From Clostridiisalibacter paucivorans DSM 22131 (GTDB taxonomy: Bacteria; Bacillota; Clostridia; Tissierellales; Clostridiisalibacteraceae), in contig NZ_JHVL01000001.1 in assembly GCF_000620125.1 (NCBI RefSeq), forward strand, positions 62,001 to 126,000: a stretch of DNA of 64,000 nt. The letters run 5' to 3'. Shown piece by piece: positions 1 through 64,000 of this stretch. Both the position numbers and the translations under genes were made by a program. The number at the start of each line of letters is the position of its first letter. Positions within the stretch are counted from its first letter, which is position 1. The notes beneath the pieces are model-generated. The model had not been told where the DNA came from and searched no databases. It was given only the letters and a program-made list of their open reading frames with translations.

Positions 1-683
<683 letters not shown>

Positions 684-697
684 CTATATTTTTAACA

Positions 698-730
698 TAA
701 AAAGAGGGGCGAAAAATATCGCCCCTCTTT
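698..730 (-). terminator. Intrinsic terminator after the ctpA-type gene
   Basis: A perfect 11-bp inverted repeat (701-711 with 720-730, AAAGAGGGGCG) is followed on the minus strand by a run of T. It is oriented to stop transcripts arriving from the surface-protein locus before pyrG. The dispersed element at 840-966 lies between it and the ctpA stop codon. Confidence 0.75.
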
Positions 731-839
731 GCGCGGGGCACTAAGTGCCCTGTGTTTTATGTTCTGCTTTTTATTCTCTTTTTTACAACTACAATAGTGT
801 ATAATATCCTCCGTACTATGTCAAGGTTTTTTTATTTGT

Positions 840-966
840 ATTAGTTGGTAGCTTGTAGTCCGTAGTCCGTAGTTGGTAGTTCGTAGTCTTTGGTAGTTCG
901 TAGTCTATGGTGGAAATCCTTTGGATTTCATCATTGAACTACTAACTAATTACTACCAACTACGGA
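840..966. repeat. Heptamer-arm palindromic element, copy 1
   Basis: The left arm is built of GTAGTCC/GTAGTTC/GTAGTTG heptamers, the core is GAAATCC-TTT-GGATTTC at 913-929, and the right arm carries the complementary GAACTAC/GGACTAC units. The element runs into the TAG stop codon of the ctpA-type gene at 967-969. Confidence 0.85.
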
Positions 967-2364
967 CTATCTCTTCAACACCTCTATTGCCTTTTCTAAT
1001 TGCATGTCTTCGTGGGTGTAGTCATATATTGCTTGGAGTAGTTCTTCTTGAGATTTTATATCTAGCTTGCCATCTTTAGACAATCCCATCTTTTCTTCGA
1101 ATTTCTTTACTGCCTTTACTGTGGAATCATCATATACTCCATCTACTTTGCCTGTATCATATCCCAATATATCCAATATCTCTTCTGCTGCCAATATATC
1201 TAGCCCAACCATATCTTCTTTTATTTCTCTGCTTTTATCTAGCTTAGATATGAGTAATGGGTCTATACCATCCATTTTATTTCTAGTTTCTACTACTATA
1301 TCGGGAGTTATACCTATACCATTTACCTTATTTTTATTGGGAGTGAGGTATTCTGCTATGGTCAATTTAATTCCCCCACCATTGGTGAGTGGTATCATCT
1401 TTTGTACACTGCCCTTACCAAATGTCTTAGCACCTATAATCTTACCCACTCCTGTATCCTTTACTGCTCCAGCAAATATCTCCGATGCACTGGCACTTCC
1501 TCTGTTTACTAATACTGCTAGATTATATTTAGGGTCTTTATTTGTTGATTTATATGAATCAGTCTTTCCATCGGCATTTTTTACATGCACTATTGGCCCT
1601 TCTGGTACAAAATATTTACTCATTTCTATTACTTGGGTCAAGAATCCTCCAGGGTTGTTTCTAAGATCGATTACTATATCTTCTATACCTTCTTTATCCA
1701 ATTCCTTCAATACATCTTCTATGTTTCTAAGGGTATTTTGATTGAACTCTGTAATCTTTATATATCCTATATTGTCTTCTAATATTTCATGGGATATGGG
1801 ATTTATCTCTATAATTTCCCTCACTATATCAAAATACAGTATGCCCGATACATTTTCTCTCAATATCCCTATCTTTATCTCAGTACCAGGTTCACCCCTC
1901 ATTATATCCATTGCCTGTTTTGATGTATATCCAACTATATCCTCACCATCTACTAACACTATCTTGTCGTCAGCCTTTATCCCTGCCTTAAATCCTGGAG
2001 TACCCTCTATGGGGGCAAGTACAGTTACATATCCATCCTTTTCTATAATTCTAACTCCTATACCTCCAAAGTTTCCTGATACATCTTCATTTAACTCTTC
2101 AAATTCTTCCTCTGTATAATATTTGCTATATGGATCTAGATTGTAAAATACACCCTTCATTGCTCCCTGTATCAACTCATCCTCTGTCACTTCTTCTCCT
2201 GCATGATATACTTGAACAAATTTTATCAATTTCCCTATATATTCCAAATTTTCATCTAATCCCTGTGGTGCTTTCCCTTGGGCTGATGCCGATGTTATAG
2301 TCAATGGCACAGCTATGGTCAATGCCATAATCAATGATAATGCCTTTTTTGTAATTCTACTCAT
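967..2364 (-). CDS. Secreted C-terminal processing protease (S41) with PDZ and peptidoglycan-binding domains
   Basis: A CtpA/CtpB-type serine protease, probably acting outside the membrane on exported proteins. From the ATG it shows a signal peptide (about 1-29), a PDZ domain (about 92-185, GGIGVRI), the S41 catalytic domain with Ser292 in GSASASEIFAGA and Lys317 in TFGKGSVQ (25 residues apart, as in the E. coli Tsp Ser/Lys dyad), and a C-terminal PG_binding_1 repeat (about 392-460). I place the start at ATG 2364, nine bases from an AAAGGAG site; an in-frame TTG at 2373 would abut that site. It follows SLH genes on the same strand, so S-layer or surface-protein processing is a reasonable guess, though not shown. 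Confidence 0.93.
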   Translation of the reverse strand: MSRITKKALSLIMALTIAVPLTITSASAQGKAPQGLDENLEYIGKLIKFVQVYHAGEEVTEDELIQGAMKGVFYNLDPYSKYYTEEEFEELNEDVSGNFGGIGVRIIEKDGYVTVLAPIEGTPGFKAGIKADDKIVLVDGEDIVGYTSKQAMDIMRGEPGTEIKIGILRENVSGILYFDIVREIIEINPISHEILEDNIGYIKITEFNQNTLRNIEDVLKELDKEGIEDIVIDLRNNPGGFLTQVIEMSKYFVPEGPIVHVKNADGKTDSYKSTNKDPKYNLAVLVNRGSASASEIFAGAVKDTGVGKIIGAKTFGKGSVQKMIPLTNGGGIKLTIAEYLTPNKNKVNGIGITPDIVVETRNKMDGIDPLLISKLDKSREIKEDMVGLDILAAEEILDILGYDTGKVDGVYDDSTVKAVKKFEEKMGLSKDGKLDIKSQEELLQAIYDYTHEDMQLEKAIEVLKR

Positions 2365-2697
2365 TTTGAACAACTCCTTTTGGGTTTTAGTTCTTAGGTC
2401 TTAGTCCGTAGTTCGTAGTCCGTAGTTCGTAGTTCGTAGTCTTTAGTAGAAAGACAGGTATTAGTTAGTAGTTAGTGGTTAGTAGGTCAATGATGAAATC
2501 CTTTGGATTTCTTCCATCAACTACTAACTACTAGCTACGAAACTACTAACTTCTTTTTTACTTTTTTTAGACTCTTTACTTTACCACTAAGCGATTCACT
2601 CCAAATCATAATAAAGATTTGGGTTCTCTGCTTATTCCATCAACTACTAGCTACTAACTACAAACTACTAACTACTAACTAGACCTCAAACTACATA
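2365..2697. other. Intergenic region filled by a long heptamer-arm element
   Basis: There is no gene in these 333 bases apart from the ribosome site of the protease gene. Nearly all of it is heptamer repeat: a left arm, core GAAATCC-TTT-GGATTTC at 2495-2511, a right arm, then an unrelated hairpin CCAAATC/GATTTGG (2601-2622), and a second block of right-arm heptamers up to the SLH gene stop codon. Confidence 0.8.
2387..2690. repeat. Heptamer-arm palindromic element, copy 2 (extended)
   Basis: The left arm has TTAGTCC/GTAGTTC/GTAGTCC units and the core is at 2495-2511. The right arm of ACTACTA-type units is interrupted at about 2555-2640 by non-repeat sequence containing the hairpin 2601-2622, then resumes. 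It is the longest copy and may be two elements side by side. Confidence 0.8.
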
Positions 2698-4179
2698 CTA
2701 ATATAAAATTATATTCTCTCTATAGTCTTTCTGCAAATCTCTTTCTAGGAATTTTAGGAATCTTACTAGCATTGCTGATGCCTCTGCTCTGGTCATTTCC
2801 TTGTCTGGCCATATTTTATTGTTGCTATCTCCTGTTATTAGCCCTATTTCTCTGGCTACATATATACTATCCTTGGCCCAATTGGGTATCCTACTATCAT
2901 CTGAAAATGATGTATAATATCCTGGCGTTGGGGCTTTACTGTCAAATCCCAATGCCCTTATGAGCATAGTTACAGCTTGTGCCTTAGTTAATGCCTTTTT
3001 AGGCTCAAATTTAAACACATTTTCCCCTGCTATTATACCCTTGTCATATGCCTCTTTTACATATTTATAATTTTCATCATCGGTTGTTATATCTATAAAT
3101 GGTGAATCCTCTTCATCCCTTCTCGATGTCCTTCTCCTCCTTGATGAGTTTTCTTCCTCTAATGAAGGCCTTATATTACAGGCATTCATCACTGCTTTAG
3201 TAAACTCCACCCTAGTCATAGGTATATCTGGAGAGAAAAATTGAGATACTTCTTCCATTATGTCCAGAGAATACAGCTGTCCTATATAAGACTGTGCCCA
3301 ATGTCCTCCTAAATCTTTAAATTTAGGTACTATCAGTCTTTCCACCTTGGGTACCATCTTTCTAGATAGTTCTATATCATCTACCTCTCTGTCTTTATCA
3401 TCGGGTTCTCCCCTATTGAATTCTGGTAGATTATAGTCATATTTAGATACTATCTCCCTCTCTGTAGTCCTTATATATCCTCCATTGAAACTGGAAAGAT
3501 TGGCTTGGTTATCACTATATCTTATCTTTTTTGTCAAACTATCAGACACTTGTGCCCTCACATTTCCCTGCCATGACATATCGCTGTCATCGGCATCGGT
3601 ATAGGTGATGCTATAGTCCATTATTTGAGTCTCTGTATCTCCCCAAAAATTTTCATAGCCAACATTTCCTCCCGTTATGTCTACTATTACTTTACCCTGT
3701 TCATCGTTTAGTCTATAGTATTTTCTGCCCTTTATATTGCCTGAAAAGAAATCAGAGGCAGCCCTTTTATCTATTACATCAGATTTGGACAGTTGAAAAT
3801 CCTCTAATTCATATTCATCTCCTTCTATCTCTATATCTTCTCTATATTTAGTAAGTTCTGCATTGGCTATCTCTTGTCCCTTATCTGTCCTCTTGTCATA
3901 TTTTATCTCTAGGGTAATCTTCCTACTCAATTCCCCTTCTATGGAACTATCCACAGGCTGTAAATCAAAGTCATAGCTTATCTTCTTTTCATCATCTCGA
4001 TCTCTAGTAGATACTTTCATTTCTCCCATAAATTTTATAGGCTCTCCCGTGACAAATACTACTTCCTCATATTCATACTCATTGTACACGCCCCCCGATA
4101 GACCTATGAGCTCTGCTGCATTGGCTACTGGGGTCAATACCATAAACATAGATATTACCATTGCAATTAATCTCTTCAT
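2698..4179 (-). CDS. Secreted protein with three C-terminal SLH domains
   Basis: A surface protein held to the cell wall by S-layer homology modules, which bind secondary wall polymers. It has a signal peptide (about 1-21, ending ANAA) and a novel N-terminal region (about 22-280) rich in charged beta-strand-like sequence that I do not recognise. Three SLH repeats follow at about 285-335 (FKDLGGHWA), 358-405 and 420-475 (the last with WAKDSIYVAREIGLITG and MTRAEASAMLVRFL). A short Ser/Arg/Glu-rich linker separates SLH 1 and 2. It belongs to the same-strand surface locus running from 16.2 kb down to 1 kb. The function of the N-terminal part is unknown. Confidence 0.9.
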   Translation of the reverse strand: MKRLIAMVISMFMVLTPVANAAELIGLSGGVYNEYEYEEVVFVTGEPIKFMGEMKVSTRDRDDEKKISYDFDLQPVDSSIEGELSRKITLEIKYDKRTDKGQEIANAELTKYREDIEIEGDEYELEDFQLSKSDVIDKRAASDFFSGNIKGRKYYRLNDEQGKVIVDITGGNVGYENFWGDTETQIMDYSITYTDADDSDMSWQGNVRAQVSDSLTKKIRYSDNQANLSSFNGGYIRTTEREIVSKYDYNLPEFNRGEPDDKDREVDDIELSRKMVPKVERLIVPKFKDLGGHWAQSYIGQLYSLDIMEEVSQFFSPDIPMTRVEFTKAVMNACNIRPSLEEENSSRRRRTSRRDEEDSPFIDITTDDENYKYVKEAYDKGIIAGENVFKFEPKKALTKAQAVTMLIRALGFDSKAPTPGYYTSFSDDSRIPNWAKDSIYVAREIGLITGDSNNKIWPDKEMTRAEASAMLVRFLKFLERDLQKDYRENIILY

Positions 4180-4192
4180 AATTTCAATCCTT

Positions 4193-4380
4193 TCTTGGGT
4201 CTTAGTTCTTTGTTCTTAGTTCTTAGTTCTTAGCTCTTAGGGCTTAGCTCTTAGGGCTTAGCTCTTAGGGCTTAGCTCTTAGGGCTTAGCTCTTAGGGCT
4301 TAGCTCTTAGGGCTTAGCTCTTAGGGGGGCACTAGCGCCCCCTTCTTTCCTAAGAACTGAGAACTAAGAACTAAGAGCTG
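4193..4380. repeat. Heptamer-arm element, copy 3, with expanded 14-bp array and GC-rich core
   Basis: The left arm begins with TTAGTTC units and then becomes seven tandem copies of a 14-mer, TTAGCTCTTAGGGC (4230-4327, last copy imperfect), which is a doubled heptamer. The usual core is replaced by a GC-rich near-palindrome (4324-4342, GGGGGGC to GCCCCC). The right arm has GAACTAA/GAACTGA units. It lies between the stop of the 551-aa gene's neighbourhood and the SLH gene start. Confidence 0.85.
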
Positions 4381-4398
4381 TCCTTTCACTAAAAACTA

Positions 4399-6054
4399 TC
4401 ACTTAACTATAATCACTTTTCCTTTTGCATCGTCTCTTATTATATATAATCTATCTCCTGGAGATATGGCATTGTAATTTGTCTGTTTATTGTCTTTTAT
4501 TATCAAGCTGTCTTCTATCATAAGTTTTAAATTTACCGATTTTGCCATCCACTGATTATGTCTTTCACTCCAGTCTTTGGCATTGGATATCGTTATAGTC
4601 TCACCTGTAAGGTTGTCTATCTCCTTAGACTGGACTACTCCCAATGTAACCCTCTGTCTAAGTAAAGAGTCCATCTTCTTTTGTATACCCACTACACTTA
4701 CCCTATCGCCATCGGTATATACATATCCATGCCAATCTCTCAACCTTTTATCTTCAGCATAGTCACTGTCCTCATCTATAGCATAGTCCCCTGAGTAAAA
4801 TTCTTTAAGGGTTAACTCTTCCCCCTCTTCCATATCATATATGTTTGTATCGTTATCTAGATAAAGCTCCTTATCATCGTCATAGGACTCCCATTCATTT
4901 CTATCTAATAGGAAGAAATCCTTCAATGTCAATGAATCTTGGAATATCTTATCCATCCTGCCACTATACAAATGGCTTTGTCCTACATTTGAGTTGTTTA
5001 TATCTTCATTATATATGTTTATAACACTGGCTACTAGATCTCCATTCCTGCCATCTCCTACAACAAATACATCTGAATTGCCATTTACCGAGTACTTGTC
5101 CACCAATCTTCCACTCTTTACTATGATTGTACCTTCATTGAATCTTATATTTTTTTTGTTGCCCAATTCAAAGGTGTCGGTGTACCAGTTTATATCTTCT
5201 ATTTTTTCTGAATAACTGGATTCATATCTGTCTTTTATGACCATTCTCTCTATCCTATTTTCACCAAAAAATCCCTTGATGGCAACATATACATCTTTTC
5301 CCTTATAGTATTCTAACTTTGCCGGTGATACTTCATATCCCGCTAGATATATGGGGGAATCTGTGGTATATAATATCCTTATACTGGATTGAAGGTCCTG
5401 CCATTTATTATTTTCTAATCTCTCAACTCCATCTAGCATAATGACATCTTCTAATTTATCTACCATAGTTATACGGCCCTTATAAATATCCTCGACCTCT
5501 ATGGACTCCCCTTGAATAGTCATTCTACTTATTACATCTGTATTTATCTGGTCAAAATACATTATTACATTGTCACCTACATATAATGTCGTTGCATCTA
5601 CATTATTTCCATTTCGTTGAATTATGGTAGTTGGATTAAAGTAGTATGTTTCATCCTTTCCCATTATATTCTTTATGGTTATTTGATTCCTGTCTATACT
5701 GGTTATGGTACCTTGTCTCATCTTTCCACCTGGAGAGATATATCCAAGGTTTGATGTGGAATATCCCTCTATCTTTAATATGCTTCGTCCCTTCAATTCT
5801 GCATATATCTCCATACCTATCTTAAAGTCTTTTAAAGATGCTGGGATATCGTCTATATAATATGTAGCATCATCTAGTACCCTAAGTCTGTACTCCATAC
5901 CACCATATTCCTCTATATTCATATATCCATCGGATATATCCTTTATATATCCCTCTATATATCCTTCTCTAAAGGGTGACATTATAGCCCCATGGGAGGT
6001 TATAGATACCATCAGAAGCATTCCTATTATTGTTAATGACACTATTTTTTTCAT
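4399..6054 (-). CDS. Secreted protein of unknown function, built of repeated beta-rich modules
   Basis: I do not recognise a named family. It has a signal peptide (about 1-23, ending SHGA). The mature part alternates short modules that look alike: a glycine-initiated strand pair (GYIKDISDGYMNIEE; GTITSIDRNQITIKN; GRITMVDKLEDVIML), then a segment about fixed positions and effects (YYIDDIPASLKDFKIGMEIYAELKG). This pattern resembles the small OB-like/DUF5666-type repeats of exported bacterial proteins. It has no SLH, LPXTG or transmembrane anchor. It sits between two SLH/IPT genes on the same strand, so it is probably part of the same exported assembly. Confidence 0.75.
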   Translation of the reverse strand: MKKIVSLTIIGMLLMVSITSHGAIMSPFREGYIEGYIKDISDGYMNIEEYGGMEYRLRVLDDATYYIDDIPASLKDFKIGMEIYAELKGRSILKIEGYSTSNLGYISPGGKMRQGTITSIDRNQITIKNIMGKDETYYFNPTTIIQRNGNNVDATTLYVGDNVIMYFDQINTDVISRMTIQGESIEVEDIYKGRITMVDKLEDVIMLDGVERLENNKWQDLQSSIRILYTTDSPIYLAGYEVSPAKLEYYKGKDVYVAIKGFFGENRIERMVIKDRYESSYSEKIEDINWYTDTFELGNKKNIRFNEGTIIVKSGRLVDKYSVNGNSDVFVVGDGRNGDLVASVINIYNEDINNSNVGQSHLYSGRMDKIFQDSLTLKDFFLLDRNEWESYDDDKELYLDNDTNIYDMEEGEELTLKEFYSGDYAIDEDSDYAEDKRLRDWHGYVYTDGDRVSVVGIQKKMDSLLRQRVTLGVVQSKEIDNLTGETITISNAKDWSERHNQWMAKSVNLKLMIEDSLIIKDNKQTNYNAISPGDRLYIIRDDAKGKVIIVK

Positions 6055-6077
6055 TTTGTTTCACCCACTTTTGTTTT

Positions 6078-6250
6078 TTAGTTCATTGAGTCTGTAGTCT
6101 ATAGAGTTCGTAGTTCGTAGTCCGTAGTTGGTAGTTCAATGAAGAAATCTATAGGATTTCCACCATCAACTAAGAACTAAGAACCAAGAACTGAGAACTA
6201 AAAACTAATAACTGTTCCCCTACTACTAACTACGAACTATCCTTCTACTA
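6078..6250. repeat. Heptamer-arm palindromic element, copy 4
   Basis: The left arm has GTAGTTC/GTAGTCC units and the core is GAAATCT-ATA-GGATTTC (6144-6160), with one pair reduced to a U-G wobble. The right arm has GAACTAA/GAACCAA units and ends with GAACTAT just before the stop codon of the IPT-repeat gene. Confidence 0.85.
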
Positions 6251-6254
6251 CAGA

Positions 6255-9200
6255 CTATCTTCTTGTTCCAAATATAGCATATTTTCCTAGATTGTAGCCG
6301 TTTACATCTATGCTGGTATTTATTGGGTCCATTTCTCCTGTAGATATATTTTCCCATATACCTTGATATTCATTGTATCTACTTATAAATACCTTCTTTA
6401 TTCTTCTCATATTTGCCTTCTGTCTATCATATTCCAATGCCATATAAAACCCTGGCTTTGTAGTACTTACTGTGGTTTTTTCATTGCCCACATATTCTTC
6501 AGCCCATAATTTTATACCTTTAGATAACAGATGCTCTCCCTTGGGCTGTGTTATTTGAGAATCGTATGATATGGTAAATCTCACACCTGCATCACTTTCA
6601 TTATCATATTGTTCCATATTGCTGCTGCCAAATATATTGGGATTAAACTTAAATGTATAATCTGACCCTATAACTGTTATATCTTCTGAATCATCATCAG
6701 TTACTACATCGGCTGGCATACTTATACTTACTTCTGTGCTCCCTGCCAATATTCCTTCTGTTAAATCTATGGTAATTTCTTCATCTGCATCTCTAGTACC
6801 TATATTTACTACAGCCTTGTTTCCTACCTTTTCTGTTGTTGTATTTTCATCAAGCTCTCCATCGGTATCCTCTGGACCTACATCTGACCCTGTCTTTACT
6901 CTATTGGTCTCGTCTGAGGGCTCTGATGAGCCAAAATCTCCTACAGCCTTTATTACAAATTTGTATCTAGTTTTGGGTTCGATATTATAATATATATAAT
7001 CGGTCAATTCTGTAAACCCTATAAACTCCATCTGATCATCATCGGTTACTACATATATCTCATATCCTGTAGCATCTTCTACTGGAGACCAGTGTACCTT
7101 TATATATCTGTCATATACTAACTCTGCCTCGGCATTTAGCGGTGCCTGTAATTGAGGCAAGGTATATCTTATATCAGCATATATATCAGTGGCCCCTCCA
7201 TCGGGATTTATTACAATTATACCCTGAGTGTCTATCTTGCCTTCAGGGGTTACTACTGTCAATGTTGAGGAATCAATAAATTCCACCGATGTGCCTTCAT
7301 TACCTGATTCCAAAATCATAGGCTCTCCATCTATATATATAGTCTCTCCCTGTGCATCTCCTGTGGCAGATTTCAATACTGGGTTAAATATCACTCTGGC
7401 TCCAGGCATGAACCCTGTACCTTTAACCTTTATTGTCTCTCCTCCAGTTATGGAAATAGTATCTATCTTTTTCCTCTCGGTTTCATCTTCTGGGTCTACT
7501 ACAGTCCTTATTTTAGGTACACTTATATAGGTAAATGTACCTGGGGACTCAGCCAAAGACCCGTCACTATTTTCTATTTTCACCTGTACCGTTCCTGGTT
7601 CATGGGGTGGTGTAATTACATATATGGTTTTATAATCTACCACATTTATATCGTCTTCTGGTACCGCTGTTCCTCCAAAATATACCTTGAGTCCTTCTCT
7701 AAAGTCATTTCCTGTTATCTTTACCTTGGTTCCTCCTGTAGCTGGACCTGTATTTGGGTCTATATTGTCAACTTGAGGCTCTGTCTCTCCCTTTATAAAT
7801 TGAATATATATGGGTGGTGTCAATTGGTCTGAAGAATGTTGCCCCGAATCTTCATTTAGTACAGTCACCCTATGGAGGTTACCCACTGCATCCTCTGGCA
7901 CTGATGGCATAGTAAATGTCATCTTTGTGGGTAATGTATAGTCTATTTGTCCCGGCTCTATAGTAAGTATATCTGATATCAATATTTTTGCATTCTCTCT
8001 AAAGTCTGTTCCTATTACACTTACTATATTTCCACCCTTATAGGTCATCTGAAGTATCTTTACTTCTTTTCCATCTATTATGGCTGTTTGGGGTGATTTC
8101 CCTTCCTTGGTCATATTGATAATTCTAGGGCTACTATCGGGATTTTTGTACTCAAATTCAGTGCTGGCCGTACCACCATCGGGATTTATCACTGTTACAT
8201 CTACTATGCCTATTTCGTGATATGATGGAGTAATTAATTTTAGCTGCCCTGGCCCTATATAGTCTACCTCAGGGGCATATCCCCTCTCTACAAACAGCCT
8301 TCTATCCCTTATCTCTAATCTTATCAATTCTTGTCCTTGATATGGATTGTCATCTTTATCTAGTAACAATCTTGTATCAATATATTTTGTATTGCCATCA
8401 AAGTCAAATTCTCTGCTATACTCTATATCTTCCTCTGTAATATATACTGTGGCTTTATCGGTTATTCCATTGTATTCTACCTTCAATCTTCCTGAAAGAT
8501 TTACTGTTGCCTTACTGCTGTTGATTAAACCACCATTTTCATCTAATCTAGGTAAATCATTATTGGTTGTATCTCCAAATCTTACTAAGGTCTCTGGTGG
8601 CAATCCATTTTTTGCTGTTTCTACATCTAAATCTTCGCTCTTTACAAATCCACTTCCATATATCTCTACATTATCTCCTCCCTGCTTTTTACCCATTGCT
8701 GGTCTTATGGAGGTTATGGATGGATTAGATGATATATAGTTATAACTGACTTTATTGGATATACCCGAATCATTGTTGACTATATACAAATCTACTTTAC
8801 CCGCTTCATAAGGAGGAGATAATACCTTTAGGTATCCATCGGAAGCCTCCATTATCTGAGCCTCATTGGGCCCGAAATATATTTTTGGCAATATAGGTCT
8901 TACTATATTTTCATAGTTTTCTCCATATTCTTCCTTCAAATCGTCCAATGTATTTTCCTTGAGATAGTCTCTAAAGTCTTCCCACTGACCATTTCCATTT
9001 AAATCTTGATAATTCTCATCATCATCTCTTTCTCCATCCCTGTCATCATCATTCCAAGGCTCAAAATATCTAAAATCTTTTCCTATGATCTCAACTATAG
9101 TTCCCCCTGCTGCAGTCCCCTCTGTGGTCAATACCCTAGTTATTTCAGGATGACTTCTAGGTACTATATAGGTAAAGCCCTTCTCCAATGATGCATTGGC

Positions 9201-12200
9201 TCCATCAGGATTTATTACTACCACAGGAACCGATAGTCTGTCAGTTCCCAACTCTCCACTTAAATCTCCTGGATAAGGGGGTACTACTACAATTATCTTT
9301 GTTCCATCTATAGATACCTCTGTATCATCTGGGGATATCTCTATACCATTTATATATACTGTACTCTTCTCTGTACTTATATCTTTAAATTCTTCACCTA
9401 TGATTTTTATTTTATATCCTCCTTCGGTGGAGCCCTCGGTGGGATCTATGGCTGTTATCTTAGGTTTCGAATTGGGATGGGTAAAATAACGGAATCCATC
9501 TTCATCTATCCTACTATCCTTTTTAGTATCTGGATTCTGGACAGTCAAATCATAATATCCGTCTCCCTTATTCAATATGGGCACAGTAAAATGTAGTTTA
9601 TTCTTGTCTACTACCTTTACTTTATTTCCTACTATTTGACCTTCTCCATCGACTTTATAAGGGGTCTTCATATCTAATGTAACTATCTCTGTATCTCCAT
9701 CTTTTATGATTATACTATCACTCTGTTGTTCTAAATCATAAGTTTTGTCCCCTACCTTTTCTGCCCTTATATCTTCACCGTCTAACACTATCTCATAGCT
9801 GTTATTTACTCCATCTGATAATACTATATTTCTTTGGGGAGTCAACTCTATAGTATAGAAATTTTCCTTTGATTGGTCCTTTAATATCAAACTATTGTAA
9901 TAATCTTGAACCTTTACATCGGTAACACCATTTTCATCGGTATCTTTATAGAATAATCTATCTCCATTTGAAAAACTATACTGTGCTAATGTTATATTGT
10001 TGTCAGTATCTAAATTGTATTCATTTATATCTTCTCCTTCTAACAGCACCCTAGTTCCTATCAATTTATAGATCCCTGTCCTTATATTTCCACTCCCCTC
10101 TAACTCTGAAGGGGATGTGGTGGGGTCTGATTTTAGGAAATTATCTCCTGTAACAATAACCAATGTCCCTGTATTACCCTCTTTTGGAGTAAAATCAGTT
10201 ATTATTGGATTAGTATAGGTCTTTACATAGTAAAATGGTACTGTATCCATTCCTCCCTCTGGATTCATAACCTGCAACTGTGTATCTCCTTCCCTTCCTG
10301 GTGGAGCAACAAAGGTTATAGTTTTACCATCTCCAGACCTATCTATATTGTTAATTTCCTCTCCATCTATATATACCACTACTCCATCTTGAAAATTACT
10401 ACCATTTATTGTGACATTTTCTCCACCATCTATGGTAACTACATCGGGGATTACACTCTCTATTACAGGGCTCTTTTCTGCCCCTATATCTACAAATTCA
10501 ACCATATCTGGCTCAGTAACAGAAAGCCCCTCCTCCTCTGAGTTTCTAACGGGATTGATCACAGTTACTGGTGCCTTCCCTATATCATCCACACTTCTTC
10601 CTTTAGGTATAGTTACTATTATCTTTGTTCCTATTTCATTTTCCTTGGAACCATCTAATACATCTCCACTGGCATCTATTACCTTTAGTTCTATACCATC
10701 TTCAGTATTTTTATCTAATACTATATCTCCAACGATTATCTTTGGATATCTGGTGATTACCTTTCCTTCGTTATTTTCAAATTTATGTATCATAAAATTT
10801 TCACCATGTATAGCAAACATCCTGTCTTCAGGAATTTCATAATCTCCTGAAGTACCTGTAACTTGAATCTTTTCTGGAGTTACACTCTCTATCTCTGGCT
10901 CTATCTTACTGGGTATAAATGTATATCCATCTAACAATTCTGCCCTATCTGTAAAGATATATGTGGGTTCAGTATCGGCTTTATTTTCATAGAGTTCTGT
11001 TATAGTCTCTACCACCACATCCTTAGTGGCATCTATCTCTGCATCGGTAACAGGTTGAATAACTATTTTCAATCTATCTAAGTCCTTATTGAATGTTGAT
11101 TCCTTATCTTTAAAGTCTGCTCTATTTCCTATTATTACCTTTACTCTTTTTATTACTTTATTTACGGCATTTCCATTGTAAGCTCCTTTTCCATAGACCA
11201 ATTCTATCTCTGGCCCCTCCGCTGTATCCTTTATGCTTTTAGTTGAATTAGAATCATTTAGTGAAAGTCCATCTATATTTAGCGTTCCTAGATATTGGCC
11301 TGATATAGTAGCATCTGACCCTGAATCAGGGCCCGAATCAGGTTGCACACTTATAATGGTTGCCTTTCTTTTTCCTTCCACCACGTTAAATTTATCATCT
11401 AATAGTTTCTCTTGGGTTATCTCACTCATTGGATCATTGGTACTTGTCCTATTGGTTAAATATATATAGTATTCTCCCAATTCAATATTTGGGACTTCTA
11501 CTGTGAGTATATCTATATCTCCCTCTGCATTTGACCTAAATATGGGGTTTTCAGCTTTATTAGATACCTCAAATAGATCTCCCTTATTCTTGATAAAAAA
11601 CACATCATATTCATCTAATTCCTTTGCCTTAAAAAAGACCTTATCTCCTACTTCTCCCCTTTTCGGTATCATTTGAAGGTCATCTATCACTAACGGTTGA
11701 GTCAGGGTAAACTGATTTTGATAGGTATATTTAATATTGATATTTATATCATCATCAGTATCTGCTAAGTCTTGCTCATCAACAGATGTCCTAGTAAATA
11801 CAATTTCCTGCAATCCCAAATCTCCAGATACACCGTTAAATGTAGCATTTTGGTCATCTGTCACATCTATATTTGAAAAAATCGTGCCATTCAACTTCAC
11901 CTCTACAGGGTCTGCCCCTTGAAGTTGGTTTAAATTAGTACCTGTTACGTTTAAATCCGTACCTGTTTGGGCTATTCTATCTAATCCTGTCAATGTGGGC
12001 ATGGAGGTACTTTCATTCAATGTGACCTTTTTACTTTCTATCTTAATCTTGCTGGCCTTTATCTCTCCATCCACTTCAAACTGTATAGCTCCCTCAGAAT
12101 TATATGTCCTATTATTAAGGGGCACTATACCTCCTGCATCGGTTATTATACCTACTTGTGCATCCCTTAAATATGTTCCTTCAATAAGGATATATGTCTT

Positions 12201-12359
12201 TACTATCTGTCTGTTTCTATCATAGGTTCTACCTAATGTTATGTCTGTAATGGTAAACTTATCGGGGTCAAAGGCATGTCCCCAATTATCCCAGGGTGTC
12301 ATAGTAATTAATATGACAAATATCATGAGAATAGATACCATTTTTTTAAAGTTATTCAT
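6255..12359 (-). CDS. Giant exported IPT/TIG-repeat surface protein with one fibronectin III domain
   Basis: 2034 aa. A signal peptide (about 1-29) is followed by roughly a dozen IPT/TIG Ig-like repeats, recognisable by their hinge pattern, for example IDPTEGSTEGGYKIKIIGEEF, IRPAMGKKQGGDNVEIYGSGF and IDPNTGPATGGTKVKITGNDF. One acidic, EF-hand-like insert (about residues 1095-1115, DDDRDG and DLNGNG) suggests calcium binding. A single fibronectin type III domain lies at about 1735-1825, and a unique C-terminal domain (about 1840-2034) closes the protein. No SLH, sortase or membrane anchor is visible. The ATG directly follows the TAG of the 885-aa gene, and that gene's last codons carry the GAAGGAG site, so the two are translationally coupled and probably made in fixed ratio. 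The role is likely a cell-surface fibre or S-layer-associated protein (inference). Confidence 0.88.
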   Translation of the reverse strand: MNNFKKMVSILMIFVILITMTPWDNWGHAFDPDKFTITDITLGRTYDRNRQIVKTYILIEGTYLRDAQVGIITDAGGIVPLNNRTYNSEGAIQFEVDGEIKASKIKIESKKVTLNESTSMPTLTGLDRIAQTGTDLNVTGTNLNQLQGADPVEVKLNGTIFSNIDVTDDQNATFNGVSGDLGLQEIVFTRTSVDEQDLADTDDDININIKYTYQNQFTLTQPLVIDDLQMIPKRGEVGDKVFFKAKELDEYDVFFIKNKGDLFEVSNKAENPIFRSNAEGDIDILTVEVPNIELGEYYIYLTNRTSTNDPMSEITQEKLLDDKFNVVEGKRKATIISVQPDSGPDSGSDATISGQYLGTLNIDGLSLNDSNSTKSIKDTAEGPEIELVYGKGAYNGNAVNKVIKRVKVIIGNRADFKDKESTFNKDLDRLKIVIQPVTDAEIDATKDVVVETITELYENKADTEPTYIFTDRAELLDGYTFIPSKIEPEIESVTPEKIQVTGTSGDYEIPEDRMFAIHGENFMIHKFENNEGKVITRYPKIIVGDIVLDKNTEDGIELKVIDASGDVLDGSKENEIGTKIIVTIPKGRSVDDIGKAPVTVINPVRNSEEEGLSVTEPDMVEFVDIGAEKSPVIESVIPDVVTIDGGENVTINGSNFQDGVVVYIDGEEINNIDRSGDGKTITFVAPPGREGDTQLQVMNPEGGMDTVPFYYVKTYTNPIITDFTPKEGNTGTLVIVTGDNFLKSDPTTSPSELEGSGNIRTGIYKLIGTRVLLEGEDINEYNLDTDNNITLAQYSFSNGDRLFYKDTDENGVTDVKVQDYYNSLILKDQSKENFYTIELTPQRNIVLSDGVNNSYEIVLDGEDIRAEKVGDKTYDLEQQSDSIIIKDGDTEIVTLDMKTPYKVDGEGQIVGNKVKVVDKNKLHFTVPILNKGDGYYDLTVQNPDTKKDSRIDEDGFRYFTHPNSKPKITAIDPTEGSTEGGYKIKIIGEEFKDISTEKSTVYINGIEISPDDTEVSIDGTKIIVVVPPYPGDLSGELGTDRLSVPVVVINPDGANASLEKGFTYIVPRSHPEITRVLTTEGTAAGGTIVEIIGKDFRYFEPWNDDDRDGERDDDENYQDLNGNGQWEDFRDYLKENTLDDLKEEYGENYENIVRPILPKIYFGPNEAQIMEASDGYLKVLSPPYEAGKVDLYIVNNDSGISNKVSYNYISSNPSITSIRPAMGKKQGGDNVEIYGSGFVKSEDLDVETAKNGLPPETLVRFGDTTNNDLPRLDENGGLINSSKATVNLSGRLKVEYNGITDKATVYITEEDIEYSREFDFDGNTKYIDTRLLLDKDDNPYQGQELIRLEIRDRRLFVERGYAPEVDYIGPGQLKLITPSYHEIGIVDVTVINPDGGTASTEFEYKNPDSSPRIINMTKEGKSPQTAIIDGKEVKILQMTYKGGNIVSVIGTDFRENAKILISDILTIEPGQIDYTLPTKMTFTMPSVPEDAVGNLHRVTVLNEDSGQHSSDQLTPPIYIQFIKGETEPQVDNIDPNTGPATGGTKVKITGNDFREGLKVYFGGTAVPEDDINVVDYKTIYVITPPHEPGTVQVKIENSDGSLAESPGTFTYISVPKIRTVVDPEDETERKKIDTISITGGETIKVKGTGFMPGARVIFNPVLKSATGDAQGETIYIDGEPMILESGNEGTSVEFIDSSTLTVVTPEGKIDTQGIIVINPDGGATDIYADIRYTLPQLQAPLNAEAELVYDRYIKVHWSPVEDATGYEIYVVTDDDQMEFIGFTELTDYIYYNIEPKTRYKFVIKAVGDFGSSEPSDETNRVKTGSDVGPEDTDGELDENTTTEKVGNKAVVNIGTRDADEEITIDLTEGILAGSTEVSISMPADVVTDDDSEDITVIGSDYTFKFNPNIFGSSNMEQYDNESDAGVRFTISYDSQITQPKGEHLLSKGIKLWAEEYVGNEKTTVSTTKPGFYMALEYDRQKANMRRIKKVFISRYNEYQGIWENISTGEMDPINTSIDVNGYNLGKYAIFGTRR

Positions 12360-15017
12360 CTACTCCTTCACCTCCACTGCTACAAATATTCCTTGATTAT
12401 TAGACCTCAACACTATATTCTTTTTTGCCTTGTCTATCATGGCATTTTCTTTAAACCATTTCTTCAGTTCTTTATCATATCTATATACCTTTATATTGCT
12501 ACCATCACTATCTTTAAAGGGCATATTTATATCTACTGATTGTAGCCATAAGTTTTCTCCAGATACTTCTATAAAGTCTGATTTTATATCTATTCCCTTT
12601 AATTTTTCCTTTAACATACTTTCCATATGGGGATTGGTTCTACCCACTGTTATAGTTATATCTGCCCTTTTACTGCTACTAGATAGTCCCACTCCATATA
12701 GGAATATATCTGCCCATTGGGATTTTGTCTGTAATACGCCTATCAACTCTCCCCTTCTGCCTGGTATTTGAATCTTCCTTGTCAAGATATTTGTACCCAT
12801 CAATTCATCTAGATTAAGGGTAACCTTTTTATCATCCCTATATTTAGAATCCAAGACTATAGTATCTTCATTTACAGACACATTTGCCAGTACATCTCCC
12901 TTTCTATCTTCTTCTTTTAGTCTAGTCTCTTCATTGGGGATGTAATCTCCCGACTTCACTACACTAAATGCACCATATTCATAGGTACTGTGATTTCTAT
13001 CATTCTTCACTGTTATCTTGTATGTTCCTGGATCTAGTCTATCTCTACCATCGGGTAAGTATACCTCTAAGTAGGTCCCTTGATCATCACTCCTTATGTC
13101 TATATCCTCTGCCCTAATATCATTGAAATATACATCTACACCATCATAAAAGAAGTCTCCCCTAAGTATTATTGGTTCGTCTTCATCGTAGTCTTCTACT
13201 ACACTACCTATAGATACTTGAGATACTGTGGGTTCAGCCATTGTGGTAAAGCTCCAATTAATACTATCACTTGACTGTCCTCCAGCATAATAAACTATAT
13301 CTGGAGATATGTTTACATTGTATTTAGTTTGAGGTGATAGGGGTTTCACTGGTATATACAAATATGCCTCTTTTGAAGATATGCCCTTACTAAATATATA
13401 CCGTTCTATATCTCCCTGTTCCAGTGATTGAATAAATGCACTATCTATAAAGGATACATCTCCACCTTCAGCATATACTGTAGATGCCTGTAATTGATTG
13501 AGGCCATTGGTGGTGTCAAATTCCAATGTACCATCTAGATCTGAAAATGTAATCTTTAAAAAATATTTCGTATCTCCATTGTACCTCTTAGTTATTAAGC
13601 TGTTTTCATCTATCCAATCTCGACTATGCTCTGGAAATCTATCTATTACTTCTGGTATCCCTTTAGATGCTATTTCAAAATCCACAGGACTTTTTACAGT
13701 TTTTCCTGCAACGGACAATTGCACTTCATATGTGCCTGTCCATTGTTCTGTACTAAATTTCTTTCTTATTTCTTCGTCTTTTATTCTAACTTGTATACTA
13801 TTGGGATTGTAATAATATACATCACTCAAATATACTGATTGTTGAACAGTGGCATTACCACTTTTAGGAGAAAGTACTACTCCCTCTATATTTTTATTGA
13901 AATTGTATCCCTCTATATTAAACTCAACTATATCCTTTTTTATATCTAATACACTGAATTTATTAGGTGTTATATCATATATGCCTATATCTTCAGTATC
14001 ACTTGATTTAGTAGTAAAATCTATTTGAAGTTTTTTAGGTGATTTTCCACTTTCAGTTATAAATACATCCTCTGGTATGATGAGTCTATATGACTTTCCT
14101 GCATCAACAGATGGATATAGTTTTATTTGTGTTTTTCCTTCTTTAGTATCTAATTGGTATTTATCTATAGCTATATTTTGATTATTGTGTATATCTATAA
14201 ATGTTATTTCCTTTAAAATATCATAGGATATTCTCTCCACAATCTCGGGCCAAGTTTGTATAGTTTTGTCCTTATGGTTAATCAATGCCCGTTGTTCAAA
14301 AGTCATTACCAATGGGTCTTCTTCACTAAATATATCCGTCTTTTCTATATAGTATTTATCATATGTACTTACATTCTGATCTTTTTGTAAATCATCCTGT
14401 GTACCATCTTCCTTCCAATCAGTTATATCTATACTCCATTTGGGCACTGTAGTATCGCTGGCCTTTTTTGCCCAAAATGTAAAAACTATATCATCTGTAG
14501 GATGTAGACCATTATTATCAGTTATTATATCCCTATCTAAAGCTAGTTTATATTTATTAAAAGGTTTTAATCCCATATCCTTCAATATTATTTTTATAAC
14601 TTTTTTATTATTTTCTAGTACAGTTATATTATTGGCATCTATATCTTTAGCCTTGCCCTTATCCTTTAGCGTGTCCATATCTTCTAACTTATCTACTGCC
14701 ATGCCTTCAGGCACTATAGTTCCTGACCTATTCTCAAATATATATTCATCTTCAGTTATGCCATATATATTTACTAAGTCATCTATACTATCTGCCAATT
14801 TAATTTCCCTATCAAAATGAATATAGATAGAGCCTTCAGTACCTAATGAAGTAGTATCTCTATCATAAATCTGTTGATTGCCACCTTCATCTGAAGTGGC
14901 CTTTTCAAATGTGGGAAATCTGTCCTCCAGACTTCCTGTATATCCATAGTTTATGGGCAATAGGGAAAACACCATCATTACACATAAGAATATACTCATA
15001 GTCCTTTTAATATTCAT
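12360..15017 (-). CDS. Exported Ig-like domain surface protein, partner of the giant IPT protein
   Basis: 885 aa with a signal peptide (about 1-25). Residues about 50-200 and 215-345 resemble the SbsA/Big_5 Ig-like fold of S-layer and surface proteins: the pattern is a strand such as IYIHFDREIKL, later a polypeptide ending IVFTFWAKKA or LQIDFTTKSS. Another pair occurs at about 485-600 ending INWSFTTMAE. An IPT/TIG-like module lies at about 605-690 (YDEDEPIILRGDFFYDGVDVYFN). The C-terminal about 150 residues are unique. No wall anchor is visible. It is the upstream member of a coupled pair (TAG-ATG contact with the 2034-aa gene) and starts 17 bases after an SLH gene, which could supply the anchor. 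Confidence 0.82.
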   Translation of the reverse strand: MNIKRTMSIFLCVMMVFSLLPINYGYTGSLEDRFPTFEKATSDEGGNQQIYDRDTTSLGTEGSIYIHFDREIKLADSIDDLVNIYGITEDEYIFENRSGTIVPEGMAVDKLEDMDTLKDKGKAKDIDANNITVLENNKKVIKIILKDMGLKPFNKYKLALDRDIITDNNGLHPTDDIVFTFWAKKASDTTVPKWSIDITDWKEDGTQDDLQKDQNVSTYDKYYIEKTDIFSEEDPLVMTFEQRALINHKDKTIQTWPEIVERISYDILKEITFIDIHNNQNIAIDKYQLDTKEGKTQIKLYPSVDAGKSYRLIIPEDVFITESGKSPKKLQIDFTTKSSDTEDIGIYDITPNKFSVLDIKKDIVEFNIEGYNFNKNIEGVVLSPKSGNATVQQSVYLSDVYYYNPNSIQVRIKDEEIRKKFSTEQWTGTYEVQLSVAGKTVKSPVDFEIASKGIPEVIDRFPEHSRDWIDENSLITKRYNGDTKYFLKITFSDLDGTLEFDTTNGLNQLQASTVYAEGGDVSFIDSAFIQSLEQGDIERYIFSKGISSKEAYLYIPVKPLSPQTKYNVNISPDIVYYAGGQSSDSINWSFTTMAEPTVSQVSIGSVVEDYDEDEPIILRGDFFYDGVDVYFNDIRAEDIDIRSDDQGTYLEVYLPDGRDRLDPGTYKITVKNDRNHSTYEYGAFSVVKSGDYIPNEETRLKEEDRKGDVLANVSVNEDTIVLDSKYRDDKKVTLNLDELMGTNILTRKIQIPGRRGELIGVLQTKSQWADIFLYGVGLSSSSKRADITITVGRTNPHMESMLKEKLKGIDIKSDFIEVSGENLWLQSVDINMPFKDSDGSNIKVYRYDKELKKWFKENAMIDKAKKNIVLRSNNQGIFVAVEVKE

Positions 15018-15034
15018 GGGTTAATCACTCCTTG

Positions 15035-16189
15035 TCAAAATATAAATTCATCTACCAATTGTGCAAATGCCACTTTTCCTTCTTCCGTCACATAATATTT
15101 TATATAATATCCCTTTTTCAATACATTGGGACTATATGTCCTTCCATTTTTCTCTACTATAAATCCCATATCATTCCTAGGTATTGGAGATTCCTTCGCT
15201 ATAATATTTACAAATATATAATTATCATTCTTTACCTCTATGGTACGATTCAGCGTATTTACTGTATCATTGGAATAATTGCTTGTATTGGTCTCCGTTA
15301 TTATAGTATCATCTATATCTGTTATCTCTCCAGTATATATATTATATCCCCTGTCCAAAAGCACCTTGTCCAATACCTTATCCAATGCCCTGGCTATTTC
15401 TATTCTAGTAATGGAACCCTTGGGATTGAATTTATTGTCTGTCTCCAATATGCCCTCCTTTATGAGTCCTTCAATATAGGGAATATTTGCTGTAGATATC
15501 TGGGACCAATCCCTGTATTTATACACCATATTCTGACTTTCTCCATTTACAGGTTCTATATCTAATACCCTCGCCATCCATATAAAAAACTGTTCCCTAC
15601 TGACATATCCTTGCCATGTATATGCCTTTTCAAATTTAGATTTCAGCTGTTCCTCTATATTTTTTAGTTGTTCTTCCGTTATGTCTAAATTTTTCTCATA
15701 ATTCATCATCTGTTTTTCCAATTGAATTTCTAAGGACTCTTGATTTGATTCATTTATATTTTCTATCAATTGTTCTTCCTCACTAGTTATTATACCGTTA
15801 TTCTTAGCTGTTTGTATATATCCTAGACTCCAATAGTATGAAGGTCCTAATATCCTATAGTATGATGTGTCTGTATTATCTATTAAGTTTTCTCCCTCTT
15901 TCTGGGCCATTTCTTCAAGCCCTTGAAGTCTGACTAAAAATGCAATAGCTTCTTCCTTGGAGACCCTTCTATTGGGATAGAATTTGTCATTCCCCATACC
16001 CTTGACTATGGAAAATGCTACCAGTCTATTTAATGACACCTTGTCCCCTCTATTTGATACATCCACAAATTCCATACCTTTATGTAATTCCTTATATCCA
16101 CTTACCCCTTGATACTGGGTAATAGCCATGGATATATGGGTATTCATTATTACAATCAATGCTAGTATTATTGATGTTATCTTCCTCAT
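15035..16189 (-). CDS. SLH-domain surface protein heading the surface locus
   Basis: 384 aa from the ATG at 16189, which has a GGAGGGG site seven bases upstream; the in-frame TTG at 16210 lacks one. A signal peptide (about 1-22, ending SMA) precedes SLH-type modules at about 40-85 (FSIVKGMGNDKFYPNRRVSKEEAIAFLVRL), about 95-135, and 190-260 (RIEIARALDKVL). A Glu/Gln-rich, probably coiled segment lies between (about 120-180). The C-terminal about 100 residues form a small beta-rich domain of unknown type. It is first in the minus-strand surface operon, behind its own promoter, and diverges from the dockerin/cohesin operon. Confidence 0.85.
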   Translation of the reverse strand: MRKITSIILALIVIMNTHISMAITQYQGVSGYKELHKGMEFVDVSNRGDKVSLNRLVAFSIVKGMGNDKFYPNRRVSKEEAIAFLVRLQGLEEMAQKEGENLIDNTDTSYYRILGPSYYWSLGYIQTAKNNGIITSEEEQLIENINESNQESLEIQLEKQMMNYEKNLDITEEQLKNIEEQLKSKFEKAYTWQGYVSREQFFIWMARVLDIEPVNGESQNMVYKYRDWSQISTANIPYIEGLIKEGILETDNKFNPKGSITRIEIARALDKVLDKVLLDRGYNIYTGEITDIDDTIITETNTSNYSNDTVNTLNRTIEVKNDNYIFVNIIAKESPIPRNDMGFIVEKNGRTYSPNVLKKGYYIKYYVTEEGKVAFAQLVDEFIF

Positions 16190-16249
16190 TTGCAGTCCCC
16201 TCCTTATCAATTATTATCGGCAAGTTCCCAAGGTTTCTTCAGTATTAAT

Positions 16250-16277
16250 TTAATAATCAACCATACTCTAAAGTCAA
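16250..16277 (-). promoter_or_regulatory. Putative sigma-A promoter for the surface-protein locus
   Basis: On the minus strand TTGACT (16277-16272) is followed by 16 bases and TATTAA (16255-16250), with the first ATG about 60 bases downstream. It is the leftward half of a divergent promoter region. Confidence 0.5.
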
Positions 16278-16307
16278 TCTTTCCTTTTTTATATTATAGT
16301 GGTTACA

Positions 16308-16336
16308 TTGTATCTTTGTGGAATATATTGTATAAT
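16308..16336 (+). promoter_or_regulatory. Putative sigma-A promoter for the dockerin/cohesin operon
   Basis: TTGTAT (16308-16313), 17 bases, TATAAT (16331-16336). It lies 35 bases upstream of the TTG start of the first gene in the plus-strand operon. Confidence 0.6.
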
Positions 16337-16371
16337 ATTGTTGATTTCTAATATTTGGAGGTGGTTTTTTC

Positions 16372-17757
16372 TTGCGTGTCAAAAAATCAATATTTATATT
16401 TTTATGCTGTTTTATACTGTTTCAACCTATATATAGTAATACTTCATCGACTTCTGAACTTATGGATGAAGTATATATAGCTCCTTATGTAGGTTATATT
16501 AAAGATTTAGACACTGCATATGAAAGAGTAACTGATGGTGGAACTATCTATATAAGACCCCATTTAAAAGATGCATATAACTTCACTCCCATATATGTAG
16601 AAAAAGACATAAAAATAATAGGTATAACAGAAGATGGGAGACGACCCTCTATTTTCTGCCCTCAAAATCCCCTAATAAGGTCTGCTGAAGACACTGCTCT
16701 ACATATTGAAAACCTCTATATAGGTTCAAATAATGACACCAATACACTATTGGAAAGCAACAGTAATAAACTAAGGTTAAATAATATACACTTCCTAAAA
16801 ATTATTCCAGTAACAATTAATAATTCATCTAAAAATTCCTCTCCCATAGACATATCAATTAATAGATGTACATTTCAAACTACTTATCCAAAAATTGATG
16901 TCCAATCCTATGTTTACGGAAATATCTCTATATCAGATAATACCTTTATAAAGACTCCAATTAAAATTCTCAACAATAGCTGTTCCCTAGAAATACATCA
17001 CAATACATTTGAAAATAGCACCATTGCAATAGAAAATAATACTGAGGATATCAATATATATAAAAACAAATTTCATGGTTATACATGTAAATTGCTTACT
17101 TCCTTAACTGACTATATAAATTTTTATCGTAATAGTATAATATGTTCAAATTTTTACTTAGAAAATTCTGATACATATCCCTTAGAGGCACAACAGAACT
17201 GGTGGGGAAGTAAAGACGGACCCCTTTTCTCTGAAAATGATGTGTTTTTTACAGGCCCTATTGATTACAATAACTGGTCCTGTGATGAAAATTTCAAGCA
17301 TTTTTTCCATGACCCAAAGGTTATTATACACGGTATTGCTAAACTTAAAAATGCCCTCTCCCATAACAATATTGATGTAAAACTACATTATATGGATGGG
17401 GAACATATAAAAGACACCTCTACAGATATAGAGGGGCATTATATATTTGAAGATATATTCCAAGATAGATATACCCTTACATTTAGTCATGACAAATTCC
17501 AGACCGTAAGTAAATATGTATATGCATCCACAGATGATACAGATATATCAGATACCCAGTTAGTCTATGATAAAGGATATTTTGATATAAATGATGATTA
17601 TATGGTAAATTTTGATGACCTAAATATTCTAGTGGATAATCTACATAAAGACCAAAATGATTCACAGTGGCATCCCTCATGGGATCTAAACAAAAATGGG
17701 TCTATAGACATAATGGACTTAATTATCATGCTGAGAAGTATAGAAAATAATTATTAA
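16372..17757 (+). CDS. Exported beta-helix protein with a C-terminal dockerin
   Basis: 461 aa, TTG start with TGGAGGTGG eight bases upstream. It has a signal peptide (about 1-23). Residues about 35-310 form a parallel beta-helix/pectate-lyase-like repeat region (NNIHFLKI, ISDNTF, EIHHNTFEN, NIYKNKFHG, NFYRNSI) ending in the QQNWWGSKDGP motif typical of right-handed beta-helix proteins. A carboxypeptidase-regulatory-like Ig domain follows (about 322-395). The dockerin occupies about 402-460, with two calcium loops, DINDDYMVNFDD and DLNKNGSIDIMD, each with the D1-N3-N/D5-N/D9-D12 ligand spacing. No catalytic residues of a polysaccharide lyase are evident. It is the first gene of a four-gene surface operon and the expected cargo of the next gene's cohesin. 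Confidence 0.87.
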   Translation: MRVKKSIFIFLCCFILFQPIYSNTSSTSELMDEVYIAPYVGYIKDLDTAYERVTDGGTIYIRPHLKDAYNFTPIYVEKDIKIIGITEDGRRPSIFCPQNPLIRSAEDTALHIENLYIGSNNDTNTLLESNSNKLRLNNIHFLKIIPVTINNSSKNSSPIDISINRCTFQTTYPKIDVQSYVYGNISISDNTFIKTPIKILNNSCSLEIHHNTFENSTIAIENNTEDINIYKNKFHGYTCKLLTSLTDYINFYRNSIICSNFYLENSDTYPLEAQQNWWGSKDGPLFSENDVFFTGPIDYNNWSCDENFKHFFHDPKVIIHGIAKLKNALSHNNIDVKLHYMDGEHIKDTSTDIEGHYIFEDIFQDRYTLTFSHDKFQTVSKYVYASTDDTDISDTQLVYDKGYFDINDDYMVNFDDLNILVDNLHKDQNDSQWHPSWDLNKNGSIDIMDLIIMLRSIENNY

Positions 17758-17781
17758 TACAAACTTCAGGAGGTAGATGGT

Positions 17782-18711
17782 ATGAATATTAAAAGATTAC
17801 TTGTCATGATTGTAATTTTTGGTATCCTTTTAATTCCTCTACATGGATACTGTGAGGAAATATCTCTGGAACTCCTCTTTCCTTCTCAAAATTTAACTAT
17901 AGATAAGGAATTCACAGTAGATATAAAGGTTGTAAATCCATCGGGTATGGTAGGTGGAGAAATCTATTTGGATTTTGACCAAAATATACTTACTCTATTG
18001 TCTTATGATTTAGATATATCTAATGTCACAGATTTTAAGAAATTGATAAATGAAAAGAACGTAAATCCCATATTTATATTTGGTTTAAACAGTGATACTG
18101 ACCCTTTATTGGGCGATAAGGTCATAGGTAAATTAAAATTCAAAGCCAATAATATAGGTGATGGAGAACTTAAAGTGAAAAATAACACTGTTATCATCAC
18201 CGAAGACGATAATGGTAATTTCTCTTGCAATAAAGTTTCATCGGTTCCAATTTCATATACTGTATCAAAAGGTGGAAATCTTTTGGGAAAGATCAATATA
18301 GACAATACCCATATTTTACAGCAAATACATATAGATATCCTTAAAAATCATACTATTACTTCTTCTACAACTCCCAACCAAAATGGCTCCTTTGAAATTC
18401 CAAATTTAGCCCAAGGTCAATATATGCTACACATATCCCTTGAGGGTTATAGGGATGTATACAAAGAATTTACTATAGAGAATAATATGGACACAAATAT
18501 AGTTATACAAATGGTTAAAGATACATTGGGAGATCTAAACGGTGATGGCATAATAACCTTTGCCGACTTAGTAATAGCTGCAAGCTACTATAAAATAGAT
18601 AGAGATGATAATAATTGGTCTGAAAATATCAGTAAAGCCGATGTCAATGATGATGGAATCATAGATGTATCTGATCTTGTAATTATAAATAGGTCCATTA
18701 CTAATTACTAA
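17782..18711 (+). CDS. Cohesin-dockerin adaptor protein (scaffoldin-like)
   Basis: 309 aa. It has a signal peptide (about 1-24) and an N-terminal cohesin domain (about 27-160; VDIKVVNPSGMVGGEIYLDFDQNILTLL is the typical strand and ends with VIGKLKFKA). A carboxypeptidase-regulatory-like Ig module (about 165-247) leads into a C-terminal dockerin (about 250-308) with two clean calcium loops, DLNGDGIITFAD and DVNDDGIIDVSD. The order Ig-like module then dockerin recalls X-module-dockerin pairs of cellulosome scaffoldins. An AGGAGGT site precedes the ATG, 24 bases after the previous stop. It probably bridges the beta-helix protein and the SLH-anchored cohesin of the next gene; which cohesin binds which dockerin is inference. 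Confidence 0.87.
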   Translation: MNIKRLLVMIVIFGILLIPLHGYCEEISLELLFPSQNLTIDKEFTVDIKVVNPSGMVGGEIYLDFDQNILTLLSYDLDISNVTDFKKLINEKNVNPIFIFGLNSDTDPLLGDKVIGKLKFKANNIGDGELKVKNNTVIITEDDNGNFSCNKVSSVPISYTVSKGGNLLGKINIDNTHILQQIHIDILKNHTITSSTTPNQNGSFEIPNLAQGQYMLHISLEGYRDVYKEFTIENNMDTNIVIQMVKDTLGDLNGDGIITFADLVIAASYYKIDRDDNNWSENISKADVNDDGIIDVSDLVIINRSITNY

Positions 18712-18732
18712 TTTCTTTCTGGGGGAATTTTT

Positions 18733-19803
18733 ATGAATAAAAAAATTATTTTTATATTGATAATTTTGCTAATATCTTTTAACACTATACCTGTCCACAG
18801 CTCTGATAATGAAAATCTAGTACATATATCTATATCTGATATAGAAAATATATATGGCTTTGCATTGATTATAAAATATGATGGAAAGAATATATCATTT
18901 GACAACGATTCTGTCATCCTTAATTCAGATATACTAGATAAAGACCATTTCATCGCAAGAAATAAAATAAATCACGATACAAATACCATTACATTGGCGA
19001 TAACACTTCTAGGACAAGATACATCATTTAATTCTAATATAGATATAGGGCATATTCCATTTGAAGATATTAAAGAACAAGATATAAAATTAGATGTTGA
19101 TAAGAGTGTCATTCTAGATATCGATGGAAATCCACTAAAACATAGTCTAAGTAATATAAAATTTCATTTTAATAAATCCCATAATACTGTTAACAAAAAT
19201 AAAAGAAAACACAATAATAAAATACAATCTGTGGATAAAGAGGGGATAAAAGACCCTTTATTATATAATGATGTGGAAAACTATTGGGCAAAACCCTACA
19301 TATTGGATTTGTCATCTTTAGGTATAGTTCATGGTTTTAATGATAGTGGCTTTCATCCCGATGAATATGTAACCCGCAGTCAAGTGGGTAAAATGTTAGC
19401 AATAATCTTAGATGGCAATATTATCGGCAAAGGTGAATCTGTTTTTATAGACAGAGCTTCAATACCCAGTTGGGCATATAATCACATCACATACATTAAC
19501 CGATTGGGAATAATGAAGGGATTTCTTGATAATAGTTTTAGACCTAAATCAGCTGTTTCCAAAGGAGAAATGGCAGTGATTATAGACAGGGTCCTTGAAT
19601 TTAAAGATATACCTGTGGACAATAGTGGGGATATTTTTTATAATGATGAGAAAAATTTTCCTCATTGGTGTAGAGATTCCATATCTAATGTATCCTGTAT
19701 GGATATAATGGGTGGATGTGCCGATGGGTGTTTTAGATATCGAGACCATATAACTAGAGGGGAATGTTGTGAAATATTGGTGAATTTATTAGATGTTTTG
19801 TAA
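18733..19803 (+). CDS. Cohesin-like protein with three SLH domains (cell-wall anchor)
   Basis: 356 aa. It has a signal peptide (about 1-23). Residues about 28-150 have the length and strand pattern of a divergent cohesin (LVHISISDIENIYGFALIIKYDG, then ITLAITLLGQ, then IGHIPFED). A Lys/Asn-rich linker (about 155-172) leads to three SLH repeats at about 178-225 (VENYWAKPYILDLSSLGIVHGF), 238-285 and 298-350. The third SLH carries an unusual cluster of cysteines (CMDIMGGCADGCF, GECC). The architecture matches anchoring scaffoldins of cellulosomes. A GGGGGA site precedes the ATG, and it shares the operon with the dockerin genes. The cohesin call is weaker than the SLH call. Confidence 0.78.
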   Translation: MNKKIIFILIILLISFNTIPVHSSDNENLVHISISDIENIYGFALIIKYDGKNISFDNDSVILNSDILDKDHFIARNKINHDTNTITLAITLLGQDTSFNSNIDIGHIPFEDIKEQDIKLDVDKSVILDIDGNPLKHSLSNIKFHFNKSHNTVNKNKRKHNNKIQSVDKEGIKDPLLYNDVENYWAKPYILDLSSLGIVHGFNDSGFHPDEYVTRSQVGKMLAIILDGNIIGKGESVFIDRASIPSWAYNHITYINRLGIMKGFLDNSFRPKSAVSKGEMAVIIDRVLEFKDIPVDNSGDIFYNDEKNFPHWCRDSISNVSCMDIMGGCADGCFRYRDHITRGECCEILVNLLDVL

Positions 19804-19864
19804 AACAATTGAAATATCTCCACACCCTTTTATCTGTTATAATTTAATGGGAAGGGGTGAGAAT

Positions 19865-20446
19865 ATGTTCAAAAAAATTGTATCTCTATTACTAGTTTTT
19901 TTAATAGTATTAGGCACTGTCGCATTTGCAGAAGACTCAAACATAGAAAAGTTACAGCAGGATTCTGCCACTCGATTAGTAAAATTAGGTATAATTAAAG
20001 GTTATAATGATGGCACATTGAAGCTTAAAAATAATATTAGTAGAGCTGAATTTGCCACAATGATGACTAGACTTATAGGTAAGGATGATTTAGTAGATCA
20101 GTATAAAACCGATTCCCAATTTGAAGATGTAACTGCCACACATTGGTCTGCCCCTTATGTCAATATAGCTGTAAAGGAAGGTCTTATAAAGGGATATCCC
20201 GATGGTACGTTTAAACCACAAAACAATATATCCTACGGTGAAGTGTTGACCATATTAATAAGACTATTGGGATATGAAGAATCAGTTAATACTGAAGACC
20301 AATGGCCAATCAATTATGTGAAAAAATCTGTGGAATTAGGTATAAATGGCGATTTGCCCATATCAGTAAACTCCAACGCCACAAGGGGAGATGTGTCTAT
20401 ATTTATTGATAATAGTTTATTGGTTAAGTTAAATAAAGCATATTAA
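19865..20446 (+). CDS. Small exported protein made only of SLH domains
   Basis: 193 aa. The ATG at 19865 is preceded by AAGGGGTGAG; an upstream in-frame start overlapping the previous gene has no such site. A signal peptide (about 1-22, ending AFA) is followed by three SLH repeats: LVKLGIIKGYNDGTLKLKNNISRAEF, FEDVTATHWSAPYVNIAVKEGLIKGYPDGTF, and a weaker third with NATRGDVSIFIDNSL. It has no other domain. It could bind the wall through SLH and serve as a spacer or lattice component for the operon's scaffold. It is the last gene before a bidirectional terminator. Confidence 0.88.
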   Translation: MFKKIVSLLLVFLIVLGTVAFAEDSNIEKLQQDSATRLVKLGIIKGYNDGTLKLKNNISRAEFATMMTRLIGKDDLVDQYKTDSQFEDVTATHWSAPYVNIAVKEGLIKGYPDGTFKPQNNISYGEVLTILIRLLGYEESVNTEDQWPINYVKKSVELGINGDLPISVNSNATRGDVSIFIDNSLLVKLNKAY

Positions 20447-20480
20447 AAAAGGAAGGGTGAGTAAGTCCCTTCCTTCTTTT
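20447..20480. terminator. Bidirectional terminator between SLH operon and kamE
   Basis: The inverted repeat GGAAGGG/CCCTTCC (20451-20457, 20467-20473) has an A-run before and T-rich sequence after, so it can stop the plus-strand surface operon and the minus-strand lysine operon, which converge here. Confidence 0.75.
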
Positions 20481-20502
20481 ATATATAAAAGTACTTAGTG
20501 CC

Positions 20503-21258
20503 TTAAGCTAATCCTCTCTCTACCATTTCTGTAACTATGAATGTAGCTACATCATTTGCAAAACTTCCTGTGGAAAATCCTGCATCGTATCCTAATTCTT
20601 TGGCCAATTCATGTGAAAGTCTTGGACCTCCACATACAAGTATTATCTTATCTCTAACGCCTTCTGCCTCAAGAAGCTCAACTAATTCTGTCAAATTTGG
20701 TATATGAACATTTTTCTGAGTAACTATTTGTGATACCAATATAGCATCTGCATTAGTCTCTATGGCTTTAGCTACTAGCTCTTCATTGGGCACCTGACTT
20801 CCCATATTTATAGCATTTACCATCTTATATCTTTCAAGCCCATAATGTCCTGCAAAACCCTTCATATTCATTATGGCATCTATACCTACTGTGTGGGCAT
20901 CGGTTCCTGTACAGGCTCCTAATATAGTTATTTCTCTTTTTATATTTTCTTTTATATAGTCTTCTACTCCATATTTATCCATAGATTCTACTTCTACCTT
21001 TGGCACTTCTATCTTAGAATAATCTACTGTATGTTGACACTGACCATATACTACAAAGAATGTATATCCTATACCCAAATCTACTGAATAAACTACATTG
21101 GGTTCCTCTAATCCCATTTTCTTTGCTAACTGTCTTGCCGCTTCATCTGCCTCATCTCCATGGGGTACAGGCAAAGTGAAAGAAAGTTGCATCATACCAT
21201 CATTTAATGTATCTCCATAGGGTTTTACCTTTGTCAAATCTATTTTCTCTATAGACAT
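20503..21258 (-). CDS. kamE: Lysine 5,6-aminomutase beta subunit
   Basis: The cobalamin-binding subunit of the B12- and PLP-dependent aminomutase that moves the terminal amino group of D-lysine or L-beta-lysine to C5 during lysine fermentation. 251 aa. The base-off B12 motif DAHTVG contains His122, the expected cobalt ligand. Lys133 (MNMKGF) lies 11 residues later, the same spacing as cobalt His133 and PLP Lys144 in the Clostridium sticklandii beta subunit. A Rossmann-type C-terminus with ILVCGGPRLSHELAKELGYDAGF closes the protein. Its ATG shares a base with the kamD stop (TAATG), indicating coupled translation. It is the last gene of the operon. Confidence 0.95.
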   Translation of the reverse strand: MSIEKIDLTKVKPYGDTLNDGMMQLSFTLPVPHGDEADEAARQLAKKMGLEEPNVVYSVDLGIGYTFFVVYGQCQHTVDYSKIEVPKVEVESMDKYGVEDYIKENIKREITILGACTGTDAHTVGIDAIMNMKGFAGHYGLERYKMVNAINMGSQVPNEELVAKAIETNADAILVSQIVTQKNVHIPNLTELVELLEAEGVRDKIILVCGGPRLSHELAKELGYDAGFSTGSFANDVATFIVTEMVERGLA

Positions 21259-22814
21259 TATCTTTCACCCCCAAGCATCATTTCTACAAATGGATTGTAG
21301 TATTTAGCATCCTGAGTCAATACTCCTTCAAGACCTTTGCCACCATCTCTTGGTCTCTTTACTCCAGCAAATTTACCCTTCTCTATAGTTGGGAATAATC
21401 CTTCCTGCTCTATCTCATGAAGCAACTCATCGGCCTTTTTAAGCACCTCTTGAGCTCTAGTCTGCATTATTCCTCCTTCTTTGAATTCTATCTCATCTCC
21501 CAATGCCCTAGCATTATTAAATATATATTGGGCATTTTCTATAGATAGCATTCTATCTTGTAAATGTGGTGTATGAATAGCCTCTGTATGCATTCCTAAA
21601 AGTTGTATAGTTTGACCTGTGGTCACTGACACAAGGTTGAACAACGCATCTTGTAAATGTCCTTTAAATATATTCCCTGTCATAAATTTAGTTGGAGGCA
21701 TATATTTTAATGGTGCATCAGGGAATATTTCCTTTGCCATTTGTGCTTGGGCTAATTCCAATAAGAAACCATTTTCAATACCTGGGTCCATCTCAAATGC
21801 ATGACCAAGTCCCATTTGTTCCTCTGGAAGTCCTGCCTTCAATGCAAATTGCTCATTCATAAGCTGTGATGCCAATACTGTATGAGCCTCTTCAACTGCA
21901 TCGGATGTTGTTAGATAATTATCTTCTCCAGTGTTTATAATTACTCCACCATATCCATTTATTATCCTTGAGAAATATTGATCCACAAGGGTTCTTTGCA
22001 TATTTATATCTCTAAATAGTATTCCATAAAGGGCATCGTTAAGCATAACATCTAATCTTTCCAATGCTCCCATAGCTGCTATCTCTGGCATACAAAGACC
22101 TGAACAGTAGTTACATAATCTTATATATCTGCCTACTTCCTCTCCCACTTCATCAAGGGCCTTTCTCATAAGTCTAAAGTTTTCTTGTGTTGCATAAGTT
22201 CCTCCAAACCCTTCAGTTGTAGCACCATAAGGTACATAATCAAGTAAACTTTGGGCTGTAGTTCTTATAACAGCTATTATATCGGCACCTTGTCTTGCTG
22301 CTGCTTGAGCTTGAATAATATCTTCATATATATTTCCTGTGGCAACTATTACATATAGGTAAGGTTTTTTACCTTCTCCAAGATTAGTTATATATTCTTC
22401 TCTTTTTTCCCTATTTTTTCTTATTGTCTCAACGGTTGATTTAGCTATTTCTTCAACCTTTTCCTTTATTTTTTGTTCATCTTGAACTGGTATTTTTGTT
22501 AAGTCCAATTCTCCCCTAGATACCTTTTCTGCTATAGTTTGAGGATCATCTCCAGTATGAACCATAGCATTTCCTATCCAGTAAGCAATCCCTAGTCCTA
22601 ATCCACCACCTTCTTTTACATTGTCTACTACAACATTTGATAGTGGTCTCTCTATTTCATCTACATTGTCTATTCCCAATAACCTTGCAACTGTTCTCTC
22701 TACTGTAACTGTAGTATGTCTATCTATAAACTCTTGTACATCATCAGCAATTTTCGCAGCAGAATTTCTTGCACTCTCTATGACCTTTGGGTCAAGATTA
22801 AGTTTGCTTTTCAT
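21258..22814 (-). CDS. kamD: Lysine 5,6-aminomutase alpha subunit
   Basis: The catalytic TIM-barrel subunit that binds substrate, PLP and the adenosyl group of B12 jointly with KamE. 518 aa, full length for the family; motifs seen include VPYGATTEGFGGTYATQENFRLMR, SGLCMPEIAAMGALERLDVMLNDALYGILFRDINMQRT and the C-terminal GGIMQTRAQEVLKKADELL. A good ribosome site (AAAAGGAGGT) precedes ATG 22814. It overlaps kamE by one base and starts 14 bases after kamC, inside the lysine operon. Confidence 0.95.
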   Translation of the reverse strand: MKSKLNLDPKVIESARNSAAKIADDVQEFIDRHTTVTVERTVARLLGIDNVDEIERPLSNVVVDNVKEGGGLGLGIAYWIGNAMVHTGDDPQTIAEKVSRGELDLTKIPVQDEQKIKEKVEEIAKSTVETIRKNREKREEYITNLGEGKKPYLYVIVATGNIYEDIIQAQAAARQGADIIAVIRTTAQSLLDYVPYGATTEGFGGTYATQENFRLMRKALDEVGEEVGRYIRLCNYCSGLCMPEIAAMGALERLDVMLNDALYGILFRDINMQRTLVDQYFSRIINGYGGVIINTGEDNYLTTSDAVEEAHTVLASQLMNEQFALKAGLPEEQMGLGHAFEMDPGIENGFLLELAQAQMAKEIFPDAPLKYMPPTKFMTGNIFKGHLQDALFNLVSVTTGQTIQLLGMHTEAIHTPHLQDRMLSIENAQYIFNNARALGDEIEFKEGGIMQTRAQEVLKKADELLHEIEQEGLFPTIEKGKFAGVKRPRDGGKGLEGVLTQDAKYYNPFVEMMLGGER

Positions 22815-22828
22815 TATTTTACCTCCTT

Positions 22829-24463
22829 TTACTCCTGTAATATTCCTTCGGCACTTTCTACTATATCTTCATCTAGTCCCATTAGCCGTGCTATATTTAA
22901 TGCATCCCTAGGGACTTGACTCTTACTCTTTACCTCTTTTAGTCTATAGTCCATATATTTAGCAATGGTGTCTATACCGTATTCCTTCTGTTCCTCTAAT
23001 TCCCTTTCAAGGTCTATATAATCAACATTCTCCAACCCTATAACTTGAAGATGTTTTACCCCTTCAGTATTGGCTATATTATCATAGTGAGTAGTTATAA
23101 CCACTATGCAATTTCTATTCATTAAATAATTTACTATTGCTTTAGATATAGCGGAACCTTCCTGCGGATTTGTTCCACTGGCTAATTCATCTATCAATAT
23201 AATTCCCTTTTTATCACTTCTTAATAATGCCTTTTGTATTTCTTTTATTTCTCCTCCAAAAGTACTAAGTCCCATATCCGTATCTTGGAAGTCTCCTATA
23301 GAAATAAATATAAACTCAAATAGTCCACATCTTATTTCTCTACATGGTACGAACAGACCATATTGCACCATAGATATAATAAGCCCTATAAGTTTCAAAG
23401 TAACACTTTTTCCGCCCATATTTGCCCCTGTTATACAAGTAACACCTTTGGTAAGACCCATATCTATAGGTATATATTCTCTGTTTTTTTCCATTAGATG
23501 TCTTTCCAATTTTATATGTCTACCTTGGGTAAAACTTATTATGGGTTCATTAGATATTGTAGGTTTAACCCCTCCCATATCCAATGCCATATATGCCTTA
23601 GCTATATTTAAGTCCAATGTCCCTATGGCTTCCATATTTTTATATATTATATCTTTATATGACGCTACATCCTCAGATAACATCTGTCTAACCTTGTATT
23701 CTTCTTCTTCTTCAACTTCTTTTAGCAAATCCAACTCTCTTATAAGGTCATTTACTACTTCTGTGGACTTTAGATTAAACTTTATATTCATATATGTTTC
23801 TGAGCTATATGTTAATAGGGGGTAATCTTCAATGGTCTTTATAAGCTCCTTTTCATCTTTGGCAATAACCACTTCACCATTGGGACGAATATTTAAGTTT
23901 AAGTCCTCTTTGACCTTATCTCTTGCCTTTTTCTTCTCTATCTTTATCTTTTTACCTAGCTCTAATTTACGCATTCGTATATTTTTTAATTCATCTGAGT
24001 ATTCATCATATATATAAAATGTCTTTATGCCACTATCCTTGGGATCAAACAACTTTTCTAGCTCTTTAATAGGTGTAATCACCATATCATCAGGTACATT
24101 CCAATCAATATCTGATATGGTCATATATATTTCTCTAAGGAAAAAAACAAACGCCTTTATCTCAAATAATTCTACCACAGTGAGGGCATCTCCCGCAGAT
24201 GCCCTATTTATAGATTTTCTTAGATCCTTTATATGGGCAAATAAAGTCTTCAAATTCACAAAACTAGGCCTATGTTCTTGTATAAGTTTAACTATGGTTT
24301 CTATTTTATTTAATTCTTCTTTTAATTCTTCTTCTTCTCCAGGCATAAAAGGAGACATATTATCCTTTTTATATTGTCCATAGGGTGTCGTTACCGATAT
24401 TCTATCCAATACATAGTCAAACCCTATTCCTTCAATAGTTCTCTCATCTACAAATTCATGCAT
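22829..24463 (-). CDS. kamC: MutS-like ATPase of the lysine operon, putative aminomutase reactivase KamC
   Basis: 544 aa from the ATG at 24463, which has a GGTGGTG site; an ATG at 24502 would overlap kamB by 14 bases but shows no site. The N-terminal two-thirds is helical with a charged coiled-coil (about 165-195). The C-terminus is a MutS-family ABC ATPase: Walker A GANMGGKS (about 346-353), then STFGGEI signature-like and Walker B GIILIDELASGTNPQEG. It lacks MutS mismatch-recognition domains. In lysine and ornithine fermentation operons this gene accompanies the B12 aminomutase, and its product is named as a reactivase ATPase thought to remove damaged cobalamin. That role is family knowledge, not shown here. 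Confidence 0.87.
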   Translation of the reverse strand: MHEFVDERTIEGIGFDYVLDRISVTTPYGQYKKDNMSPFMPGEEEELKEELNKIETIVKLIQEHRPSFVNLKTLFAHIKDLRKSINRASAGDALTVVELFEIKAFVFFLREIYMTISDIDWNVPDDMVITPIKELEKLFDPKDSGIKTFYIYDEYSDELKNIRMRKLELGKKIKIEKKKARDKVKEDLNLNIRPNGEVVIAKDEKELIKTIEDYPLLTYSSETYMNIKFNLKSTEVVNDLIRELDLLKEVEEEEEYKVRQMLSEDVASYKDIIYKNMEAIGTLDLNIAKAYMALDMGGVKPTISNEPIISFTQGRHIKLERHLMEKNREYIPIDMGLTKGVTCITGANMGGKSVTLKLIGLIISMVQYGLFVPCREIRCGLFEFIFISIGDFQDTDMGLSTFGGEIKEIQKALLRSDKKGIILIDELASGTNPQEGSAISKAIVNYLMNRNCIVVITTHYDNIANTEGVKHLQVIGLENVDYIDLERELEEQKEYGIDTIAKYMDYRLKEVKSKSQVPRDALNIARLMGLDEDIVESAEGILQE

Positions 24464-24488
24464 CGAATTCACCACCAAAAGATTATTA

Positions 24489-25514
24489 TTAAAGCATGAC
24501 ATCCATTACAGGGACATCTTTTAAATAAGTCTCCATCTTATCTAAAAATTCCTTAGGATTAAAATAATATCCTTGTGGTGCATAGGGATTTATTGTAACA
24601 GCAATTACATCTATCCCATTTAACACCTCTACATTAAATCCCTGTTTTGAAAATCTCAACCAGCTTTTAGCATCTATAAATATCTTAGTGCCATCCTCAA
24701 CTACAAATTTTACATCTTTATACTTTCTAGTGTACATTATAATGTCTTCAACAGTCTTCTTAACTAGGGAACCAGGTATTACTATATACCTAGTATCTTC
24801 ATCTATATGAGATGCAATTATATCTCCGCAATTTATCGCAGTCCGTATATCCAGTTGTTCTACATCCATATTGTCTTTTATCAAACAAGTCTTCTTGTCC
24901 GCTATACATTTTTCAATTTCTAATCTAACCTCAGAATCTTTAACCTCATCTAATCTGAAAAGATTAGTTTTATGCATGGTCTCTTCTATTACCTTATTGA
25001 CATTTCTACTCACCGTAGCCCCTGTAGCCAATATAGTACCTTCTGTAATAGATGGAGCAGCAGATGAAACCCTGTTTAGTGAACCGTCTACTATAATTAT
25101 ATTGGCACCAAATTCTAACATACGTTCAGAAACTTGCTTTATTTCACTGCTGGTTTGAGGTCCTGCTATTTGAACATATCCCTCTTCTTTAACTCGCCCA
25201 ATAACTATATTTCCCAAAGGTGTACTAAAATCTGTAACCTCAATAATCTCTACTTTGGCATCTCCCATACCTAAAAATTCAGAAGTGGTAGCAATAAGTG
25301 TTCCCTCCATAACATATATGGTGGGTTTTTCTGTATTAGTCACCACATCTTGGGATTCTCCATCCCTTCCCGTAGATGTAATCCCTAAAGTTATATCCCT
25401 ATATATGGCCTCTTGAATTATATGGTTAAGTGTTACAGTTTTTCCTGCGTTTTTGGCCATTCCTACTATAGAAATTATCCTATATTTTTTGTCTATCAAG
25501 TCTATCAAAGACAT
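24489..25514 (-). CDS. kamB: P-loop protein of the lysine operon, putative aminomutase reactivase KamB
   Basis: 341 aa. A Walker A motif GMAKNAGKT stands at residues 18-26, followed by TGRDGE and IIIVDGSLNR, which look like switch/Walker B elements of a P-loop NTPase. The remainder has no recognised domain. The conserved position between kamA and kamC, and the end overlapping or touching kamC, point to a complex with the MutS-like protein that maintains lysine 5,6-aminomutase. There is a 170-base gap upstream (25515-25684) with a hairpin and an 8-bp tandem array. Function is by gene context. Confidence 0.85.
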   Translation of the reverse strand: MSLIDLIDKKYRIISIVGMAKNAGKTVTLNHIIQEAIYRDITLGITSTGRDGESQDVVTNTEKPTIYVMEGTLIATTSEFLGMGDAKVEIIEVTDFSTPLGNIVIGRVKEEGYVQIAGPQTSSEIKQVSERMLEFGANIIIVDGSLNRVSSAAPSITEGTILATGATVSRNVNKVIEETMHKTNLFRLDEVKDSEVRLEIEKCIADKKTCLIKDNMDVEQLDIRTAINCGDIIASHIDEDTRYIVIPGSLVKKTVEDIIMYTRKYKDVKFVVEDGTKIFIDAKSWLRFSKQGFNVEVLNGIDVIAVTINPYAPQGYYFNPKEFLDKMETYLKDVPVMDVML

Positions 25515-25576
25515 ATCTTAAGGGCTCCTTTCGATTCCCTGTTCCCAATAACCCTTTTGAATTAAATACTTTTTTC

Positions 25577-25608
25577 GGAAGGAAGACAGTCCCCACTATC
25601 TTCCTTCC
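25577..25608. other. Strong hairpin in the kamA-kamB gap
   Basis: A perfect 10-bp inverted repeat (GGAAGGAAGA with TCTTCCTTCC) around a 12-base loop. It has no T-run on either strand, so it is not a normal terminator; it could be a processing or stability element in the kam transcript. Confidence 0.6.
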
Positions 25609-25637
25609 ATTTCCCCTGTTATCTCTATCCCTCTATC

Positions 25638-25685
25638 TTTCCAACTTTCCAACTTTCCAACTTTCCAACTTTCCAACTTTCCAAC
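25638..25685 (-). repeat. Six tandem copies of an 8-bp unit abutting the kamA stop codon
   Basis: The plus strand reads TTTCCAAC six times without interruption; in the transcript the unit is GTTGGAAA. The last base of the array is the first plus-strand base of the kamA stop codon (25685-25687). The unit differs from the heptamers of the dispersed elements. Confidence 0.9.
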
Positions 25686-26929
25686 TATTTCTGATTTCTC
25701 TTTGCTGCTCTTTCATTTCTTTCTAATTTAGTAGGCTCCAATGCAACATCGTTTCCTTGAAGTAATCCTGCAACCCCTGTTCTAACCTCTGTGTCCTCTT
25801 TTTTAGTCTCTTCATAATGAGGCTCTGTGTAAGTTGTTATAACACCTTCAAAGTTTCTAAGGATTACTTTGTCTGGTGACATAGAAATTACATAGTTTGG
25901 CATAACTGGAGTCTTTCCTCCTCCACCAGGAGCATCAACAACAAATGTTGGTACTGCATATCCTGATGTATGTCCCCTTAGACCTTCCATAATTTCTATA
26001 CCCTTTGAAACCTTAGTTCTGAAATGCTCAATACCCATTGAAAGGTCACATTGATAAATATAATAAGGTCTAACTCTTATCATTACTAATTCTTGCACTA
26101 ACTTTTTCATTGTTTGAACACTGTCATTAACTCCTCTTAACAATACTGATTGGTTACCTAGTGGTATACCAGCATCTGCAAGTTTAGCTATAGCTGCCTT
26201 TGCTTCTGGAGTAATTTCCTTTGGATGGTTGAAATGAGTATTTAACCAAACTGGATGGTACTTCTTAAGCATATTTACTAAGTTATCAGTAATCCTTTGA
26301 GGCATAACTACTGGTGTTCTACTTCCAAGTCTTACTATCTCTACATGGGGTATTTCTCTTAATTTCTTGATGATATATTCTAATCTTTCATCGGATACTA
26401 ATAAGCAGTCTCCTCCTGAAAGAAGTACGTCCCTTACTTGTGGTGTATTTCTAATGTATTCTATTGCTGCATCCACTCTATCCTTTGGAGCTCCACTATC
26501 CTTTTGTCCTGCAAATCTTCTTCTTGTACAATGTCTACAATACATTGAGCATTGGTCTGTTATAAGAAGAAGTACCCTGTCTGGATATCTGTGAGTTAAT
26601 CCTGGTACTGGTGAATCAGTATCTTCATGTAATGGGTCTTCCATATCTGAACTACCTATATGAGTTTCTGCTATTGTTGGTACAGCTTGCATTCTTATAG
26701 GACAGTTGGGATCACTCTTATCCATATGAGCTGCATAGTATGGAGTAATACCCATTCTAAACTTTTTAAGCACTTCAGCTATATCTTTTTCTTCTTGGGC
26801 TGTTATGTTTATAATTTCCTTTAATTGTTCAACATCTACTATTCTATTTTTAACTTGCCATTGCCAATCATTCCATTGTTCCTCCGTCACATCTTTCCAT
26901 AAATCAATATTTTGCCAATACTTTTCCAT
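25685..26929 (-). CDS. kamA: L-lysine 2,3-aminomutase
   Basis: The radical-SAM, PLP-dependent enzyme that converts L-lysine to L-beta-lysine, the first step of lysine fermentation. 414 aa, usual length. The [4Fe-4S] motif is C127-SMY-C131-RH-C134; the PLP lysine is expected at Lys339 in PGGGGKTPV; SGGDCLLVSDERLEYI and GNQSVLLRGVND are further family signatures. ATG 26929 follows GAAAGGGG. It lies between kdd and kamB on the same strand. The C-terminal tail is short and Lys/Arg/Asn-rich. Confidence 0.97.
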   Translation of the reverse strand: MEKYWQNIDLWKDVTEEQWNDWQWQVKNRIVDVEQLKEIINITAQEEKDIAEVLKKFRMGITPYYAAHMDKSDPNCPIRMQAVPTIAETHIGSSDMEDPLHEDTDSPVPGLTHRYPDRVLLLITDQCSMYCRHCTRRRFAGQKDSGAPKDRVDAAIEYIRNTPQVRDVLLSGGDCLLVSDERLEYIIKKLREIPHVEIVRLGSRTPVVMPQRITDNLVNMLKKYHPVWLNTHFNHPKEITPEAKAAIAKLADAGIPLGNQSVLLRGVNDSVQTMKKLVQELVMIRVRPYYIYQCDLSMGIEHFRTKVSKGIEIMEGLRGHTSGYAVPTFVVDAPGGGGKTPVMPNYVISMSPDKVILRNFEGVITTYTEPHYEETKKEDTEVRTGVAGLLQGNDVALEPTKLERNERAAKRNQK

Positions 26930-27053
26930 TTTATAATTCCCCTTTCTTTTTATATAAATTATTAACTATTCCCTATTGAGGTCACATTTAAGTGACCTAT
27001 ATAAAAGTAAATGGCTAAACTAATCTTAGTAACTATTAGCCAGTAACTAACCC

Positions 27054-28091
27054 CTATGCATATAATTCTTCATATAATTTTCTCAATGTTTCTGATTCTC
27101 TTAATATTTGAAGAGAAATTTCAGCATGTCCTTTAGTATATCCATTTCCTACTATCATAGTTACATCTTTTCCTACTCCTTCTGCTCCCAATGCTGCCTT
27201 TGTAAAGCTTGTAGCCATACTAAAGAAATATACCAAACCATCATCCTTTGTAGCCAATATACTACCCATTTCAGTATTTGATACATTTACATTGTTAATA
27301 GTTATGTCTGCCATTTCTCCATTAGTAGCCTCTGAAATCTTTTCCATAACCTCTACTGCATTAGTAGCATCTGCTTGTATATATATATCAGCAAGATTTG
27401 CTGACCTAACCCTCTTCATAGCATCTTCACTATGTCCTAGACATATTACTTTTCCTGTAACTCCAGCTCTCTTCTTAGCTTCATATAGACAAAGCATTCC
27501 TGATTTACCTGTTCCACCTATGATTACTACTGTATCCCCTGGTTTCACTAATTTTGCAGTTTGAGCTGGTGCTCCTGCCACGTCAAGCACTGATAATGCT
27601 AAGTTTTCTGGAATATCATTTGGCAATACTGCATATATTCCACTTTCAAATAATATTGCTTTACCTTTTATATCTACTTGATCTATATCTTTTCTCACTT
27701 CTAAGATCTCATCAATTCTAAGAGGTGTTAATGATAAAGATACTAATGTAGCTATTTTATCTCCAACTTTAAGGTCAGTTTTTCCTTCCATTGCAGGTCC
27801 TATTTTTTCTATAGTACCTATTAACATTCCACCTGAACCAGTAACAGGGTTTTGATGCTTTCCTCTTTCTGCTACTATTCCCTTCATTATTTCTTTTATT
27901 TTCTCAACATCTCCACCGGCTTGTTCCTTAATTTGTGTAAAACTTGCCGAATCAATATTAAGTGTCTGAACATTAATTAATATTTCATTATCATAAATGT
28001 CCATGTTGTTGTCAATTTTTGTCGCTGGTTGAGGTAATTTTCCTTTAGGTTCAATAACTCTATGTGTTCCAAAAGCACATCCTTTTTTCAT
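27054..28091 (-). CDS. kdd: L-erythro-3,5-diaminohexanoate dehydrogenase
   Basis: NAD-dependent oxidative deamination of 3,5-diaminohexanoate to 5-amino-3-ketohexanoate, the step after the two aminomutases. 345 aa. It is a zinc-free MDR-like fold with Rossmann motif VVIIGGTGKSGMLCLYEAKKR and the family N-terminus MKKGCAFGTHRVIEPKG; NPVTGSGGMLIGTI is also typical. It is the first structural gene behind the sigma-54 promoter; AGGAGG precedes the ATG. The following gap to kamA (26930-27053) has two weak hairpins (26979-26998; 27013-27041). The next pathway genes, kce and kal, are not in this window. Confidence 0.95.
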   Translation of the reverse strand: MKKGCAFGTHRVIEPKGKLPQPATKIDNNMDIYDNEILINVQTLNIDSASFTQIKEQAGGDVEKIKEIMKGIVAERGKHQNPVTGSGGMLIGTIEKIGPAMEGKTDLKVGDKIATLVSLSLTPLRIDEILEVRKDIDQVDIKGKAILFESGIYAVLPNDIPENLALSVLDVAGAPAQTAKLVKPGDTVVIIGGTGKSGMLCLYEAKKRAGVTGKVICLGHSEDAMKRVRSANLADIYIQADATNAVEVMEKISEATNGEMADITINNVNVSNTEMGSILATKDDGLVYFFSMATSFTKAALGAEGVGKDVTMIVGNGYTKGHAEISLQILRESETLRKLYEELYA

Positions 28092-28158
28092 TATACATTC
28101 CTCCTAATTTTGTTCTATTCTCTATTCCATACTCCCTCATCATCTCACCTATATTATT

Positions 28159-28176
28159 ATGCAACCAATATGCCAA
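28159..28176 (-). promoter_or_regulatory. Sigma-54 promoter of the lysine operon
   Basis: On the minus strand it reads TTGGCATATTGGTTGCAT: the -24 GG and -12 GC are exactly ten bases apart, matching the TGGCAC-N5-TTGCA consensus closely. The predicted transcript start near 28149 leaves a leader of about 58 bases before kdd. The adjacent sigma-54 activator gene supports it. Confidence 0.88.
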
Positions 28177-28207
28177 ATCTATAAAAAATTCTATTGATAA
28201 AAAAATA

Positions 28208-28225
28208 ACCATCTTTGTCGATGGT
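28208..28225. promoter_or_regulatory. Candidate activator site: ACCATC-N6-GATGGT
   Basis: A perfect 6-bp dyad with a 6-base spacer about 60-75 bases upstream of the predicted sigma-54 transcript start. It is the best-placed palindrome for binding the Fis-type HTH of the neighbouring activator. A second palindrome, TGCCCAA/TTGGGCA (28349-28364), lies nearer the activator gene end and could be another site or a stem after that gene. Confidence 0.5.
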
Positions 28226-28375
28226 CATTTATCGTCTATATCCTTGAAATATAGCCATTTAATTTTAAAAAATATTTTTTAAAAAAAGTTTTTATATAGA
28301 AAATACCCAATTAAATTGCTATAAAAATATCTATAGAAAATGTTTTCCTGCCCAATTTTGGGCAAAGTTAAACAT

Positions 28376-29773
28376 TTATCTTTTTAATTTATATTTTTTT
28401 ATCTTGTACTGTAAAGTCTGTCGAGGTATGTCTATAATCTCTCCAGTTTTAGTAATATTCCAGTTCGTCTTATTTAATGCTTCTATTATAATACTCTTCT
28501 CTACTTCTTCAACTGCTTCATTTAAAGGTCTTATAGCTTTTGTTTCTTTTTTATCAGTCTCCATATCAATAAACTGTTGGGGTAGAAATTCTTCTATGAC
28601 TACATCCCCTTCATACATTGATATTATCCCTTCCATAACATGCTGTAACTCTCTTACATTACCTGGCCATGAATACTCAATAAATCTATTCATAACTGGT
28701 CTAGATACCCGTTTAAAATTTTTATTGAAACGTTCATTATATTTCTTTATAAAATACTTTATAAGTATAGAAATATCATCTTTTCTCTCTCTCAAAGGAG
28801 GTATATTTAGGTTTATTACATTAAGTCTATAGTATAGGTCTTTACGTATCATCTTCTCATCTATTGCCTTTTCTGGAGGTATATTGAGGGCAGTAATTAT
28901 CCTGACATCCACATTTACCGTTTTTACAGAACCAACCCTTCTAATTGTTCCATCTTGAAGTACCCTTAAAAGCTTAGCTTGAAGCTCCAAAGGCATTGAA
29001 TTTATCTCATCTAAAAACAATGTACCTTTATTGGCCAATTCAAATAATCCCAATCTGTCTTCTGCTCCTGTAAACCCACCTTTAGTAGTTCCAAATAATA
29101 TACCCTCCAATAGATTAACTGGTAGTGCAGCACAGTTTTGAGCTATAAAGGGCTTATGCCTTCTGGGACTGGAGTTGTGAATAGACTGTACAAATAACTC
29201 CTTGCCTGTTCCCGTTTCTCCATATATCAGTACTGGAGAATCTATTTGAGATGCCTTCAATGCTAAAGACTTTAAGCTCAACATTTTTTTACTTTCTCCC
29301 ACTATATCCACAAATGTATAATCTGCTGTACCCTTTTGTTTAACACGCTTTCCTGGTTTACCTTCATAGAGCTCACTCTGAAGATCTACTATCTTTTCAG
29401 ACAATACCTTCACTTGGGTTATATCCCTGGATATCTCTATGGCACCCTTCACCTTATCATTATACTTTATTGGTATAGTGGAGTTTACCGTTACTATCTT
29501 ATCTCCTTTATAATTCTTAAATGTCTGTTCCACATCAAATATGGGCTTACCTGTACGTATAGTTGATAAAAAAGTACTGGTTTCAAATGACAGAGATGGG
29601 TATATCTCTAATATATGCCGTCCTATAGTCTTGTCTCCATCAATATCTTCCATCCTCTGTGCTGCCCTATTGAAATAGACTATCCTCCCCTGATTGTCTA
29701 TTATCTGTATCCCCTCTGTTATATAATCCAAAATTTCAAAAATATTTTCTCTTAAAAATATATCTTTCAACAT
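28376..29773 (-). CDS. Sigma-54-dependent activator with PAS domain, RocR-like
   Basis: 465 aa. A PAS sensor domain occupies about 10-125 (GIQIIDNQGRIVYFNRAAQRMEDIDG). The AAA+ domain (about 155-385) has Walker A GETGTGKE and Walker B TLFLDEI, and the sigma-54 contact loop reads GGFTGA, as in Bacillus RocR, instead of the common GAFTGA. A Fis-type HTH ends the protein (ALNKTNWNITKTGEIIDIPRQTLQYKIKKY). I prefer ATG 29773; a TTG at 29785 is possible. It sits directly upstream of, and parallel to, kdd and its sigma-54 promoter, so it probably activates lysine degradation in response to a ligand bound by PAS. Confidence 0.93.
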   Translation of the reverse strand: MLKDIFLRENIFEILDYITEGIQIIDNQGRIVYFNRAAQRMEDIDGDKTIGRHILEIYPSLSFETSTFLSTIRTGKPIFDVEQTFKNYKGDKIVTVNSTIPIKYNDKVKGAIEISRDITQVKVLSEKIVDLQSELYEGKPGKRVKQKGTADYTFVDIVGESKKMLSLKSLALKASQIDSPVLIYGETGTGKELFVQSIHNSSPRRHKPFIAQNCAALPVNLLEGILFGTTKGGFTGAEDRLGLFELANKGTLFLDEINSMPLELQAKLLRVLQDGTIRRVGSVKTVNVDVRIITALNIPPEKAIDEKMIRKDLYYRLNVINLNIPPLRERKDDISILIKYFIKKYNERFNKNFKRVSRPVMNRFIEYSWPGNVRELQHVMEGIISMYEGDVVIEEFLPQQFIDMETDKKETKAIRPLNEAVEEVEKSIIIEALNKTNWNITKTGEIIDIPRQTLQYKIKKYKLKR

Positions 29774-29818
29774 TGCACCCCCCAATGCCCGTTTTTCGGC
29801 AACAGCCGCTTAATTTTA

Positions 29819-29840
29819 GGCACTTGTTTTTTTAAGTGCC
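29819..29840. terminator. Hairpin downstream of the DUF1934 gene
   Basis: GGCACTT/AAGTGCC with an 8-base loop. T-rich sequence follows on the plus strand but not the minus strand, so as a terminator of murI-DUF1934 it is weak. Confidence 0.4.
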
Positions 29841-29859
29841 CTTTTTATTATATCATATG

Positions 29860-30276
29860 CTACATTACATTTATTAATAATTCATTATTACTCTCTATAC
29901 TATTTGAAATGTTTACTCTATATCCCAATTCTATATTGCCTTTACCTGTGTCAGATATATCTATTGCCATTTTATTGGTAAGTATCTCCATATCTAAATT
30001 CCCATAGGGAGTCATATAATAGGTATTAAATCTCTTACCTTTTTCAAATACCATATCGGATGTATTGGAACCAAATCTTTTCATAGAAACCTTATCTCCT
30101 TCTATTTTCAAAGTTGTCGTTGTCCCCTCCATCCCTGAAATTTCTGTTTCTTCATAAACTATATAATATATATCCCTTTTCTTGTAAAACTTCCCCTCTG
30201 TCAATAGCTCTATAATATCTTCTTTTCCGTTTTCATCTGTTTGTTTCCCTTTAATCTTTATCCTCACTTCACACAT
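29860..30276 (-). CDS. DUF1934 (YwiB-like) protein
   Basis: 138 aa, a small beta-barrel-like cytoplasmic protein of the DUF1934 family, recognised by its length, strand pattern (EGKFYKKRDIYYIVYEETEISGMEGTTTTLKIEGDKVSMKRFG) and the MTPYGNLDMEI motif. The fold is lipocalin-like; the function is unknown. It begins 13 bases after murI with an AAAGGAG site, so they share a transcript. Confidence 0.85.
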   Translation of the reverse strand: MCEVRIKIKGKQTDENGKEDIIELLTEGKFYKKRDIYYIVYEETEISGMEGTTTTLKIEGDKVSMKRFGSNTSDMVFEKGKRFNTYYMTPYGNLDMEILTNKMAIDISDTGKGNIELGYRVNISNSIESNNELLINVM

Positions 30277-30289
30277 CTATTTACTCCTT

Positions 30290-31096
30290 TCAAATATTTT
30301 CTATATCCACCTTTTTTATATCTCTAATTTCTCTTTTTAATATATTTCCACCTATCCTTCTAAATTTTTCAGGGTCATCACTTACATAATACTTATAATT
30401 AGATGTATTTAATCTTTCACTTAATAAATTTTTATCCTTTAGCATTTCTTTAGTAGCCTTAGCTGTTTCGTAGGCAGGATTTACTAGATTTACTCCTTTT
30501 CCCATGGTTTTTGCCAATGTATATCTTAAAATAGGATAATGGGTACATCCTAACACTAAGGTATCTATATTATGTTCCTTTAGTTCCATCAGATATTTCT
30601 CCGATGTCAACATTGCAACATCTGTATCTTCCCATCCTTCTTCTACTATCTGAACAAATAAGGGACAAGCAATCCCTATAACTTCGGTATTTTTATCCAC
30701 CTTTCTTATGGTGTTCTGATAAGACTCACTATTTATAGTCCCTGTAGTTCCTATTACCCCTATTTTTCTGTTTTTAGACGTTAGTACAGCTGCATTGGCT
30801 CCCGGTTCTATAACTCCTATAATGGGGATATCGAAGTGTTTTGAAGCTTCCTTTAGCGCTATTGCACTGGCAGTATTACATGCTATTACTATAGCTTTTA
30901 TATTTTTGCTCAGTAAAAATTTTATGCATTGAAATGAATACTTTATAACCGTCTCCTTAGATCTAGTACCATAAGGTATCCTTGCTGTATCTCCAAAATA
31001 TATAATATCTTCTCCCGGTAATTGTTCCATTATCTCATTTAATACCGTAAGGCCTCCTATGCCTGAATCAAACACTCCAATAGGTCTATCATCCAT
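30290..31096 (-). CDS. murI: Glutamate racemase
   Basis: Makes D-glutamate for peptidoglycan. 268 aa, usual length. Both catalytic cysteines are present: IVIACNTASA and LVLGCTHYPIL; the N-terminal signature is IGVFDSGIGGLTVL. Operon with DUF1934. Confidence 0.96.
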   Translation of the reverse strand: MDDRPIGVFDSGIGGLTVLNEIMEQLPGEDIIYFGDTARIPYGTRSKETVIKYSFQCIKFLLSKNIKAIVIACNTASAIALKEASKHFDIPIIGVIEPGANAAVLTSKNRKIGVIGTTGTINSESYQNTIRKVDKNTEVIGIACPLFVQIVEEGWEDTDVAMLTSEKYLMELKEHNIDTLVLGCTHYPILRYTLAKTMGKGVNLVNPAYETAKATKEMLKDKNLLSERLNTSNYKYYVSDDPEKFRRIGGNILKREIRDIKKVDIENI

Positions 31097-31474
31097 CCAT
31101 AATCTCTCCTTGAATTTAGTAATTAGTTTTCTTAGTTCTTAGTTCTTAGTTCTTAGCTCTTAGCTCTTGGTTCTTGGTTCTTGGTTCTTAGTTTGTAGTT
31201 TGTAGCTAGTAAGTATTGATAAGTATTGATTAGTAGTTCAATAAAGAAATCCGCAGGATTTCTACCATCAACTAAGAGCTAAGAACTAAGAGCTAGGAGC
31301 TAAGAACTAATAACCAACAACTCACTTAGTATATTATATTATACTATATATTCAAAGAGAAGAAAAAAAGTTAGTAGTTTAAATTAAATGTAGAGACCCT
31401 ATAAGACTCTCACATTAACTATTAACCACTAACTACATTCTATGATATTTATACCTTTATTAAAAAGTTAATAT
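31097..31474. other. Intergenic region with heptamer element between ypeB and murI
   Basis: No gene in 378 bases. It holds the murI leader, a full dispersed element (31127-31322), an AT-rich stretch rich in TATA steps (31325-31355) that could include a murI promoter, and a short heptamer-like remnant (31410-31436). I see no clear terminator for sleB-ypeB. Confidence 0.7.
31127..31322. repeat. Heptamer-arm palindromic element, copy 5
   Basis: The left arm has TTAGTTC, TTAGCTC, TTGGTTC and TTTGTAG-type units, core GAAATCC-GCA-GGATTTC (31246-31262), and the right arm has GAGCTAA/GAACTAA units. It contains two 10-base tandem repeats (AAGTATTGAT) within the left arm. Confidence 0.85.
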
Positions 31475-32839
31475 CTATATCATCAATGTTCCATTTTCGT
31501 CCTTTATTATTTTCAATATTTTTTCTTCCTTACCTGTGGCGGCATTTATATATACTATAAAGTCTAGACCCTTGTACTTACCTCTAAATTCATAGCATAG
31601 CAAATCATTATTTCCCCTATCTGGTATTATGGCAAGTCTTGTCTTTGAGATATCAAAATCATATCTTACCCTTTCCCTTGCCTGTTCTTTTGTTATTTCA
31701 GGAGTATCGATTTCTCTTTCATAGTGGCTTTTTAGATATTTCGATGCATCGAATCCGATAATCTCTCCATTATCTAACGCTATCTTCACCTTTATTAAAT
31801 CTGTATATATGGTTACATCATCCTTGGTATATGCAAAATTATATAATATTGACCCATCATACTTTAATGAATAATTGGGCTCCATACCTTCAAATCCCTT
31901 TTCTTTAAGAAAATCTCTTGCACTTTTTTCTGCGTCCTTATCAGACAGCTTTTTATCTTTTACTGGCCTAGGGTTTTCCATCCATATGGGCTTTCCTCCC
32001 ATCTTACTTATCCCTATGTATATAGCCGATTCTTTGTCTTTATTTTCAGGGACTATACTAAAGGTATAGGCATTGATATTGGCGGCATCACTATTTTCCC
32101 CTTGTTCAAACCCAGTTATCTTTTCTACTTTTTCTACTCCTATAAACTTTTTAGCTACTTCTTCTGCTTCCTTCTCTGTAAACTCCTTATCTCCCAATCC
32201 CTTAGGCTTGACATTTAATACTTGGTCCGAAAATGGCCCATCATATATGAGCTCTGGATACTCAGTAAGTTGTTCCTCTTCATATTTAGCCAATCTTGTA
32301 TTTATCATATTTTCATTGGCCTTCCTAAAATCTTTTTCTCCCGACAATGAACTAATATCTATATCACCCTTCAATACCTTTTGATGTATACCTTCAAGCT
32401 CTCCTGATAAATATGCAGTATAGTCTTGAAGTTTGAAAAGAGATTGTCGTTGTTTATTGTCTAAATTATTTTCATCTAAATGGTCCTGTAATAATGCATA
32501 ACTATAGTCAGCTACTTGGTTTAAAAATTTTTCAGTTTTAGCTAGATCACTATGTTTTACAGGAAGCTGGGCCAGTTTATCCTTGGCAAAATATGCTTGT
32601 TGCCATATTTGAGACAATAATAATACATTTTGCTCCTTTGATTCTGACAACAGTGCCTTTGATAATGATGTCTGTACTGTTTCTACATTATCTTTCATAT
32701 CATAAAACATCCTTTGATATTGATTATTCAACATAATCTCATATGTCCTTGCCTTTCTATATTGGGTATATCCCCAAATTCCTGTTGCCAAAATCGCAAA
32801 TGCCAAAAATGAAGATATTATAATATTCCTCTTTTTCAC
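31475..32839 (-). CDS. ypeB: Germination protein YpeB
   Basis: Inner-spore-membrane partner that stabilises the cortex-lytic enzyme SleB. 454 aa. It has an N-terminal membrane anchor (about 5-23), a long helical region (about 25-200), and C-terminal PepSY/YPEB repeats (about 220-450; AEEVAKKFIGVEKVEKI, AEKSARDFLKEKGFEGMEPNYSLKYDG). It starts at GTG 32839 behind CTAAGGAGGTG, 12 bases after sleB, the conserved order. Expected to be made in the forespore. Confidence 0.94.
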   Translation of the reverse strand: MKKRNIIISSFLAFAILATGIWGYTQYRKARTYEIMLNNQYQRMFYDMKDNVETVQTSLSKALLSESKEQNVLLLSQIWQQAYFAKDKLAQLPVKHSDLAKTEKFLNQVADYSYALLQDHLDENNLDNKQRQSLFKLQDYTAYLSGELEGIHQKVLKGDIDISSLSGEKDFRKANENMINTRLAKYEEEQLTEYPELIYDGPFSDQVLNVKPKGLGDKEFTEKEAEEVAKKFIGVEKVEKITGFEQGENSDAANINAYTFSIVPENKDKESAIYIGISKMGGKPIWMENPRPVKDKKLSDKDAEKSARDFLKEKGFEGMEPNYSLKYDGSILYNFAYTKDDVTIYTDLIKVKIALDNGEIIGFDASKYLKSHYEREIDTPEITKEQARERVRYDFDISKTRLAIIPDRGNNDLLCYEFRGKYKGLDFIVYINAATGKEEKILKIIKDENGTLMI

Positions 32840-32851
32840 TGTAACACCTCC

Positions 32852-33514
32852 TTAGTTTCCAAACCAATGTTTGCCTATTTTTATAATGACCTTTCTACTC
32901 CAAATCCATTTACTGGTGGATGTAGCAGGATTCCAGTAATATCTGCAACCATAACTTGGGTCCCATCCATTTAATGCATCCCTTGCTGCCCTTAAAGATT
33001 CATCATCTGGAGCTAAATTTATTTGTCCATCACTAACAGCTGTAAATGCCCCCGGTTGATATATTACACCTGCTATGCTATTTGGAAAAGATGGATGATC
33101 CACTCTATTTAATATAACGGCAGCCACTGCTACCTTACCTATATATGGCTCTCCTCTTGCCTCTCCATGTATGGCTCTACCTAAAAGATAGACATTGTCA
33201 TCCCTAGATGTAGAAGCAGCTACAGACCCTGCATTATCAAGCCTTATTCCTATAGCTGATGCAGTTTTAGGTCCCACTATTCCATCTACCGAAAGATTGT
33301 TATTCCTTTGAAATCTCCTAACTGCCCTATATGTTCTAGAACCATATATACCGTCTACATCTCCTTCATAATAGCCCCATTCTCTCAATCTATATTGAAC
33401 ATCCTTCACTGGCTGGCCTGTTGAACCCCAGTATAATATTCTAGGTGCTGCATTTGCAGCTGTGCATAGAATAAACACCATAATAATAAGTATCAATAAG
33501 ATTCTTTTTTTCAA
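32852..33514 (-). CDS. sleB: Spore cortex-lytic enzyme SleB
   Basis: Lytic transglycosylase that degrades muramic-delta-lactam cortex during germination. 220 aa. It has a signal peptide (about 1-22), a PG_binding_1 domain (about 30-85, [31 protein letters not shown]), then the hydrolase_2 domain (about 110-220) with the catalytic glutamate in HGEARGEP and [17 protein letters not shown] start with GGAGG seven bases upstream. Forms sleB-ypeB. Confidence 0.95.
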
Positions 33515-33692
33515 GATGATACCTCCTCAAGTGTTATATAGTCAAAAGTATTTTCTGTAATATATGTGAAATTTATTCACGATTATTTTTAAATAATTGA
33601 TATACGAAGAAAATAAGACGACCAATAGTAGTAAACTGCACCCTGTCAAGTAAATATTGAAAATAATAAAACAATTTTTTATAACAAGTATG

Positions 33693-33740
33693 AAAAAATG
33701 GACTGCCCCTTTCAAATTGACAGGCAACAGTCCATTTTTT
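33693..33740. terminator. Terminator after spoIIR
   Basis: AAAAAATGGACTG pairs with CAGTCCATTTTTT across a 22-base loop. The minus strand ends in T6, fitting the end of the spoIIR transcript; the plus strand is also T-rich. Element copy 6 lies between the spoIIR stop and this stem. Confidence 0.75.
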
Positions 33741-33770
33741 ATTTGCACACTTATTAACTATTCTTTGTAT

Positions 33771-33832
33771 ATAATGAAATCCATAGGATTTCCATCATCA
33801 ACTACTAACTAAGAGCTAAGAACTAAGAACTA
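33771..33832. repeat. Heptamer-arm element, copy 6 (left arm missing)
   Basis: Core GAAATCC-ATA-GGATTTC (33776-33792) followed by a right arm of ACTACTA/GAGCTAA/GAACTAA units that ends at the spoIIR stop. No matching left arm is present, so this looks like a truncated copy. Confidence 0.8.
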
Positions 33833-33835
33833 AAA

Positions 33836-34495
33836 TCAGTGATTATTTTTTTCCCCTAGTAATACATTTTTGTTTTTTTCAAACAACTCAACTATTTTAA
33901 ATTTTAATTTCATTGGTTTTTCTTCCTGTCTAGATGTAAGAATCATATTGTATTCTTCTTGGGTCAATACTTTTTTTAACGCCTTTTCTGATTTATGTCC
34001 TGTCAATCCATTATTTGTATCTATAAAGCATAGAGGTGGAAACATTACACACCACCAGTTTTGTCCATTACCTTCTCCAATAATTACTTTTACTGCCTCA
34101 TATTTTCCCGCTGGAAGTGTATAATCTCCATACCTTTTTGTGGGAAAATCCGATAATCCAATAGATGCTTCTACATCATAATCTTTGCCATTTTCCTTTA
34201 TTTCTTTTCTTGCTATGTATTCTATTCTATCTAAATTTTCTTTTACTATTTCTTTAGTTTCATCTATGGAATTGGAATGTTCGAATTTCTTTCCCATCTC
34301 TTCTAATATCTTATCTCTTACCCTCAATTTCAGCTGTTGATCCTCGGGAGAATCACTATTTGCTATTACATGAAATCTAATAAATTTCTCCTTATATTCT
34401 TCCCTGTTCTTAAATACATCCCTTGCATACCCATACCCAATTATGGGAGTTAATATAATTATGACCAATAGCATGGTCAATATCCTCTTTTTCAT
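33836..34495 (-). CDS. spoIIR: Stage II sporulation protein R
   Basis: Forespore-secreted signal that triggers SpoIIGA processing of pro-sigma-E. 219 aa. A signal peptide or anchor (about 1-22) is followed by the conserved RFHVIANSDSPEDQQLKLRVRDKILEEM and the NWWCVMFPPLCFID motif. GGAGGGG precedes the ATG. It is followed by a dispersed element and a terminator. Confidence 0.95.
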   Translation of the reverse strand: MKKRILTMLLVIIILTPIIGYGYARDVFKNREEYKEKFIRFHVIANSDSPEDQQLKLRVRDKILEEMGKKFEHSNSIDETKEIVKENLDRIEYIARKEIKENGKDYDVEASIGLSDFPTKRYGDYTLPAGKYEAVKVIIGEGNGQNWWCVMFPPLCFIDTNNGLTGHKSEKALKKVLTQEEYNMILTSRQEEKPMKLKFKIVELFEKNKNVLLGEKNNH

Positions 34496-34743
34496 ATTGT
34501 CCCCTCCTAGTTTTAAATATAATTAATAGCTACTGAGAACTGCCTACTAACTATTGTGCTTATATACATTATTATCTCCAGATTACATTTTTTTATAACA
34601 TATAGAAAATTTATATGTATTATATAGGTATCCAACTCAACCTTTAAAGTATTAATACATATAGTTAAGAGAATACTAATAAATTCTGCTAAAAAACTAG
34701 ATGAAGGAAATTGAAGAGGAATTGGAGGCATATATATTGCCTT

Positions 34744-35895
34744 TTATTTGGCTAATCCCGTTCTTCTCAGCTTTGAATCAACTTTTACACTTATTTTTAC
34801 TTTTTTAAATTCTGTTTCCCATTGCTCTTTAACTGTATCCCATATATCTGGTTCATATTTACTCAAATATTCTTGCACTCCTATTACATCCACATTGAAC
34901 ACCTGCTGAAGTTTGTTTATAGTTTTCAGCGCTTGCTTCTCTATCTCTATTTCCAATTTTTTTTCTATATTTTCTAGCACTTCTTTCTCTAAAAGATGTT
35001 CTGTACTATCAAGTATATATTCCTTAGTATATCCCTCTGTAACTAAATCAAATACAAAATGTATAGTCCCATTTTTATCAATATAGGCATGCTTCTTTAT
35101 AGATGTCCCAGTAAGTACATATGGTATTGATAAGTCTTTGTATACTACAGTTATTTCATCATATTTCACCTTATCTGTTAAAAGTATGAACCCTCTAGTT
35201 TCTATCTCACCCAGCCAACCAATAAATTTGTAATCTTTTATTACACCCGATCCTGCTATCTTCAATTCATCTTCATGTTTTGTTATTCTAGGTATAATTG
35301 CACAGCCATTGGTTTCGTGAAGTTTTGAAACTAGATCTCCAGTTGTTTCTTTATTGTATCTTGAACTCACCTGGATCCTTTCCATGGCTCCCGATATATA
35401 TGCACCTATGATAGGTTCCGATTCCAATTCTGCCTCTAATATCTCTTGGGCACTATCAGAGGCTATTAGTACATATGCCTTTTTACTTATCACTGGATCC
35501 CTTTCAAATGTATCCATTACCTTTTGAAAAAGTTCTGTATTTAAAAAATCTTTGCCAAATATAATGGCCTTTGTATGACTAAATGTAAATACTTTATCTG
35601 TCCTAGTAGTTGATTGTCTAGATATCTGGTATACATTGTTTCCTGTACTGCTTATGGTAAAACGAGGAGGCCCTGAAGAATCCTTTCCTATATAATCTAA
35701 GTTTGGATACTCATATGTTATATTGTATCTATCTTTAAATTTATTTTGATTATCTTCTTCTTTCTCAATCTCATAACTATCTATGCCTATCGCTGTTATA
35801 AATGCCCTTTTATCTATCTCTACCTTATCCCAACATCCCGATAAAAATACAATACAAATAATCAAAATAAAAATATATATTTTCATTCTATCCAA
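34744..35895 (-). CDS. Germinant receptor C subunit (Ger(x)C lipoprotein)
   Basis: 383 aa. A lipobox LSGC with Cys at about 22 follows a short hydrophobic signal; CWDKVEIDKRAFITAIGID is the family hallmark. The TTG start at 35895 is nine bases from AAGGAG; the ATG at 35886 is too far from it. It is the last of a four-gene ger operon (GerA-like, GerB-like, GerC-like preceded by a small membrane protein). The ligand is not predictable. Confidence 0.93.
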   Translation of the reverse strand: MDRMKIYIFILIICIVFLSGCWDKVEIDKRAFITAIGIDSYEIEKEEDNQNKFKDRYNITYEYPNLDYIGKDSSGPPRFTISSTGNNVYQISRQSTTRTDKVFTFSHTKAIIFGKDFLNTELFQKVMDTFERDPVISKKAYVLIASDSAQEILEAELESEPIIGAYISGAMERIQVSSRYNKETTGDLVSKLHETNGCAIIPRITKHEDELKIAGSGVIKDYKFIGWLGEIETRGFILLTDKVKYDEITVVYKDLSIPYVLTGTSIKKHAYIDKNGTIHFVFDLVTEGYTKEYILDSTEHLLEKEVLENIEKKLEIEIEKQALKTINKLQQVFNVDVIGVQEYLSKYEPDIWDTVKEQWETEFKKVKISVKVDSKLRRTGLAK

Positions 35896-35929
35896 AGCTC
35901 TTCTCTCCTTACATGCAAATCCTTTATAA

Positions 35930-37024
35930 TTATCGATTTTGTCTTTTAAATTTCATTATTGCAAATATGAATAAACTTAAAGGAATAACTATAGTAGCTG
36001 CAACTCCTATATAATAGGAGAACATATCCATATAATTATATGCCTCTGCTAAATTGTCAGGCATTAAAGATAATATATAGACTACAGGCAGTACTGGTAT
36101 TACATAGTGCTCATATTTTTTGCAATTAAATAGCCTCGAAAAGGAAAAAGCAACAGCAAATAGTACAGGTGCTACAGTTGCAAATATCATCAGCATCCAT
36201 AACGACATAACTATTCCCTCTATATTTTCAATAAAAGCACCAGGTATATCTATGGTCTTCATTATTGACAATGAAGGCCATAAAAGATGATCTAATTTTT
36301 CTTCCCCAAATTTCATAATAGTTATTAAAAATGTAAACATATATATAGCCGTTATAGTCAAAACAGCATATACATTAGTTTTTATACTCTGCTGTTCCTT
36401 TAACATAAAACCATTATTTATAGCTATAATTTCAAATCCTAAGAAACTAAAAAATATGGTTGGTAGCGTAAATAGTATCTCCTTGAAATCACATCTACAG
36501 ATCGGTAGTATATTGTCAAAATGTAACTCTGGTAATAATGTCAATAGTAACAGAAATATGGGAATTACTACTATGGGTATGATTATCTGCACTATTCTTC
36601 CTATGGGCTCTATACCCATACGGGCTATATACGATGTAGCCAAAAGCATAGTTATAATTATAAATTCTGTAGGCGTATTTATTAATAAAAACATCTCAGT
36701 AACTTCTGCAAATATCCGCATAACAAATGCCAGTAATCCTAAATAGTATAAAATATATATTATAGATATTATTTTACCCAAGGGTTTTTTCAATATATGA
36801 ACTGCATATTGATTTATATCTTCTCCCCTATACATATTATTCAATTTAGTCAACACCACTACCATAATAGATGTCATTATTCCACCTAAAATAATCAATA
36901 TCCAACCATCTTTTCCAACCTTATTTATTAAGTTACTAGGCAAAGATAATATCCCTACCCCTAATGTCAATCCAACCATTATAGCAGCATTTTGTCCCTT
37001 TGTTATATTATCCTTCCCAATCAT
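35930..37024 (-). CDS. Germinant receptor B subunit (APC-type permease)
   Basis: 364 aa with ten hydrophobic helices of the amino acid permease-like GerB family. The N-terminus ITKGQNAAIMVGLTLGVGILSLP and the FFSFLGFEIIAINNG segment are typical. It may form the germinant-binding membrane pocket. It lies between the GerA-like and GerC-like genes, 15 bases after the former. Confidence 0.93.
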   Translation of the reverse strand: MIGKDNITKGQNAAIMVGLTLGVGILSLPSNLINKVGKDGWILIILGGIMTSIMVVVLTKLNNMYRGEDINQYAVHILKKPLGKIISIIYILYYLGLLAFVMRIFAEVTEMFLLINTPTEFIIITMLLATSYIARMGIEPIGRIVQIIIPIVVIPIFLLLLTLLPELHFDNILPICRCDFKEILFTLPTIFFSFLGFEIIAINNGFMLKEQQSIKTNVYAVLTITAIYMFTFLITIMKFGEEKLDHLLWPSLSIMKTIDIPGAFIENIEGIVMSLWMLMIFATVAPVLFAVAFSFSRLFNCKKYEHYVIPVLPVVYILSLMPDNLAEAYNYMDMFSYYIGVAATIVIPLSLFIFAIMKFKRQNR

Positions 37025-37038
37025 AAGTATTGTCCTTT

Positions 37039-38535
37039 CTATTTTTTAATCCTAGTTCTATCCTTTATATTGAAAAACTTTGGCCTCTTTCTCATAAATA
37101 TCAAAGGAGGTCTTATTACTGTATCCTTTAATTCATCCTTCATAAAAAACATACTGGAATAAGGTGCTAAATAAGGTACTCCAAAACTTTTGAGCCCTGC
37201 TAAATGACTTATTATAATTATTACACCTAATGTTATACCATAAAGTCCCAATACAGATGATAAGAGCATAATGGGAAATCTGAGTACCCTAAAACCCGAT
37301 GAAAAACTATAACTAGGTAACGAAAAAGAAGCTATAGTGGTCAATGCCACCACTATTATGGTCAATGGACTTACTATCCCTGCTTCAACTGCTGCCTGAC
37401 CTATTACAAGACCCCCTACTATACTTATGGTGGTGCCTATGGGCCCTGACACTCTAGTTCCTGCCTCTCTCAAAAGTTCTATAGTAGCTTCCATAATTAA
37501 CGCCTCTATAAATGCAGGAAATGGTACACCAGTCCTAGTAGCCGCTACATATAGAGCCAATTGTGTCGGAAGCATTCCAGGGTGAAATGATGTAATGGCT
37601 ATATATAATGAGGGTAATAGTAAGGAAATAGGTATTGCAATATATCTTAATATCCTCACAGCAGAAGATACCACCCATCTAAAATAATAATCCTCTGATG
37701 ACTGTAGTAACATACTCAATGTGGCAGGCACTATTAATACTGTAGGAGTATTATCAACAACTATGGCTATTCTCCCCTCCGTTAATGATGCAGCTACTGA
37801 ATCAGGCCTTTCTGTTACCTCAACTTGAGGAAATGGAGAAACCCAGCTATCTTCTATCATCTGCTCCACATAGGAGCTTTCAAGGACAGCATCAATTTTC
37901 ATGCTGGTTAGCCTATCTTTTACCTCCTTTAACACTTCATTATCTACTATATCCTCAATATACATTAAAGCTATATCAGTTTTTGACCTCTCCCCCAATT
38001 GCATATATTTTACTTTCAATTTAGCATCTCTAAACCTTCTTCTTATCAATGTAGTATTTACCTTTGCTGTCTCTACAAATCCATCTCTTGGTCCCTTTAT
38101 CACTGTTTCTGATTGGGGTTCTGTTATCCCCCTTATAGGCCATCCCCTTGAAGATATAACCATAGACTTTTTAATTTGATCTATGAGTAATACTGTTTCC
38201 CCTATCAAGATATTTTCTATAGTATTATCTATATCATCAAACTCTTTTATTTCAGGCACAGCTATATTTCTGTTTTTTGCTAAATCATAAATACTACTCT
38301 TTATAGTAGCTGGACTAGGGGGCAATTCTCTAGCTTGATGCATTAAAGACTCCATCACATAATCACTTATAATATCTTTATCTATGAGGCCATCAACATA
38401 TATTAGGACAAATTTTTTAGTCTGTCTTTCCCCTACTAAAAATTCTCTATATATTACATCATCACAGTCTTTTAATCTGTCCTTTATATTTTTTAGATTA
38501 TTTTCTATATTTTTAGACAACAATGTTTTTGACAT
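37039..38535 (-). CDS. Germinant receptor A subunit
   Basis: 498 aa. A soluble N-terminal region (about 1-240) holds GerA-type motifs (REFLVGERQTKKFVLIYVDGLIDKDII, RGWPIRGITEPQSE, GPRDGFVETAKVNTTLIRRR), and several membrane helices lie at about 280-440 (GVPFPAFIEALIMEATIELLREAGTRV). Its first codon touches the end of the small upstream ORF, suggesting coupled translation. Confidence 0.95.
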   Translation of the reverse strand: MSKTLLSKNIENNLKNIKDRLKDCDDVIYREFLVGERQTKKFVLIYVDGLIDKDIISDYVMESLMHQARELPPSPATIKSSIYDLAKNRNIAVPEIKEFDDIDNTIENILIGETVLLIDQIKKSMVISSRGWPIRGITEPQSETVIKGPRDGFVETAKVNTTLIRRRFRDAKLKVKYMQLGERSKTDIALMYIEDIVDNEVLKEVKDRLTSMKIDAVLESSYVEQMIEDSWVSPFPQVEVTERPDSVAASLTEGRIAIVVDNTPTVLIVPATLSMLLQSSEDYYFRWVVSSAVRILRYIAIPISLLLPSLYIAITSFHPGMLPTQLALYVAATRTGVPFPAFIEALIMEATIELLREAGTRVSGPIGTTISIVGGLVIGQAAVEAGIVSPLTIIVVALTTIASFSLPSYSFSSGFRVLRFPIMLLSSVLGLYGITLGVIIIISHLAGLKSFGVPYLAPYSSMFFMKDELKDTVIRPPLIFMRKRPKFFNIKDRTRIKK

Positions 38536-38750
38536 TATTCTCCTCCTAGTATAAATAGCAATATATAAATTGCAGGAGCCATAATAATATATCCTAATGA
38601 TATATATCTTGCTATTTTTGTATCTCTTTTAAATCCCGATTTTTTTAATTTAGCAACATCTACTATCCAAGTGAAAATTCCCACTGAAAATATAAAAACT
38701 AAAAAATAGGGATTTAATATGCTTTTAATTTCATCTATTTTAATCAACAT
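38535..38750 (-). CDS. Small two-helix membrane protein heading the ger operon, D-subunit candidate
   Basis: 71 aa from ATG 38750, eight bases from GAGGGTGG; an in-frame TTG at 38768 lies before that site. Two hydrophobic helices (about 16-32 and 50-66) flank a basic loop (KLKKSGFKRDTK). I do not recognise the family with certainty, but Ger operons often carry a small two-helix D subunit that modulates receptor activity, and its end overlaps the A-subunit start. Confidence 0.65.
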   Translation of the reverse strand: MLIKIDEIKSILNPYFLVFIFSVGIFTWIVDVAKLKKSGFKRDTKIARYISLGYIIMAPAIYILLFILGGE

Positions 38751-38843
38751 GTCAATTACCACCCTCAAACCATATTACTAATATTTACTTTTACATCACT
38801 GTTTATTCTTTCCAAATTAATCAATCATTTATACTTAAATAAT

Positions 38844-38867
38844 AAAAAAACGGCCAAAATCTGGCCG
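38844..38867 (-). terminator. Terminator after the GntR-family gene
   Basis: CGGCCA/TGGCCG stem (38851-38867) with T7 on the minus strand. It separates the ispE-gntR transcript from the ger operon. Confidence 0.8.
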
Positions 38868-38894
38868 ATAAACTAATGACAAGGGTATGTTTAA

Positions 38895-39596
38895 TTATTT
38901 ACTCCTTGTTGTATTTTTTTTGAATTTCTCGTCTACTTGTTGCAATATAAATTCTTGAGCACTCTTTATATGCTTTTCTGCATATTCTTTAGCCTTTTCA
39001 CTATCTCCCTGTGATATGGCCTCTATAATATCTCTATGCTCCTCTCCCAATCTATTGGAGCTATTAAATCTATTTATATATCTAATCCTAAATCTATGGA
39101 CCTGCTCCCTTAAACTATCCACTAGAGATATCAATCTTTTATTCCTAGATGCCTTAAATATTATGTCATGGAGTTCAATATCCTTTTCTATAATCTCTTT
39201 TTTATTTTTTCTAGCTAAACTTTCGTTAAATTCATACAATTTACTTTTCAATATAGCCAATTCCTGTTCTGTAATCCTTTTAGATGCTAATGATGCTGCC
39301 AATCCCTCTAATACAGATCTTATCTCTAATACATTGAGCAAATCATTTAAAGATACATCTGCTACATAGGCACCCTTTCTAGGTTCCATTACAACTAATC
39401 CCTCTAACTCTAATTTTCTTATGGCCTCCCTTACAGGAGTACGACTAACTCCCAGCTTCTCCCCCAATTGTACTTCCATTAGTCTCTCGCCAGGCTTTAA
39501 TGCACCATCTATAATTGCTTCTCTCAAATACTGAAAAACAATTTCTCTAAGAGGTTTATAATTTTGTAAATCCAATTTACTTAAATCCTTTTCCAT
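38895..39596 (-). CDS. GntR-family regulator, FadR/FCD subfamily
   Basis: 233 aa. An N-terminal winged helix (about 15-80; LREAIIDGALKPGERLMEVQLGEKLGVSRTPVREAIRKLELEGLV) is followed by the all-helical FCD domain (about 90-220), with His/Asp metal- or acid-binding pattern (DIELHDIIFKASRN, EHRDIIEAI, AEKHIKSAQ). Starts 24 bases after ispE. Effector and targets unknown; FCD members usually sense organic acids. Confidence 0.93.
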   Translation of the reverse strand: MEKDLSKLDLQNYKPLREIVFQYLREAIIDGALKPGERLMEVQLGEKLGVSRTPVREAIRKLELEGLVVMEPRKGAYVADVSLNDLLNVLEIRSVLEGLAASLASKRITEQELAILKSKLYEFNESLARKNKKEIIEKDIELHDIIFKASRNKRLISLVDSLREQVHRFRIRYINRFNSSNRLGEEHRDIIEAISQGDSEKAKEYAEKHIKSAQEFILQQVDEKFKKNTTRSK

Positions 39597-39620
39597 TTAT
39601 ACGCCCCCCATGATTTAATC

Positions 39621-40478
39621 TTAGATTGTTTTAGTCATAATAACTTTTCCTGCCCACCTTTCTAAATCGTTTTTACACCTAGACATATTTTCATAATCAT
39701 CAAATATACCAAAAACTGAAGGTCCACTACCGCTCATCATACTCCCCAATGCTCCAAATCTCATCATCTCTAATTTTATTTTCTCAATAATAGGATATTT
39801 CTTAGCAGTAACAGTTTCTAAAACATTAACCATATTTGAAGCTAGTTCCTTTTGATAATTACTATTTATATACTTTATTAGTCCTTCTATATCAGGATGT
39901 CTTTTTATATTATCTAAATCTAAAGATTTATAAACTTGGGCTGTAGATACATCTATGGGAGGTTTTGCTAACAATATATGAGTTTCTTTCATTTTCTGTA
40001 TTGCAGTGAGCTTTTCACCTATTCCCTCCGCCAGTGCCGTTTTTCCCATAATACAATAGGGAACATCTGCACCTATATTAACGGCTATATCCATCAGCTC
40101 TTGATTGGTAAGTCCCATATTCCATAATGTATTTAGTCCCTTTAATACTGCCGCTGCATCGGCACTACCTCCAGCCAATCCTGCTGCTACAGGAATATGT
40201 TTATCAATATGTATTCTAATTCCATTATCGACTTTATATAAATTAGACATCAATTTCCATGACTTATACACTAAGTTTGAAGCATCTACAGGAATATTGG
40301 GATTACTACAGCTTATACTTATATTGCCAGCTTCTATTTCTTCTATATACAAAACATCGTGCAATTCTATCTGTTGCATTATCATCCTAAGTTCATGATA
40401 ACCATCTTCTCTTCTAGATATTACATCCAATGCTAAATTTATTTTTGCATGTGCATTAATTTCTACAGACTTTACCAT
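39621..40478 (-). CDS. ispE: 4-diphosphocytidyl-2-C-methyl-D-erythritol kinase
   Basis: GHMP kinase of the non-mevalonate isoprenoid pathway. 285 aa from ATG 40478, eight bases after AGGAG; the ATG at 40505 has no site. Motifs: AHAKINLALDV, the ATP loop PVAAGLAGGSADAAAVLKGL, and MSGSGPSVFGIF. Its place near veg is conserved in Firmicutes. Confidence 0.96.
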   Translation of the reverse strand: MVKSVEINAHAKINLALDVISRREDGYHELRMIMQQIELHDVLYIEEIEAGNISISCSNPNIPVDASNLVYKSWKLMSNLYKVDNGIRIHIDKHIPVAAGLAGGSADAAAVLKGLNTLWNMGLTNQELMDIAVNIGADVPYCIMGKTALAEGIGEKLTAIQKMKETHILLAKPPIDVSTAQVYKSLDLDNIKRHPDIEGLIKYINSNYQKELASNMVNVLETVTAKKYPIIEKIKLEMMRFGALGSMMSGSGPSVFGIFDDYENMSRCKNDLERWAGKVIMTKTI

Positions 40479-40629
40479 GTCATCAACTCCTATTATACTA
40501 TACATTTTATATTGAATACATATATTTTGATAATTTTTCTACAATCATATTTTTCCTCTTCTTTACAGGTATTATATCAAAAACATGGAATATATGAAAG
40601 AATTTGAAACTAACATAAAACATCATAAG

Positions 40630-40650
40630 AAAAGACGGCCTAAGCCGTCA
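40630..40650 (-). terminator. Terminator of the DUF3794-LysM gene
   Basis: GACGGC/GCCGTC stem with a 4-base loop, followed by TTTTCTT on the minus strand. Element copy 7 (40680-40788) lies between this and the gene's stop codon, so the element is transcribed. Confidence 0.75.
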
Positions 40651-40679
40651 TATCATTTACAAATATATTATTATAGTTT

Positions 40680-40788
40680 AGTTAGTAGCTAGTAGTTAAT
40701 AGTAAGTAGTTTAATGATGAGAACCATAGGTTCTCTACCATTAATTAACTACCAACTACAGACTACGAACTACCAACTATCTTCATTA
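40680..40788. repeat. Heptamer-arm palindromic element, copy 7 (variant core)
   Basis: The left arm has TTAGTAG/AGTAGTT units, core GAGAACC-ATA-GGTTCTC (40719-40735), the right arm has ACTACCA/GACTACG units. Two base pairs of the core differ from the main type and both are compensated. Confidence 0.85.
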
Positions 40789-40809
40789 ATCTGGCAGCCT
40801 TATCAATCT

Positions 40810-42381
40810 TTATATAATCTCCCCATCAATATACTTTTCTATAATTATCCTCTCTCCTGGCATCAAATTATCAGGATTTTTTATATCATTAGTAGTTATT
40901 AGATCCTCAGTAGTTGTATGATATCTTTTGGCTATATCCCATAAATTATCTTCCTCTTGTACTATATATATAGTTATACTGGGTCTACTTTTTAGATCTA
41001 TATCCTTACCTTCTTCATCCACATTTGTCACTATATCTATGTCTCTAATCCTACTTGCCCTTACATCTATTCCCAGTGTAGATTCAATCTCTACTTCCTT
41101 TTCACTTTTTTTAGTATAGTGGACTCCCTCTAATGCTAAATTTATTTCACTTTCCATATCCTTAGTTATATTTTCTAAATCTATATATGTCTTTATGGGT
41201 ACATCCCTATGCACTTTCTGTATATCTCCTTCTTCTTCACCTTTATACAACATATTTACATCTAATACAGCTTCCAATATAATCTTATCCTCTATAATCC
41301 TATGGTCTGTTAAAATGGGTTTAACTTTTACATCATATATATCCACTAAGTTTTCTTGTTCATCTATAGCAATTGTAGATTTTATAGGTTCCTTTATCTT
41401 TTTATTTTCCAATACCTCTTCTATTTTTAATTGCTCATTTTCTATATCTAGATCCTTAAACGTGGAATATGTATCTGTTATTATATCTTTCTCAATTTGA
41501 TTATATACTTTAGTATTTACAGTTAATAAACCCTCCACATCTACTATTCTTCTCTTTTGGTCCAGATCTTCTTTTATATCATATACTAGACTCTCCACAT
41601 CCATATTGGCAGAATAGTCCATATCTTTCATTACGCCAGACATCTCAACAAAATGGGTAAAAGGAATCTCATGGAATACATAATTTAATCTTTTACCAGA
41701 ATCTGTTCCCAAATACATCATATTTATGTTTAATGTCCCACCTATTATTACTTTATCCTCGACCACTTTTACTTCTTTTTCAAGAACCTCTCCATCTAAT
41801 TTCAATACTTCTAATACATCTGACATACCTTCTTCTATTTCAAATGCTTCTTTAACAACTGTAGAAGATTTTTTTTCTCCAACCACATTGTTATACTTAA
41901 TCTTTTCTTTAAGAGTTTGTAGCCCTTCTATACCCTTTATATCCTCAATTATCTCTATATTATCCCTAGTATAGGTCTTTCCTTCCAACTGTAACACAAC
42001 TCTAAAGTCTATTTTTCTTCCCTCTACTGTGGAATAGTCTAAATGTTCAATAATGGCTCTAACTTCACTTGCCATTTTATCGGTTATTCCTTCTACCTCT
42101 ATTTCCTCATTAAATTTAGCCGTACCTTCCAAATTGTGAATAGATAGTTCTCCCTCATTGGCACTATATAAAACCCTTACCTTCACTATACCCCCCACCA
42201 CTATTTTATCCTTTAAGACTTTTTGTTCTTCAATTTTGACAATACCATCTAAACTTAAAATACTATTGAGCTTAGGTTTATCTTCTGATATCAATATCTC
42301 TCCTTCTACCATAGTCTGATTTTGACTATGTCCATATTTCTGCTCTATTTTAAGCTGTTCTTTAATCAATTCTACTGCCAT
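40810..42381 (-). CDS. DUF3794 repeat protein with C-terminal LysM, probable spore-coat associated
   Basis: 523 aa, no signal peptide. Three DUF3794 (SPOCS) repeats fill about 1-450, each with the pattern KVEDKVIIGGTLNINMMYLG and a strand such as HRDVPIKTYIDLENI. A LysM domain ends the protein (about 467-515, YIVQEEDNLWDIAKRYHTTTEDLITTNDIKNPDNLMPGERIIIEKY). Such proteins are found in spore formers and are thought to sit in the spore envelope. GGAGGG precedes the ATG. Between veg and ispE. Confidence 0.9.
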   Translation of the reverse strand: MAVELIKEQLKIEQKYGHSQNQTMVEGEILISEDKPKLNSILSLDGIVKIEEQKVLKDKIVVGGIVKVRVLYSANEGELSIHNLEGTAKFNEEIEVEGITDKMASEVRAIIEHLDYSTVEGRKIDFRVVLQLEGKTYTRDNIEIIEDIKGIEGLQTLKEKIKYNNVVGEKKSSTVVKEAFEIEEGMSDVLEVLKLDGEVLEKEVKVVEDKVIIGGTLNINMMYLGTDSGKRLNYVFHEIPFTHFVEMSGVMKDMDYSANMDVESLVYDIKEDLDQKRRIVDVEGLLTVNTKVYNQIEKDIITDTYSTFKDLDIENEQLKIEEVLENKKIKEPIKSTIAIDEQENLVDIYDVKVKPILTDHRIIEDKIILEAVLDVNMLYKGEEEGDIQKVHRDVPIKTYIDLENITKDMESEINLALEGVHYTKKSEKEVEIESTLGIDVRASRIRDIDIVTNVDEEGKDIDLKSRPSITIYIVQEEDNLWDIAKRYHTTTEDLITTNDIKNPDNLMPGERIIIEKYIDGEII

Positions 42382-42468
42382 GGCCTATCCCTCCCTATAT
42401 ATTTATTCCATATTAAGCATATAATCTATCAATAATATATCTATGCAAAAACTTATAATATAATGAAA

Positions 42469-42506
42469 AAAAGTCTTTGATTTAATAAAATATTAAATCA
42501 AAGACT
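42469..42506 (-). terminator. AT-rich terminator of the L,D-transpeptidase gene
   Basis: A perfect 16-bp inverted repeat (42472-42487 with 42491-42506) with a 3-base loop, followed by T7 on the minus strand. Element copy 8 lies between it and the gene's stop. Confidence 0.85.
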
Positions 42507-42530
42507 CAAATTGTTGTATGGGATTAGTTT

Positions 42531-42628
42531 TTAGTTCTTGGTTCTTGGCTCTTGGTTCTTAGTTCTTAGTTTAAGGATGAGAACCTTAGGTTCTCTACCA
42601 CTAACTACCGACTACGAACTATCATTAT
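42531..42628. repeat. Heptamer-arm palindromic element, copy 8 (variant core)
   Basis: The left arm has TTAGTTC/TTGGTTC/TTGGCTC units, core GAGAACC-TTA-GGTTCTC (42579-42595), and the right arm has ACTACCG/ACTACGA units. Same compensated core variant as copy 7. Confidence 0.85.
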
Positions 42629-42641
42629 ACTAAAAACTCAA

Positions 42642-43442
42642 TTAATATATAATTACTCTGGATTTTTCTGGCACATTATCATATATATATTTTGCCACAT
42701 CTACAGGTAGTCTTATACAACCATGACTGGCAGGTTGACCTAATTTCTCTGCCTCTTCATCTATAAAATTACCCTTCTCATCTGTGGGTATAGAATGAAA
42801 AAGATATACACCCTTAAATCCTACCCAATATTTACCACCTTGTTCATGTCTCGGTGTATAAAACGCCTTTCCCCTTCTATCAGACTCTATTTGAAATACT
42901 CCTCTAGGGGTAAAATGATCCCACAGTCCGCTGGACGCTATGGCCTCTTTCTCAAGCTGACCATCTTTATATATTTTTAACTTTTGATCCTGATGATTGA
43001 ACACTAGTGCATACCCCTCAACATTTTCATCATATTCATGGGGTGGTACTTCTTTAGTTCTTACATATCTAGCATCTACATAGCCTTCTGTGCCGTCATC
43101 AAGAAGGACCTTAAACCATCCATAGGGAAGAGTTTCTGTAAGCTCTACCTTATCTAAATCCTTCAACTTATGGATTACTTTACTACTCATTGATTTTTCT
43201 TCATATACCTCTACTATACCATCTCTATCCAAAGTATCTAGTGCTTGTCCAATATATACCTTCTCTTCTTCTTGAGCTTTTTCGGGCTCCTCATTATCTG
43301 TATTCTCTTCTACATTATTATCTTCTTTTTGATGATCCCCAGAAATTGTTTCATTATCTGTTGGTTTTTCCATTGGCTTATCGCTACATCCAACTGTTAT
43401 AAATACTATTGCTAATACTAGCACGATTATCTTTCGTTTCAT
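42642..43442 (-). CDS. Lipoprotein L,D-transpeptidase with SH3 domain
   Basis: 266 aa. The lipobox has Cys at about 19 (FITVGCS), followed by an acidic Glu/Asn-rich linker (about 22-60). An SH3-like domain lies at about 65-130 (DGIVEVYEEKSMSSKVIHKLKDLDKVELTETLPYGWFKVLLDDGTEGYVDARYV), then a YkuD domain (about 140-266) with the catalytic SHGCIRLPVD. It probably forms 3-3 peptidoglycan cross-links or modifies spore or envelope peptidoglycan. GGAGGGATAATAT precedes the ATG. Confidence 0.94.
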   Translation of the reverse strand: MKRKIIVLVLAIVFITVGCSDKPMEKPTDNETISGDHQKEDNNVEENTDNEEPEKAQEEEKVYIGQALDTLDRDGIVEVYEEKSMSSKVIHKLKDLDKVELTETLPYGWFKVLLDDGTEGYVDARYVRTKEVPPHEYDENVEGYALVFNHQDQKLKIYKDGQLEKEAIASSGLWDHFTPRGVFQIESDRRGKAFYTPRHEQGGKYWVGFKGVYLFHSIPTDEKGNFIDEEAEKLGQPASHGCIRLPVDVAKYIYDNVPEKSRVIIY

Positions 43443-43507
43443 ATATTATCCCTCCAAAAAAGCTTTTACTCCATTATAACACAAAAATTATTATACAAAA
43501 ATTAAAA

Positions 43508-43521
43508 CCGCCCAATGGCGG
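43508..43521 (-). terminator. Terminator of veg
   Basis: CCGCC/GGCGG stem, 4-base loop, with TTTTAATTTTT following on the minus strand, 13 bases after the veg stop. Confidence 0.75.
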
Positions 43522-43533
43522 CGATGTAATATA

Positions 43534-43797
43534 TTAACTAGCCTGTATTCTTTTGTCTTCATTGCAAATTGTAACTTCTACTGTTTCTGTTAATATGTCA
43601 GAGTAACTGTAGGAAACCCTCCTTACAGAGTCATGCCCTCCGTCTATTTTTACTATAAATATGGAAGGATAGGCATTTTCAAGGATACCTTCTCGAACTG
43701 TAGTCTTTTTTCTTCCTTTGTTTGCTTTAAGTCTAACTTTAGACCCAATATAATTTTCTACATTCTCTTTTATTCTACAAAGACTATTTTTTTCCAT
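43534..43797 (-). CDS. veg: Veg family protein
   Basis: 87 aa from ATG 43797 (AAGGTG nine bases upstream; the GTG at 43809 falls in that site). Veg is a small abundant Firmicutes protein that in Bacillus affects biofilm genes and spore outgrowth. The YIGSKVRLKANKGRKKTTVREGILENAYPSIFIVKI core is diagnostic. Nearby ispE is the conserved neighbour; ksgA and rnmV lie 19 kb away. Confidence 0.95.
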   Translation of the reverse strand: MEKNSLCRIKENVENYIGSKVRLKANKGRKKTTVREGILENAYPSIFIVKIDGGHDSVRRVSYSYSDILTETVEVTICNEDKRIQAS

Positions 43798-44004
43798 GGG
43801 AAAAATCACCTTCTTTCAAATTATCCATAAGCAATTAAAAGAATGTATATTCTACAAAGTCACACCATTATATTATCATAATTATAATATAATGTCAAGT
43901 TTGAAATTATTATTATACTACTTATTTGCAATCGTTGTCAACTGTTATTTTAGTTATATTTCTTTAATATTATTGCTTTTAATAAGAAAAATAGGGTTAC
44001 ATCC

Positions 44005-45438
44005 CTATTTTATTAAATAATACTGTCTAATCCCATCTGCTATACTTTTGGAAACTTTCCTCAGATAATCTTCCTTTGATAACAACATTTCTTGAGCTGG
44101 ATTAGTTATATAATCTACTTCCAGCCATAAACAATTTACAGGTATTTGCCTCAATATATAGAAGTTGGCTTCTTTTACACCTCTATTAATTATACTCAAG
44201 TCTTTGCTAAGTTGTTCTAATATAGATTCTCCCAATGCTTTACCTTGTAAATCTCCTTTATAATAATATCCCTCTGCTCCCTTTACTGAAGAGTTATGAA
44301 ATCCATTCAAGTGTATACTCAAGAACAAATGGGGCATTATGTCCTTACACTTATCTACCCTATCAGATAATGGTACTAATCGGTCTTTTTCTCTAGTTAT
44401 ATAGGTTTTACTTCCCATGTCTTCTAGCTCATTCAATAAAAATTTAGATATATTTAATACAACATCTTTTTCTAACAATCCTGTATCTCCTATATTCCCT
44501 AGAGAATCCTTTCCTCCATGCCCTGGATCTATCATTATTATTTTGCCCAATAAGGGCTTTTTTATACATGGGGTGTAGATACTAGTTATCTCTACTCCAG
44601 TATAATAATAATTTATTATTTCCCTATAGTTATAGCCTTTTTCAGCCATAACACTTCCACCATATTGACACAATCCTAACCCATGTCCTTCTCCCTTAGT
44701 CTCTATAAGTAGTGACTTTGGCGTTATAAAAAAATTTGTTGAATTAAGATTCAACAGCTTTTTTATCTCTACGCCTTTAAATTCTCTACCACACATATTT
44801 ATCTTATTTATTCTACCCCGTTCATCTTTAAAAATTTTATCTATAATCCCCAATAGATATTCTTTGTTTTTTCCCTTTAAATTAATCCCTAATTTTTTTT
44901 CAAGTTCATCCATATTTATTTCTTTAGTATTTTTAAAAAACGGTGAGTCTTTACAATGATCACATAATACTTTTCTTAAATACAAAATTCTATTGCCTAA
45001 AACATCTTCAGAATTTTCAGTAGACCCTCCACATGTATGGGTATACAGTGCTTTTATGGGCTTTTTATTTTTCGTTATAATAAGACCTCTAGTTTCTTTT
45101 ATGGCATAATCCACCTTAGATATAATATTTTGTCCTCTTTCAGTATTTATGAATTCTATAAACTCATCTTCTTTCATTATCTCTATACAGTGTCCTTCAT
45201 CACATACATCACATCCATCATGCATTAAACATCCTCTTCCTCCATATATCCTCATATTCCTTATCAAAAGGGTTCGGGCTATTATACTTTGAACCTTCAA
45301 AAATTCTTCGTTTAACGTAAAAAAACCTTGAGCCAACACTACTCTTCTTATTGCTTCCTCTAAAGTCAATTTTGTCACTCTATCTAAATTAGTAGTATAC
45401 ATATCTATATAAATTATATTATTATTCCTATTTATCAA
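44005..45438 (-). CDS. SpoIID-like domain fused to N-acetylmuramoyl-L-alanine amidase
   Basis: 477 aa. The first half (about 20-290) is a SpoIID/LytB domain (IIARTLLIRNM, KALYTHTCGGSTENSEDVLGN, GEGHGLGLCQYGGSVMAEKGYNYREIINYYYTGVEI), and the second (about 300-477) an Amidase_3 zinc hydrolase (MIDPGHGGKD, SIHLNGFHNSSVKGAEGYYY, LEVDYITNPAQEMLL). This joins a glycan-strand cleaving and a stem-peptide cleaving activity, the pair that SpoIID and SpoIIP supply separately during engulfment. No signal peptide is visible at the TTG 45438 start (AGGGGGT upstream) nor at a later ATG. It may need an unusual export route or be forespore-specific. Confidence 0.88.
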   Translation of the reverse strand: MINRNNNIIYIDMYTTNLDRVTKLTLEEAIRRVVLAQGFFTLNEEFLKVQSIIARTLLIRNMRIYGGRGCLMHDGCDVCDEGHCIEIMKEDEFIEFINTERGQNIISKVDYAIKETRGLIITKNKKPIKALYTHTCGGSTENSEDVLGNRILYLRKVLCDHCKDSPFFKNTKEINMDELEKKLGINLKGKNKEYLLGIIDKIFKDERGRINKINMCGREFKGVEIKKLLNLNSTNFFITPKSLLIETKGEGHGLGLCQYGGSVMAEKGYNYREIINYYYTGVEITSIYTPCIKKPLLGKIIMIDPGHGGKDSLGNIGDTGLLEKDVVLNISKFLLNELEDMGSKTYITREKDRLVPLSDRVDKCKDIMPHLFLSIHLNGFHNSSVKGAEGYYYKGDLQGKALGESILEQLSKDLSIINRGVKEANFYILRQIPVNCLWLEVDYITNPAQEMLLSKEDYLRKVSKSIADGIRQYYLIK

Positions 45439-45646
45439 ATCTATTACCCCCTAAACTTTATTTGGTAATAACTATTCCTTTTGTTTATAGTTTGATATAA
45501 TATATAATATGTTGGTAAAAGATTCATTGTTACTAAATATAGGAAATACAGTTCTTAGCTCTTAGTCATATACATAACAAATGCATAAAAAAAGTATTAT
45601 TATCTAAACTGGGAACTTTGTACTGCAATTAAAGGGGGAAAATATC

Positions 45647-47449
45647 ATGAAAGGTACAACAGTCTCTGCATGGATAAAAACATGTAAGAAAAAATATGGT
45701 GAAGATTTAACTATAGAAGCTATGGAATCTATAAATATGGATCCCAATAAAATATTTAAGCCTACTGAAGATGTAGATGATTCTTATCCCTTTGGTATGG
45801 TAAATTTTATATCAGAAAGGTTAAATAAATCTTCATATGAGATATGGGAAGAAATAGGGATAGACAATATAAATACATTCTTTAATGATTATCCAGCATT
45901 CTTTGACCATAAAAACTTATATTCATTTTTAAAATCTATGTACGATGTACATGTGGTCATAACACAGAAAATACCTGGAGCCAAACCTCCACTATTAGAC
46001 ATAAAGGCTATAGGAAAAAACACAGCAGAAATGACTTATAAATCCTCTAGAGGTATGTTCGGGTATTTTCATGGTCTATTAAAGGGTGCTGCTCAATTCT
46101 ACGATGAAGATATAGATGTAAAAACTGTAGAAAAAACTGAAGATTTTACTAAAATACATATAACCTTTCCTGAACAAATATATAGATATAAATCATATAA
46201 AGTGAATAAATTATTGTCCTTTGGATTTATCAAAAGTATGGAAATGAAAATAGCCTTAGCTTCAGTAATTCTTATAGGAATACCCCATATATTCTTATCA
46301 GATATTATAGATGGCAATATACTCAATAGTATTATTTTAGGATTATCTTTCTTTGTTCCATTAGTAATTTCGAAACTACTTTTTTTACCTAAAAATAATA
46401 TTACAGCCCAACTCAAAGATTTATCTGAACGAAATTATGCTGAAGACAATGATATAGCAACAAATGACTTTTTCGAAGACATAAATCGATCCCTAACTTC
46501 ATTTAAGAATATTGTAAAGAGCGATTTTGTAGGCTTCAAAGGTATGACTGATGAATTAAATGTATTTGGAGAAAAATTTAATGATATTTCAGTAAATATG
46601 AATGATACGTCTAAAGATATTGCTGGAGTAGTTGAACAGGTTGCAGAAGGTGCTGTTAACCAAGCTGAAGAAACTGAATCTGCCGCATATCTTTTAAATA
46701 ACAATATAAAGGCATTAAATGAAATAGTAGATAAAGAAAACAATAGTAAAAACGAATTAGAAGTAGCTGTTGGAAAAATCAACGATGGGTATCAAGAATT
46801 AAAAAATACATCTTCTAATCTACAAGAAATAATTACACAGTTCTCAAAAGTTAAAGAAGACAGTCTATCTCTACAAAACAAAGCTAAAGATGTTACTAAA
46901 ATCGTTAGTGCTGTAGAGGCTATATCAGAACAAACTAATCTTTTAGCACTAAATGCTGCTATAGAGGCATCTAGAGCTGGAGACTTAGGCAAAGGGTTTG
47001 GAGTGGTTGCACAAGAAATTAGAGAATTGGCCGAAGAATCCAAGGATGCTGTTAAAAATATAAATAACAATCTATTGTCTTTCATAAAGGAAATTGATCA
47101 ATTGGTTACCCAAATTGAAGAACAATTCACTACCCTTAACAGCGAAAATAAAAATTTATCCAATGTGGCTCAAGGTAACTATGATACCGTTGTAAGCATA
47201 GAAAAAGTATCTACTTCACTCATAGAAATGATTAATCAATTGACCAGTGAAGCCAATGCTATAAATGATGTATCCTCAAATATAGAAGCGTTGGCTGCCA
47301 TAGCCGAAGAAAATTCTGCATCTTCTGAAGAAGTAAGTGCAAATGTAACCACATATACTCAAGAATTAGAAAAGATGATGGGAAATATAAGAGAATTCAA
47401 AAAAGTTTCAGAAGGATTTAGAAATGATTTAGAAATGTATAAGATATAA
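45647..47449 (+). CDS. H-NOX (heme gas-binding) methyl-accepting chemotaxis protein
   Basis: 600 aa. Residues 1-190 are an H-NOX domain: His102 is the heme ligand, Y131-x-S133-x-R135 the propionate motif, and P115 is kept. The three distal-pocket residues that stabilise O2 in the Thermoanaerobacter enzyme also appear at the same numbers: W9, N74 and Y140. Two membrane helices lie at about 200-243, with no HAMP. A chemoreceptor signalling domain follows (about 270-600), its tip reading [38 protein letters not shown]. It probably drives avoidance of oxygen or NO. GGGGGA precedes the ATG. Confidence 0.95.
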
Positions 47450-47463
47450 ATGTTTAAAAAAAG

Positions 47464-47590
47464 TTAGTAGTTCGTAGTTAATAGCTATTAGTTTAATGAT
47501 AAAATTCATGGAATTTCTACTATAAACTAATAACTATTAACCGTTAACTACTAACTTTTTTAATTATTGACTACAGACTACCAACTATTA
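47464..47590. repeat. Heptamer-arm palindromic element, copy 9 (third core type)
   Basis: Between the convergent H-NOX and corA genes. The left arm has GTAGTTC/TTAGTAG units, core AAAATTC-ATG-GAATTTC (47501-47517), and the right arm has AACTAAT/AACCGTT/ACTACTA units. A C-G pair of the main core is here T-A; the outermost pair is mismatched. Confidence 0.85.
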
Positions 47591-47597
47591 CTATCTT

Positions 47598-48536
47598 CTA
47601 AAAAAACATATTTCTTCTTGTTAAGAATATGATCGCTATAGCTGAAAATACTGCAGACAATGTTATAACCAATAAGAATGCATGGGGTGAATTTTGAAAA
47701 GGCAACCCTACATTCATACCATAAAAACTAGCAAACATTGTTGGTATCGACATAACTATAGTTATAGATGTCAACACTTTCATTACTATATTCAGATTAT
47801 TAGATATAACAGAAGCAAATGCATCCATCATACCACTCAATATATTGCTATATATATTTGCCATCTCTATTGCCTGTTTATTCTCTATTATTACATCCTC
47901 CAATAAATCTTCATCTTCAGGATATAATTTTACTGCATCTACCTTCAAAAGCTTTTCCATTACTATTTCATTTGCCTTTAGAGATGTAGAAAAATAAACT
48001 AAACTCTTTTCTAAATCTAGTAATTGTATGAGTTCTTTGTTCTTCATAGATTTATGAAGTTGCTTTTCTATTTTATTACTTATCTTATTTATTTGCTTTA
48101 AATATAATAAATATCTTGCTGCTATTCTAAAAAGTATCTGCAATACAAATCTAGTTCTCTTATATGTGTAAAATCCTCGCACTTTATTTTCTATAAAATG
48201 GTCAATAATATTATTTTCCTTTAGACATACAGTTATTATATTTTTTTCATACAATATTATACCTAATGGTACTGTATAAAAGACATAAGAATCTTCATCC
48301 TTTTCTACCATGGGTATATCCACCAATACAAGTACTTGACCATCCTCTATCTCTAGCCTTGAACTCTCCTCATCATCCAAAGGCGCCTTGAGAAGATCTA
48401 TATCAATCCCAAATTTGGAATTTATATCTTGTATCTCTTCATCAGTAGGGTTTACCATATTGATCCATGCTCCCCTATTGACTTCTGATATTTCCTCTAG
48501 TTTACAATCTTCATTAGTATTATAGATTTTAATCAT
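47598..48536 (-). CDS. corA: CorA-type magnesium/cobalt transporter
   Basis: 312 aa from ATG 48536, eight bases after GAGGGG; an in-frame GTG at 48545 touches that site. A large cytoplasmic alpha/beta domain is followed by two C-terminal helices, the first ending with the GMN selectivity motif (FYGMNVGLP, about residue 285). An M-box magnesium riboswitch with terminator lies upstream, so expression should rise when magnesium is scarce. A 42-codon ORF ends 15 bases before this start. Confidence 0.95.
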   Translation of the reverse strand: MIKIYNTNEDCKLEEISEVNRGAWINMVNPTDEEIQDINSKFGIDIDLLKAPLDDEESSRLEIEDGQVLVLVDIPMVEKDEDSYVFYTVPLGIILYEKNIITVCLKENNIIDHFIENKVRGFYTYKRTRFVLQILFRIAARYLLYLKQINKISNKIEKQLHKSMKNKELIQLLDLEKSLVYFSTSLKANEIVMEKLLKVDAVKLYPEDEDLLEDVIIENKQAIEMANIYSNILSGMMDAFASVISNNLNIVMKVLTSITIVMSIPTMFASFYGMNVGLPFQNSPHAFLLVITLSAVFSAIAIIFLTRRNMFF

Positions 48537-48550
48537 CTTTGTCACCCCTC

Positions 48551-48679
48551 TTAGTTATTTTTCCAAGCATTCCCTCCCATCACCATACAATTTGATATAG
48601 TAATCAGTGATGAAAAGAAAGATTTAAATATTATATATTTCCTTTGAAAACAGCAACTCAGACTAGGACCATCGTCCAC
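48551..48679 (-). CDS. Putative 42-aa leader ORF between riboswitch and corA
   Basis: GTG start with an AGGAGG core nine bases upstream, one of the best ribosome sites in the window; translation begins MDDGPSLSCCFQRKYIIF and ends KNN. Its TAA is in the corA ribosome-site region. It has no recognised family. It could be a small protein or a device coupling translation to corA. It lies after the M-box terminator, so it would be made only when the switch is on. Confidence 0.5.
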   Translation of the reverse strand: MDDGPSLSCCFQRKYIIFKSFFSSLITISNCMVMGGNAWKNN

Positions 48680-48703
48680 TTTTCACCACCTCCTAATTAT
48701 AAT

Positions 48704-48897
48704 AAAACAAAAAAACCTTTCAACAAGTGAAAGGTTTCCCACCTAACACCTGTTGGGGTTTAGCACTATATAGCTTAGGTTCAACCAGCCACATTAAGTA
48801 TAACCTTTACGATTATACCTGTTATACCCATTGGCATCTCTGGATGTTTCTGGGCAGTGGCATATTTCTATATAGGAGCCTCTCCTAACCAGGTATC
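48704..48897 (-). ncRNA. M-box (ykoK) magnesium riboswitch with terminator
   Basis: On the minus strand the aptamer (48897 to about 48738) contains the family hallmarks in order: GTTAGGAGAGGCTCCTATAT, CACTGCCCAGAAACATCCAG, and AGAGATGCCAATGGGT, then near the 3' end GGTGTTAGGTGGG. An expression platform follows: AAACCTTTCA/TGAAAGGTTT stem (48713-48737) with a T-run. High magnesium should favour the terminator. The promoter is just upstream, and corA is the controlled gene. Confidence 0.9.
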
Positions 48898-48917
48898 AAT
48901 ATTCATCAACATATATT

Positions 48918-48946
48918 ATATTATTAAATATTTATATTTTTTGCAA
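48918..48946 (-). promoter_or_regulatory. Putative promoter of the corA riboswitch transcript
   Basis: TTGCAA (48946-48941), 17 bases, TAATAT (48923-48918) on the minus strand, giving a start about 15 bases before the M-box. Confidence 0.55.
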
Positions 48947-48950
48947 GTCT

Positions 48951-49214
48951 TTATTTGATATATTTATCTAGTACATTTATTATCTCATCAATTTTTTCAT
49001 CGCCTTTTCCTTCAAGTATAGCTGATTTGACACAACTTTTTATATGTTGGTCTAAAATATGGAGATTTGATTTTTTCAAAAGCCCTTGTACTGCCAATAT
49101 CTGTTTTGATATATCTACACAATACCTATCATCATCAATCATCTTAATTATGCCTTCTATTTGACCTTTAGATGTCTTTAATAGATTCTTTGCCGCCATT
49201 CTTTGTTGGTTCAA
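48951..49214 (-). CDS. csoR: CsoR-family metal/thiol-sensing repressor
   Basis: 87 aa, all-helical DUF156 family. The C-H-C copper triad is present: Cys in DRYCVD, His and Cys in LDQHIKSCVKSA. TTG 49214 is seven bases from AGGGGG; the ATG at 49199 has none. It is last in copA-copZ-csoR, which argues for copper sensing. Related ATACCC-type sites stand before copA and three redox genes in the window. Confidence 0.9.
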   Translation of the reverse strand: MNQQRMAAKNLLKTSKGQIEGIIKMIDDDRYCVDISKQILAVQGLLKKSNLHILDQHIKSCVKSAILEGKGDEKIDEIINVLDKYIK

Positions 49215-49230
49215 TGATTTTCCCCCTTGT

Positions 49231-49437
49231 CTATTTGATTTCTACTACATCATATCCTGCCTCTTCTACTGCTTTTTTGAGATCATCATTTGATACATTT
49301 TCAACTTGGACTTCCGCTTTTTTCCCTTGTAAATCCACATCTACTTCTTTCACTCCTGATAATTCATTTAATGCCTTTTTTACTGCCATCACACAATGTT
49401 GACAACTCATTCCTTCTATCATTATACTCTTTTTCAT
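49231..49437 (-). CDS. copZ: Copper chaperone
   Basis: 68 aa HMA domain with the metal motif GMSCQHC near the N-terminus and the usual beta-alpha-beta-beta-alpha-beta length. Hands Cu(I) to CopA. Between copA and csoR, 16 bases each side. Confidence 0.94.
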   Translation of the reverse strand: MKKSIMIEGMSCQHCVMAVKKALNELSGVKEVDVDLQGKKAEVQVENVSNDDLKKAVEEAGYDVVEIK

Positions 49438-49453
49438 AATTTTTTTCCTCCTT

Positions 49454-51823
49454 TTATCCTTTGAATCTTTTTAGTCTTAAAGAATTTGTAACTACTGACA
49501 CAGAACTAAATGCCATAGCTGCCCCTGCTATCATAGGGTTTAAGAATCCTAATGCAGCCAATGGAATCCCCGCTGTATTATATGCAAATGCCCAAAATAG
49601 ATTTTCCTTTATAGTTTTCATAGTCCTTTTACTCAACCTTATCGCCATGGCTATATCATCTAAATCTCCCTTCATAAGGGTTATATCTGCTGCCTCCATA
49701 GCTACATCAGTTCCTGTACCTATGGCAAACCCTATATGAGAAGTAGCCAATGCTGGTGCATCATTTATTCCATCACCTACCATACCTACCATTTTGTTCT
49801 GTTCCTTTAATTCAGCAATTTTATCTGCTTTGTCCTCTGGAAGCACATCAGATATCACATTATCTATACCAACCTCATGGGCTATTGCATGTGCAGTTCT
49901 TTTATTATCTCCTGTAAGCATATACACATCTATATCCATCTCCATAATACTTTTTATTGCATCTATAGAGCTTTCCTTTATAGTGTCTGCTACTGCTATA
50001 ATTCCAGAAATTTTTCCATCTAATGAAATCATCATGGCAGTTTTACCCTTTTCTTCTAAATCCACTAATTTATCTTCAATAGAAGATATAGATATATTTT
50101 GTGCATTCATGAGTCTTCTATTCCCTATATATATTTTCCTATCATCTATATCAGCAGTAATTCCCTGTCCTGGTATAGCTTTAAACCCTTTTATTTCTTT
50201 TAATTCTATATTCCTTTGCTGTGCCTTTTCAACTATCGCCCTAGCTAGAGGATGTTCTGAAGCATTCTCTGCCGATGCAGCCAACATAAGAATCTCTTCT
50301 TCTGATTCATTATATGTTATTATATCTGTTACTTCAGGTTCACCCTTAGTTATAGTTCCTGTCTTATCAAATACTATAGTATCCATTTTATGAGCCTTTT
50401 CTAGATATTCCCCACCTTTTATAAGTATTCCTCTTTCTGCACCCTTTCCTGTACCTACCATTATAGCAGTAGGTGTAGCTAGACCTAATGCACATGGACA
50501 AGCAATAACCAATACTGATACAGCATTTACAAGGGCTACGGAAAAGTCGTTTTCCGCTACCATCCATCCCACAAATGTCACCAATGCAATAACTAATACT
50601 GCTGGTACAAAAATACCTGATATTTTATCTGCCAATCTTTGGACTGGAGCCTTTGAGCCTTGGGCATCTTCAACTAATTTTATTATTTGAGATAATACTG
50701 TATCTTTTCCAACTTTTGTCGCCTTAAATTTAAATGAGCCGTGATTATTTATAGTAGCACCTATTACTGTATCTCCTATCTCTTTATCTACAGGAATACT
50801 CTCCCCAGTAAGCATGGATTCATCTATAGATGAACTCCCCTCTATTATTTCTCCATCCACAGGGATCTTTTCTCCTGGTTTAACTATTACTATATCACCT
50901 TCAACTACATCTTCTATAGCTATGTCTTTTTCTTCATTATCCCTTATAACTCTAGCCGTTTTTGCCCTAAGACCCATAAGTTTCTTTATAGCCTCTGATG
51001 TTTTTCCCTTTGCTATGGCCTCCAACATCTTTCCTAATAAAATCAATGTAATTATTACAGCAGAAGATTCAAAATAATAGTGTTTAACGCCTATAATAAC
51101 ATTATATACACTATAAAAATATGCTGCAGAAGTTCCCATGGCTACTAGTACATCCATATTAGCTCCTCCACCCTTTATAGAGTGATATGCCCCTTTGTAA
51201 AATCTATATCCTATTATAAATTGTACTGGAGTAGCAAGTGCCAATTGTACGTATCCATTATTTAGAGGGGTCATCTTTCCTGCCATATGGAAAAACATAG
51301 CAGAAAAAAGTGGCACTGATAATATTGCAGAGATTATAAATAAAGTTTTTAATGTCTTTATTTCTTTATTCCTTGCATCTCTTTGATGATCCTCTACATT
51401 TTCTGATATAGTTGACCCATTGTATCCAGTCTTTTCTACTATATCTATCAATCCATTGATATCTATCTCTTTACCATTATACTGTATATCTGCCCTATTG
51501 GTAGCAAGATTTACAGATGCCTGATATACCCCTTCTGTTTTATTTAAAGCCTTCTCAACTCTAGTAGAACAAGCAGCACATGTCATACCCTGAATTTCTA
51601 AAACAATTCTATCCGCGGAAATTTCATATCCTGTTTTTTCTACTGTATCAATCAAATCTTCAATATTTAATTTTTCGGTATCATATTTAATAGTTGCCTT
51701 CTCTACAAGTAGGTTCACATTGGCTGAATTTACACCATCAAGCTTTGATAGGGAATTCTCTACTTTATTGGCACATGCAGCACATGTCATACCTGAAATA
51801 TTCAAATTAACTGTTTTAACCAT
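49454..51823 (-). CDS. copA: Copper-exporting P1B-type ATPase
   Basis: 789 aa from ATG 51823 (GGAGGG just upstream; a longer reading from 51874 runs through the operator). Two N-terminal HMA domains each have GMTCAAC, followed by eight membrane helices. The CPC motif lies in [12 protein letters not shown], phosphorylation site DKTGTITKG, the SEHPLA motif, and [12 protein letters not shown] and [10 protein letters not shown]. Exports Cu(I). First of copA-copZ-csoR, preceded by a CsoR-like palindrome. Confidence 0.96.
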
Positions 51824-51840
51824 TTTATCCCTCCTTGTCC

Positions 51841-51857
51841 TACCCCCTATGGGGTGG
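51841..51857. promoter_or_regulatory. CsoR-type operator before copA
   Basis: TACCCCCTATGGGGTGG, a G/C-tract dyad (TACCCC-N4-GGGGTG) 17 bases upstream of the copA ATG. It fits the pseudo-palindromes bound by CsoR repressors. Confidence 0.7.
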
Positions 51858-51903
51858 GTTGTTTGTATGTACATAATATCATAAAATAATATACCTGTAA
51901 AGA

Positions 51904-51936
51904 AAATAAAAACTACCTCAATATTAATCGGGTAGT
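51904..51936 (-). terminator. Terminator of the 5-FCL gene
   Basis: ACTACC/GGTAGT stem with T-rich tract on the minus strand, directly after the stop codon and before the copA operon. Confidence 0.65.
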
Positions 51937-51938
51937 CC

Positions 51939-52514
51939 TTATCTTACGATTACTCTCTTCTCTGTTATTATATAATCCATTAGTGCTATACTAGCCTCTG
52001 AAGATATTCTATTTAATATTTGAAAATCATAAGCAAGTCCTATTATTGGAGGTTTTTCTTTTATTTCATTAATAAGATCTTTATAAAATCTGTACCCTAT
52101 TAGCCGTCCTCTTATATCAAAGGCCAAACCGGAAAGTATTATTAAATCTATATCATTAATATCTACTTTTTTTACAATCTTATAATCATTTTCAATAAAA
52201 AAAGATTTATCTTTGTTTTTTAATAATTCACTATTATTTTTAACATTAATTATATTTATATTCCCTTTTTCAAAATCAATTGATGGGACAATTAATTTCT
52301 TTTTACTTTCAAAGGAGTTGTTTAAAATCTCATCTGCATTTACTTCGTGATCACTACTGATATATGTCATTAAAGTTTTACTTTCTTTAAATACAGCTAA
52401 TTTAAATAATGTAGAAATTATTCTATGGCTATAATCTGTTATCTGATCTTTAGTTAAATTCTCTCTAGCCATTAATATTTTTTCTAAGGTAGCCTTGTCT
52501 TCTAAAAACCTCAT
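51939..52514 (-). CDS. 5-formyltetrahydrofolate cyclo-ligase
   Basis: 191 aa from ATG 52514 with GGAGG six bases upstream. The YgfA/5-FCL family converts 5-formyl-THF to methenyl-THF. Seen are the N-terminal helix, the middle VPSIDF strand, and [19 protein letters not shown], a diverged form of the usual GxGxGYYDR motif. LAYDFQI is also typical. The divergence lowers certainty about activity. Confidence 0.85.
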
Positions 52515-52656
52515 ATTGTTCCTCCATTCTTTAGAGAAATACACAGTTCACCCTTTACGCATATAATATATATACCATTTATTAAATATATTAAACAGTT
52601 TTTTTACAATAACTATATTCTAATATATATAATATACCCTAATTTCTACAATATAT

Positions 52657-52685
52657 GAAAAAAAGATGGCCTAATTCAAGCCATC
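52657..52685 (-). terminator. Terminator of the HesB-like selenoprotein gene
   Basis: GATGGC/GCCATC stem (52665-52670, 52680-52685) with T7 on the minus strand, three bases after the stop codon. Confidence 0.8.
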
Positions 52686-52687
52686 TC

Positions 52688-52987
52688 TTAGCATCTTCTA
52701 ACTCCTTCTGCTGTAACAAAAAATCCCCTTCTAAGCCAACTATTGTTATAATCAATATTGAAGCTATCATACTGAGACAATAAATCATCATCAGCTATAA
52801 AGCTTATATTGTCTATTACTACTTCTTGATCTTTATCCTTTTGCTCATCCAGAGCAAGCCCAAACGATGGGCCACCTCAGCCAATACCTGCTATATATAT
52901 TCTCACTCTTTTGTCTTCAGTACTCTGTTTATTAGTTATAATCTTTTCTAATTCAGATGTAGCTTTTTCACTAATATTAACTCTCAT
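52688..52987 (-). CDS. HesB-like selenoprotein (in-frame UGA read as selenocysteine)
   Basis: 99 aa if the TGA at codon 37 (52877-52879) is read through. The protein reads GIGUGGPSFGLALDE, where U is the TGA; the HesB/IscA-like family has cysteine there, and HesB-like selenoproteins are known. Directly after the TGA a stem GCCCA-UCGUU-UGGGC with a G in its small loop is a plausible bacterial SECIS. The frame stays open on both sides, and TAA ends it. ATG with GGAGG upstream; terminator just after. A 17-bp ATACCC palindrome precedes it. The role is probably iron-sulphur or redox related (inference). Confidence 0.87.
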
Positions 52988-53025
52988 TTTTTTTCCTCCC
53001 TATAATATATTTATATAACTATTAT

Positions 53026-53042
53026 ATACCCTGTCGGGGTAT
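53026..53042. promoter_or_regulatory. ATACCC-N5-GGGTAT operator before the selenoprotein gene
   Basis: ATACCCTGTCGGGGTAT, a perfect hexamer dyad with 5-base spacer 38 bases upstream of the ATG. The form matches CsoR/CstR-family operators. Confidence 0.7.
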
Positions 53043-53077
53043 CATGTAACAAATTTTATTGTATTTTTATTATTTTG

Positions 53078-53653
53078 TCAAATAAAATTTATTATAAATA
53101 CATATAATGTAAAAATTACCAAAGAAATTTTCATATCCTCTTTTTTTCTTTTTTTAATTTCAAATATGAAAAGTCCCAATGATATCAACGATAATATCAA
53201 GACTATATTTATTTTCCCCAATCCAAAGTCTTGTATGTTTCCAATTTCAAAATATAAAGTCCATATAACAATAGACATAGTTATATAAAAATAGGGAACA
53301 ATAGCATTGAATAATTTCCATATATCTTTTTTATTTTTTTTGCCAAAAAATACCATTGTAAATATAGCACCTACTACTCCACCTATAAATGAAAGATTGT
53401 AATGGCTAAGTTTAAATATGCCAAATATATTATCTCTATACATGTCAATATTAAAAATCACATAAAATAATCTGGCAAAAATAAACCCTGAAAATATTAT
53501 AGTGAAAAGTAAATCTTCTATTTTATCTCTAGATGATTTTTCTCCTTTAAACATAACCCTAAATGTCATATATCCGATGAATATTCCCAGTATAGTAAAT
53601 GCAAGAAACCATGTAATTGTTATGTTTTTATAGACGAAAAAAAAGGGTCTCAT
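53078..53653 (-). CDS. Lgt-like multi-spanning membrane protein of unknown activity
   Basis: 191 aa with about six membrane helices. The middle (GFIFARLFYVIFN, then LSFIGGVVGAI) aligns with the prolipoprotein diacylglyceryl transferase (Lgt) region that normally reads SFHGG; the key histidine is Ile here, and the NFxNxE-type motif is absent. It is shorter than Lgt, about 260 aa. It starts three bases after the TlpA-like gene on the same strand as ccdA, so a membrane redox or quinone role is more likely than lipoprotein acylation. Confidence 0.7.
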   Translation of the reverse strand: MRPFFFVYKNITITWFLAFTILGIFIGYMTFRVMFKGEKSSRDKIEDLLFTIIFSGFIFARLFYVIFNIDMYRDNIFGIFKLSHYNLSFIGGVVGAIFTMVFFGKKNKKDIWKLFNAIVPYFYITMSIVIWTLYFEIGNIQDFGLGKINIVLILSLISLGLFIFEIKKRKKEDMKISLVIFTLYVFIINFI

Positions 53654-53655
53654 TA

Positions 53656-54264
53656 TTATTCAGACCCTTCTATATCATTTATTATTCCTGTCAATTGCTG
53701 ATAATTCATCATCCCTGGTACTCCTCCTAATAATATACCATCTTTATCTATAAAATAAGATGTTGGAAATCCACCAACTAGATATATAGTGGCAACTTCA
53801 CCTTTTTCATCTAATAATACTGGAAATGTATACCCTCCATCATCTATAAAAGGTCTCACTATCTTCTCATTTTCCGCTACAGATACTGCCAATACAACTA
53901 CATCTTTATCATTTTCTTTATATATTTTTTCTAAATCTGGCATCTCTATCTTGCAATAAGGGCATGTGGTCTGCCAAAAATTGATTATTACAGTTTTTCC
54001 AATATAGTCTGACAAAGATACCTCATTACCATCTAAATCTTTCAATGTAAAATCTGGTGCTGGTTCTCCCACTTTTATATCATGGAAATATTCTTCTCCA
54101 TCTTGAGTAATCTCTTCTTCCTTGTCAATGCCTCCCATATTATCTTCTATATCAGTTTGACTCATATTCCCATTGTCACTATTCTCTACCTTATTTACAG
54201 AATAATATATTCCGCCAATAAGTATTAATATCAACAATACCATTATTATGGTTTTTTTATTCAT
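53656..54264 (-). CDS. Membrane-anchored TlpA/ResA-type thioredoxin
   Basis: 202 aa. An N-terminal anchor (about 5-24) and an acidic linker precede a redoxin domain (about 66-200) with the active site TTCPYCKIEMP. Shows VGEPAPDFTLKDLDGNEVSLSDYIGKTVIINFWQT. Likely reduced by CcdA across the membrane. Between the Lgt-like gene and ccdA in one operon. Confidence 0.93.
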   Translation of the reverse strand: MNKKTIIMVLLILILIGGIYYSVNKVENSDNGNMSQTDIEDNMGGIDKEEEITQDGEEYFHDIKVGEPAPDFTLKDLDGNEVSLSDYIGKTVIINFWQTTCPYCKIEMPDLEKIYKENDKDVVVLAVSVAENEKIVRPFIDDGGYTFPVLLDEKGEVATIYLVGGFPTSYFIDKDGILLGGVPGMMNYQQLTGIINDIEGSE

Positions 54265-54276
54265 TAAATCACACCC

Positions 54277-54966
54277 CTATATAAATAAATTACTTATAAC
54301 ACTAAATCTATTTAACAACAGTAATAATCCAAATATGACTAATACAACTCCTCCGATTTTAGTGATATAGAAAACTGTGTTTTGGGCTTTATTCATAAAA
54401 TTAGTAAATGTATCTATAAAAAGAGCTGTCAATATGAATGGTATAGCCATCCCCAATGAATATGCACATAATAGAAAAGTACCTCCAGATATGACATCAC
54501 TTGTTCCAGCAAATACTAAAATAGAACCAAGAATAGGACCAAAGCAAGGGGTCCAACCTGCTCCAAATGCCATCCCCATAAGAAACGAACTAAACCAGTT
54601 AGTTATCTTAGGCGCTTTTATATTTTTACTATTTTTAAAGAAACTTATATCTAATATGCCTACCATATTTAATCCAAAAAATATTATTAATAAACCACTT
54701 ATTCTGGTAAATAAGACTTTATTTCTTACAAATAATCTCCCCAAAAAAGTAGCCGATAGTCCCATCATCATAAATATGGCTGTAAATCCCAAAATAAAAC
54801 CAATAGTCCTTATCAGAGCAAATATCCTCTTTTTTTTCACTTCCGTCTCCAAAGATGTACCCGTTATGTACATTATATAAGCGGGTATAAGAGGCAATAT
54901 ACATGGTGAAAAAAAAGAAAGAAATCCTGCCCCAAAGGCTATTGGTAAAGAAACATCTACTGTCAA
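54277..54966 (-). CDS. ccdA: CcdA-type transmembrane thiol-disulfide transporter
   Basis: 229 aa from TTG 54966, seven bases after AAGGAGG; the ATG at 54996 lies before the site. Six hydrophobic helices with the redox cysteines in FFSPCILPLIP and GWTPCFGPILG. Carries electrons from cytoplasmic thioredoxin to the TlpA-like protein downstream. A variant ATACCC-type palindrome stands just upstream. Confidence 0.93.
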   Translation of the reverse strand: MTVDVSLPIAFGAGFLSFFSPCILPLIPAYIMYITGTSLETEVKKKRIFALIRTIGFILGFTAIFMMMGLSATFLGRLFVRNKVLFTRISGLLIIFFGLNMVGILDISFFKNSKNIKAPKITNWFSSFLMGMAFGAGWTPCFGPILGSILVFAGTSDVISGGTFLLCAYSLGMAIPFILTALFIDTFTNFMNKAQNTVFYITKIGGVVLVIFGLLLLLNRFSVISNLFI

Positions 54967-54989
54967 TATACCACCTCCTTCATTAAATA

Positions 54990-55006
54990 TTACCATAGGG
55001 GGGTAT
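54990..55006. promoter_or_regulatory. Degenerate ATACCC-N5-GGGTAT site before ccdA
   Basis: TTACCATAGGGGGGTAT has one perfect half (GGGTAT) and one 4/6 half at the same spacing as the two perfect sites. Lies 24 bases upstream of the ccdA start. Confidence 0.5.
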
Positions 55007-55025
55007 AGTTTTCAAGACTTACTTT

Positions 55026-55934
55026 TTATTTTTTATATTTGCCATTTTTAGAAGGATTCACATGAACTAATACATCCTTCACATTATCTATGTTATCATA
55101 TACTATATTTTCAACATCTACAGCAATATCATGCCCCTTCTTCACAGTTATATTTGCATCTACAGATATGGCCATATCTATAAATACCTTTGAGCCATGC
55201 TTTCTAGCTTTGATATCATTTATTGCAACAACATCTCTATGTCTAGATATCTTTTGTATAAGCTCTTTAAGTTTCTCTTCTTCAATGGATTCATCCATAA
55301 GTTCATTATATCCATCCATAAATATCTCTATGCCCACTTTTATAACTACAATTGATACAATCAAACCCGCCAATGGGTCTAAAAAAGGATAGCCCAATCT
55401 AGCACCTAATATACCTATAAATGCAGCTATAGATGATAATGCATCAGATCTATGATGCCAAGCATCAGCTATCAAGGCATTGCTATTTATCTTTTTCCCT
55501 GTATTGATAGATAGCCTAAACTGTAATTCCTTAACTAATATAGAAATTATAGCTGCCCAAACTGCAGATATACTAGGTATAGTAAGTTCTTTACTGAATA
55601 GCAACTTGAATGAAGAAATTCCTAGCTTAAATCCCACAGCAATAAGTATTACAGATAATAAAAAAGCTGCTATGGACTCAGCCTTTTCATGTCCATATTG
55701 ATGCTGTTTATCCTCTGGTTTATTGGATATAAATAAACCCACGATCAATCCCAGTGAACTACCCACATCAGATACAGTATGGATTCCATCAGCCAGTATT
55801 GCATTGGAATTTGATATTATACCCACTATGATTTTTATAATTGCCAATAATATATTTAGCAATATTGTTATCCATATTACCCGTTGACCAATTTTATATC
55901 TATCATTACTCTTACCTTGAATAAAATTTTTCAA
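55026..55934 (-). CDS. Cation diffusion facilitator transporter
   Basis: 302 aa, six membrane helices. Metal-site motifs are ADGIHTVSDVGSS in helix 2 and DAWHHRSDALSS in helix 5, with a C-terminal cytoplasmic metal-binding domain (about 215-295). TTG start with GAGGTG. Probably exports zinc, iron or manganese. It precedes ccdA but has its own spacing; an operon is unclear. Confidence 0.92.
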   Translation of the reverse strand: MKNFIQGKSNDRYKIGQRVIWITILLNILLAIIKIIVGIISNSNAILADGIHTVSDVGSSLGLIVGLFISNKPEDKQHQYGHEKAESIAAFLLSVILIAVGFKLGISSFKLLFSKELTIPSISAVWAAIISILVKELQFRLSINTGKKINSNALIADAWHHRSDALSSIAAFIGILGARLGYPFLDPLAGLIVSIVVIKVGIEIFMDGYNELMDESIEEEKLKELIQKISRHRDVVAINDIKARKHGSKVFIDMAISVDANITVKKGHDIAVDVENIVYDNIDNVKDVLVHVNPSKNGKYKK

Positions 55935-56033
55935 AAAAACACCTCATTATCAATTGAATATTGTTAACCCCATTATAACATTGAACTTAATTAATGTAAA
56001 TCTGTATTTTTCAACAATTATAACTCTGTTTCG

Positions 56034-57530
56034 TCAATGGTTTTTATTATCAATTGAAAACTGTTCCCCTTCACTTTTTTTGATCTCAAACCAAAATTCG
56101 ACTCCATCTTCTAAGTTATTAACTCCAAAAATACTATTGTGTATTTTTAATATATTGCTCACTATGGATAGTCCCAGTCCAGTTCCTCCATATTTTCTAC
56201 TTCTTGATTTATCTATTCTATAAAAGCTATCCCATATCTTATATATTTCTTCCTCTGGTATCAATTCTCCTGTATTAAATATAGTCACCACTACTTTATC
56301 CACAAACTCTTGGACTTTAATCTGTATAATCTTCTTATCATCCACATGATTTATACTGTTATTCACAAAATTTATAAGTACTTGTTCTATCCTCTCTGGA
56401 TCTCCATAGACATTAAAGGTATTTCCCACTATTTCATCTTTTATATTTATGTCCCTTTCACGAAAAATAGGTCTATATTTATCCACAACTTTGTTCACTA
56501 ACCAACTCAAATCAAATAGTCTTTTATTTAACGTAAACTGTCCCGATTCCATTTGAGATATATCTAAAAGATCATCTACAAGATTTTTCATCTTATTAGA
56601 TTCTTCCATTATTACTTCACAGTAAAATTCCCTGTCCTCTTTGTTATCTACAATATTATCCTTTAGTCCTTCAGCATATCCCGATACTAATGCTATAGGT
56701 GTTTTTAATTCATGGGATACAGTTGATATGAATTCCTTTCTCATATTATCTAATTCTTTCTCCTTTTCTATATCTGCCTTCAATTTTTTATTTGCCTTAT
56801 TTAAACTAGTTATAGTATTGTCCAACTGTTCAGATAAATAATTCAATGTAGTCCCTAAATCTCCTATCTCATCATTAGACTTTACTATATATTTATGCTT
56901 GAAATTTAGTTTAGACATCTCTGTCGCAACATTATTTAGCCTTATTATTGGAGTAGATATAGCCCTAGATAATAAATATGCAACTATAGTCCCTATTATT
57001 AAAGATATTATGCCTATATATATGTAAAAGTCCTGAGCTATCTTTACACTATCGGAAATTGAAGAAACAGAACTCTGTATAATTAGTATTTTCTCTGGGT
57101 TTAGTCTAAATCCATATAACATAAATTGAGTACTTAATACAGGATGTTCATAAAATTGAAATGCCACCTCATCCTCAATAATTTGTGACAATAGTCTCTT
57201 ATTAAATATACCCATCATTCCCAGCCTACTATTTCTTCCCATACCTGGTCTATTAATAGTAGGACCATATTCCATTAAACCATTTATATCAAATATCATT
57301 ACTTCACTACTGGTAGCATCTTCTATATATTCTATTCTATTATATAAATCCTGTTGACTTTTCCCATATATATCTTTTAACTCCATCCCATATTTATATA
57401 GATCTTCTTTTTTATTATCTAAATAATACTTCTCTAAATATTGTGTATGTATTATCCAAGATATGCCTACTATAAAGACTATTAGCAATGTTATGCTAAT
57501 AAACAATTTAGATGCTATAGATCTTTTCAT
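56034..57530 (-). CDS. Sensor histidine kinase
   Basis: 498 aa. Two membrane helices (about 10-30 and 165-188) enclose an extracytoplasmic sensor (about 31-164) with a Met/Arg/Pro-rich patch (GPTINRPGMGRNSRLGMMG). HAMP at about 190-242, HisKA with SHELKTPIALVSG at about 275-290, and a HATPase domain to the end (YGGTGLGLSIVSNIL). Starts two bases after the response regulator. The ligand is unknown. Confidence 0.94.
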   Translation of the reverse strand: MKRSIASKLFISITLLIVFIVGISWIIHTQYLEKYYLDNKKEDLYKYGMELKDIYGKSQQDLYNRIEYIEDATSSEVMIFDINGLMEYGPTINRPGMGRNSRLGMMGIFNKRLLSQIIEDEVAFQFYEHPVLSTQFMLYGFRLNPEKILIIQSSVSSISDSVKIAQDFYIYIGIISLIIGTIVAYLLSRAISTPIIRLNNVATEMSKLNFKHKYIVKSNDEIGDLGTTLNYLSEQLDNTITSLNKANKKLKADIEKEKELDNMRKEFISTVSHELKTPIALVSGYAEGLKDNIVDNKEDREFYCEVIMEESNKMKNLVDDLLDISQMESGQFTLNKRLFDLSWLVNKVVDKYRPIFRERDINIKDEIVGNTFNVYGDPERIEQVLINFVNNSINHVDDKKIIQIKVQEFVDKVVVTIFNTGELIPEEEIYKIWDSFYRIDKSRSRKYGGTGLGLSIVSNILKIHNSIFGVNNLEDGVEFWFEIKKSEGEQFSIDNKNH

Positions 57531-57531
57531 A

Positions 57532-58203
57532 TTACACCTCGAATCTATATCCTACACCTCTTATGGTTTGGATATAATCACTTTTCCCTGATAATTTTAT
57601 TCTCAATCTTTTTATATGGGTATCCACAGTTCTTAAATCCCCGTAATAATCATATCCCCAAACACCATCTAAAATATTTTCTCTAGTCAATGCCTTTCCC
57701 ATTTTTTCCACTAAAAATACTAATAGATCATATTCCTTTGGTGTTAATTCGATTTCATTATCATCGATAAATACTCTATGGGCATCTGTATCAATCCTTA
57801 GACCATCTAAATCTGTAGTATTATTACTGCAACCGTCCTTTTTATACCTTCTTAATAATGCCTTTACCCTAGCCACTAATAATTTAGGACTAAAGGGTTT
57901 AGTTATATATTCATCAGCTCCCAATTCAAATCCAAATAATTGGTCAGACTCTTGACTTCTAGCTGTAAGTATAACTATGGGAACTGTTGACTTTTTCCTT
58001 ATCTCTCTACATACTGTCCATCCATCATATTTAGGCATCATTATATCTAATATTACTAAATCCACATTTTCAAATTGAAATTTCTCCAAACCTTCATTGC
58101 CATCTTCTGCCTCTATCACCATATATCCTTCCCTTTTAAGATAGTCTCCTATAAGCCTCCTCATTCTAGATTCATCTTCTATTATAAGTATCTTTTTCTC
58201 CAT
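57532..58203 (-). CDS. OmpR/PhoB-family response regulator
   Basis: 223 aa. Receiver (about 3-118) with phosphate-accepting Asp in VILDIMMPKYDG and Lys in ITKPF; winged-helix DNA-binding domain (about 130-220, LTPKEYDLLVFLVEKMGKALTRENILDGVWGYDYYGDLRTVDTHIKRLR). Operon with the kinase. An 11-bp-period direct repeat upstream is a likely target. Confidence 0.95.
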   Translation of the reverse strand: MEKKILIIEDESRMRRLIGDYLKREGYMVIEAEDGNEGLEKFQFENVDLVILDIMMPKYDGWTVCREIRKKSTVPIVILTARSQESDQLFGFELGADEYITKPFSPKLLVARVKALLRRYKKDGCSNNTTDLDGLRIDTDAHRVFIDDNEIELTPKEYDLLVFLVEKMGKALTRENILDGVWGYDYYGDLRTVDTHIKRLRIKLSGKSDYIQTIRGVGYRFEV

Positions 58204-58293
58204 TCCATATTCATCTCCTCTATAAAACTATTTACCCATATTATATAAAAAATATCCTTATATAAATACCTATTTCACTGAAGCTTACCTTTA

Positions 58294-58312
58294 TTGTCAC
58301 AGTGTTGTCACA
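58294..58312 (+). promoter_or_regulatory. TTGTCACA direct repeat, response-regulator operator
   Basis: TTGTCACA at 58294-58301 and 58305-58312, exact copies 11 bases apart (one helical turn), typical for OmpR-family dimers. Placed between the divergent regulator and secreted-protein genes; a TAAAAT -10-like box follows at 58322. Confidence 0.65.
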
Positions 58313-58345
58313 AAATTAGATTAAAATATAGATATACAAATGAGA

Positions 58346-58407
58346 TCCAGCTCTCAGTTCAAATATATATAAAAAGCATATATGCTAACTAAGAATTTTG
58401 AGCTGGA
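58346..58407 (+). other. Structured leader of the secreted-protein gene
   Basis: TCCAGCTC (58346-58353) pairs with GAGCTGGA (58400-58407), and within the loop AGCATATATGCT (58375-58386) is itself a palindrome. The region lies between the likely promoter and the ribosome site. It has no T-run, so it is not a terminator. Confidence 0.55.
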
Positions 58408-58446
58408 ATCCTCATACCAAAAATATAAAAAAGGAGAATGATATTT

Positions 58447-59007
58447 ATGAAAAAATTATTAATTACAGGCGTATTGGTTTTGTCATTAATAACTACTGCG
58501 GGGATTGCCCTAGCAGACGATGTGAGTACAACAAAGGTGGGATGGCAATTGGGATTTGGTAGAGATAATATTACTGATAGTAAATATGCCTCTACATTGA
58601 CAGATGAAGATATCATTAACGAAGAAGGCTCTATTGAAGAAATAAACACAACTACTCCTCCATTTAATCTAGAGGTAAAAACTGATAATGAAACTTTAGA
58701 TGTAAGGCTTGGAAGAATAGCATTTAGCGAAGAATTTAATAATCTTGATTTGAAAAAAGATGCTAATGTTGAATTAGAAGGATTTTATAGAACATTTACA
58801 ATAGACGATGAAGATGTAAAAATATTTGTTCCCAAAACTATTAAATCAGGAGACAAAGAACTTACATTAAGAGGAGAAGACAATAGGCCTATATGGGCAG
58901 GACAAAGAGGTAAAGGAAATGGTCAACGTGGATATGGTAGAGGTAGAAATAATAATGTTGCCCCAGGCATGGGTATAAATGCAGCTAATTGTCCATATGT
59001 AGATTGA
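58447..59007 (+). CDS. Small secreted protein, Gly/Arg/Asn-rich C-terminus
   Basis: 186 aa from ATG 58447, ten bases after AGGAG; ATG 58438 lies too close to the site. Signal peptide (about 1-22, ending GIALA). The middle is acidic (TLTDEDIINEEGSIEEIN; FTIDDEDVKIFVP), then a GQRGKGNGQRGYGRGRNNN stretch, ending NAANCPYVD with a single cysteine. I do not recognise a family. It diverges from the two-component genes and shares their operator region, so it is a likely target. Confidence 0.7.
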   Translation: MKKLLITGVLVLSLITTAGIALADDVSTTKVGWQLGFGRDNITDSKYASTLTDEDIINEEGSIEEINTTTPPFNLEVKTDNETLDVRLGRIAFSEEFNNLDLKKDANVELEGFYRTFTIDDEDVKIFVPKTIKSGDKELTLRGEDNRPIWAGQRGKGNGQRGYGRGRNNNVAPGMGINAANCPYVD

Positions 59008-59104
59008 TAGTTGGTAATTCCTAGCTAGTAGTTGGTAGTTGATGGTAGAAATCCTATGGATTTCTTCATTAAACTACTAACTACTAAACTAATACCTACT
59101 AACT
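59007..59104. repeat. Heptamer-arm palindromic element, copy 10
   Basis: Between convergent genes. Left arm GATAGTTGGTAG-type, core GAAATCC-TAT-GGATTTC (59048-59064), right arm ACTACTA units ending at the yitT stop. Confidence 0.85.
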
Positions 59105-59109
59105 ATCTT

Positions 59110-59958
59110 TTACTCATTAACGCTGAATCCCTCTCCTAACACTTCATGCACATTACTTACAAGTATAAATGCCTTATTATCAATATCCTTTACATATTTT
59201 CTTAATAATATATACTGTCTCTTACTCATAACTGCCATTATAACGTATTTAGGCTCTTCAGTATATCCCCCTTCTGCTATATATAATGTAACTCCCCTAT
59301 CCAGTTCTTCTATAATAAACTTTTTAATCTCTTTAGGATAATTGCTAACTATATATACATTTTTCTTTATATTAAATCCTTCTATTACATTATCTATCAA
59401 GAATCCATTCATGATTACACCCAGTAATGCATACATCCCTAATTTTATACCAAATGCCATACCTGCCATAAGTGTTATAAGAAAGTCTGATAGTAATAAG
59501 GCCTTCCCTATATTTATATGAAAGTACTTATTTAGTATCTTGGCAACTATATCTGTTCCCCCTGTGGATGCATTCTGAAAAAATACTATTGCCATCCCTA
59601 TAGCAGATATTAATATACCATAAAATAGATTTATTAGTAGATCATCGGTTAATGGCTCCTTCATAGGTGCAAATGTATCTATAATCCATACCATACCTGA
59701 CAATCCAAAGCTGGCATATATAGTTTTGGCACCAAACTGAGGTCCAATAAGTGCAAATCCAACAATAAATAATAATATATTTACAGTTATCATTATAGCC
59801 CCTATAGATATATTAGGAAATATACTATTTACAACTAAGGCCAGACCTGTAACTCCTCCCACTGCAAGTTTTGATGGCACCAAAAAATAAGTCAATCCAA
59901 ATGCCACAATGATTATTCCAATAGTTATAATTATATATTCTTTTATTTTCTCTCTCAT
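59110..59958 (-). CDS. YitT family membrane protein with DUF2179 domain
   Basis: 282 aa from ATG 59958 (AAGGGGTG upstream; ATG 60000 has none). Five or six hydrophobic helices (about 10-190) with GGVTGLALVVN and STGGTDIVAKILNKYF, then a cytoplasmic DUF2179 domain (about 215-280). Function unknown. Confidence 0.92.
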   Translation of the reverse strand: MREKIKEYIIITIGIIIVAFGLTYFLVPSKLAVGGVTGLALVVNSIFPNISIGAIMITVNILLFIVGFALIGPQFGAKTIYASFGLSGMVWIIDTFAPMKEPLTDDLLINLFYGILISAIGMAIVFFQNASTGGTDIVAKILNKYFHINIGKALLLSDFLITLMAGMAFGIKLGMYALLGVIMNGFLIDNVIEGFNIKKNVYIVSNYPKEIKKFIIEELDRGVTLYIAEGGYTEEPKYVIMAVMSKRQYILLRKYVKDIDNKAFILVSNVHEVLGEGFSVNE

Positions 59959-60288
59959 CAAAATCACCCCTTTTGTTTTATAAATTGCATTAAATGCCAT
60001 TATAAATGATTAGATCACTCTTTTCTATATTATCTATATATACCCTATATTATCACATATTTTTAACAAACTTTAAGGTTTATATAAAATAATATAAGGG
60101 TATTATAATTATATAACATATATATGAGAAAATTGTACAATCTCTATTCATTTTCTCAAATAAAAACTTCCATTTTGTTTTTTATTTATGTTATTATTAT
60201 AATAAACTAATGAAACTATATAGTAGTATTTTATATTTAATTAAATATATTATACAGTTTCATAATTAAATAAAAGGAGGAATATAAA
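59959..60288. other. AT-rich divergent intergenic region with two inverted repeats
   Basis: No gene in 330 bases. It contains the yitT ribosome site, a hairpin GAGAAAA/TTTTCTC (60126-60157) enclosing TTGTACAA, and a larger dyad directly before the DUF1858 gene: ATGAAACT/AGTTTCAT (60210-60217, 60256-60263) around the palindrome ATATTTAATTAAATAT (60233-60248). It must hold promoters for both sides; several TATAAT-like boxes prevent a single choice. Confidence 0.7.
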
Positions 60289-60474
60289 TTGAATATCACT
60301 AAAGATATGCTTATAGGAGAATTATTGAAAGCTAAACCTGAAGCTGCTCAAATTCTCATGAGATATGGTATGGGATGTGTAGGTTGTCCTTCTGCCCAAA
60401 TGGAATCTTTGGAAGAAGCATCCTTAGTTCATGGAATAAAATTAGATGAGCTTTTGAAAGAATTAAATAGTTAA
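60289..60474 (+). CDS. DUF1858 protein
   Basis: 61 aa. TTG start, eight bases after AAAGGAGG. The domain seen at the N-terminus of ScdA/RIC-like and hybrid-cluster associated proteins, with MRYGMGCVGCPSAQMESLEEAS; the paired Cys (CVGC) and HGIKLDELLKELN are typical. Probably an iron-sulphur or redox accessory. It converges with a glutaredoxin gene. Confidence 0.9.
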   Translation: MNITKDMLIGELLKAKPEAAQILMRYGMGCVGCPSAQMESLEEASLVHGIKLDELLKELNS

Positions 60475-60481
60475 TAAAAAT

Positions 60482-60510
60482 AAGGTCCTTATTTTCAAGG
60501 ACCTTATTTT
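60482..60510. terminator. Bidirectional terminator
   Basis: AAGGTCCTT/AAGGACCTT stem with A-run before and T-run after, between convergent DUF1858 and glutaredoxin genes. Confidence 0.8.
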
Positions 60511-60734
60511 TATAACAACTCTTCTAATCTATTTTTGTCAAATCCCACTATCTCTTCTCCATCAACAATAATCACTGGTACTCCCATGTAACCCATTTGC
60601 ATAAGTTCTTTCCTCGCATCGGCATCTGTTTGAACATTTTTTTCTTCATAATTTACGCCTTTTCCTGAAAGATAGTCTTTTGCCGCTACACAATGGGGGC
60701 AAGTATTACTTGTATAAATTTTTACATTTGCCAT
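60510..60734 (-). CDS. Glutaredoxin-like protein
   Basis: 74 aa from ATG 60734 (AGGAGG nine bases upstream; the TTG at 60740 is not needed). Active site NTCPHCVAAKDYL, cis-Pro GVPVIIVDGEEIVGFD. Electron donor to small disulfides or B12-type reductases, unspecified. Preceded by an exact ATACCC-N5-GGGTAT site. Confidence 0.93.
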   Translation of the reverse strand: MANVKIYTSNTCPHCVAAKDYLSGKGVNYEEKNVQTDADARKELMQMGYMGVPVIIVDGEEIVGFDKNRLEELL

Positions 60735-60779
60735 TTTCAAAAACCTCCTATGTTCTTTTTACTTTTCCTAATCTTTATT

Positions 60780-60796
60780 ATACCCTAACTGGGTAT
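60780..60796. promoter_or_regulatory. ATACCC-N5-GGGTAT operator before the glutaredoxin gene
   Basis: ATACCCTAACTGGGTAT, the same exact hexamer dyad and spacer as at 53026-53042, 45 bases upstream of the ATG. Confidence 0.7.
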
Positions 60797-60829
60797 CAAT
60801 AATCAATTTTTTATTTGGTTGAGTACATT

Positions 60830-62206
60830 TTACCTAGGATATGTGGGACGCAAAGGATTTACTACTCTACCCATTAAACTGTCCACATGTAATAGCCAAT
60901 ATCCTAAATTTTTATCTTCTTTACTCTGTAACCATGTCACAAAGCCTGTTGTTCCTCTAAAAGGTTGCTCTCCAATATTGAATTTACCAGGAACACCATA
61001 TACATAATATCTAACCTCATCTTCTCCATCATATATGCCAAATATATAATGGCCATATTTTGTCATCATCCTTTGGCATGTAGGTATCTTAGATGTTAAA
61101 GAATATGGATAGTACATATTTACTACATAATTATAAAAAGGCAAAAATCCCCTTTGTACATTTCTTTCATCATATCCTATTTCCCACCATCTATACCCTT
61201 CCAATTGATTTTCAAAGGGTTGGACTTCTGGAAAATATCTAAGTATATTATAGGTATATTGAGCTACTTGGCTATTATAATTCATAGTAACATTGAAATG
61301 TTTGTTATTAGCCCTTATGGATTGACCATAATATTTATCCCTATTATACTCATAATTTGCATTAACATTTCTATACACTTCTTTATCTTCATTTTTATTA
61401 GTATCTGTATTTTCATATTCATTTATTGCATCATCTGTAGTACCTATTTCATTAGATAAATCATCTATTGATTCCACATCACTGTGGTATTCAATCTCTT
61501 CTGTCTCCATTTCTTTATCTTCTTCATTATACCCTTGATATATATCATCATCCTCATCCAATTCTTTCGACTCATCATATTGCTTTTCTTCCTCTTCTAT
61601 TGGTGATATACTATCTAAAATCTTTTCCTTTTCCTCTTCTAGCTCTATTTCCTCTTTATTTTCTATTTTTGTTTCTTCCTTTTCTTCTTCAGTTTCCACT
61701 TCCTCAGTTACATATTCATCCTCATTATATTCTAATTCTTCCTGATTGTCATATTCATTAGACTTCTGTATTGGATGTTCTTTCTTACCTAAATTCTGTA
61801 ATATATTCTCTATATCTATGGACATATCTTCTATTTTCCCTACCATTTTTATAGATTTATCATCTTCCGTTGATAAATCTATAAACTCGAACAATATCAA
61901 AGAAAAATCTTCTATGGATCTTTCTTTTCCACCTATAAATTCTTTCTTGAATCTACCTTTTCCCCTTGTATCTATCTCCATAAATCCACAATCAAAAGTA
62001 TCCTTTGGATTTTCTTTAGGTATTAGATATATCTTACCCACTTTATCTTCAGTATAATATGGCTTTAATCCCTCAACATTTACTTCCAATTTACCTTTGC
62101 CTTCTCTAATCTCTAACTTTCCGTATCCCTTAACTCCCTTTATATTTTTATCAGAATAATTATTAAATATAATAAACTTTCTCTTGTAAGTATTTGAATC
62201 ATTCAT
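60830..62206 (-). CDS. Hypothetical protein with acidic central region
   Basis: 458 aa from ATG 62206, ten bases after a GGGGGG site. No signal peptide. The N-terminus (about 1-130) looks like a small beta domain (KFIIFNNYSDKNIKGVKGYGKLEIREGKGKLEVNVEG); the middle (about 140-285) is a Glu/Asp-rich disordered stretch; the C-terminus (about 300-458) is an aromatic-rich domain ending TGFVTWLQSKEDKNLGYWLLHVDSLMGRVVNP. I know no function. It lies after ksgA, where Bacillus has yabG, but is not YabG. Confidence 0.7.
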   Translation of the reverse strand: MNDSNTYKRKFIIFNNYSDKNIKGVKGYGKLEIREGKGKLEVNVEGLKPYYTEDKVGKIYLIPKENPKDTFDCGFMEIDTRGKGRFKKEFIGGKERSIEDFSLILFEFIDLSTEDDKSIKMVGKIEDMSIDIENILQNLGKKEHPIQKSNEYDNQEELEYNEDEYVTEEVETEEEKEETKIENKEEIELEEEKEKILDSISPIEEEEKQYDESKELDEDDDIYQGYNEEDKEMETEEIEYHSDVESIDDLSNEIGTTDDAINEYENTDTNKNEDKEVYRNVNANYEYNRDKYYGQSIRANNKHFNVTMNYNSQVAQYTYNILRYFPEVQPFENQLEGYRWWEIGYDERNVQRGFLPFYNYVVNMYYPYSLTSKIPTCQRMMTKYGHYIFGIYDGEDEVRYYVYGVPGKFNIGEQPFRGTTGFVTWLQSKEDKNLGYWLLHVDSLMGRVVNPLRPTYPR

Positions 62207-62335
62207 TTTTTTATTTCCCCCCTTCCATAAATTCATATACCTTTACTATTAACAATATATGTTTAGAAGGTGAAATAGTTGCAAAAAAGAACCAATATTA
62301 TTGATTGTTAGAGTAATGACGAAGGTAAAAACAGT

Positions 62336-62363
62336 TATTAGTTAGTAGTTAACTACTAACTTA
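62336..62363. repeat. Core-less mini-copy of the heptamer element
   Basis: A perfect 22-bp palindrome (62340-62361) made only of the arm sequence, with TTAGTAG meeting CTACTAA and no GAAATCC-type core. It lies 30 bases after the ksgA stop. Confidence 0.8.
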
Positions 62364-62392
62364 CTTTATCCTTCATCATTACTACATATTTA

Positions 62393-63265
62393 TCAATAAT
62401 ATTGGTTATAAATTTCTTTGGTTATTTTTGCAAAATCCTCTATATCTAGAGTCTCTGCTCTTCTTTTGGGATCTATATTTAATTTTTCTAAAATCCTCAC
62501 TATATCCTTTTTTTCTATGCCTAATCCACCCGTACTTAGACTGTTGGACAGGGTTTTTCTTCTTTTCCCAAATGCAGTTTTAACAATTTTAAAAAACAAT
62601 ACTTCATCATCTACACTTACCCTTGGGGACCTGTGTACTTTTAAAGCTATTACTGCTGAATCTACATTGGGCATAGGCATAAATACTGTCTTAGGTACAT
62701 TAACTATTATTTCAGGCTCACAATAGTATTGTACTGCAACAGACAATGCCCCATAATCTTTTCCCCCTGGAGATGCATTCATCCTTTGGGCGACTTCTTT
62801 TTGTACCATAACTACTATACTATCCAATTTCACTCTATCCTCTAATAATTTGATAATTATAGGGGTTGTTATATAGTATGGTAAATTTGCAACTACCTTT
62901 ACTTCAGAATTATGGAATCTATTTTTCACGAGACCTATTAGATCTATATTCAATATATCATCATTAATAATATCTAAATTATCATATGGCGATAATGTAT
63001 CTTCTAATATTGGTATAAGTCTCTTATCTATTTCTATAGCTACTACCTTATCTGCTCTATTGCAAAGTTCTTGGGTCAATGTACCTATTCCTGGACCTAT
63101 CTCTAATATATTGTCTTTTTCAGTTATTTTAGCCCCATCACATATCTTGTCTATTATATTTCCATCTATTAAAAAATTTTGACCTAAACTCTTAGAAAAT
63201 CTAAAACCGTGGTTCTGCAATAATTCTTTTATTACCTTAGGAGAATACAGTTTATACTTCTCCAT
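62393..63265 (-). CDS. rsmA: 16S rRNA dimethyladenosine transferase
   Basis: KsgA family, dimethylates the two adenines near the 3' end of 16S rRNA. 290 aa. Motifs: SLGQNFLID, SAM loop EIGPGIGTLTQEL, catalytic NLPYYITTPI, FGKRRKTL. The start overlaps rnmV by 14 bases; conserved order. Confidence 0.97.
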   Translation of the reverse strand: MEKYKLYSPKVIKELLQNHGFRFSKSLGQNFLIDGNIIDKICDGAKITEKDNILEIGPGIGTLTQELCNRADKVVAIEIDKRLIPILEDTLSPYDNLDIINDDILNIDLIGLVKNRFHNSEVKVVANLPYYITTPIIIKLLEDRVKLDSIVVMVQKEVAQRMNASPGGKDYGALSVAVQYYCEPEIIVNVPKTVFMPMPNVDSAVIALKVHRSPRVSVDDEVLFFKIVKTAFGKRRKTLSNSLSTGGLGIEKKDIVRILEKLNIDPKRRAETLDIEDFAKITKEIYNQYY

Positions 63266-63800
63266 ATTTATTCATCCTTTCAATACCCTGTTGAAACTCT
63301 TCTCTAGTTATACCATAATTGTTTAATCTCTTAAGAAACTGCTTGGAATTACAATATCCTATCCTTAATATCTTACCTAATTTGTCCCTTTTTTCGGCAG
63401 AATCTCTTACCCCTATAAGTCCAAACATAGTTAGGTCTCTGTTAGTAAATTCATTTCTACATTCTGTTGATTCCATTCTAGCCTTTTTAAGGGCCTCTAT
63501 TATATCTTTAGGTTTAGCATTTTCTATCCCTATATTATCATTTTTAGTGGCCTTTTCTCTGGGTAAAAATGCATGTTTACAATTTTTCACCTTCTGTGAA
63601 ATGATATTCCTTATTTTTTCTCCTGCAAAATCTGGATCTGTAAAGATTATTACTCCCCTTCTTTCAGCAGCTAGTTTTATTCTATGCATTAAATCCTTTG
63701 GAAATCCAAATCCACCAGTAATTATTATTTCTGCATCTAATGCCTTTTTTATGGCATCGGCATCATCTCTTCCTTCTACAACTATTACTTCCTTTACCAT
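63252..63800 (-). CDS. rnmV: Ribonuclease M5
   Basis: TOPRIM nuclease that matures 5S rRNA. 182 aa: VVEGRDDADAIKKAL, IITGGFGFP, IIFTDPDFAGEKIR, and the C-terminal GVRDSAEKRDKLGKILRIGYCNSKQFLKRLN. Upstream of ksgA, after the YabE-like gene, as in Bacillus. Confidence 0.96.
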   Translation of the reverse strand: MVKEVIVVEGRDDADAIKKALDAEIIITGGFGFPKDLMHRIKLAAERRGVIIFTDPDFAGEKIRNIISQKVKNCKHAFLPREKATKNDNIGIENAKPKDIIEALKKARMESTECRNEFTNRDLTMFGLIGVRDSAEKRDKLGKILRIGYCNSKQFLKRLNNYGITREEFQQGIERMNKYGEV

Positions 63801-63814
63801 CTATTTATGTCCCC

Positions 63815-64000
63815 CTACTCTAATATATATACTTTTACCTTTCTTCTTCCAAACGCCAATGCCTTACTATGACTTTCAAAAAACAAGTCTATTCTCTTCC
63901 CTTTTATCGCACTACCTGTATCTTCAGCAACAGCAAATCCGTAATCTTTGGAGCCATCTGTAGACTCAATATATAGCTTAGTGCCCAATGGTATAACCTT
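63815..64000 (-). CDS. 3D-domain cell-wall protein, C-terminal fragment (YabE-like)
   Basis: Only the last 61 codons are in the window. They read VIPLGTKLYIESTDGSKDYGFAVAEDTGSAIKG then RIDLFFESHSKALAFGRRKVKVYILE, the 3D (MltA-like) domain with its conserved aspartates. Next to rnmV-ksgA, where Firmicutes carry yabE with G5 and 3D domains, a putative cell-wall binding hydrolase. The N-terminal part cannot be judged. Confidence 0.9.
   Translation of the reverse strand, partial: KVIPLGTKLYIESTDGSKDYGFAVAEDTGSAIKGKRIDLFFESHSKALAFGRRKVKVYILE

Follow-up and report, generated by a model that had tools for sequence, protein, structure and literature searches.

The DNA analysed here, hereafter called the window, comprises 64,000 nt of contig NZ_JHVL01000001.1 from Clostridiisalibacter paucivorans DSM 22131. 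It contains four open reading frames (ORFs) on the plus strand which were located where the original prediction had placed them and which are separated by intergenic gaps of 24, 21, and about 61 bases (Table 1). The ORFs of genes 1 to 3 are intact and encode proteins of 461, 309, and 356 aa, respectively, in which signal peptides and every calcium ligand are present. Their previously proposed domain order is supported by Pfam, by orthologues and by fold matches. The fourth ORF, as listed, starts at 19793; however, a Shine-Dalgarno sequence (AAGGGGTGA) and the starts of its orthologues indicate that translation probably begins at the downstream position given in Table 1. A promoter scan of the locus scored about two standard deviations above shuffled sequences, and a terminator scan returned the count expected from shuffled sequence.

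Table 1. Features of the cohesin/dockerin locus, numbered by position in the window.
Feature	Position	Strand	Assignment and basis
Gene 1	16372..17757	+	Putative secreted cargo; Pfam, genome scan, repeats, PDB X-dockerin match
Gene 1, beta-helix-like repeats	about 16462-17305	+	
Gene 1, X-module	about 17323-17568	+	
Gene 1, dockerin	17569-17754	+	
Gene 2	17782..18711	+	Putative adaptor; Pfam, orthologues above cohesin cut-off, PDB X-dockerin match, cohesin fold
Gene 2, cohesin	about 17857-18276	+	
Gene 2, X-module	about 18283-18519	+	
Gene 2, dockerin	18520-18708	+	
Gene 3	18733..19803	+	Putative anchor; SLH by Pfam; cohesin by profile, orthologue and fold; lack of a middle domain by alignment
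Gene 3, cohesin	about 18802-19173	+	
Gene 3, SLH repeats	about 19264-19800	+	
Gene 4	19865..20446 (probable start)	+	Small secreted SLH-only protein; Pfam, orthologues, synteny, start site

Adjoining genes code for lysine 5,6-aminomutase, for a protein resembling MutS and for lysine 2,3-aminomutase. None of the 27 window proteins scanned was a glycoside hydrolase. Both findings agree with the non-cellulosomal setting that had been proposed. The host bacterium appears to live on amino acids and not on plant fiber. Elsewhere in the window, one protein (44005-45438) matches SpoIID at its N-terminus and an N-acetylmuramoyl-L-alanine amidase (Amidase_3) at its C-terminus, perhaps representing two fused wall enzymes of sporulation, and another (45647-47449) joins a chemotaxis-receptor signaling domain to a Haem-NO-binding (HNOB) domain.

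The N-terminal part of the gene 1 product exhibits a motif resembling “IxIxxNxF” every 21-24 residues, which is common to five orthologues, and this region terminates in NWWGS..GP. Judging from the 21-24 residue repeat, the region is described here as beta-helix-like; Pfam beta-helix models returned no match to gene 1. A catalytic domain was detected neither by Pfam nor by NCBIfam, and none was convincing in the orthologues. At the C-terminus, Dockerin_1 scored 20.8 bits in the protein scan and 24.4 bits in the genome scan (cut-off 22.9), directly preceded by a CarboxypepD_reg match under its own Pfam cut-off. The second protein consists of a cohesin, a carboxypeptidase-regulatory-like X-module and a dockerin. 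Its Dockerin_1 match reached 29.6 bits, again with CarboxypepD_reg directly before it. As read from the sequence, all four calcium loops of the two dockerins retain their D/N ligands.

Gene 3 encodes an N-terminal domain followed by SLH repeats. Of the cohesin and dockerin assignments that Pfam was expected to return, the dockerins of both genes stood, whereas the cohesin of gene 2 remained below threshold (15.8-19.0 bits, cut-off 24.1) and the scan of gene 3 called SLH and no cohesin. The orthologues do pass: 41.5 and 38.2 bits were obtained for gene 2 in two relatives and 31.0 bits for gene 3 in one relative. In addition, family profiles of genes 2 and 3 align across the N-terminal domain at 97.5% probability. 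AlphaFold models were built from the window sequence with alignment rows of cohesins and dockerins from named loci. Given these rows, which include other cohesins and make the fold result dependent on that assumption, the N-terminal domain of gene 2 was matched to 2vo8 at VIA Z 16.8 (rmsd 1.9 over 131 residues) and that of gene 3 to 1anu at VIA Z 11.0 as its best match (rmsd 2.9 over 117 residues). For gene 2, 2vo8 of C. perfringens and 2xdh of A. fulgidus rank among the best structural matches, and for gene 3 all top 40 rows were cohesins. The orthologue scores and the profile alignment are independent of the assumption built into the models. Since these two lines and the predicted folds agree, both N-terminal domains can be regarded as cohesins, and the cohesin fold on which the original prediction for gene 3 hinged is indeed predicted. 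The alignment further revealed that gene 3 of the window lacks a middle domain of ~100 residues which is present in its orthologues. Used alone as a query against the genome contigs, gene 3 gave no match.

The carboxypeptidase-like Ig modules in front of both dockerins had been compared to X-modules, and searches of the PDB bear this out. When pooled, the gene 1 and gene 2 X-dockerins match those of ScaA (A. cellulolyticus) and CipA (C. thermocellum), both of type II, with E values of 5e-17 to 7e-14. The gene 1 and gene 2 families also do so separately (E 7.5e-13 for gene 2), and the matches span both the Ig-like X-module and the dockerin with its two calcium loops. The X-module resembles the Ig-like module of carboxypeptidase D and is thought to stabilize the dockerin (PMC5141474), which accounts for the CarboxypepD_reg matches. 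Among the cohesins, type II ScaB and anchoring cohesins rank first by sequence, and type I and type II tie by structure.

Trees of the modules from the four genomes carrying genes 1 to 3 separated the cohesins of gene 2 from those of gene 3 (support 99/98) and the X-dockerins of gene 1 from those of gene 2 (support 99/99), placing the underlying duplications before the divergence of the four lineages. Both cohesin types and both X-dockerin types are retained in all four genomes, as a chain running from gene 1 over gene 2 to gene 3 would require. The gene 2 protein combines a cohesin with an X-dockerin, and these modules are paralogues of the gene 3 cohesin and the gene 1 X-dockerin. It could therefore be envisaged that gene 2 proteins join end to end, dockerin to cohesin, and polymerize into a stalk whose length varies, with gene 3 as its anchor and gene 1 as its cap. 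The paralogous lineages are, however, well separated and kept so in every one of the four genomes, which suggests distinct specificities and renders self-polymerization rather unlikely.

Counts across the host genome (99% complete) are in line with the previously suggested private system: even at E <= 1 only two dockerins were found, one in gene 1 and one in gene 2. The three relatives that carry the genes likewise have no dockerins beyond their own two. A genome scan with PF00963 returned a single match, to gene 2, and none at E <= 0.001, a search which divergent cohesins such as that of gene 3 can escape. These counts bear on an arrangement in parallel, in which the gene 3 cohesin would take both dockerins, genes 1 and 2 would be separate cargoes and the gene 2 cohesin would serve an undetected partner. 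Promiscuous binding is possible for type II X-dockerins (PMC5141474), to which both X-dockerins of the locus belong. Nevertheless, the genome offers no third dockerin for the gene 2 cohesin and the trees keep the gene 1 and gene 2 X-dockerins distinct, so that parallel attachment is considered improbable.

Components of a cellulosome were also searched for genome-wide. The PF00963 scan, which may miss very divergent cohesins, identified single-cohesin proteins only and no multi-cohesin scaffoldin. Neither of the two dockerins resides on a protein with a hydrolase domain, that is, no dockerin-bearing glycoside hydrolase was found. A search for CBM3 (PF00942) gave zero matches in the genome, with a control matched in Bacillus subtilis, and a GH48 scan was without matches in the host genome and equally silent in the control genomes. 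The GH48 exoglucanase is typical of cellulosomes, though not universal.

Full-length homologues of gene 2 were identified in four of the 249 genomes of the order, distributed over three families, and among 391 genomes across the class in this genome only. The three other genomes with genes 1 to 3 belong to two further families of the order. The gene order is kept in all four at 33-47% protein identity, a recurrence that exceeds chance. In the wider locus, genes for large secreted surface proteins are located on one side and the small SLH-only gene, often together with kamE/kamD, on the other. By Pfam, the large flanking proteins are TIG-repeat proteins in the window and in a second genome (G011), the two that were scanned. 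One of them is a giant surface protein of 2034 aa (6255-12359) with at least eight TIG domains and one fn3 domain, which adjoins the locus in G011 too. A 391 aa SLH protein of the window (15035-16210) has an apparent counterpart of 891 aa in G011 (L013, 11786-14461), relative to which its C-terminal half seems to be missing.

The surface-protein genes directly adjoin the SLH-only gene in four genomes (G016, G025, G030, and G038), where the slot is empty. In another genome (G009), the slot holds a beta-helix homologue without a dockerin, directly followed by the SLH-only gene, and the genome shows zero cohesin or dockerin matches. In this homologue of gene 1 (L110, 6039-7574), a long Pro/Glu-rich linker and a different C-terminal stretch of ~70 residues stand in place of the dockerin. 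In G023, a lipoprotein-like gene occupies the usual position of the SLH-only gene. Its sister species G007 has lost genes 1 to 3 together through one deletion of 3.5 kb, which starts at about residue 85 of gene 1, covers the whole of gene 2 and leaves no more than a few final codons of gene 3; the flanking DNA shows 92-95% nucleotide identity. Genes 1 to 3 are thus gained and lost jointly, the dockerin disappearing along with the cohesins, as counted over few events, and this constitutes the best evidence that they function as a unit. The SLH-only gene had been included as a fourth component. This is not supported by its orthologues, which are present without genes 1 to 3 in several genomes, and a four-gene unit was rejected on account of this independent occurrence. 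Because genes 1 to 3 appear and disappear together without gene 4, the latter is excluded from the unit and is probably an independent resident outside the docking chain.

The same comparisons allow an assessment of whether the locus is decaying. The window copies of genes 1 to 3 are the most diverged of the four, showing the lowest identity and the longest branches; gene 3 is short of a domain, and the genes have been lost completely in G007. A once larger, cellulosome-like system that is losing function in this species would fit these features. On the other hand, ORFs, signal peptides and all calcium ligands are preserved, the genome holds neither CBM3 nor another dockerin, and the three relatives are likewise confined to their own two dockerins. 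Such decay is therefore judged very improbable, and a cellulosome remnant was rejected as the main reading in view of the missing CBM3, multi-cohesin protein and third dockerin.

The computed evidence comprises the domains and their order, their relationship to cohesins and to type II X-dockerins, a genome in which no further dockerin was found, and genes that are present or absent together. On this basis, we consider it likely that genes 1 to 3 encode three secreted proteins, one each of cargo, adaptor and anchor, which join through calcium-dependent docking into a self-contained chain. The cargo, adaptor and anchor logic of the original prediction would accordingly hold for the first three genes. 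In this chain, the SLH repeats of gene 3 would attach the assembly to the cell wall, the adaptor encoded by gene 2 would dock onto the cohesin of gene 3 through its X-dockerin, and the cohesin of gene 2 would bind the X-dockerin of the beta-helix-like gene 1 protein, whose rod would thereby be displayed in the S-layer zone. There it might serve in adhesion, in binding of wall or S-layer components or in spacing. The pairing of gene 1 with gene 2 and of gene 2 with gene 3 is deduced from the anatomy of the proteins. Each of the pairs gene 1/gene 2 and gene 2/gene 3 shares a reading frame interrupted by one stop codon, so that a dockerin and the cohesin following it could be modeled from the window DNA as one chain in which a residue stands in for the stop. 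With the X-modules left out, the individual domains of the two models reached good confidence (mean pLDDT 81 and 80), but pTM values were 0.67 and 0.61, and the linker was disordered. As only two dockerins and two cohesins were found, the whole interaction map amounts to four pairwise tests, for which the natural gains and losses and the dockerin-less version of the cargo provide built-in controls.

Cohesin and dockerin modules outside of cellulosomes are known, though they are often scattered and their partners unidentified. In the literature covered, from which subscription papers are mostly missing, cohesin, dockerin and Tissierella co-occur in one general review only, and no paper combines cohesin, dockerin, beta-helix, S-layer and operon. 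Several known systems are nonetheless comparable. The type II attachment of cellulosomes, as in C. thermocellum CipA/CipB with their anchoring cohesins and A. cellulolyticus ScaA-ScaB, shares with the present locus the fusion of X-module and dockerin, cohesins closest to type II by sequence and an anchoring cohesin borne on SLH repeats (PMC5141474). In contrast, no multi-cohesin scaffoldin, enzyme or CBM3 was seen here; each protein carries one cohesin, and all parts are located in a single short cluster. The cohesin-dockerin adaptors of Paenibacillus guangzhouensis resemble gene 2 in having one cohesin and one dockerin each, and Paenibacillus-type systems also possess cohesin-SLH anchors like gene 3, with genes often adjacent. 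According to a 2024 survey, P. guangzhouensis has 28 such monovalent adaptors, along with five SLH anchors (PMC11557425). In those systems, anchors are shared among many adaptors, of which many also bear a glycoside hydrolase, enzymes being a common but not universal cargo, whereas here one of each part is found, together with a separate cargo lacking a known enzyme domain, and X-modules. The search behind the survey called for a protein with several cohesins as well as a hydrolase bearing a dockerin (PMC11557425), a filter that the host genome would not pass.

Similar dockerin/cohesin-SLH arrangements were encountered at loci of Paenibacillus, Cohnella and Niameybacter. At six loci (L049, L050, L053, L056, L057, and L058) from these genera and from Clostridiaceae, cohesin-SLH genes adjoin dockerin proteins with GH123, GH53 or other domains. 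A separate cluster of similar logic in a genome of the same order (G223; L095, 2650-10370) encodes a phosphodiester glycosidase (NAGPA)/metallophosphatase protein ending in cohesin-dockerin, a GHL10-dockerin protein and a protein with a cohesin and three SLH repeats. In G044 (L016, 6907-10385), a 642 aa dockerin protein, in which a cohesin-like region may precede the dockerin, is followed by an SLH protein whose N-terminal domain may likewise be cohesin-like, Pfam confirming only dockerin and SLH at that locus. The pairing of dockerins and anchors at the level of the locus thus looks common in Bacillota. Use of cohesins and dockerins without cellulose degradation is shared with Clostridium perfringens, Archaeoglobus fulgidus and ANME archaea, among which ANME-2c harbor non-cellulosomal cohesin/dockerin proteins, some with S-layer domains (PMC9012536). 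What distinguishes the present locus from these is the full chain from cargo to anchor in one cluster that is gained and lost as a block.

Taken together, a two-tier chain, two orthogonal cohesin/X-dockerin pairs, parts in one copy each, display of a non-enzymatic beta-helix protein in the S-layer and gain or loss as a three-gene block would make the anchoring half of the cellulosome a general surface architecture, a view to which we incline by a little over even chances. If true, the type II anchoring half would be a general means of hanging a protein on the S-layer, and the cohesin/X-dockerin pairs could serve surface display. The docking principle itself is already known and is wider than the survey reports (PMC11557425); new is a minimal, private, X-module-bearing and apparently non-enzymatic version of it that is inherited as a block.

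Follow-up and report, generated by a model that had tools for sequence, protein, structure and literature searches.

A probable HesB-like selenoprotein gene and a CsoR-type operator shared with thiol-redox genes

HesB-like proteins form a widespread bacterial selenoprotein family, and a 2026 review describes most selenoproteins as still of unclear function (PMC13188914). A reading frame interrupted by TGA on the minus strand of the window, the 64,000-nucleotide stretch of DNA that we analyzed, raises the question of whether the interruption is a defect or a selenocysteine (Sec) codon and, if the latter, what controls the gene and what its product does.

The recoded gene and the Sec machinery of its host

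ORF calling with translation table 11 found no frame of 80 or more amino acids at the locus, in agreement with the initial annotation, which had proposed a HesB-like selenoprotein gene at 52688–52987 that escapes standard calling. The position was right and the strand is the minus: the gene, below HesB-Sec, runs from ATG at 52987 to TAA at 52690–52688, with the in-frame TGA at 52879–52877. Read with TGA as Sec, it gives 99 residues, MRVNISEKATS...GIGUGGPSFGLALDE...VTAEGVRRC, with Sec at codon 37 and Cys99 at the C terminus, the same length and the same central segment as had been proposed. The protein matches the profiles NF038090 IscA_HesB_Se (1.2e-19), TIGR01911 HesB_rel_seleno (5e-16), and PF01521 (1.3e-5), as well as TIGR00049; its scores for the first three lie slightly under the curated cut-offs (70.5 against 85, 59.1 against 66.35, and 25.8 against 26.3 bits), and all relatives of the order, with stops read through, likewise fall under the HMM cut-off.

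A decaying pseudogene, or a sequencing error at the TGA codon, would be a ready reading of a gene that standard ORF calling misses, and we consider it excluded for practical purposes because each of the 82 Sec-type relatives collected, from as many genomes of the order, has TGA at this codon and because protein identity is 42–59%. The search pattern for the codon preceding GGP/SGP had admitted Cys too. A HesB-like match was present in 134 of the 249 genomes of the order, most of the strong ones with exactly one TGA, and in the closest 37 relatives the identity to the window protein extends along the whole protein, on both sides of the TGA. In the alignment, the Sec of the UGGP motif at codon 37 coincides with the Cys of Cys homologues. 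Also standing against decay or error are the conserved SECIS, promoter, operator, and terminator described below and the complete set of sel genes in the genome.

The presence of all sel genes had been named as support for the proposal. The host genome (3.25 Mb, 99% complete) carries selA, selB, and selD (623.6, 353.6, and 395.7 bits, respectively) as neighbors on a single contig, with a tRNA-Sec of anticodon TCA (UCA) a few kilobases away, and thus holds the decoding machinery that HesB-like selenoproteins require. The selD gene has an in-frame TGA of its own near the N terminus (SSGUAAK), and a second, well-known selenoprotein is therefore encoded in the same way in this genome. With four sel components present and both the TGA and the downstream protein conserved, the central claim of the initial annotation is well supported, and we regard 52987–52688 as very probably a functional HesB-like selenoprotein gene under the control of a CsoR-type operator in a Sec-decoding, probably anaerobic firmicute.

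The gene is a further member of a kind of selenoprotein known since 2005–2006 (TIGR01911, NF038090): HesB-like selenoproteins were among the known selenoproteins listed in 2005 (PMC1242214) and were covered by a 2006 survey (PMC1794560), and their motif is given as UxGP in the 2026 review (PMC13188914). The window protein shares with them its length, the UGGP motif, Sec at the family Cys, and a bacterial Sec machinery, and differs in scoring slightly under both family cut-offs. A second IscA-like gene in the host genome (L009), which has no stop, was set aside as a separate, Cys-rich paralog that lacks the UGGP motif. The HesB-like gene is present as tandem Sec and Cys copies in Clostridium and in family f6 (L011 3001–4100, L012 2550–3300, and L028/L037/L136), and one genome (G226) has three tandem HesB-like copies, each matched with one TGA.

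The probable SECIS hairpin

Decoding of UGA codon 37 by SelB and tRNA-Sec would be aided by a SECIS hairpin, most likely GCUC-UGGAU-GAGC, 21–33 nt downstream at 52855–52843 on the minus strand. Its loop lies 25 nt after the UGA, within the 16–37 nt of the published bacterial SECIS model, and has G at its second position. All four pairs are present in each of 43 relatives (100% of cells paired), with three double changes, including C–G to U–A on both sides, whereas versions of the stem slid along the alignment were paired in at most 50% of cells; RNAalifold picked the same hairpin independently, and 40 of the 43 relatives satisfy all constraints of the published model there. In the larger set, all four GCUC/GAGC pairs are kept in 80 of 82 genes, nine of them as GUUC-UGGAY-GAAC, and in some of the 80 the loop codon has changed from GAT to GAG or GAA with the stem intact. 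The Leu codon in the stem is CTG in 40 of the 43 relatives, although CTG makes up 4–5% of Leu codons in neighboring genes, and none of the five Cys homologues examined has all four pairs. The fold of the window sequence alone is stable and not exceptional (MFE −16.6 kcal/mol, z −1.5), and the case for the SECIS thus depends on comparison across relatives. A search of Rfam gave only matches at chance level, with neither a SECIS nor any other family at the gene.

The initial annotation had pointed to another stem, GCCCA-UCGUU-UGGGC (52872–52858, minus strand). That stem does exist four bases after the TGA, but its assignment as the SECIS is probably wrong: its loop lies 9 nt after the UGA as against 16–37 nt in the model, its pairing is weak (77% of cells among the 43 relatives), and one of its five pairs is broken in 24 of 41 distinct sequences. 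We rejected it as the main SECIS, and it is probably only a local stem beside the SECIS in this species. The corrected element provides a clean 13-nt signature for finding genes of the HesB-Sec type. Two genomes, G018 (L160) and G019 (L161), have HesB-Sec without the standard GCUC/GAGC stem, G019 with TGA and two of the four pairs.

The putative operator and the genes that share it

The gene is framed by control elements, as the initial annotation had described. Directly after the stop codon, a probable intrinsic terminator of 13 pairs and a T run occupies 52689–52661 on the minus strand (0.0 such hairpins expected in shuffled sequences). Upstream, a promoter-like GTTACA-18-TATAAT, recognized by its match to the consensus, lies at 53050–53021 on the same strand, and an exact palindrome with no mismatches, ATACCCTGTCGGGGTAT at 53026–53042, sits between and over both hexamers. 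The operator, which had been mentioned only in passing, appears to us the most informative feature of the locus. The published type-2 operator of CsoR-family repressors is ATATACCCCTNAGGGGTATAT with TAC-X9-GTA (PMC3902906), and TACCCTGTCGGGGTA, which overlaps the promoter-like site, has the TAC-X9-GTA inverted repeat with two G/C tracts and fits this consensus. The site is conserved, being found upstream of 65 of 81 HesB-Sec genes.

The strict form of the motif, ATACCYNNNNNGGGTAT (ATACCY-N5-GGGTAT), has six sites in the host genome, compared with one or two matches for the reversed-pattern controls, and all six lie upstream of thiol- or selenol-redox genes: HesB-Sec; a YruB glutaredoxin; a thioredoxin-reductase-like flavoprotein; a second glutaredoxin; a VTT-domain protein followed by a peroxiredoxin; and a lipoamide-dehydrogenase/MerA-like flavoprotein. 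The distance to the start codon is 37–42 bp at five of the sites and about 97 bp at the VTT site. The second member within the window is the YruB-type glutaredoxin with a CPHC motif (60740–60510, minus strand; TIGR02196, PF00462), 40 bp upstream of which the motif search found a second exact operator, ATACCCTAACTGGGTAT (60780–60796). Six other genomes (G155, G188, G205, G215, G217, and G245) have the operator before both HesB-Sec and a YruB-like glutaredoxin. The looser pattern TACCYN5GGGTA was abandoned: it has sites inside genes, and in one genome (G205) its control counts equaled or exceeded the real ones; our conclusions on the operator are therefore drawn from the 17-bp form. Sites of that form inside genes (G017, G031, G185, and parts of G014, G215, and G217) were not counted as regulon members.

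The conserved operator connects HesB-Sec with glutaredoxins, with disulfide reductases, and with one particular repressor paralog; it thereby names likely redox partners of the protein and reduces the question of its function to a simple induction experiment. This regulon link and the corrected SECIS are our additions, and neither was found in the literature searched, which likewise contained no description of CsoR-type regulon membership for HesB-like selenoproteins; a search for a link between CsoR and selenoproteins or for a clostridial CstR regulon of this kind returned nothing relevant, subscription journals being mostly outside its reach.

Further observations concern the surroundings of these sites. 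In the host genome, the thioredoxin-reductase-like flavoprotein and a glutaredoxin stand in tandem on C8 (L104 1839–3021), and each is preceded by a separate copy of the operator. In the window, a DUF1858/TIGR03980 "hybrid cluster protein-associated redox disulfide" protein (60289–60474, plus strand) is convergent with the glutaredoxin, and a pair of the same two genes adjoins HesB-Sec in G205 and G245. CcdA-like, TlpA/ResA-like, and LGT-like genes lie just upstream of HesB-Sec (54996–53078, minus strand), and by them is a weaker operator-like site with two mismatches (54990–55006). In G014, where Sec and Cys copies of the HesB-like gene stand in tandem, the operator is located between them, ahead of the Sec copy.

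Candidate repressor and role of the protein

In each of four genomes examined, two or more CsoR-family genes are present: one adjoins copA and has the copper C-H-C pattern, and another is usually beside ThiF-like and RseC-like genes. In G000 the second paralog is located at C4:8803–9069. This paralog keeps both Cys, and at the metal-ligand position has His in most of the sequences read and Tyr in others. Among the 81 genomes with a readable region upstream of HesB-Sec, and with one mismatch at most allowed in the operator and E below 1e-20 required for the paralog, the operator was present before 64 of 74 HesB-Sec genes in genomes with the second, non-copA-linked paralog and before one of seven in genomes without it (Fisher P = 1.5e-4, a descriptive value that overstates the association as the genomes are related). 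The single case of an operator without the paralog, G214, has sister genomes with the paralog. HesB-Sec and the CsoR paralog occur without the operator in seven genomes of family f5 and one of f14; the rule is broken by f5 and by G161. No clear operator site was found in G226 and G235, and in G226 the start of the tandem array was left out.

These patterns make the second paralog the probable repressor at the HesB-Sec operator, and transcription of the gene would most likely be repressed by it and not by the copA-adjacent CsoR. The copper CsoR has to be considered since the operator belongs to the type-2 class of the CsoR family, since copA and the C-H-C CsoR are 0.8–3.7 kb away in the window, and since the copA site is similar enough in geometry that the copper repressor could recognize the HesB operator; selenoprotein and regulon would then be real, with HesB-Sec serving in the copper response through protection or repair of Fe–S clusters or Cu(I) buffering by the selenol. 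We find this improbable. At the copA/csoR sites, the G/C tracts are longer and the ATACC..GGTAT flanks of the HesB operator are missing; the regulon comprises glutaredoxins, flavoproteins, and a peroxiredoxin, not copper genes; and the operator follows the second paralog, being present in G205, G215, G216, and G245, where Tyr takes the place of the ligand His. As the paralog keeps both Cys and can have Tyr for His with the operator present, we consider it more likely to sense through a dithiol than to sense copper, although a metal signal may be conceivable in view of the His kept in most of the sequences read. Within the window, CCCACCCCATAGGGGGTAG at about 51840–51860 (minus strand), upstream of the likely true start of copA, is probably the operator of the copper CsoR and differs from the HesB operator; the called copA ORF begins about 17 codons before that start.

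Known CsoR/CstR repressors with type-2 operators, namely Streptomyces lividans CsoR (PMC3902906), Staphylococcus aureus CstR (PMC5480029), and Thermus TTHA1953 (PMC10318464), share with the proposed system the TAC-X9-GTA repeat with two G/C tracts and a repressor with two conserved Cys, and the targets of TTHA1953 are similarly scattered away from the repressor gene (PMC10318464). The targets differ, being glutaredoxins, flavoprotein reductases, a peroxiredoxin, and a selenoprotein instead of copper efflux or cst/sox genes. Thiol-reactive stress, from persulfide or polysulfide or from oxidants, would relieve repression via the two cysteines of the repressor; whether the inducer is in fact thiol-reactive, for example, a persulfide or an oxidant, we judge to be an evenly balanced matter.

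The structure of the protein bears on its role. For an AlphaFold model based on 26 relatives (mean pLDDT 89), the top Foldseek matches are IscA (1r94/1x0g) and SufA (2d2a), with E from 7e-6. In the alignment, Sec37 falls on the first cluster-ligand Cys of proteins of the IscA type, whose C-terminal motif supplies two more Cys (PMC7144353). In this order, the tail instead has just one Cys, at its very end, which 46 of the 48 aligned sequences retain, and each chain thus offers one Sec and one Cys. The product would accordingly resemble the A-type Fe–S carriers IscA, SufA, and ErpA (PF01521) in its predicted fold and first ligand position, yet differ from them in having Sec for the first Cys, one terminal Cys instead of the C-x-C tail, and no isc or suf genes beside it; with the ligand set C...CxC replaced by Sec37 and the terminal Cys, the modeled IscA fold does not place it in the carrier family in the strict sense.

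That HesB-Sec is nevertheless an ordinary A-type cluster carrier with Sec as one ligand is consistent with the fold, with the position of Sec at the first ligand Cys of the family, and with the PF01521 and TIGR00049 matches, but seems rather unlikely to us given the reduction of the two site-completing Cys to one in nearly all members of the order and a regulon of thiol redox, not Fe–S assembly, genes. Tentatively, and with less than even confidence, we propose a chemistry in which the induced Sec/Cys pair carries or reduces sulfane sulfur or handles a labile Fe–S or metal center, with glutaredoxin as the reductant and HesB-Sec recycled by the co-induced glutaredoxin and reductases. At the level of the order, it seems to us about an even call that the HesB-like selenoprotein, alongside the YruB glutaredoxin, acts as a core effector in a regulon for selenol/thiol stress under a non-copper, CsoR-family dithiol repressor. 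The recoding signature, the sel machinery, the SECIS covariation, the shared operator, and the co-occurrence of the paralog are read from sequence, and we infer the repressor, the inducer, and the protein chemistry. If these proposals are true, the HesB-like family would consist of sulfane-sulfur or thiol-stress proteins with an IscA fold and not of Fe–S assembly carriers.

Elsewhere in the window, an M-box magnesium riboswitch (48899–48736, minus strand, 133 bits) lies directly upstream of a CorA-like transporter gene at 48545–47598.
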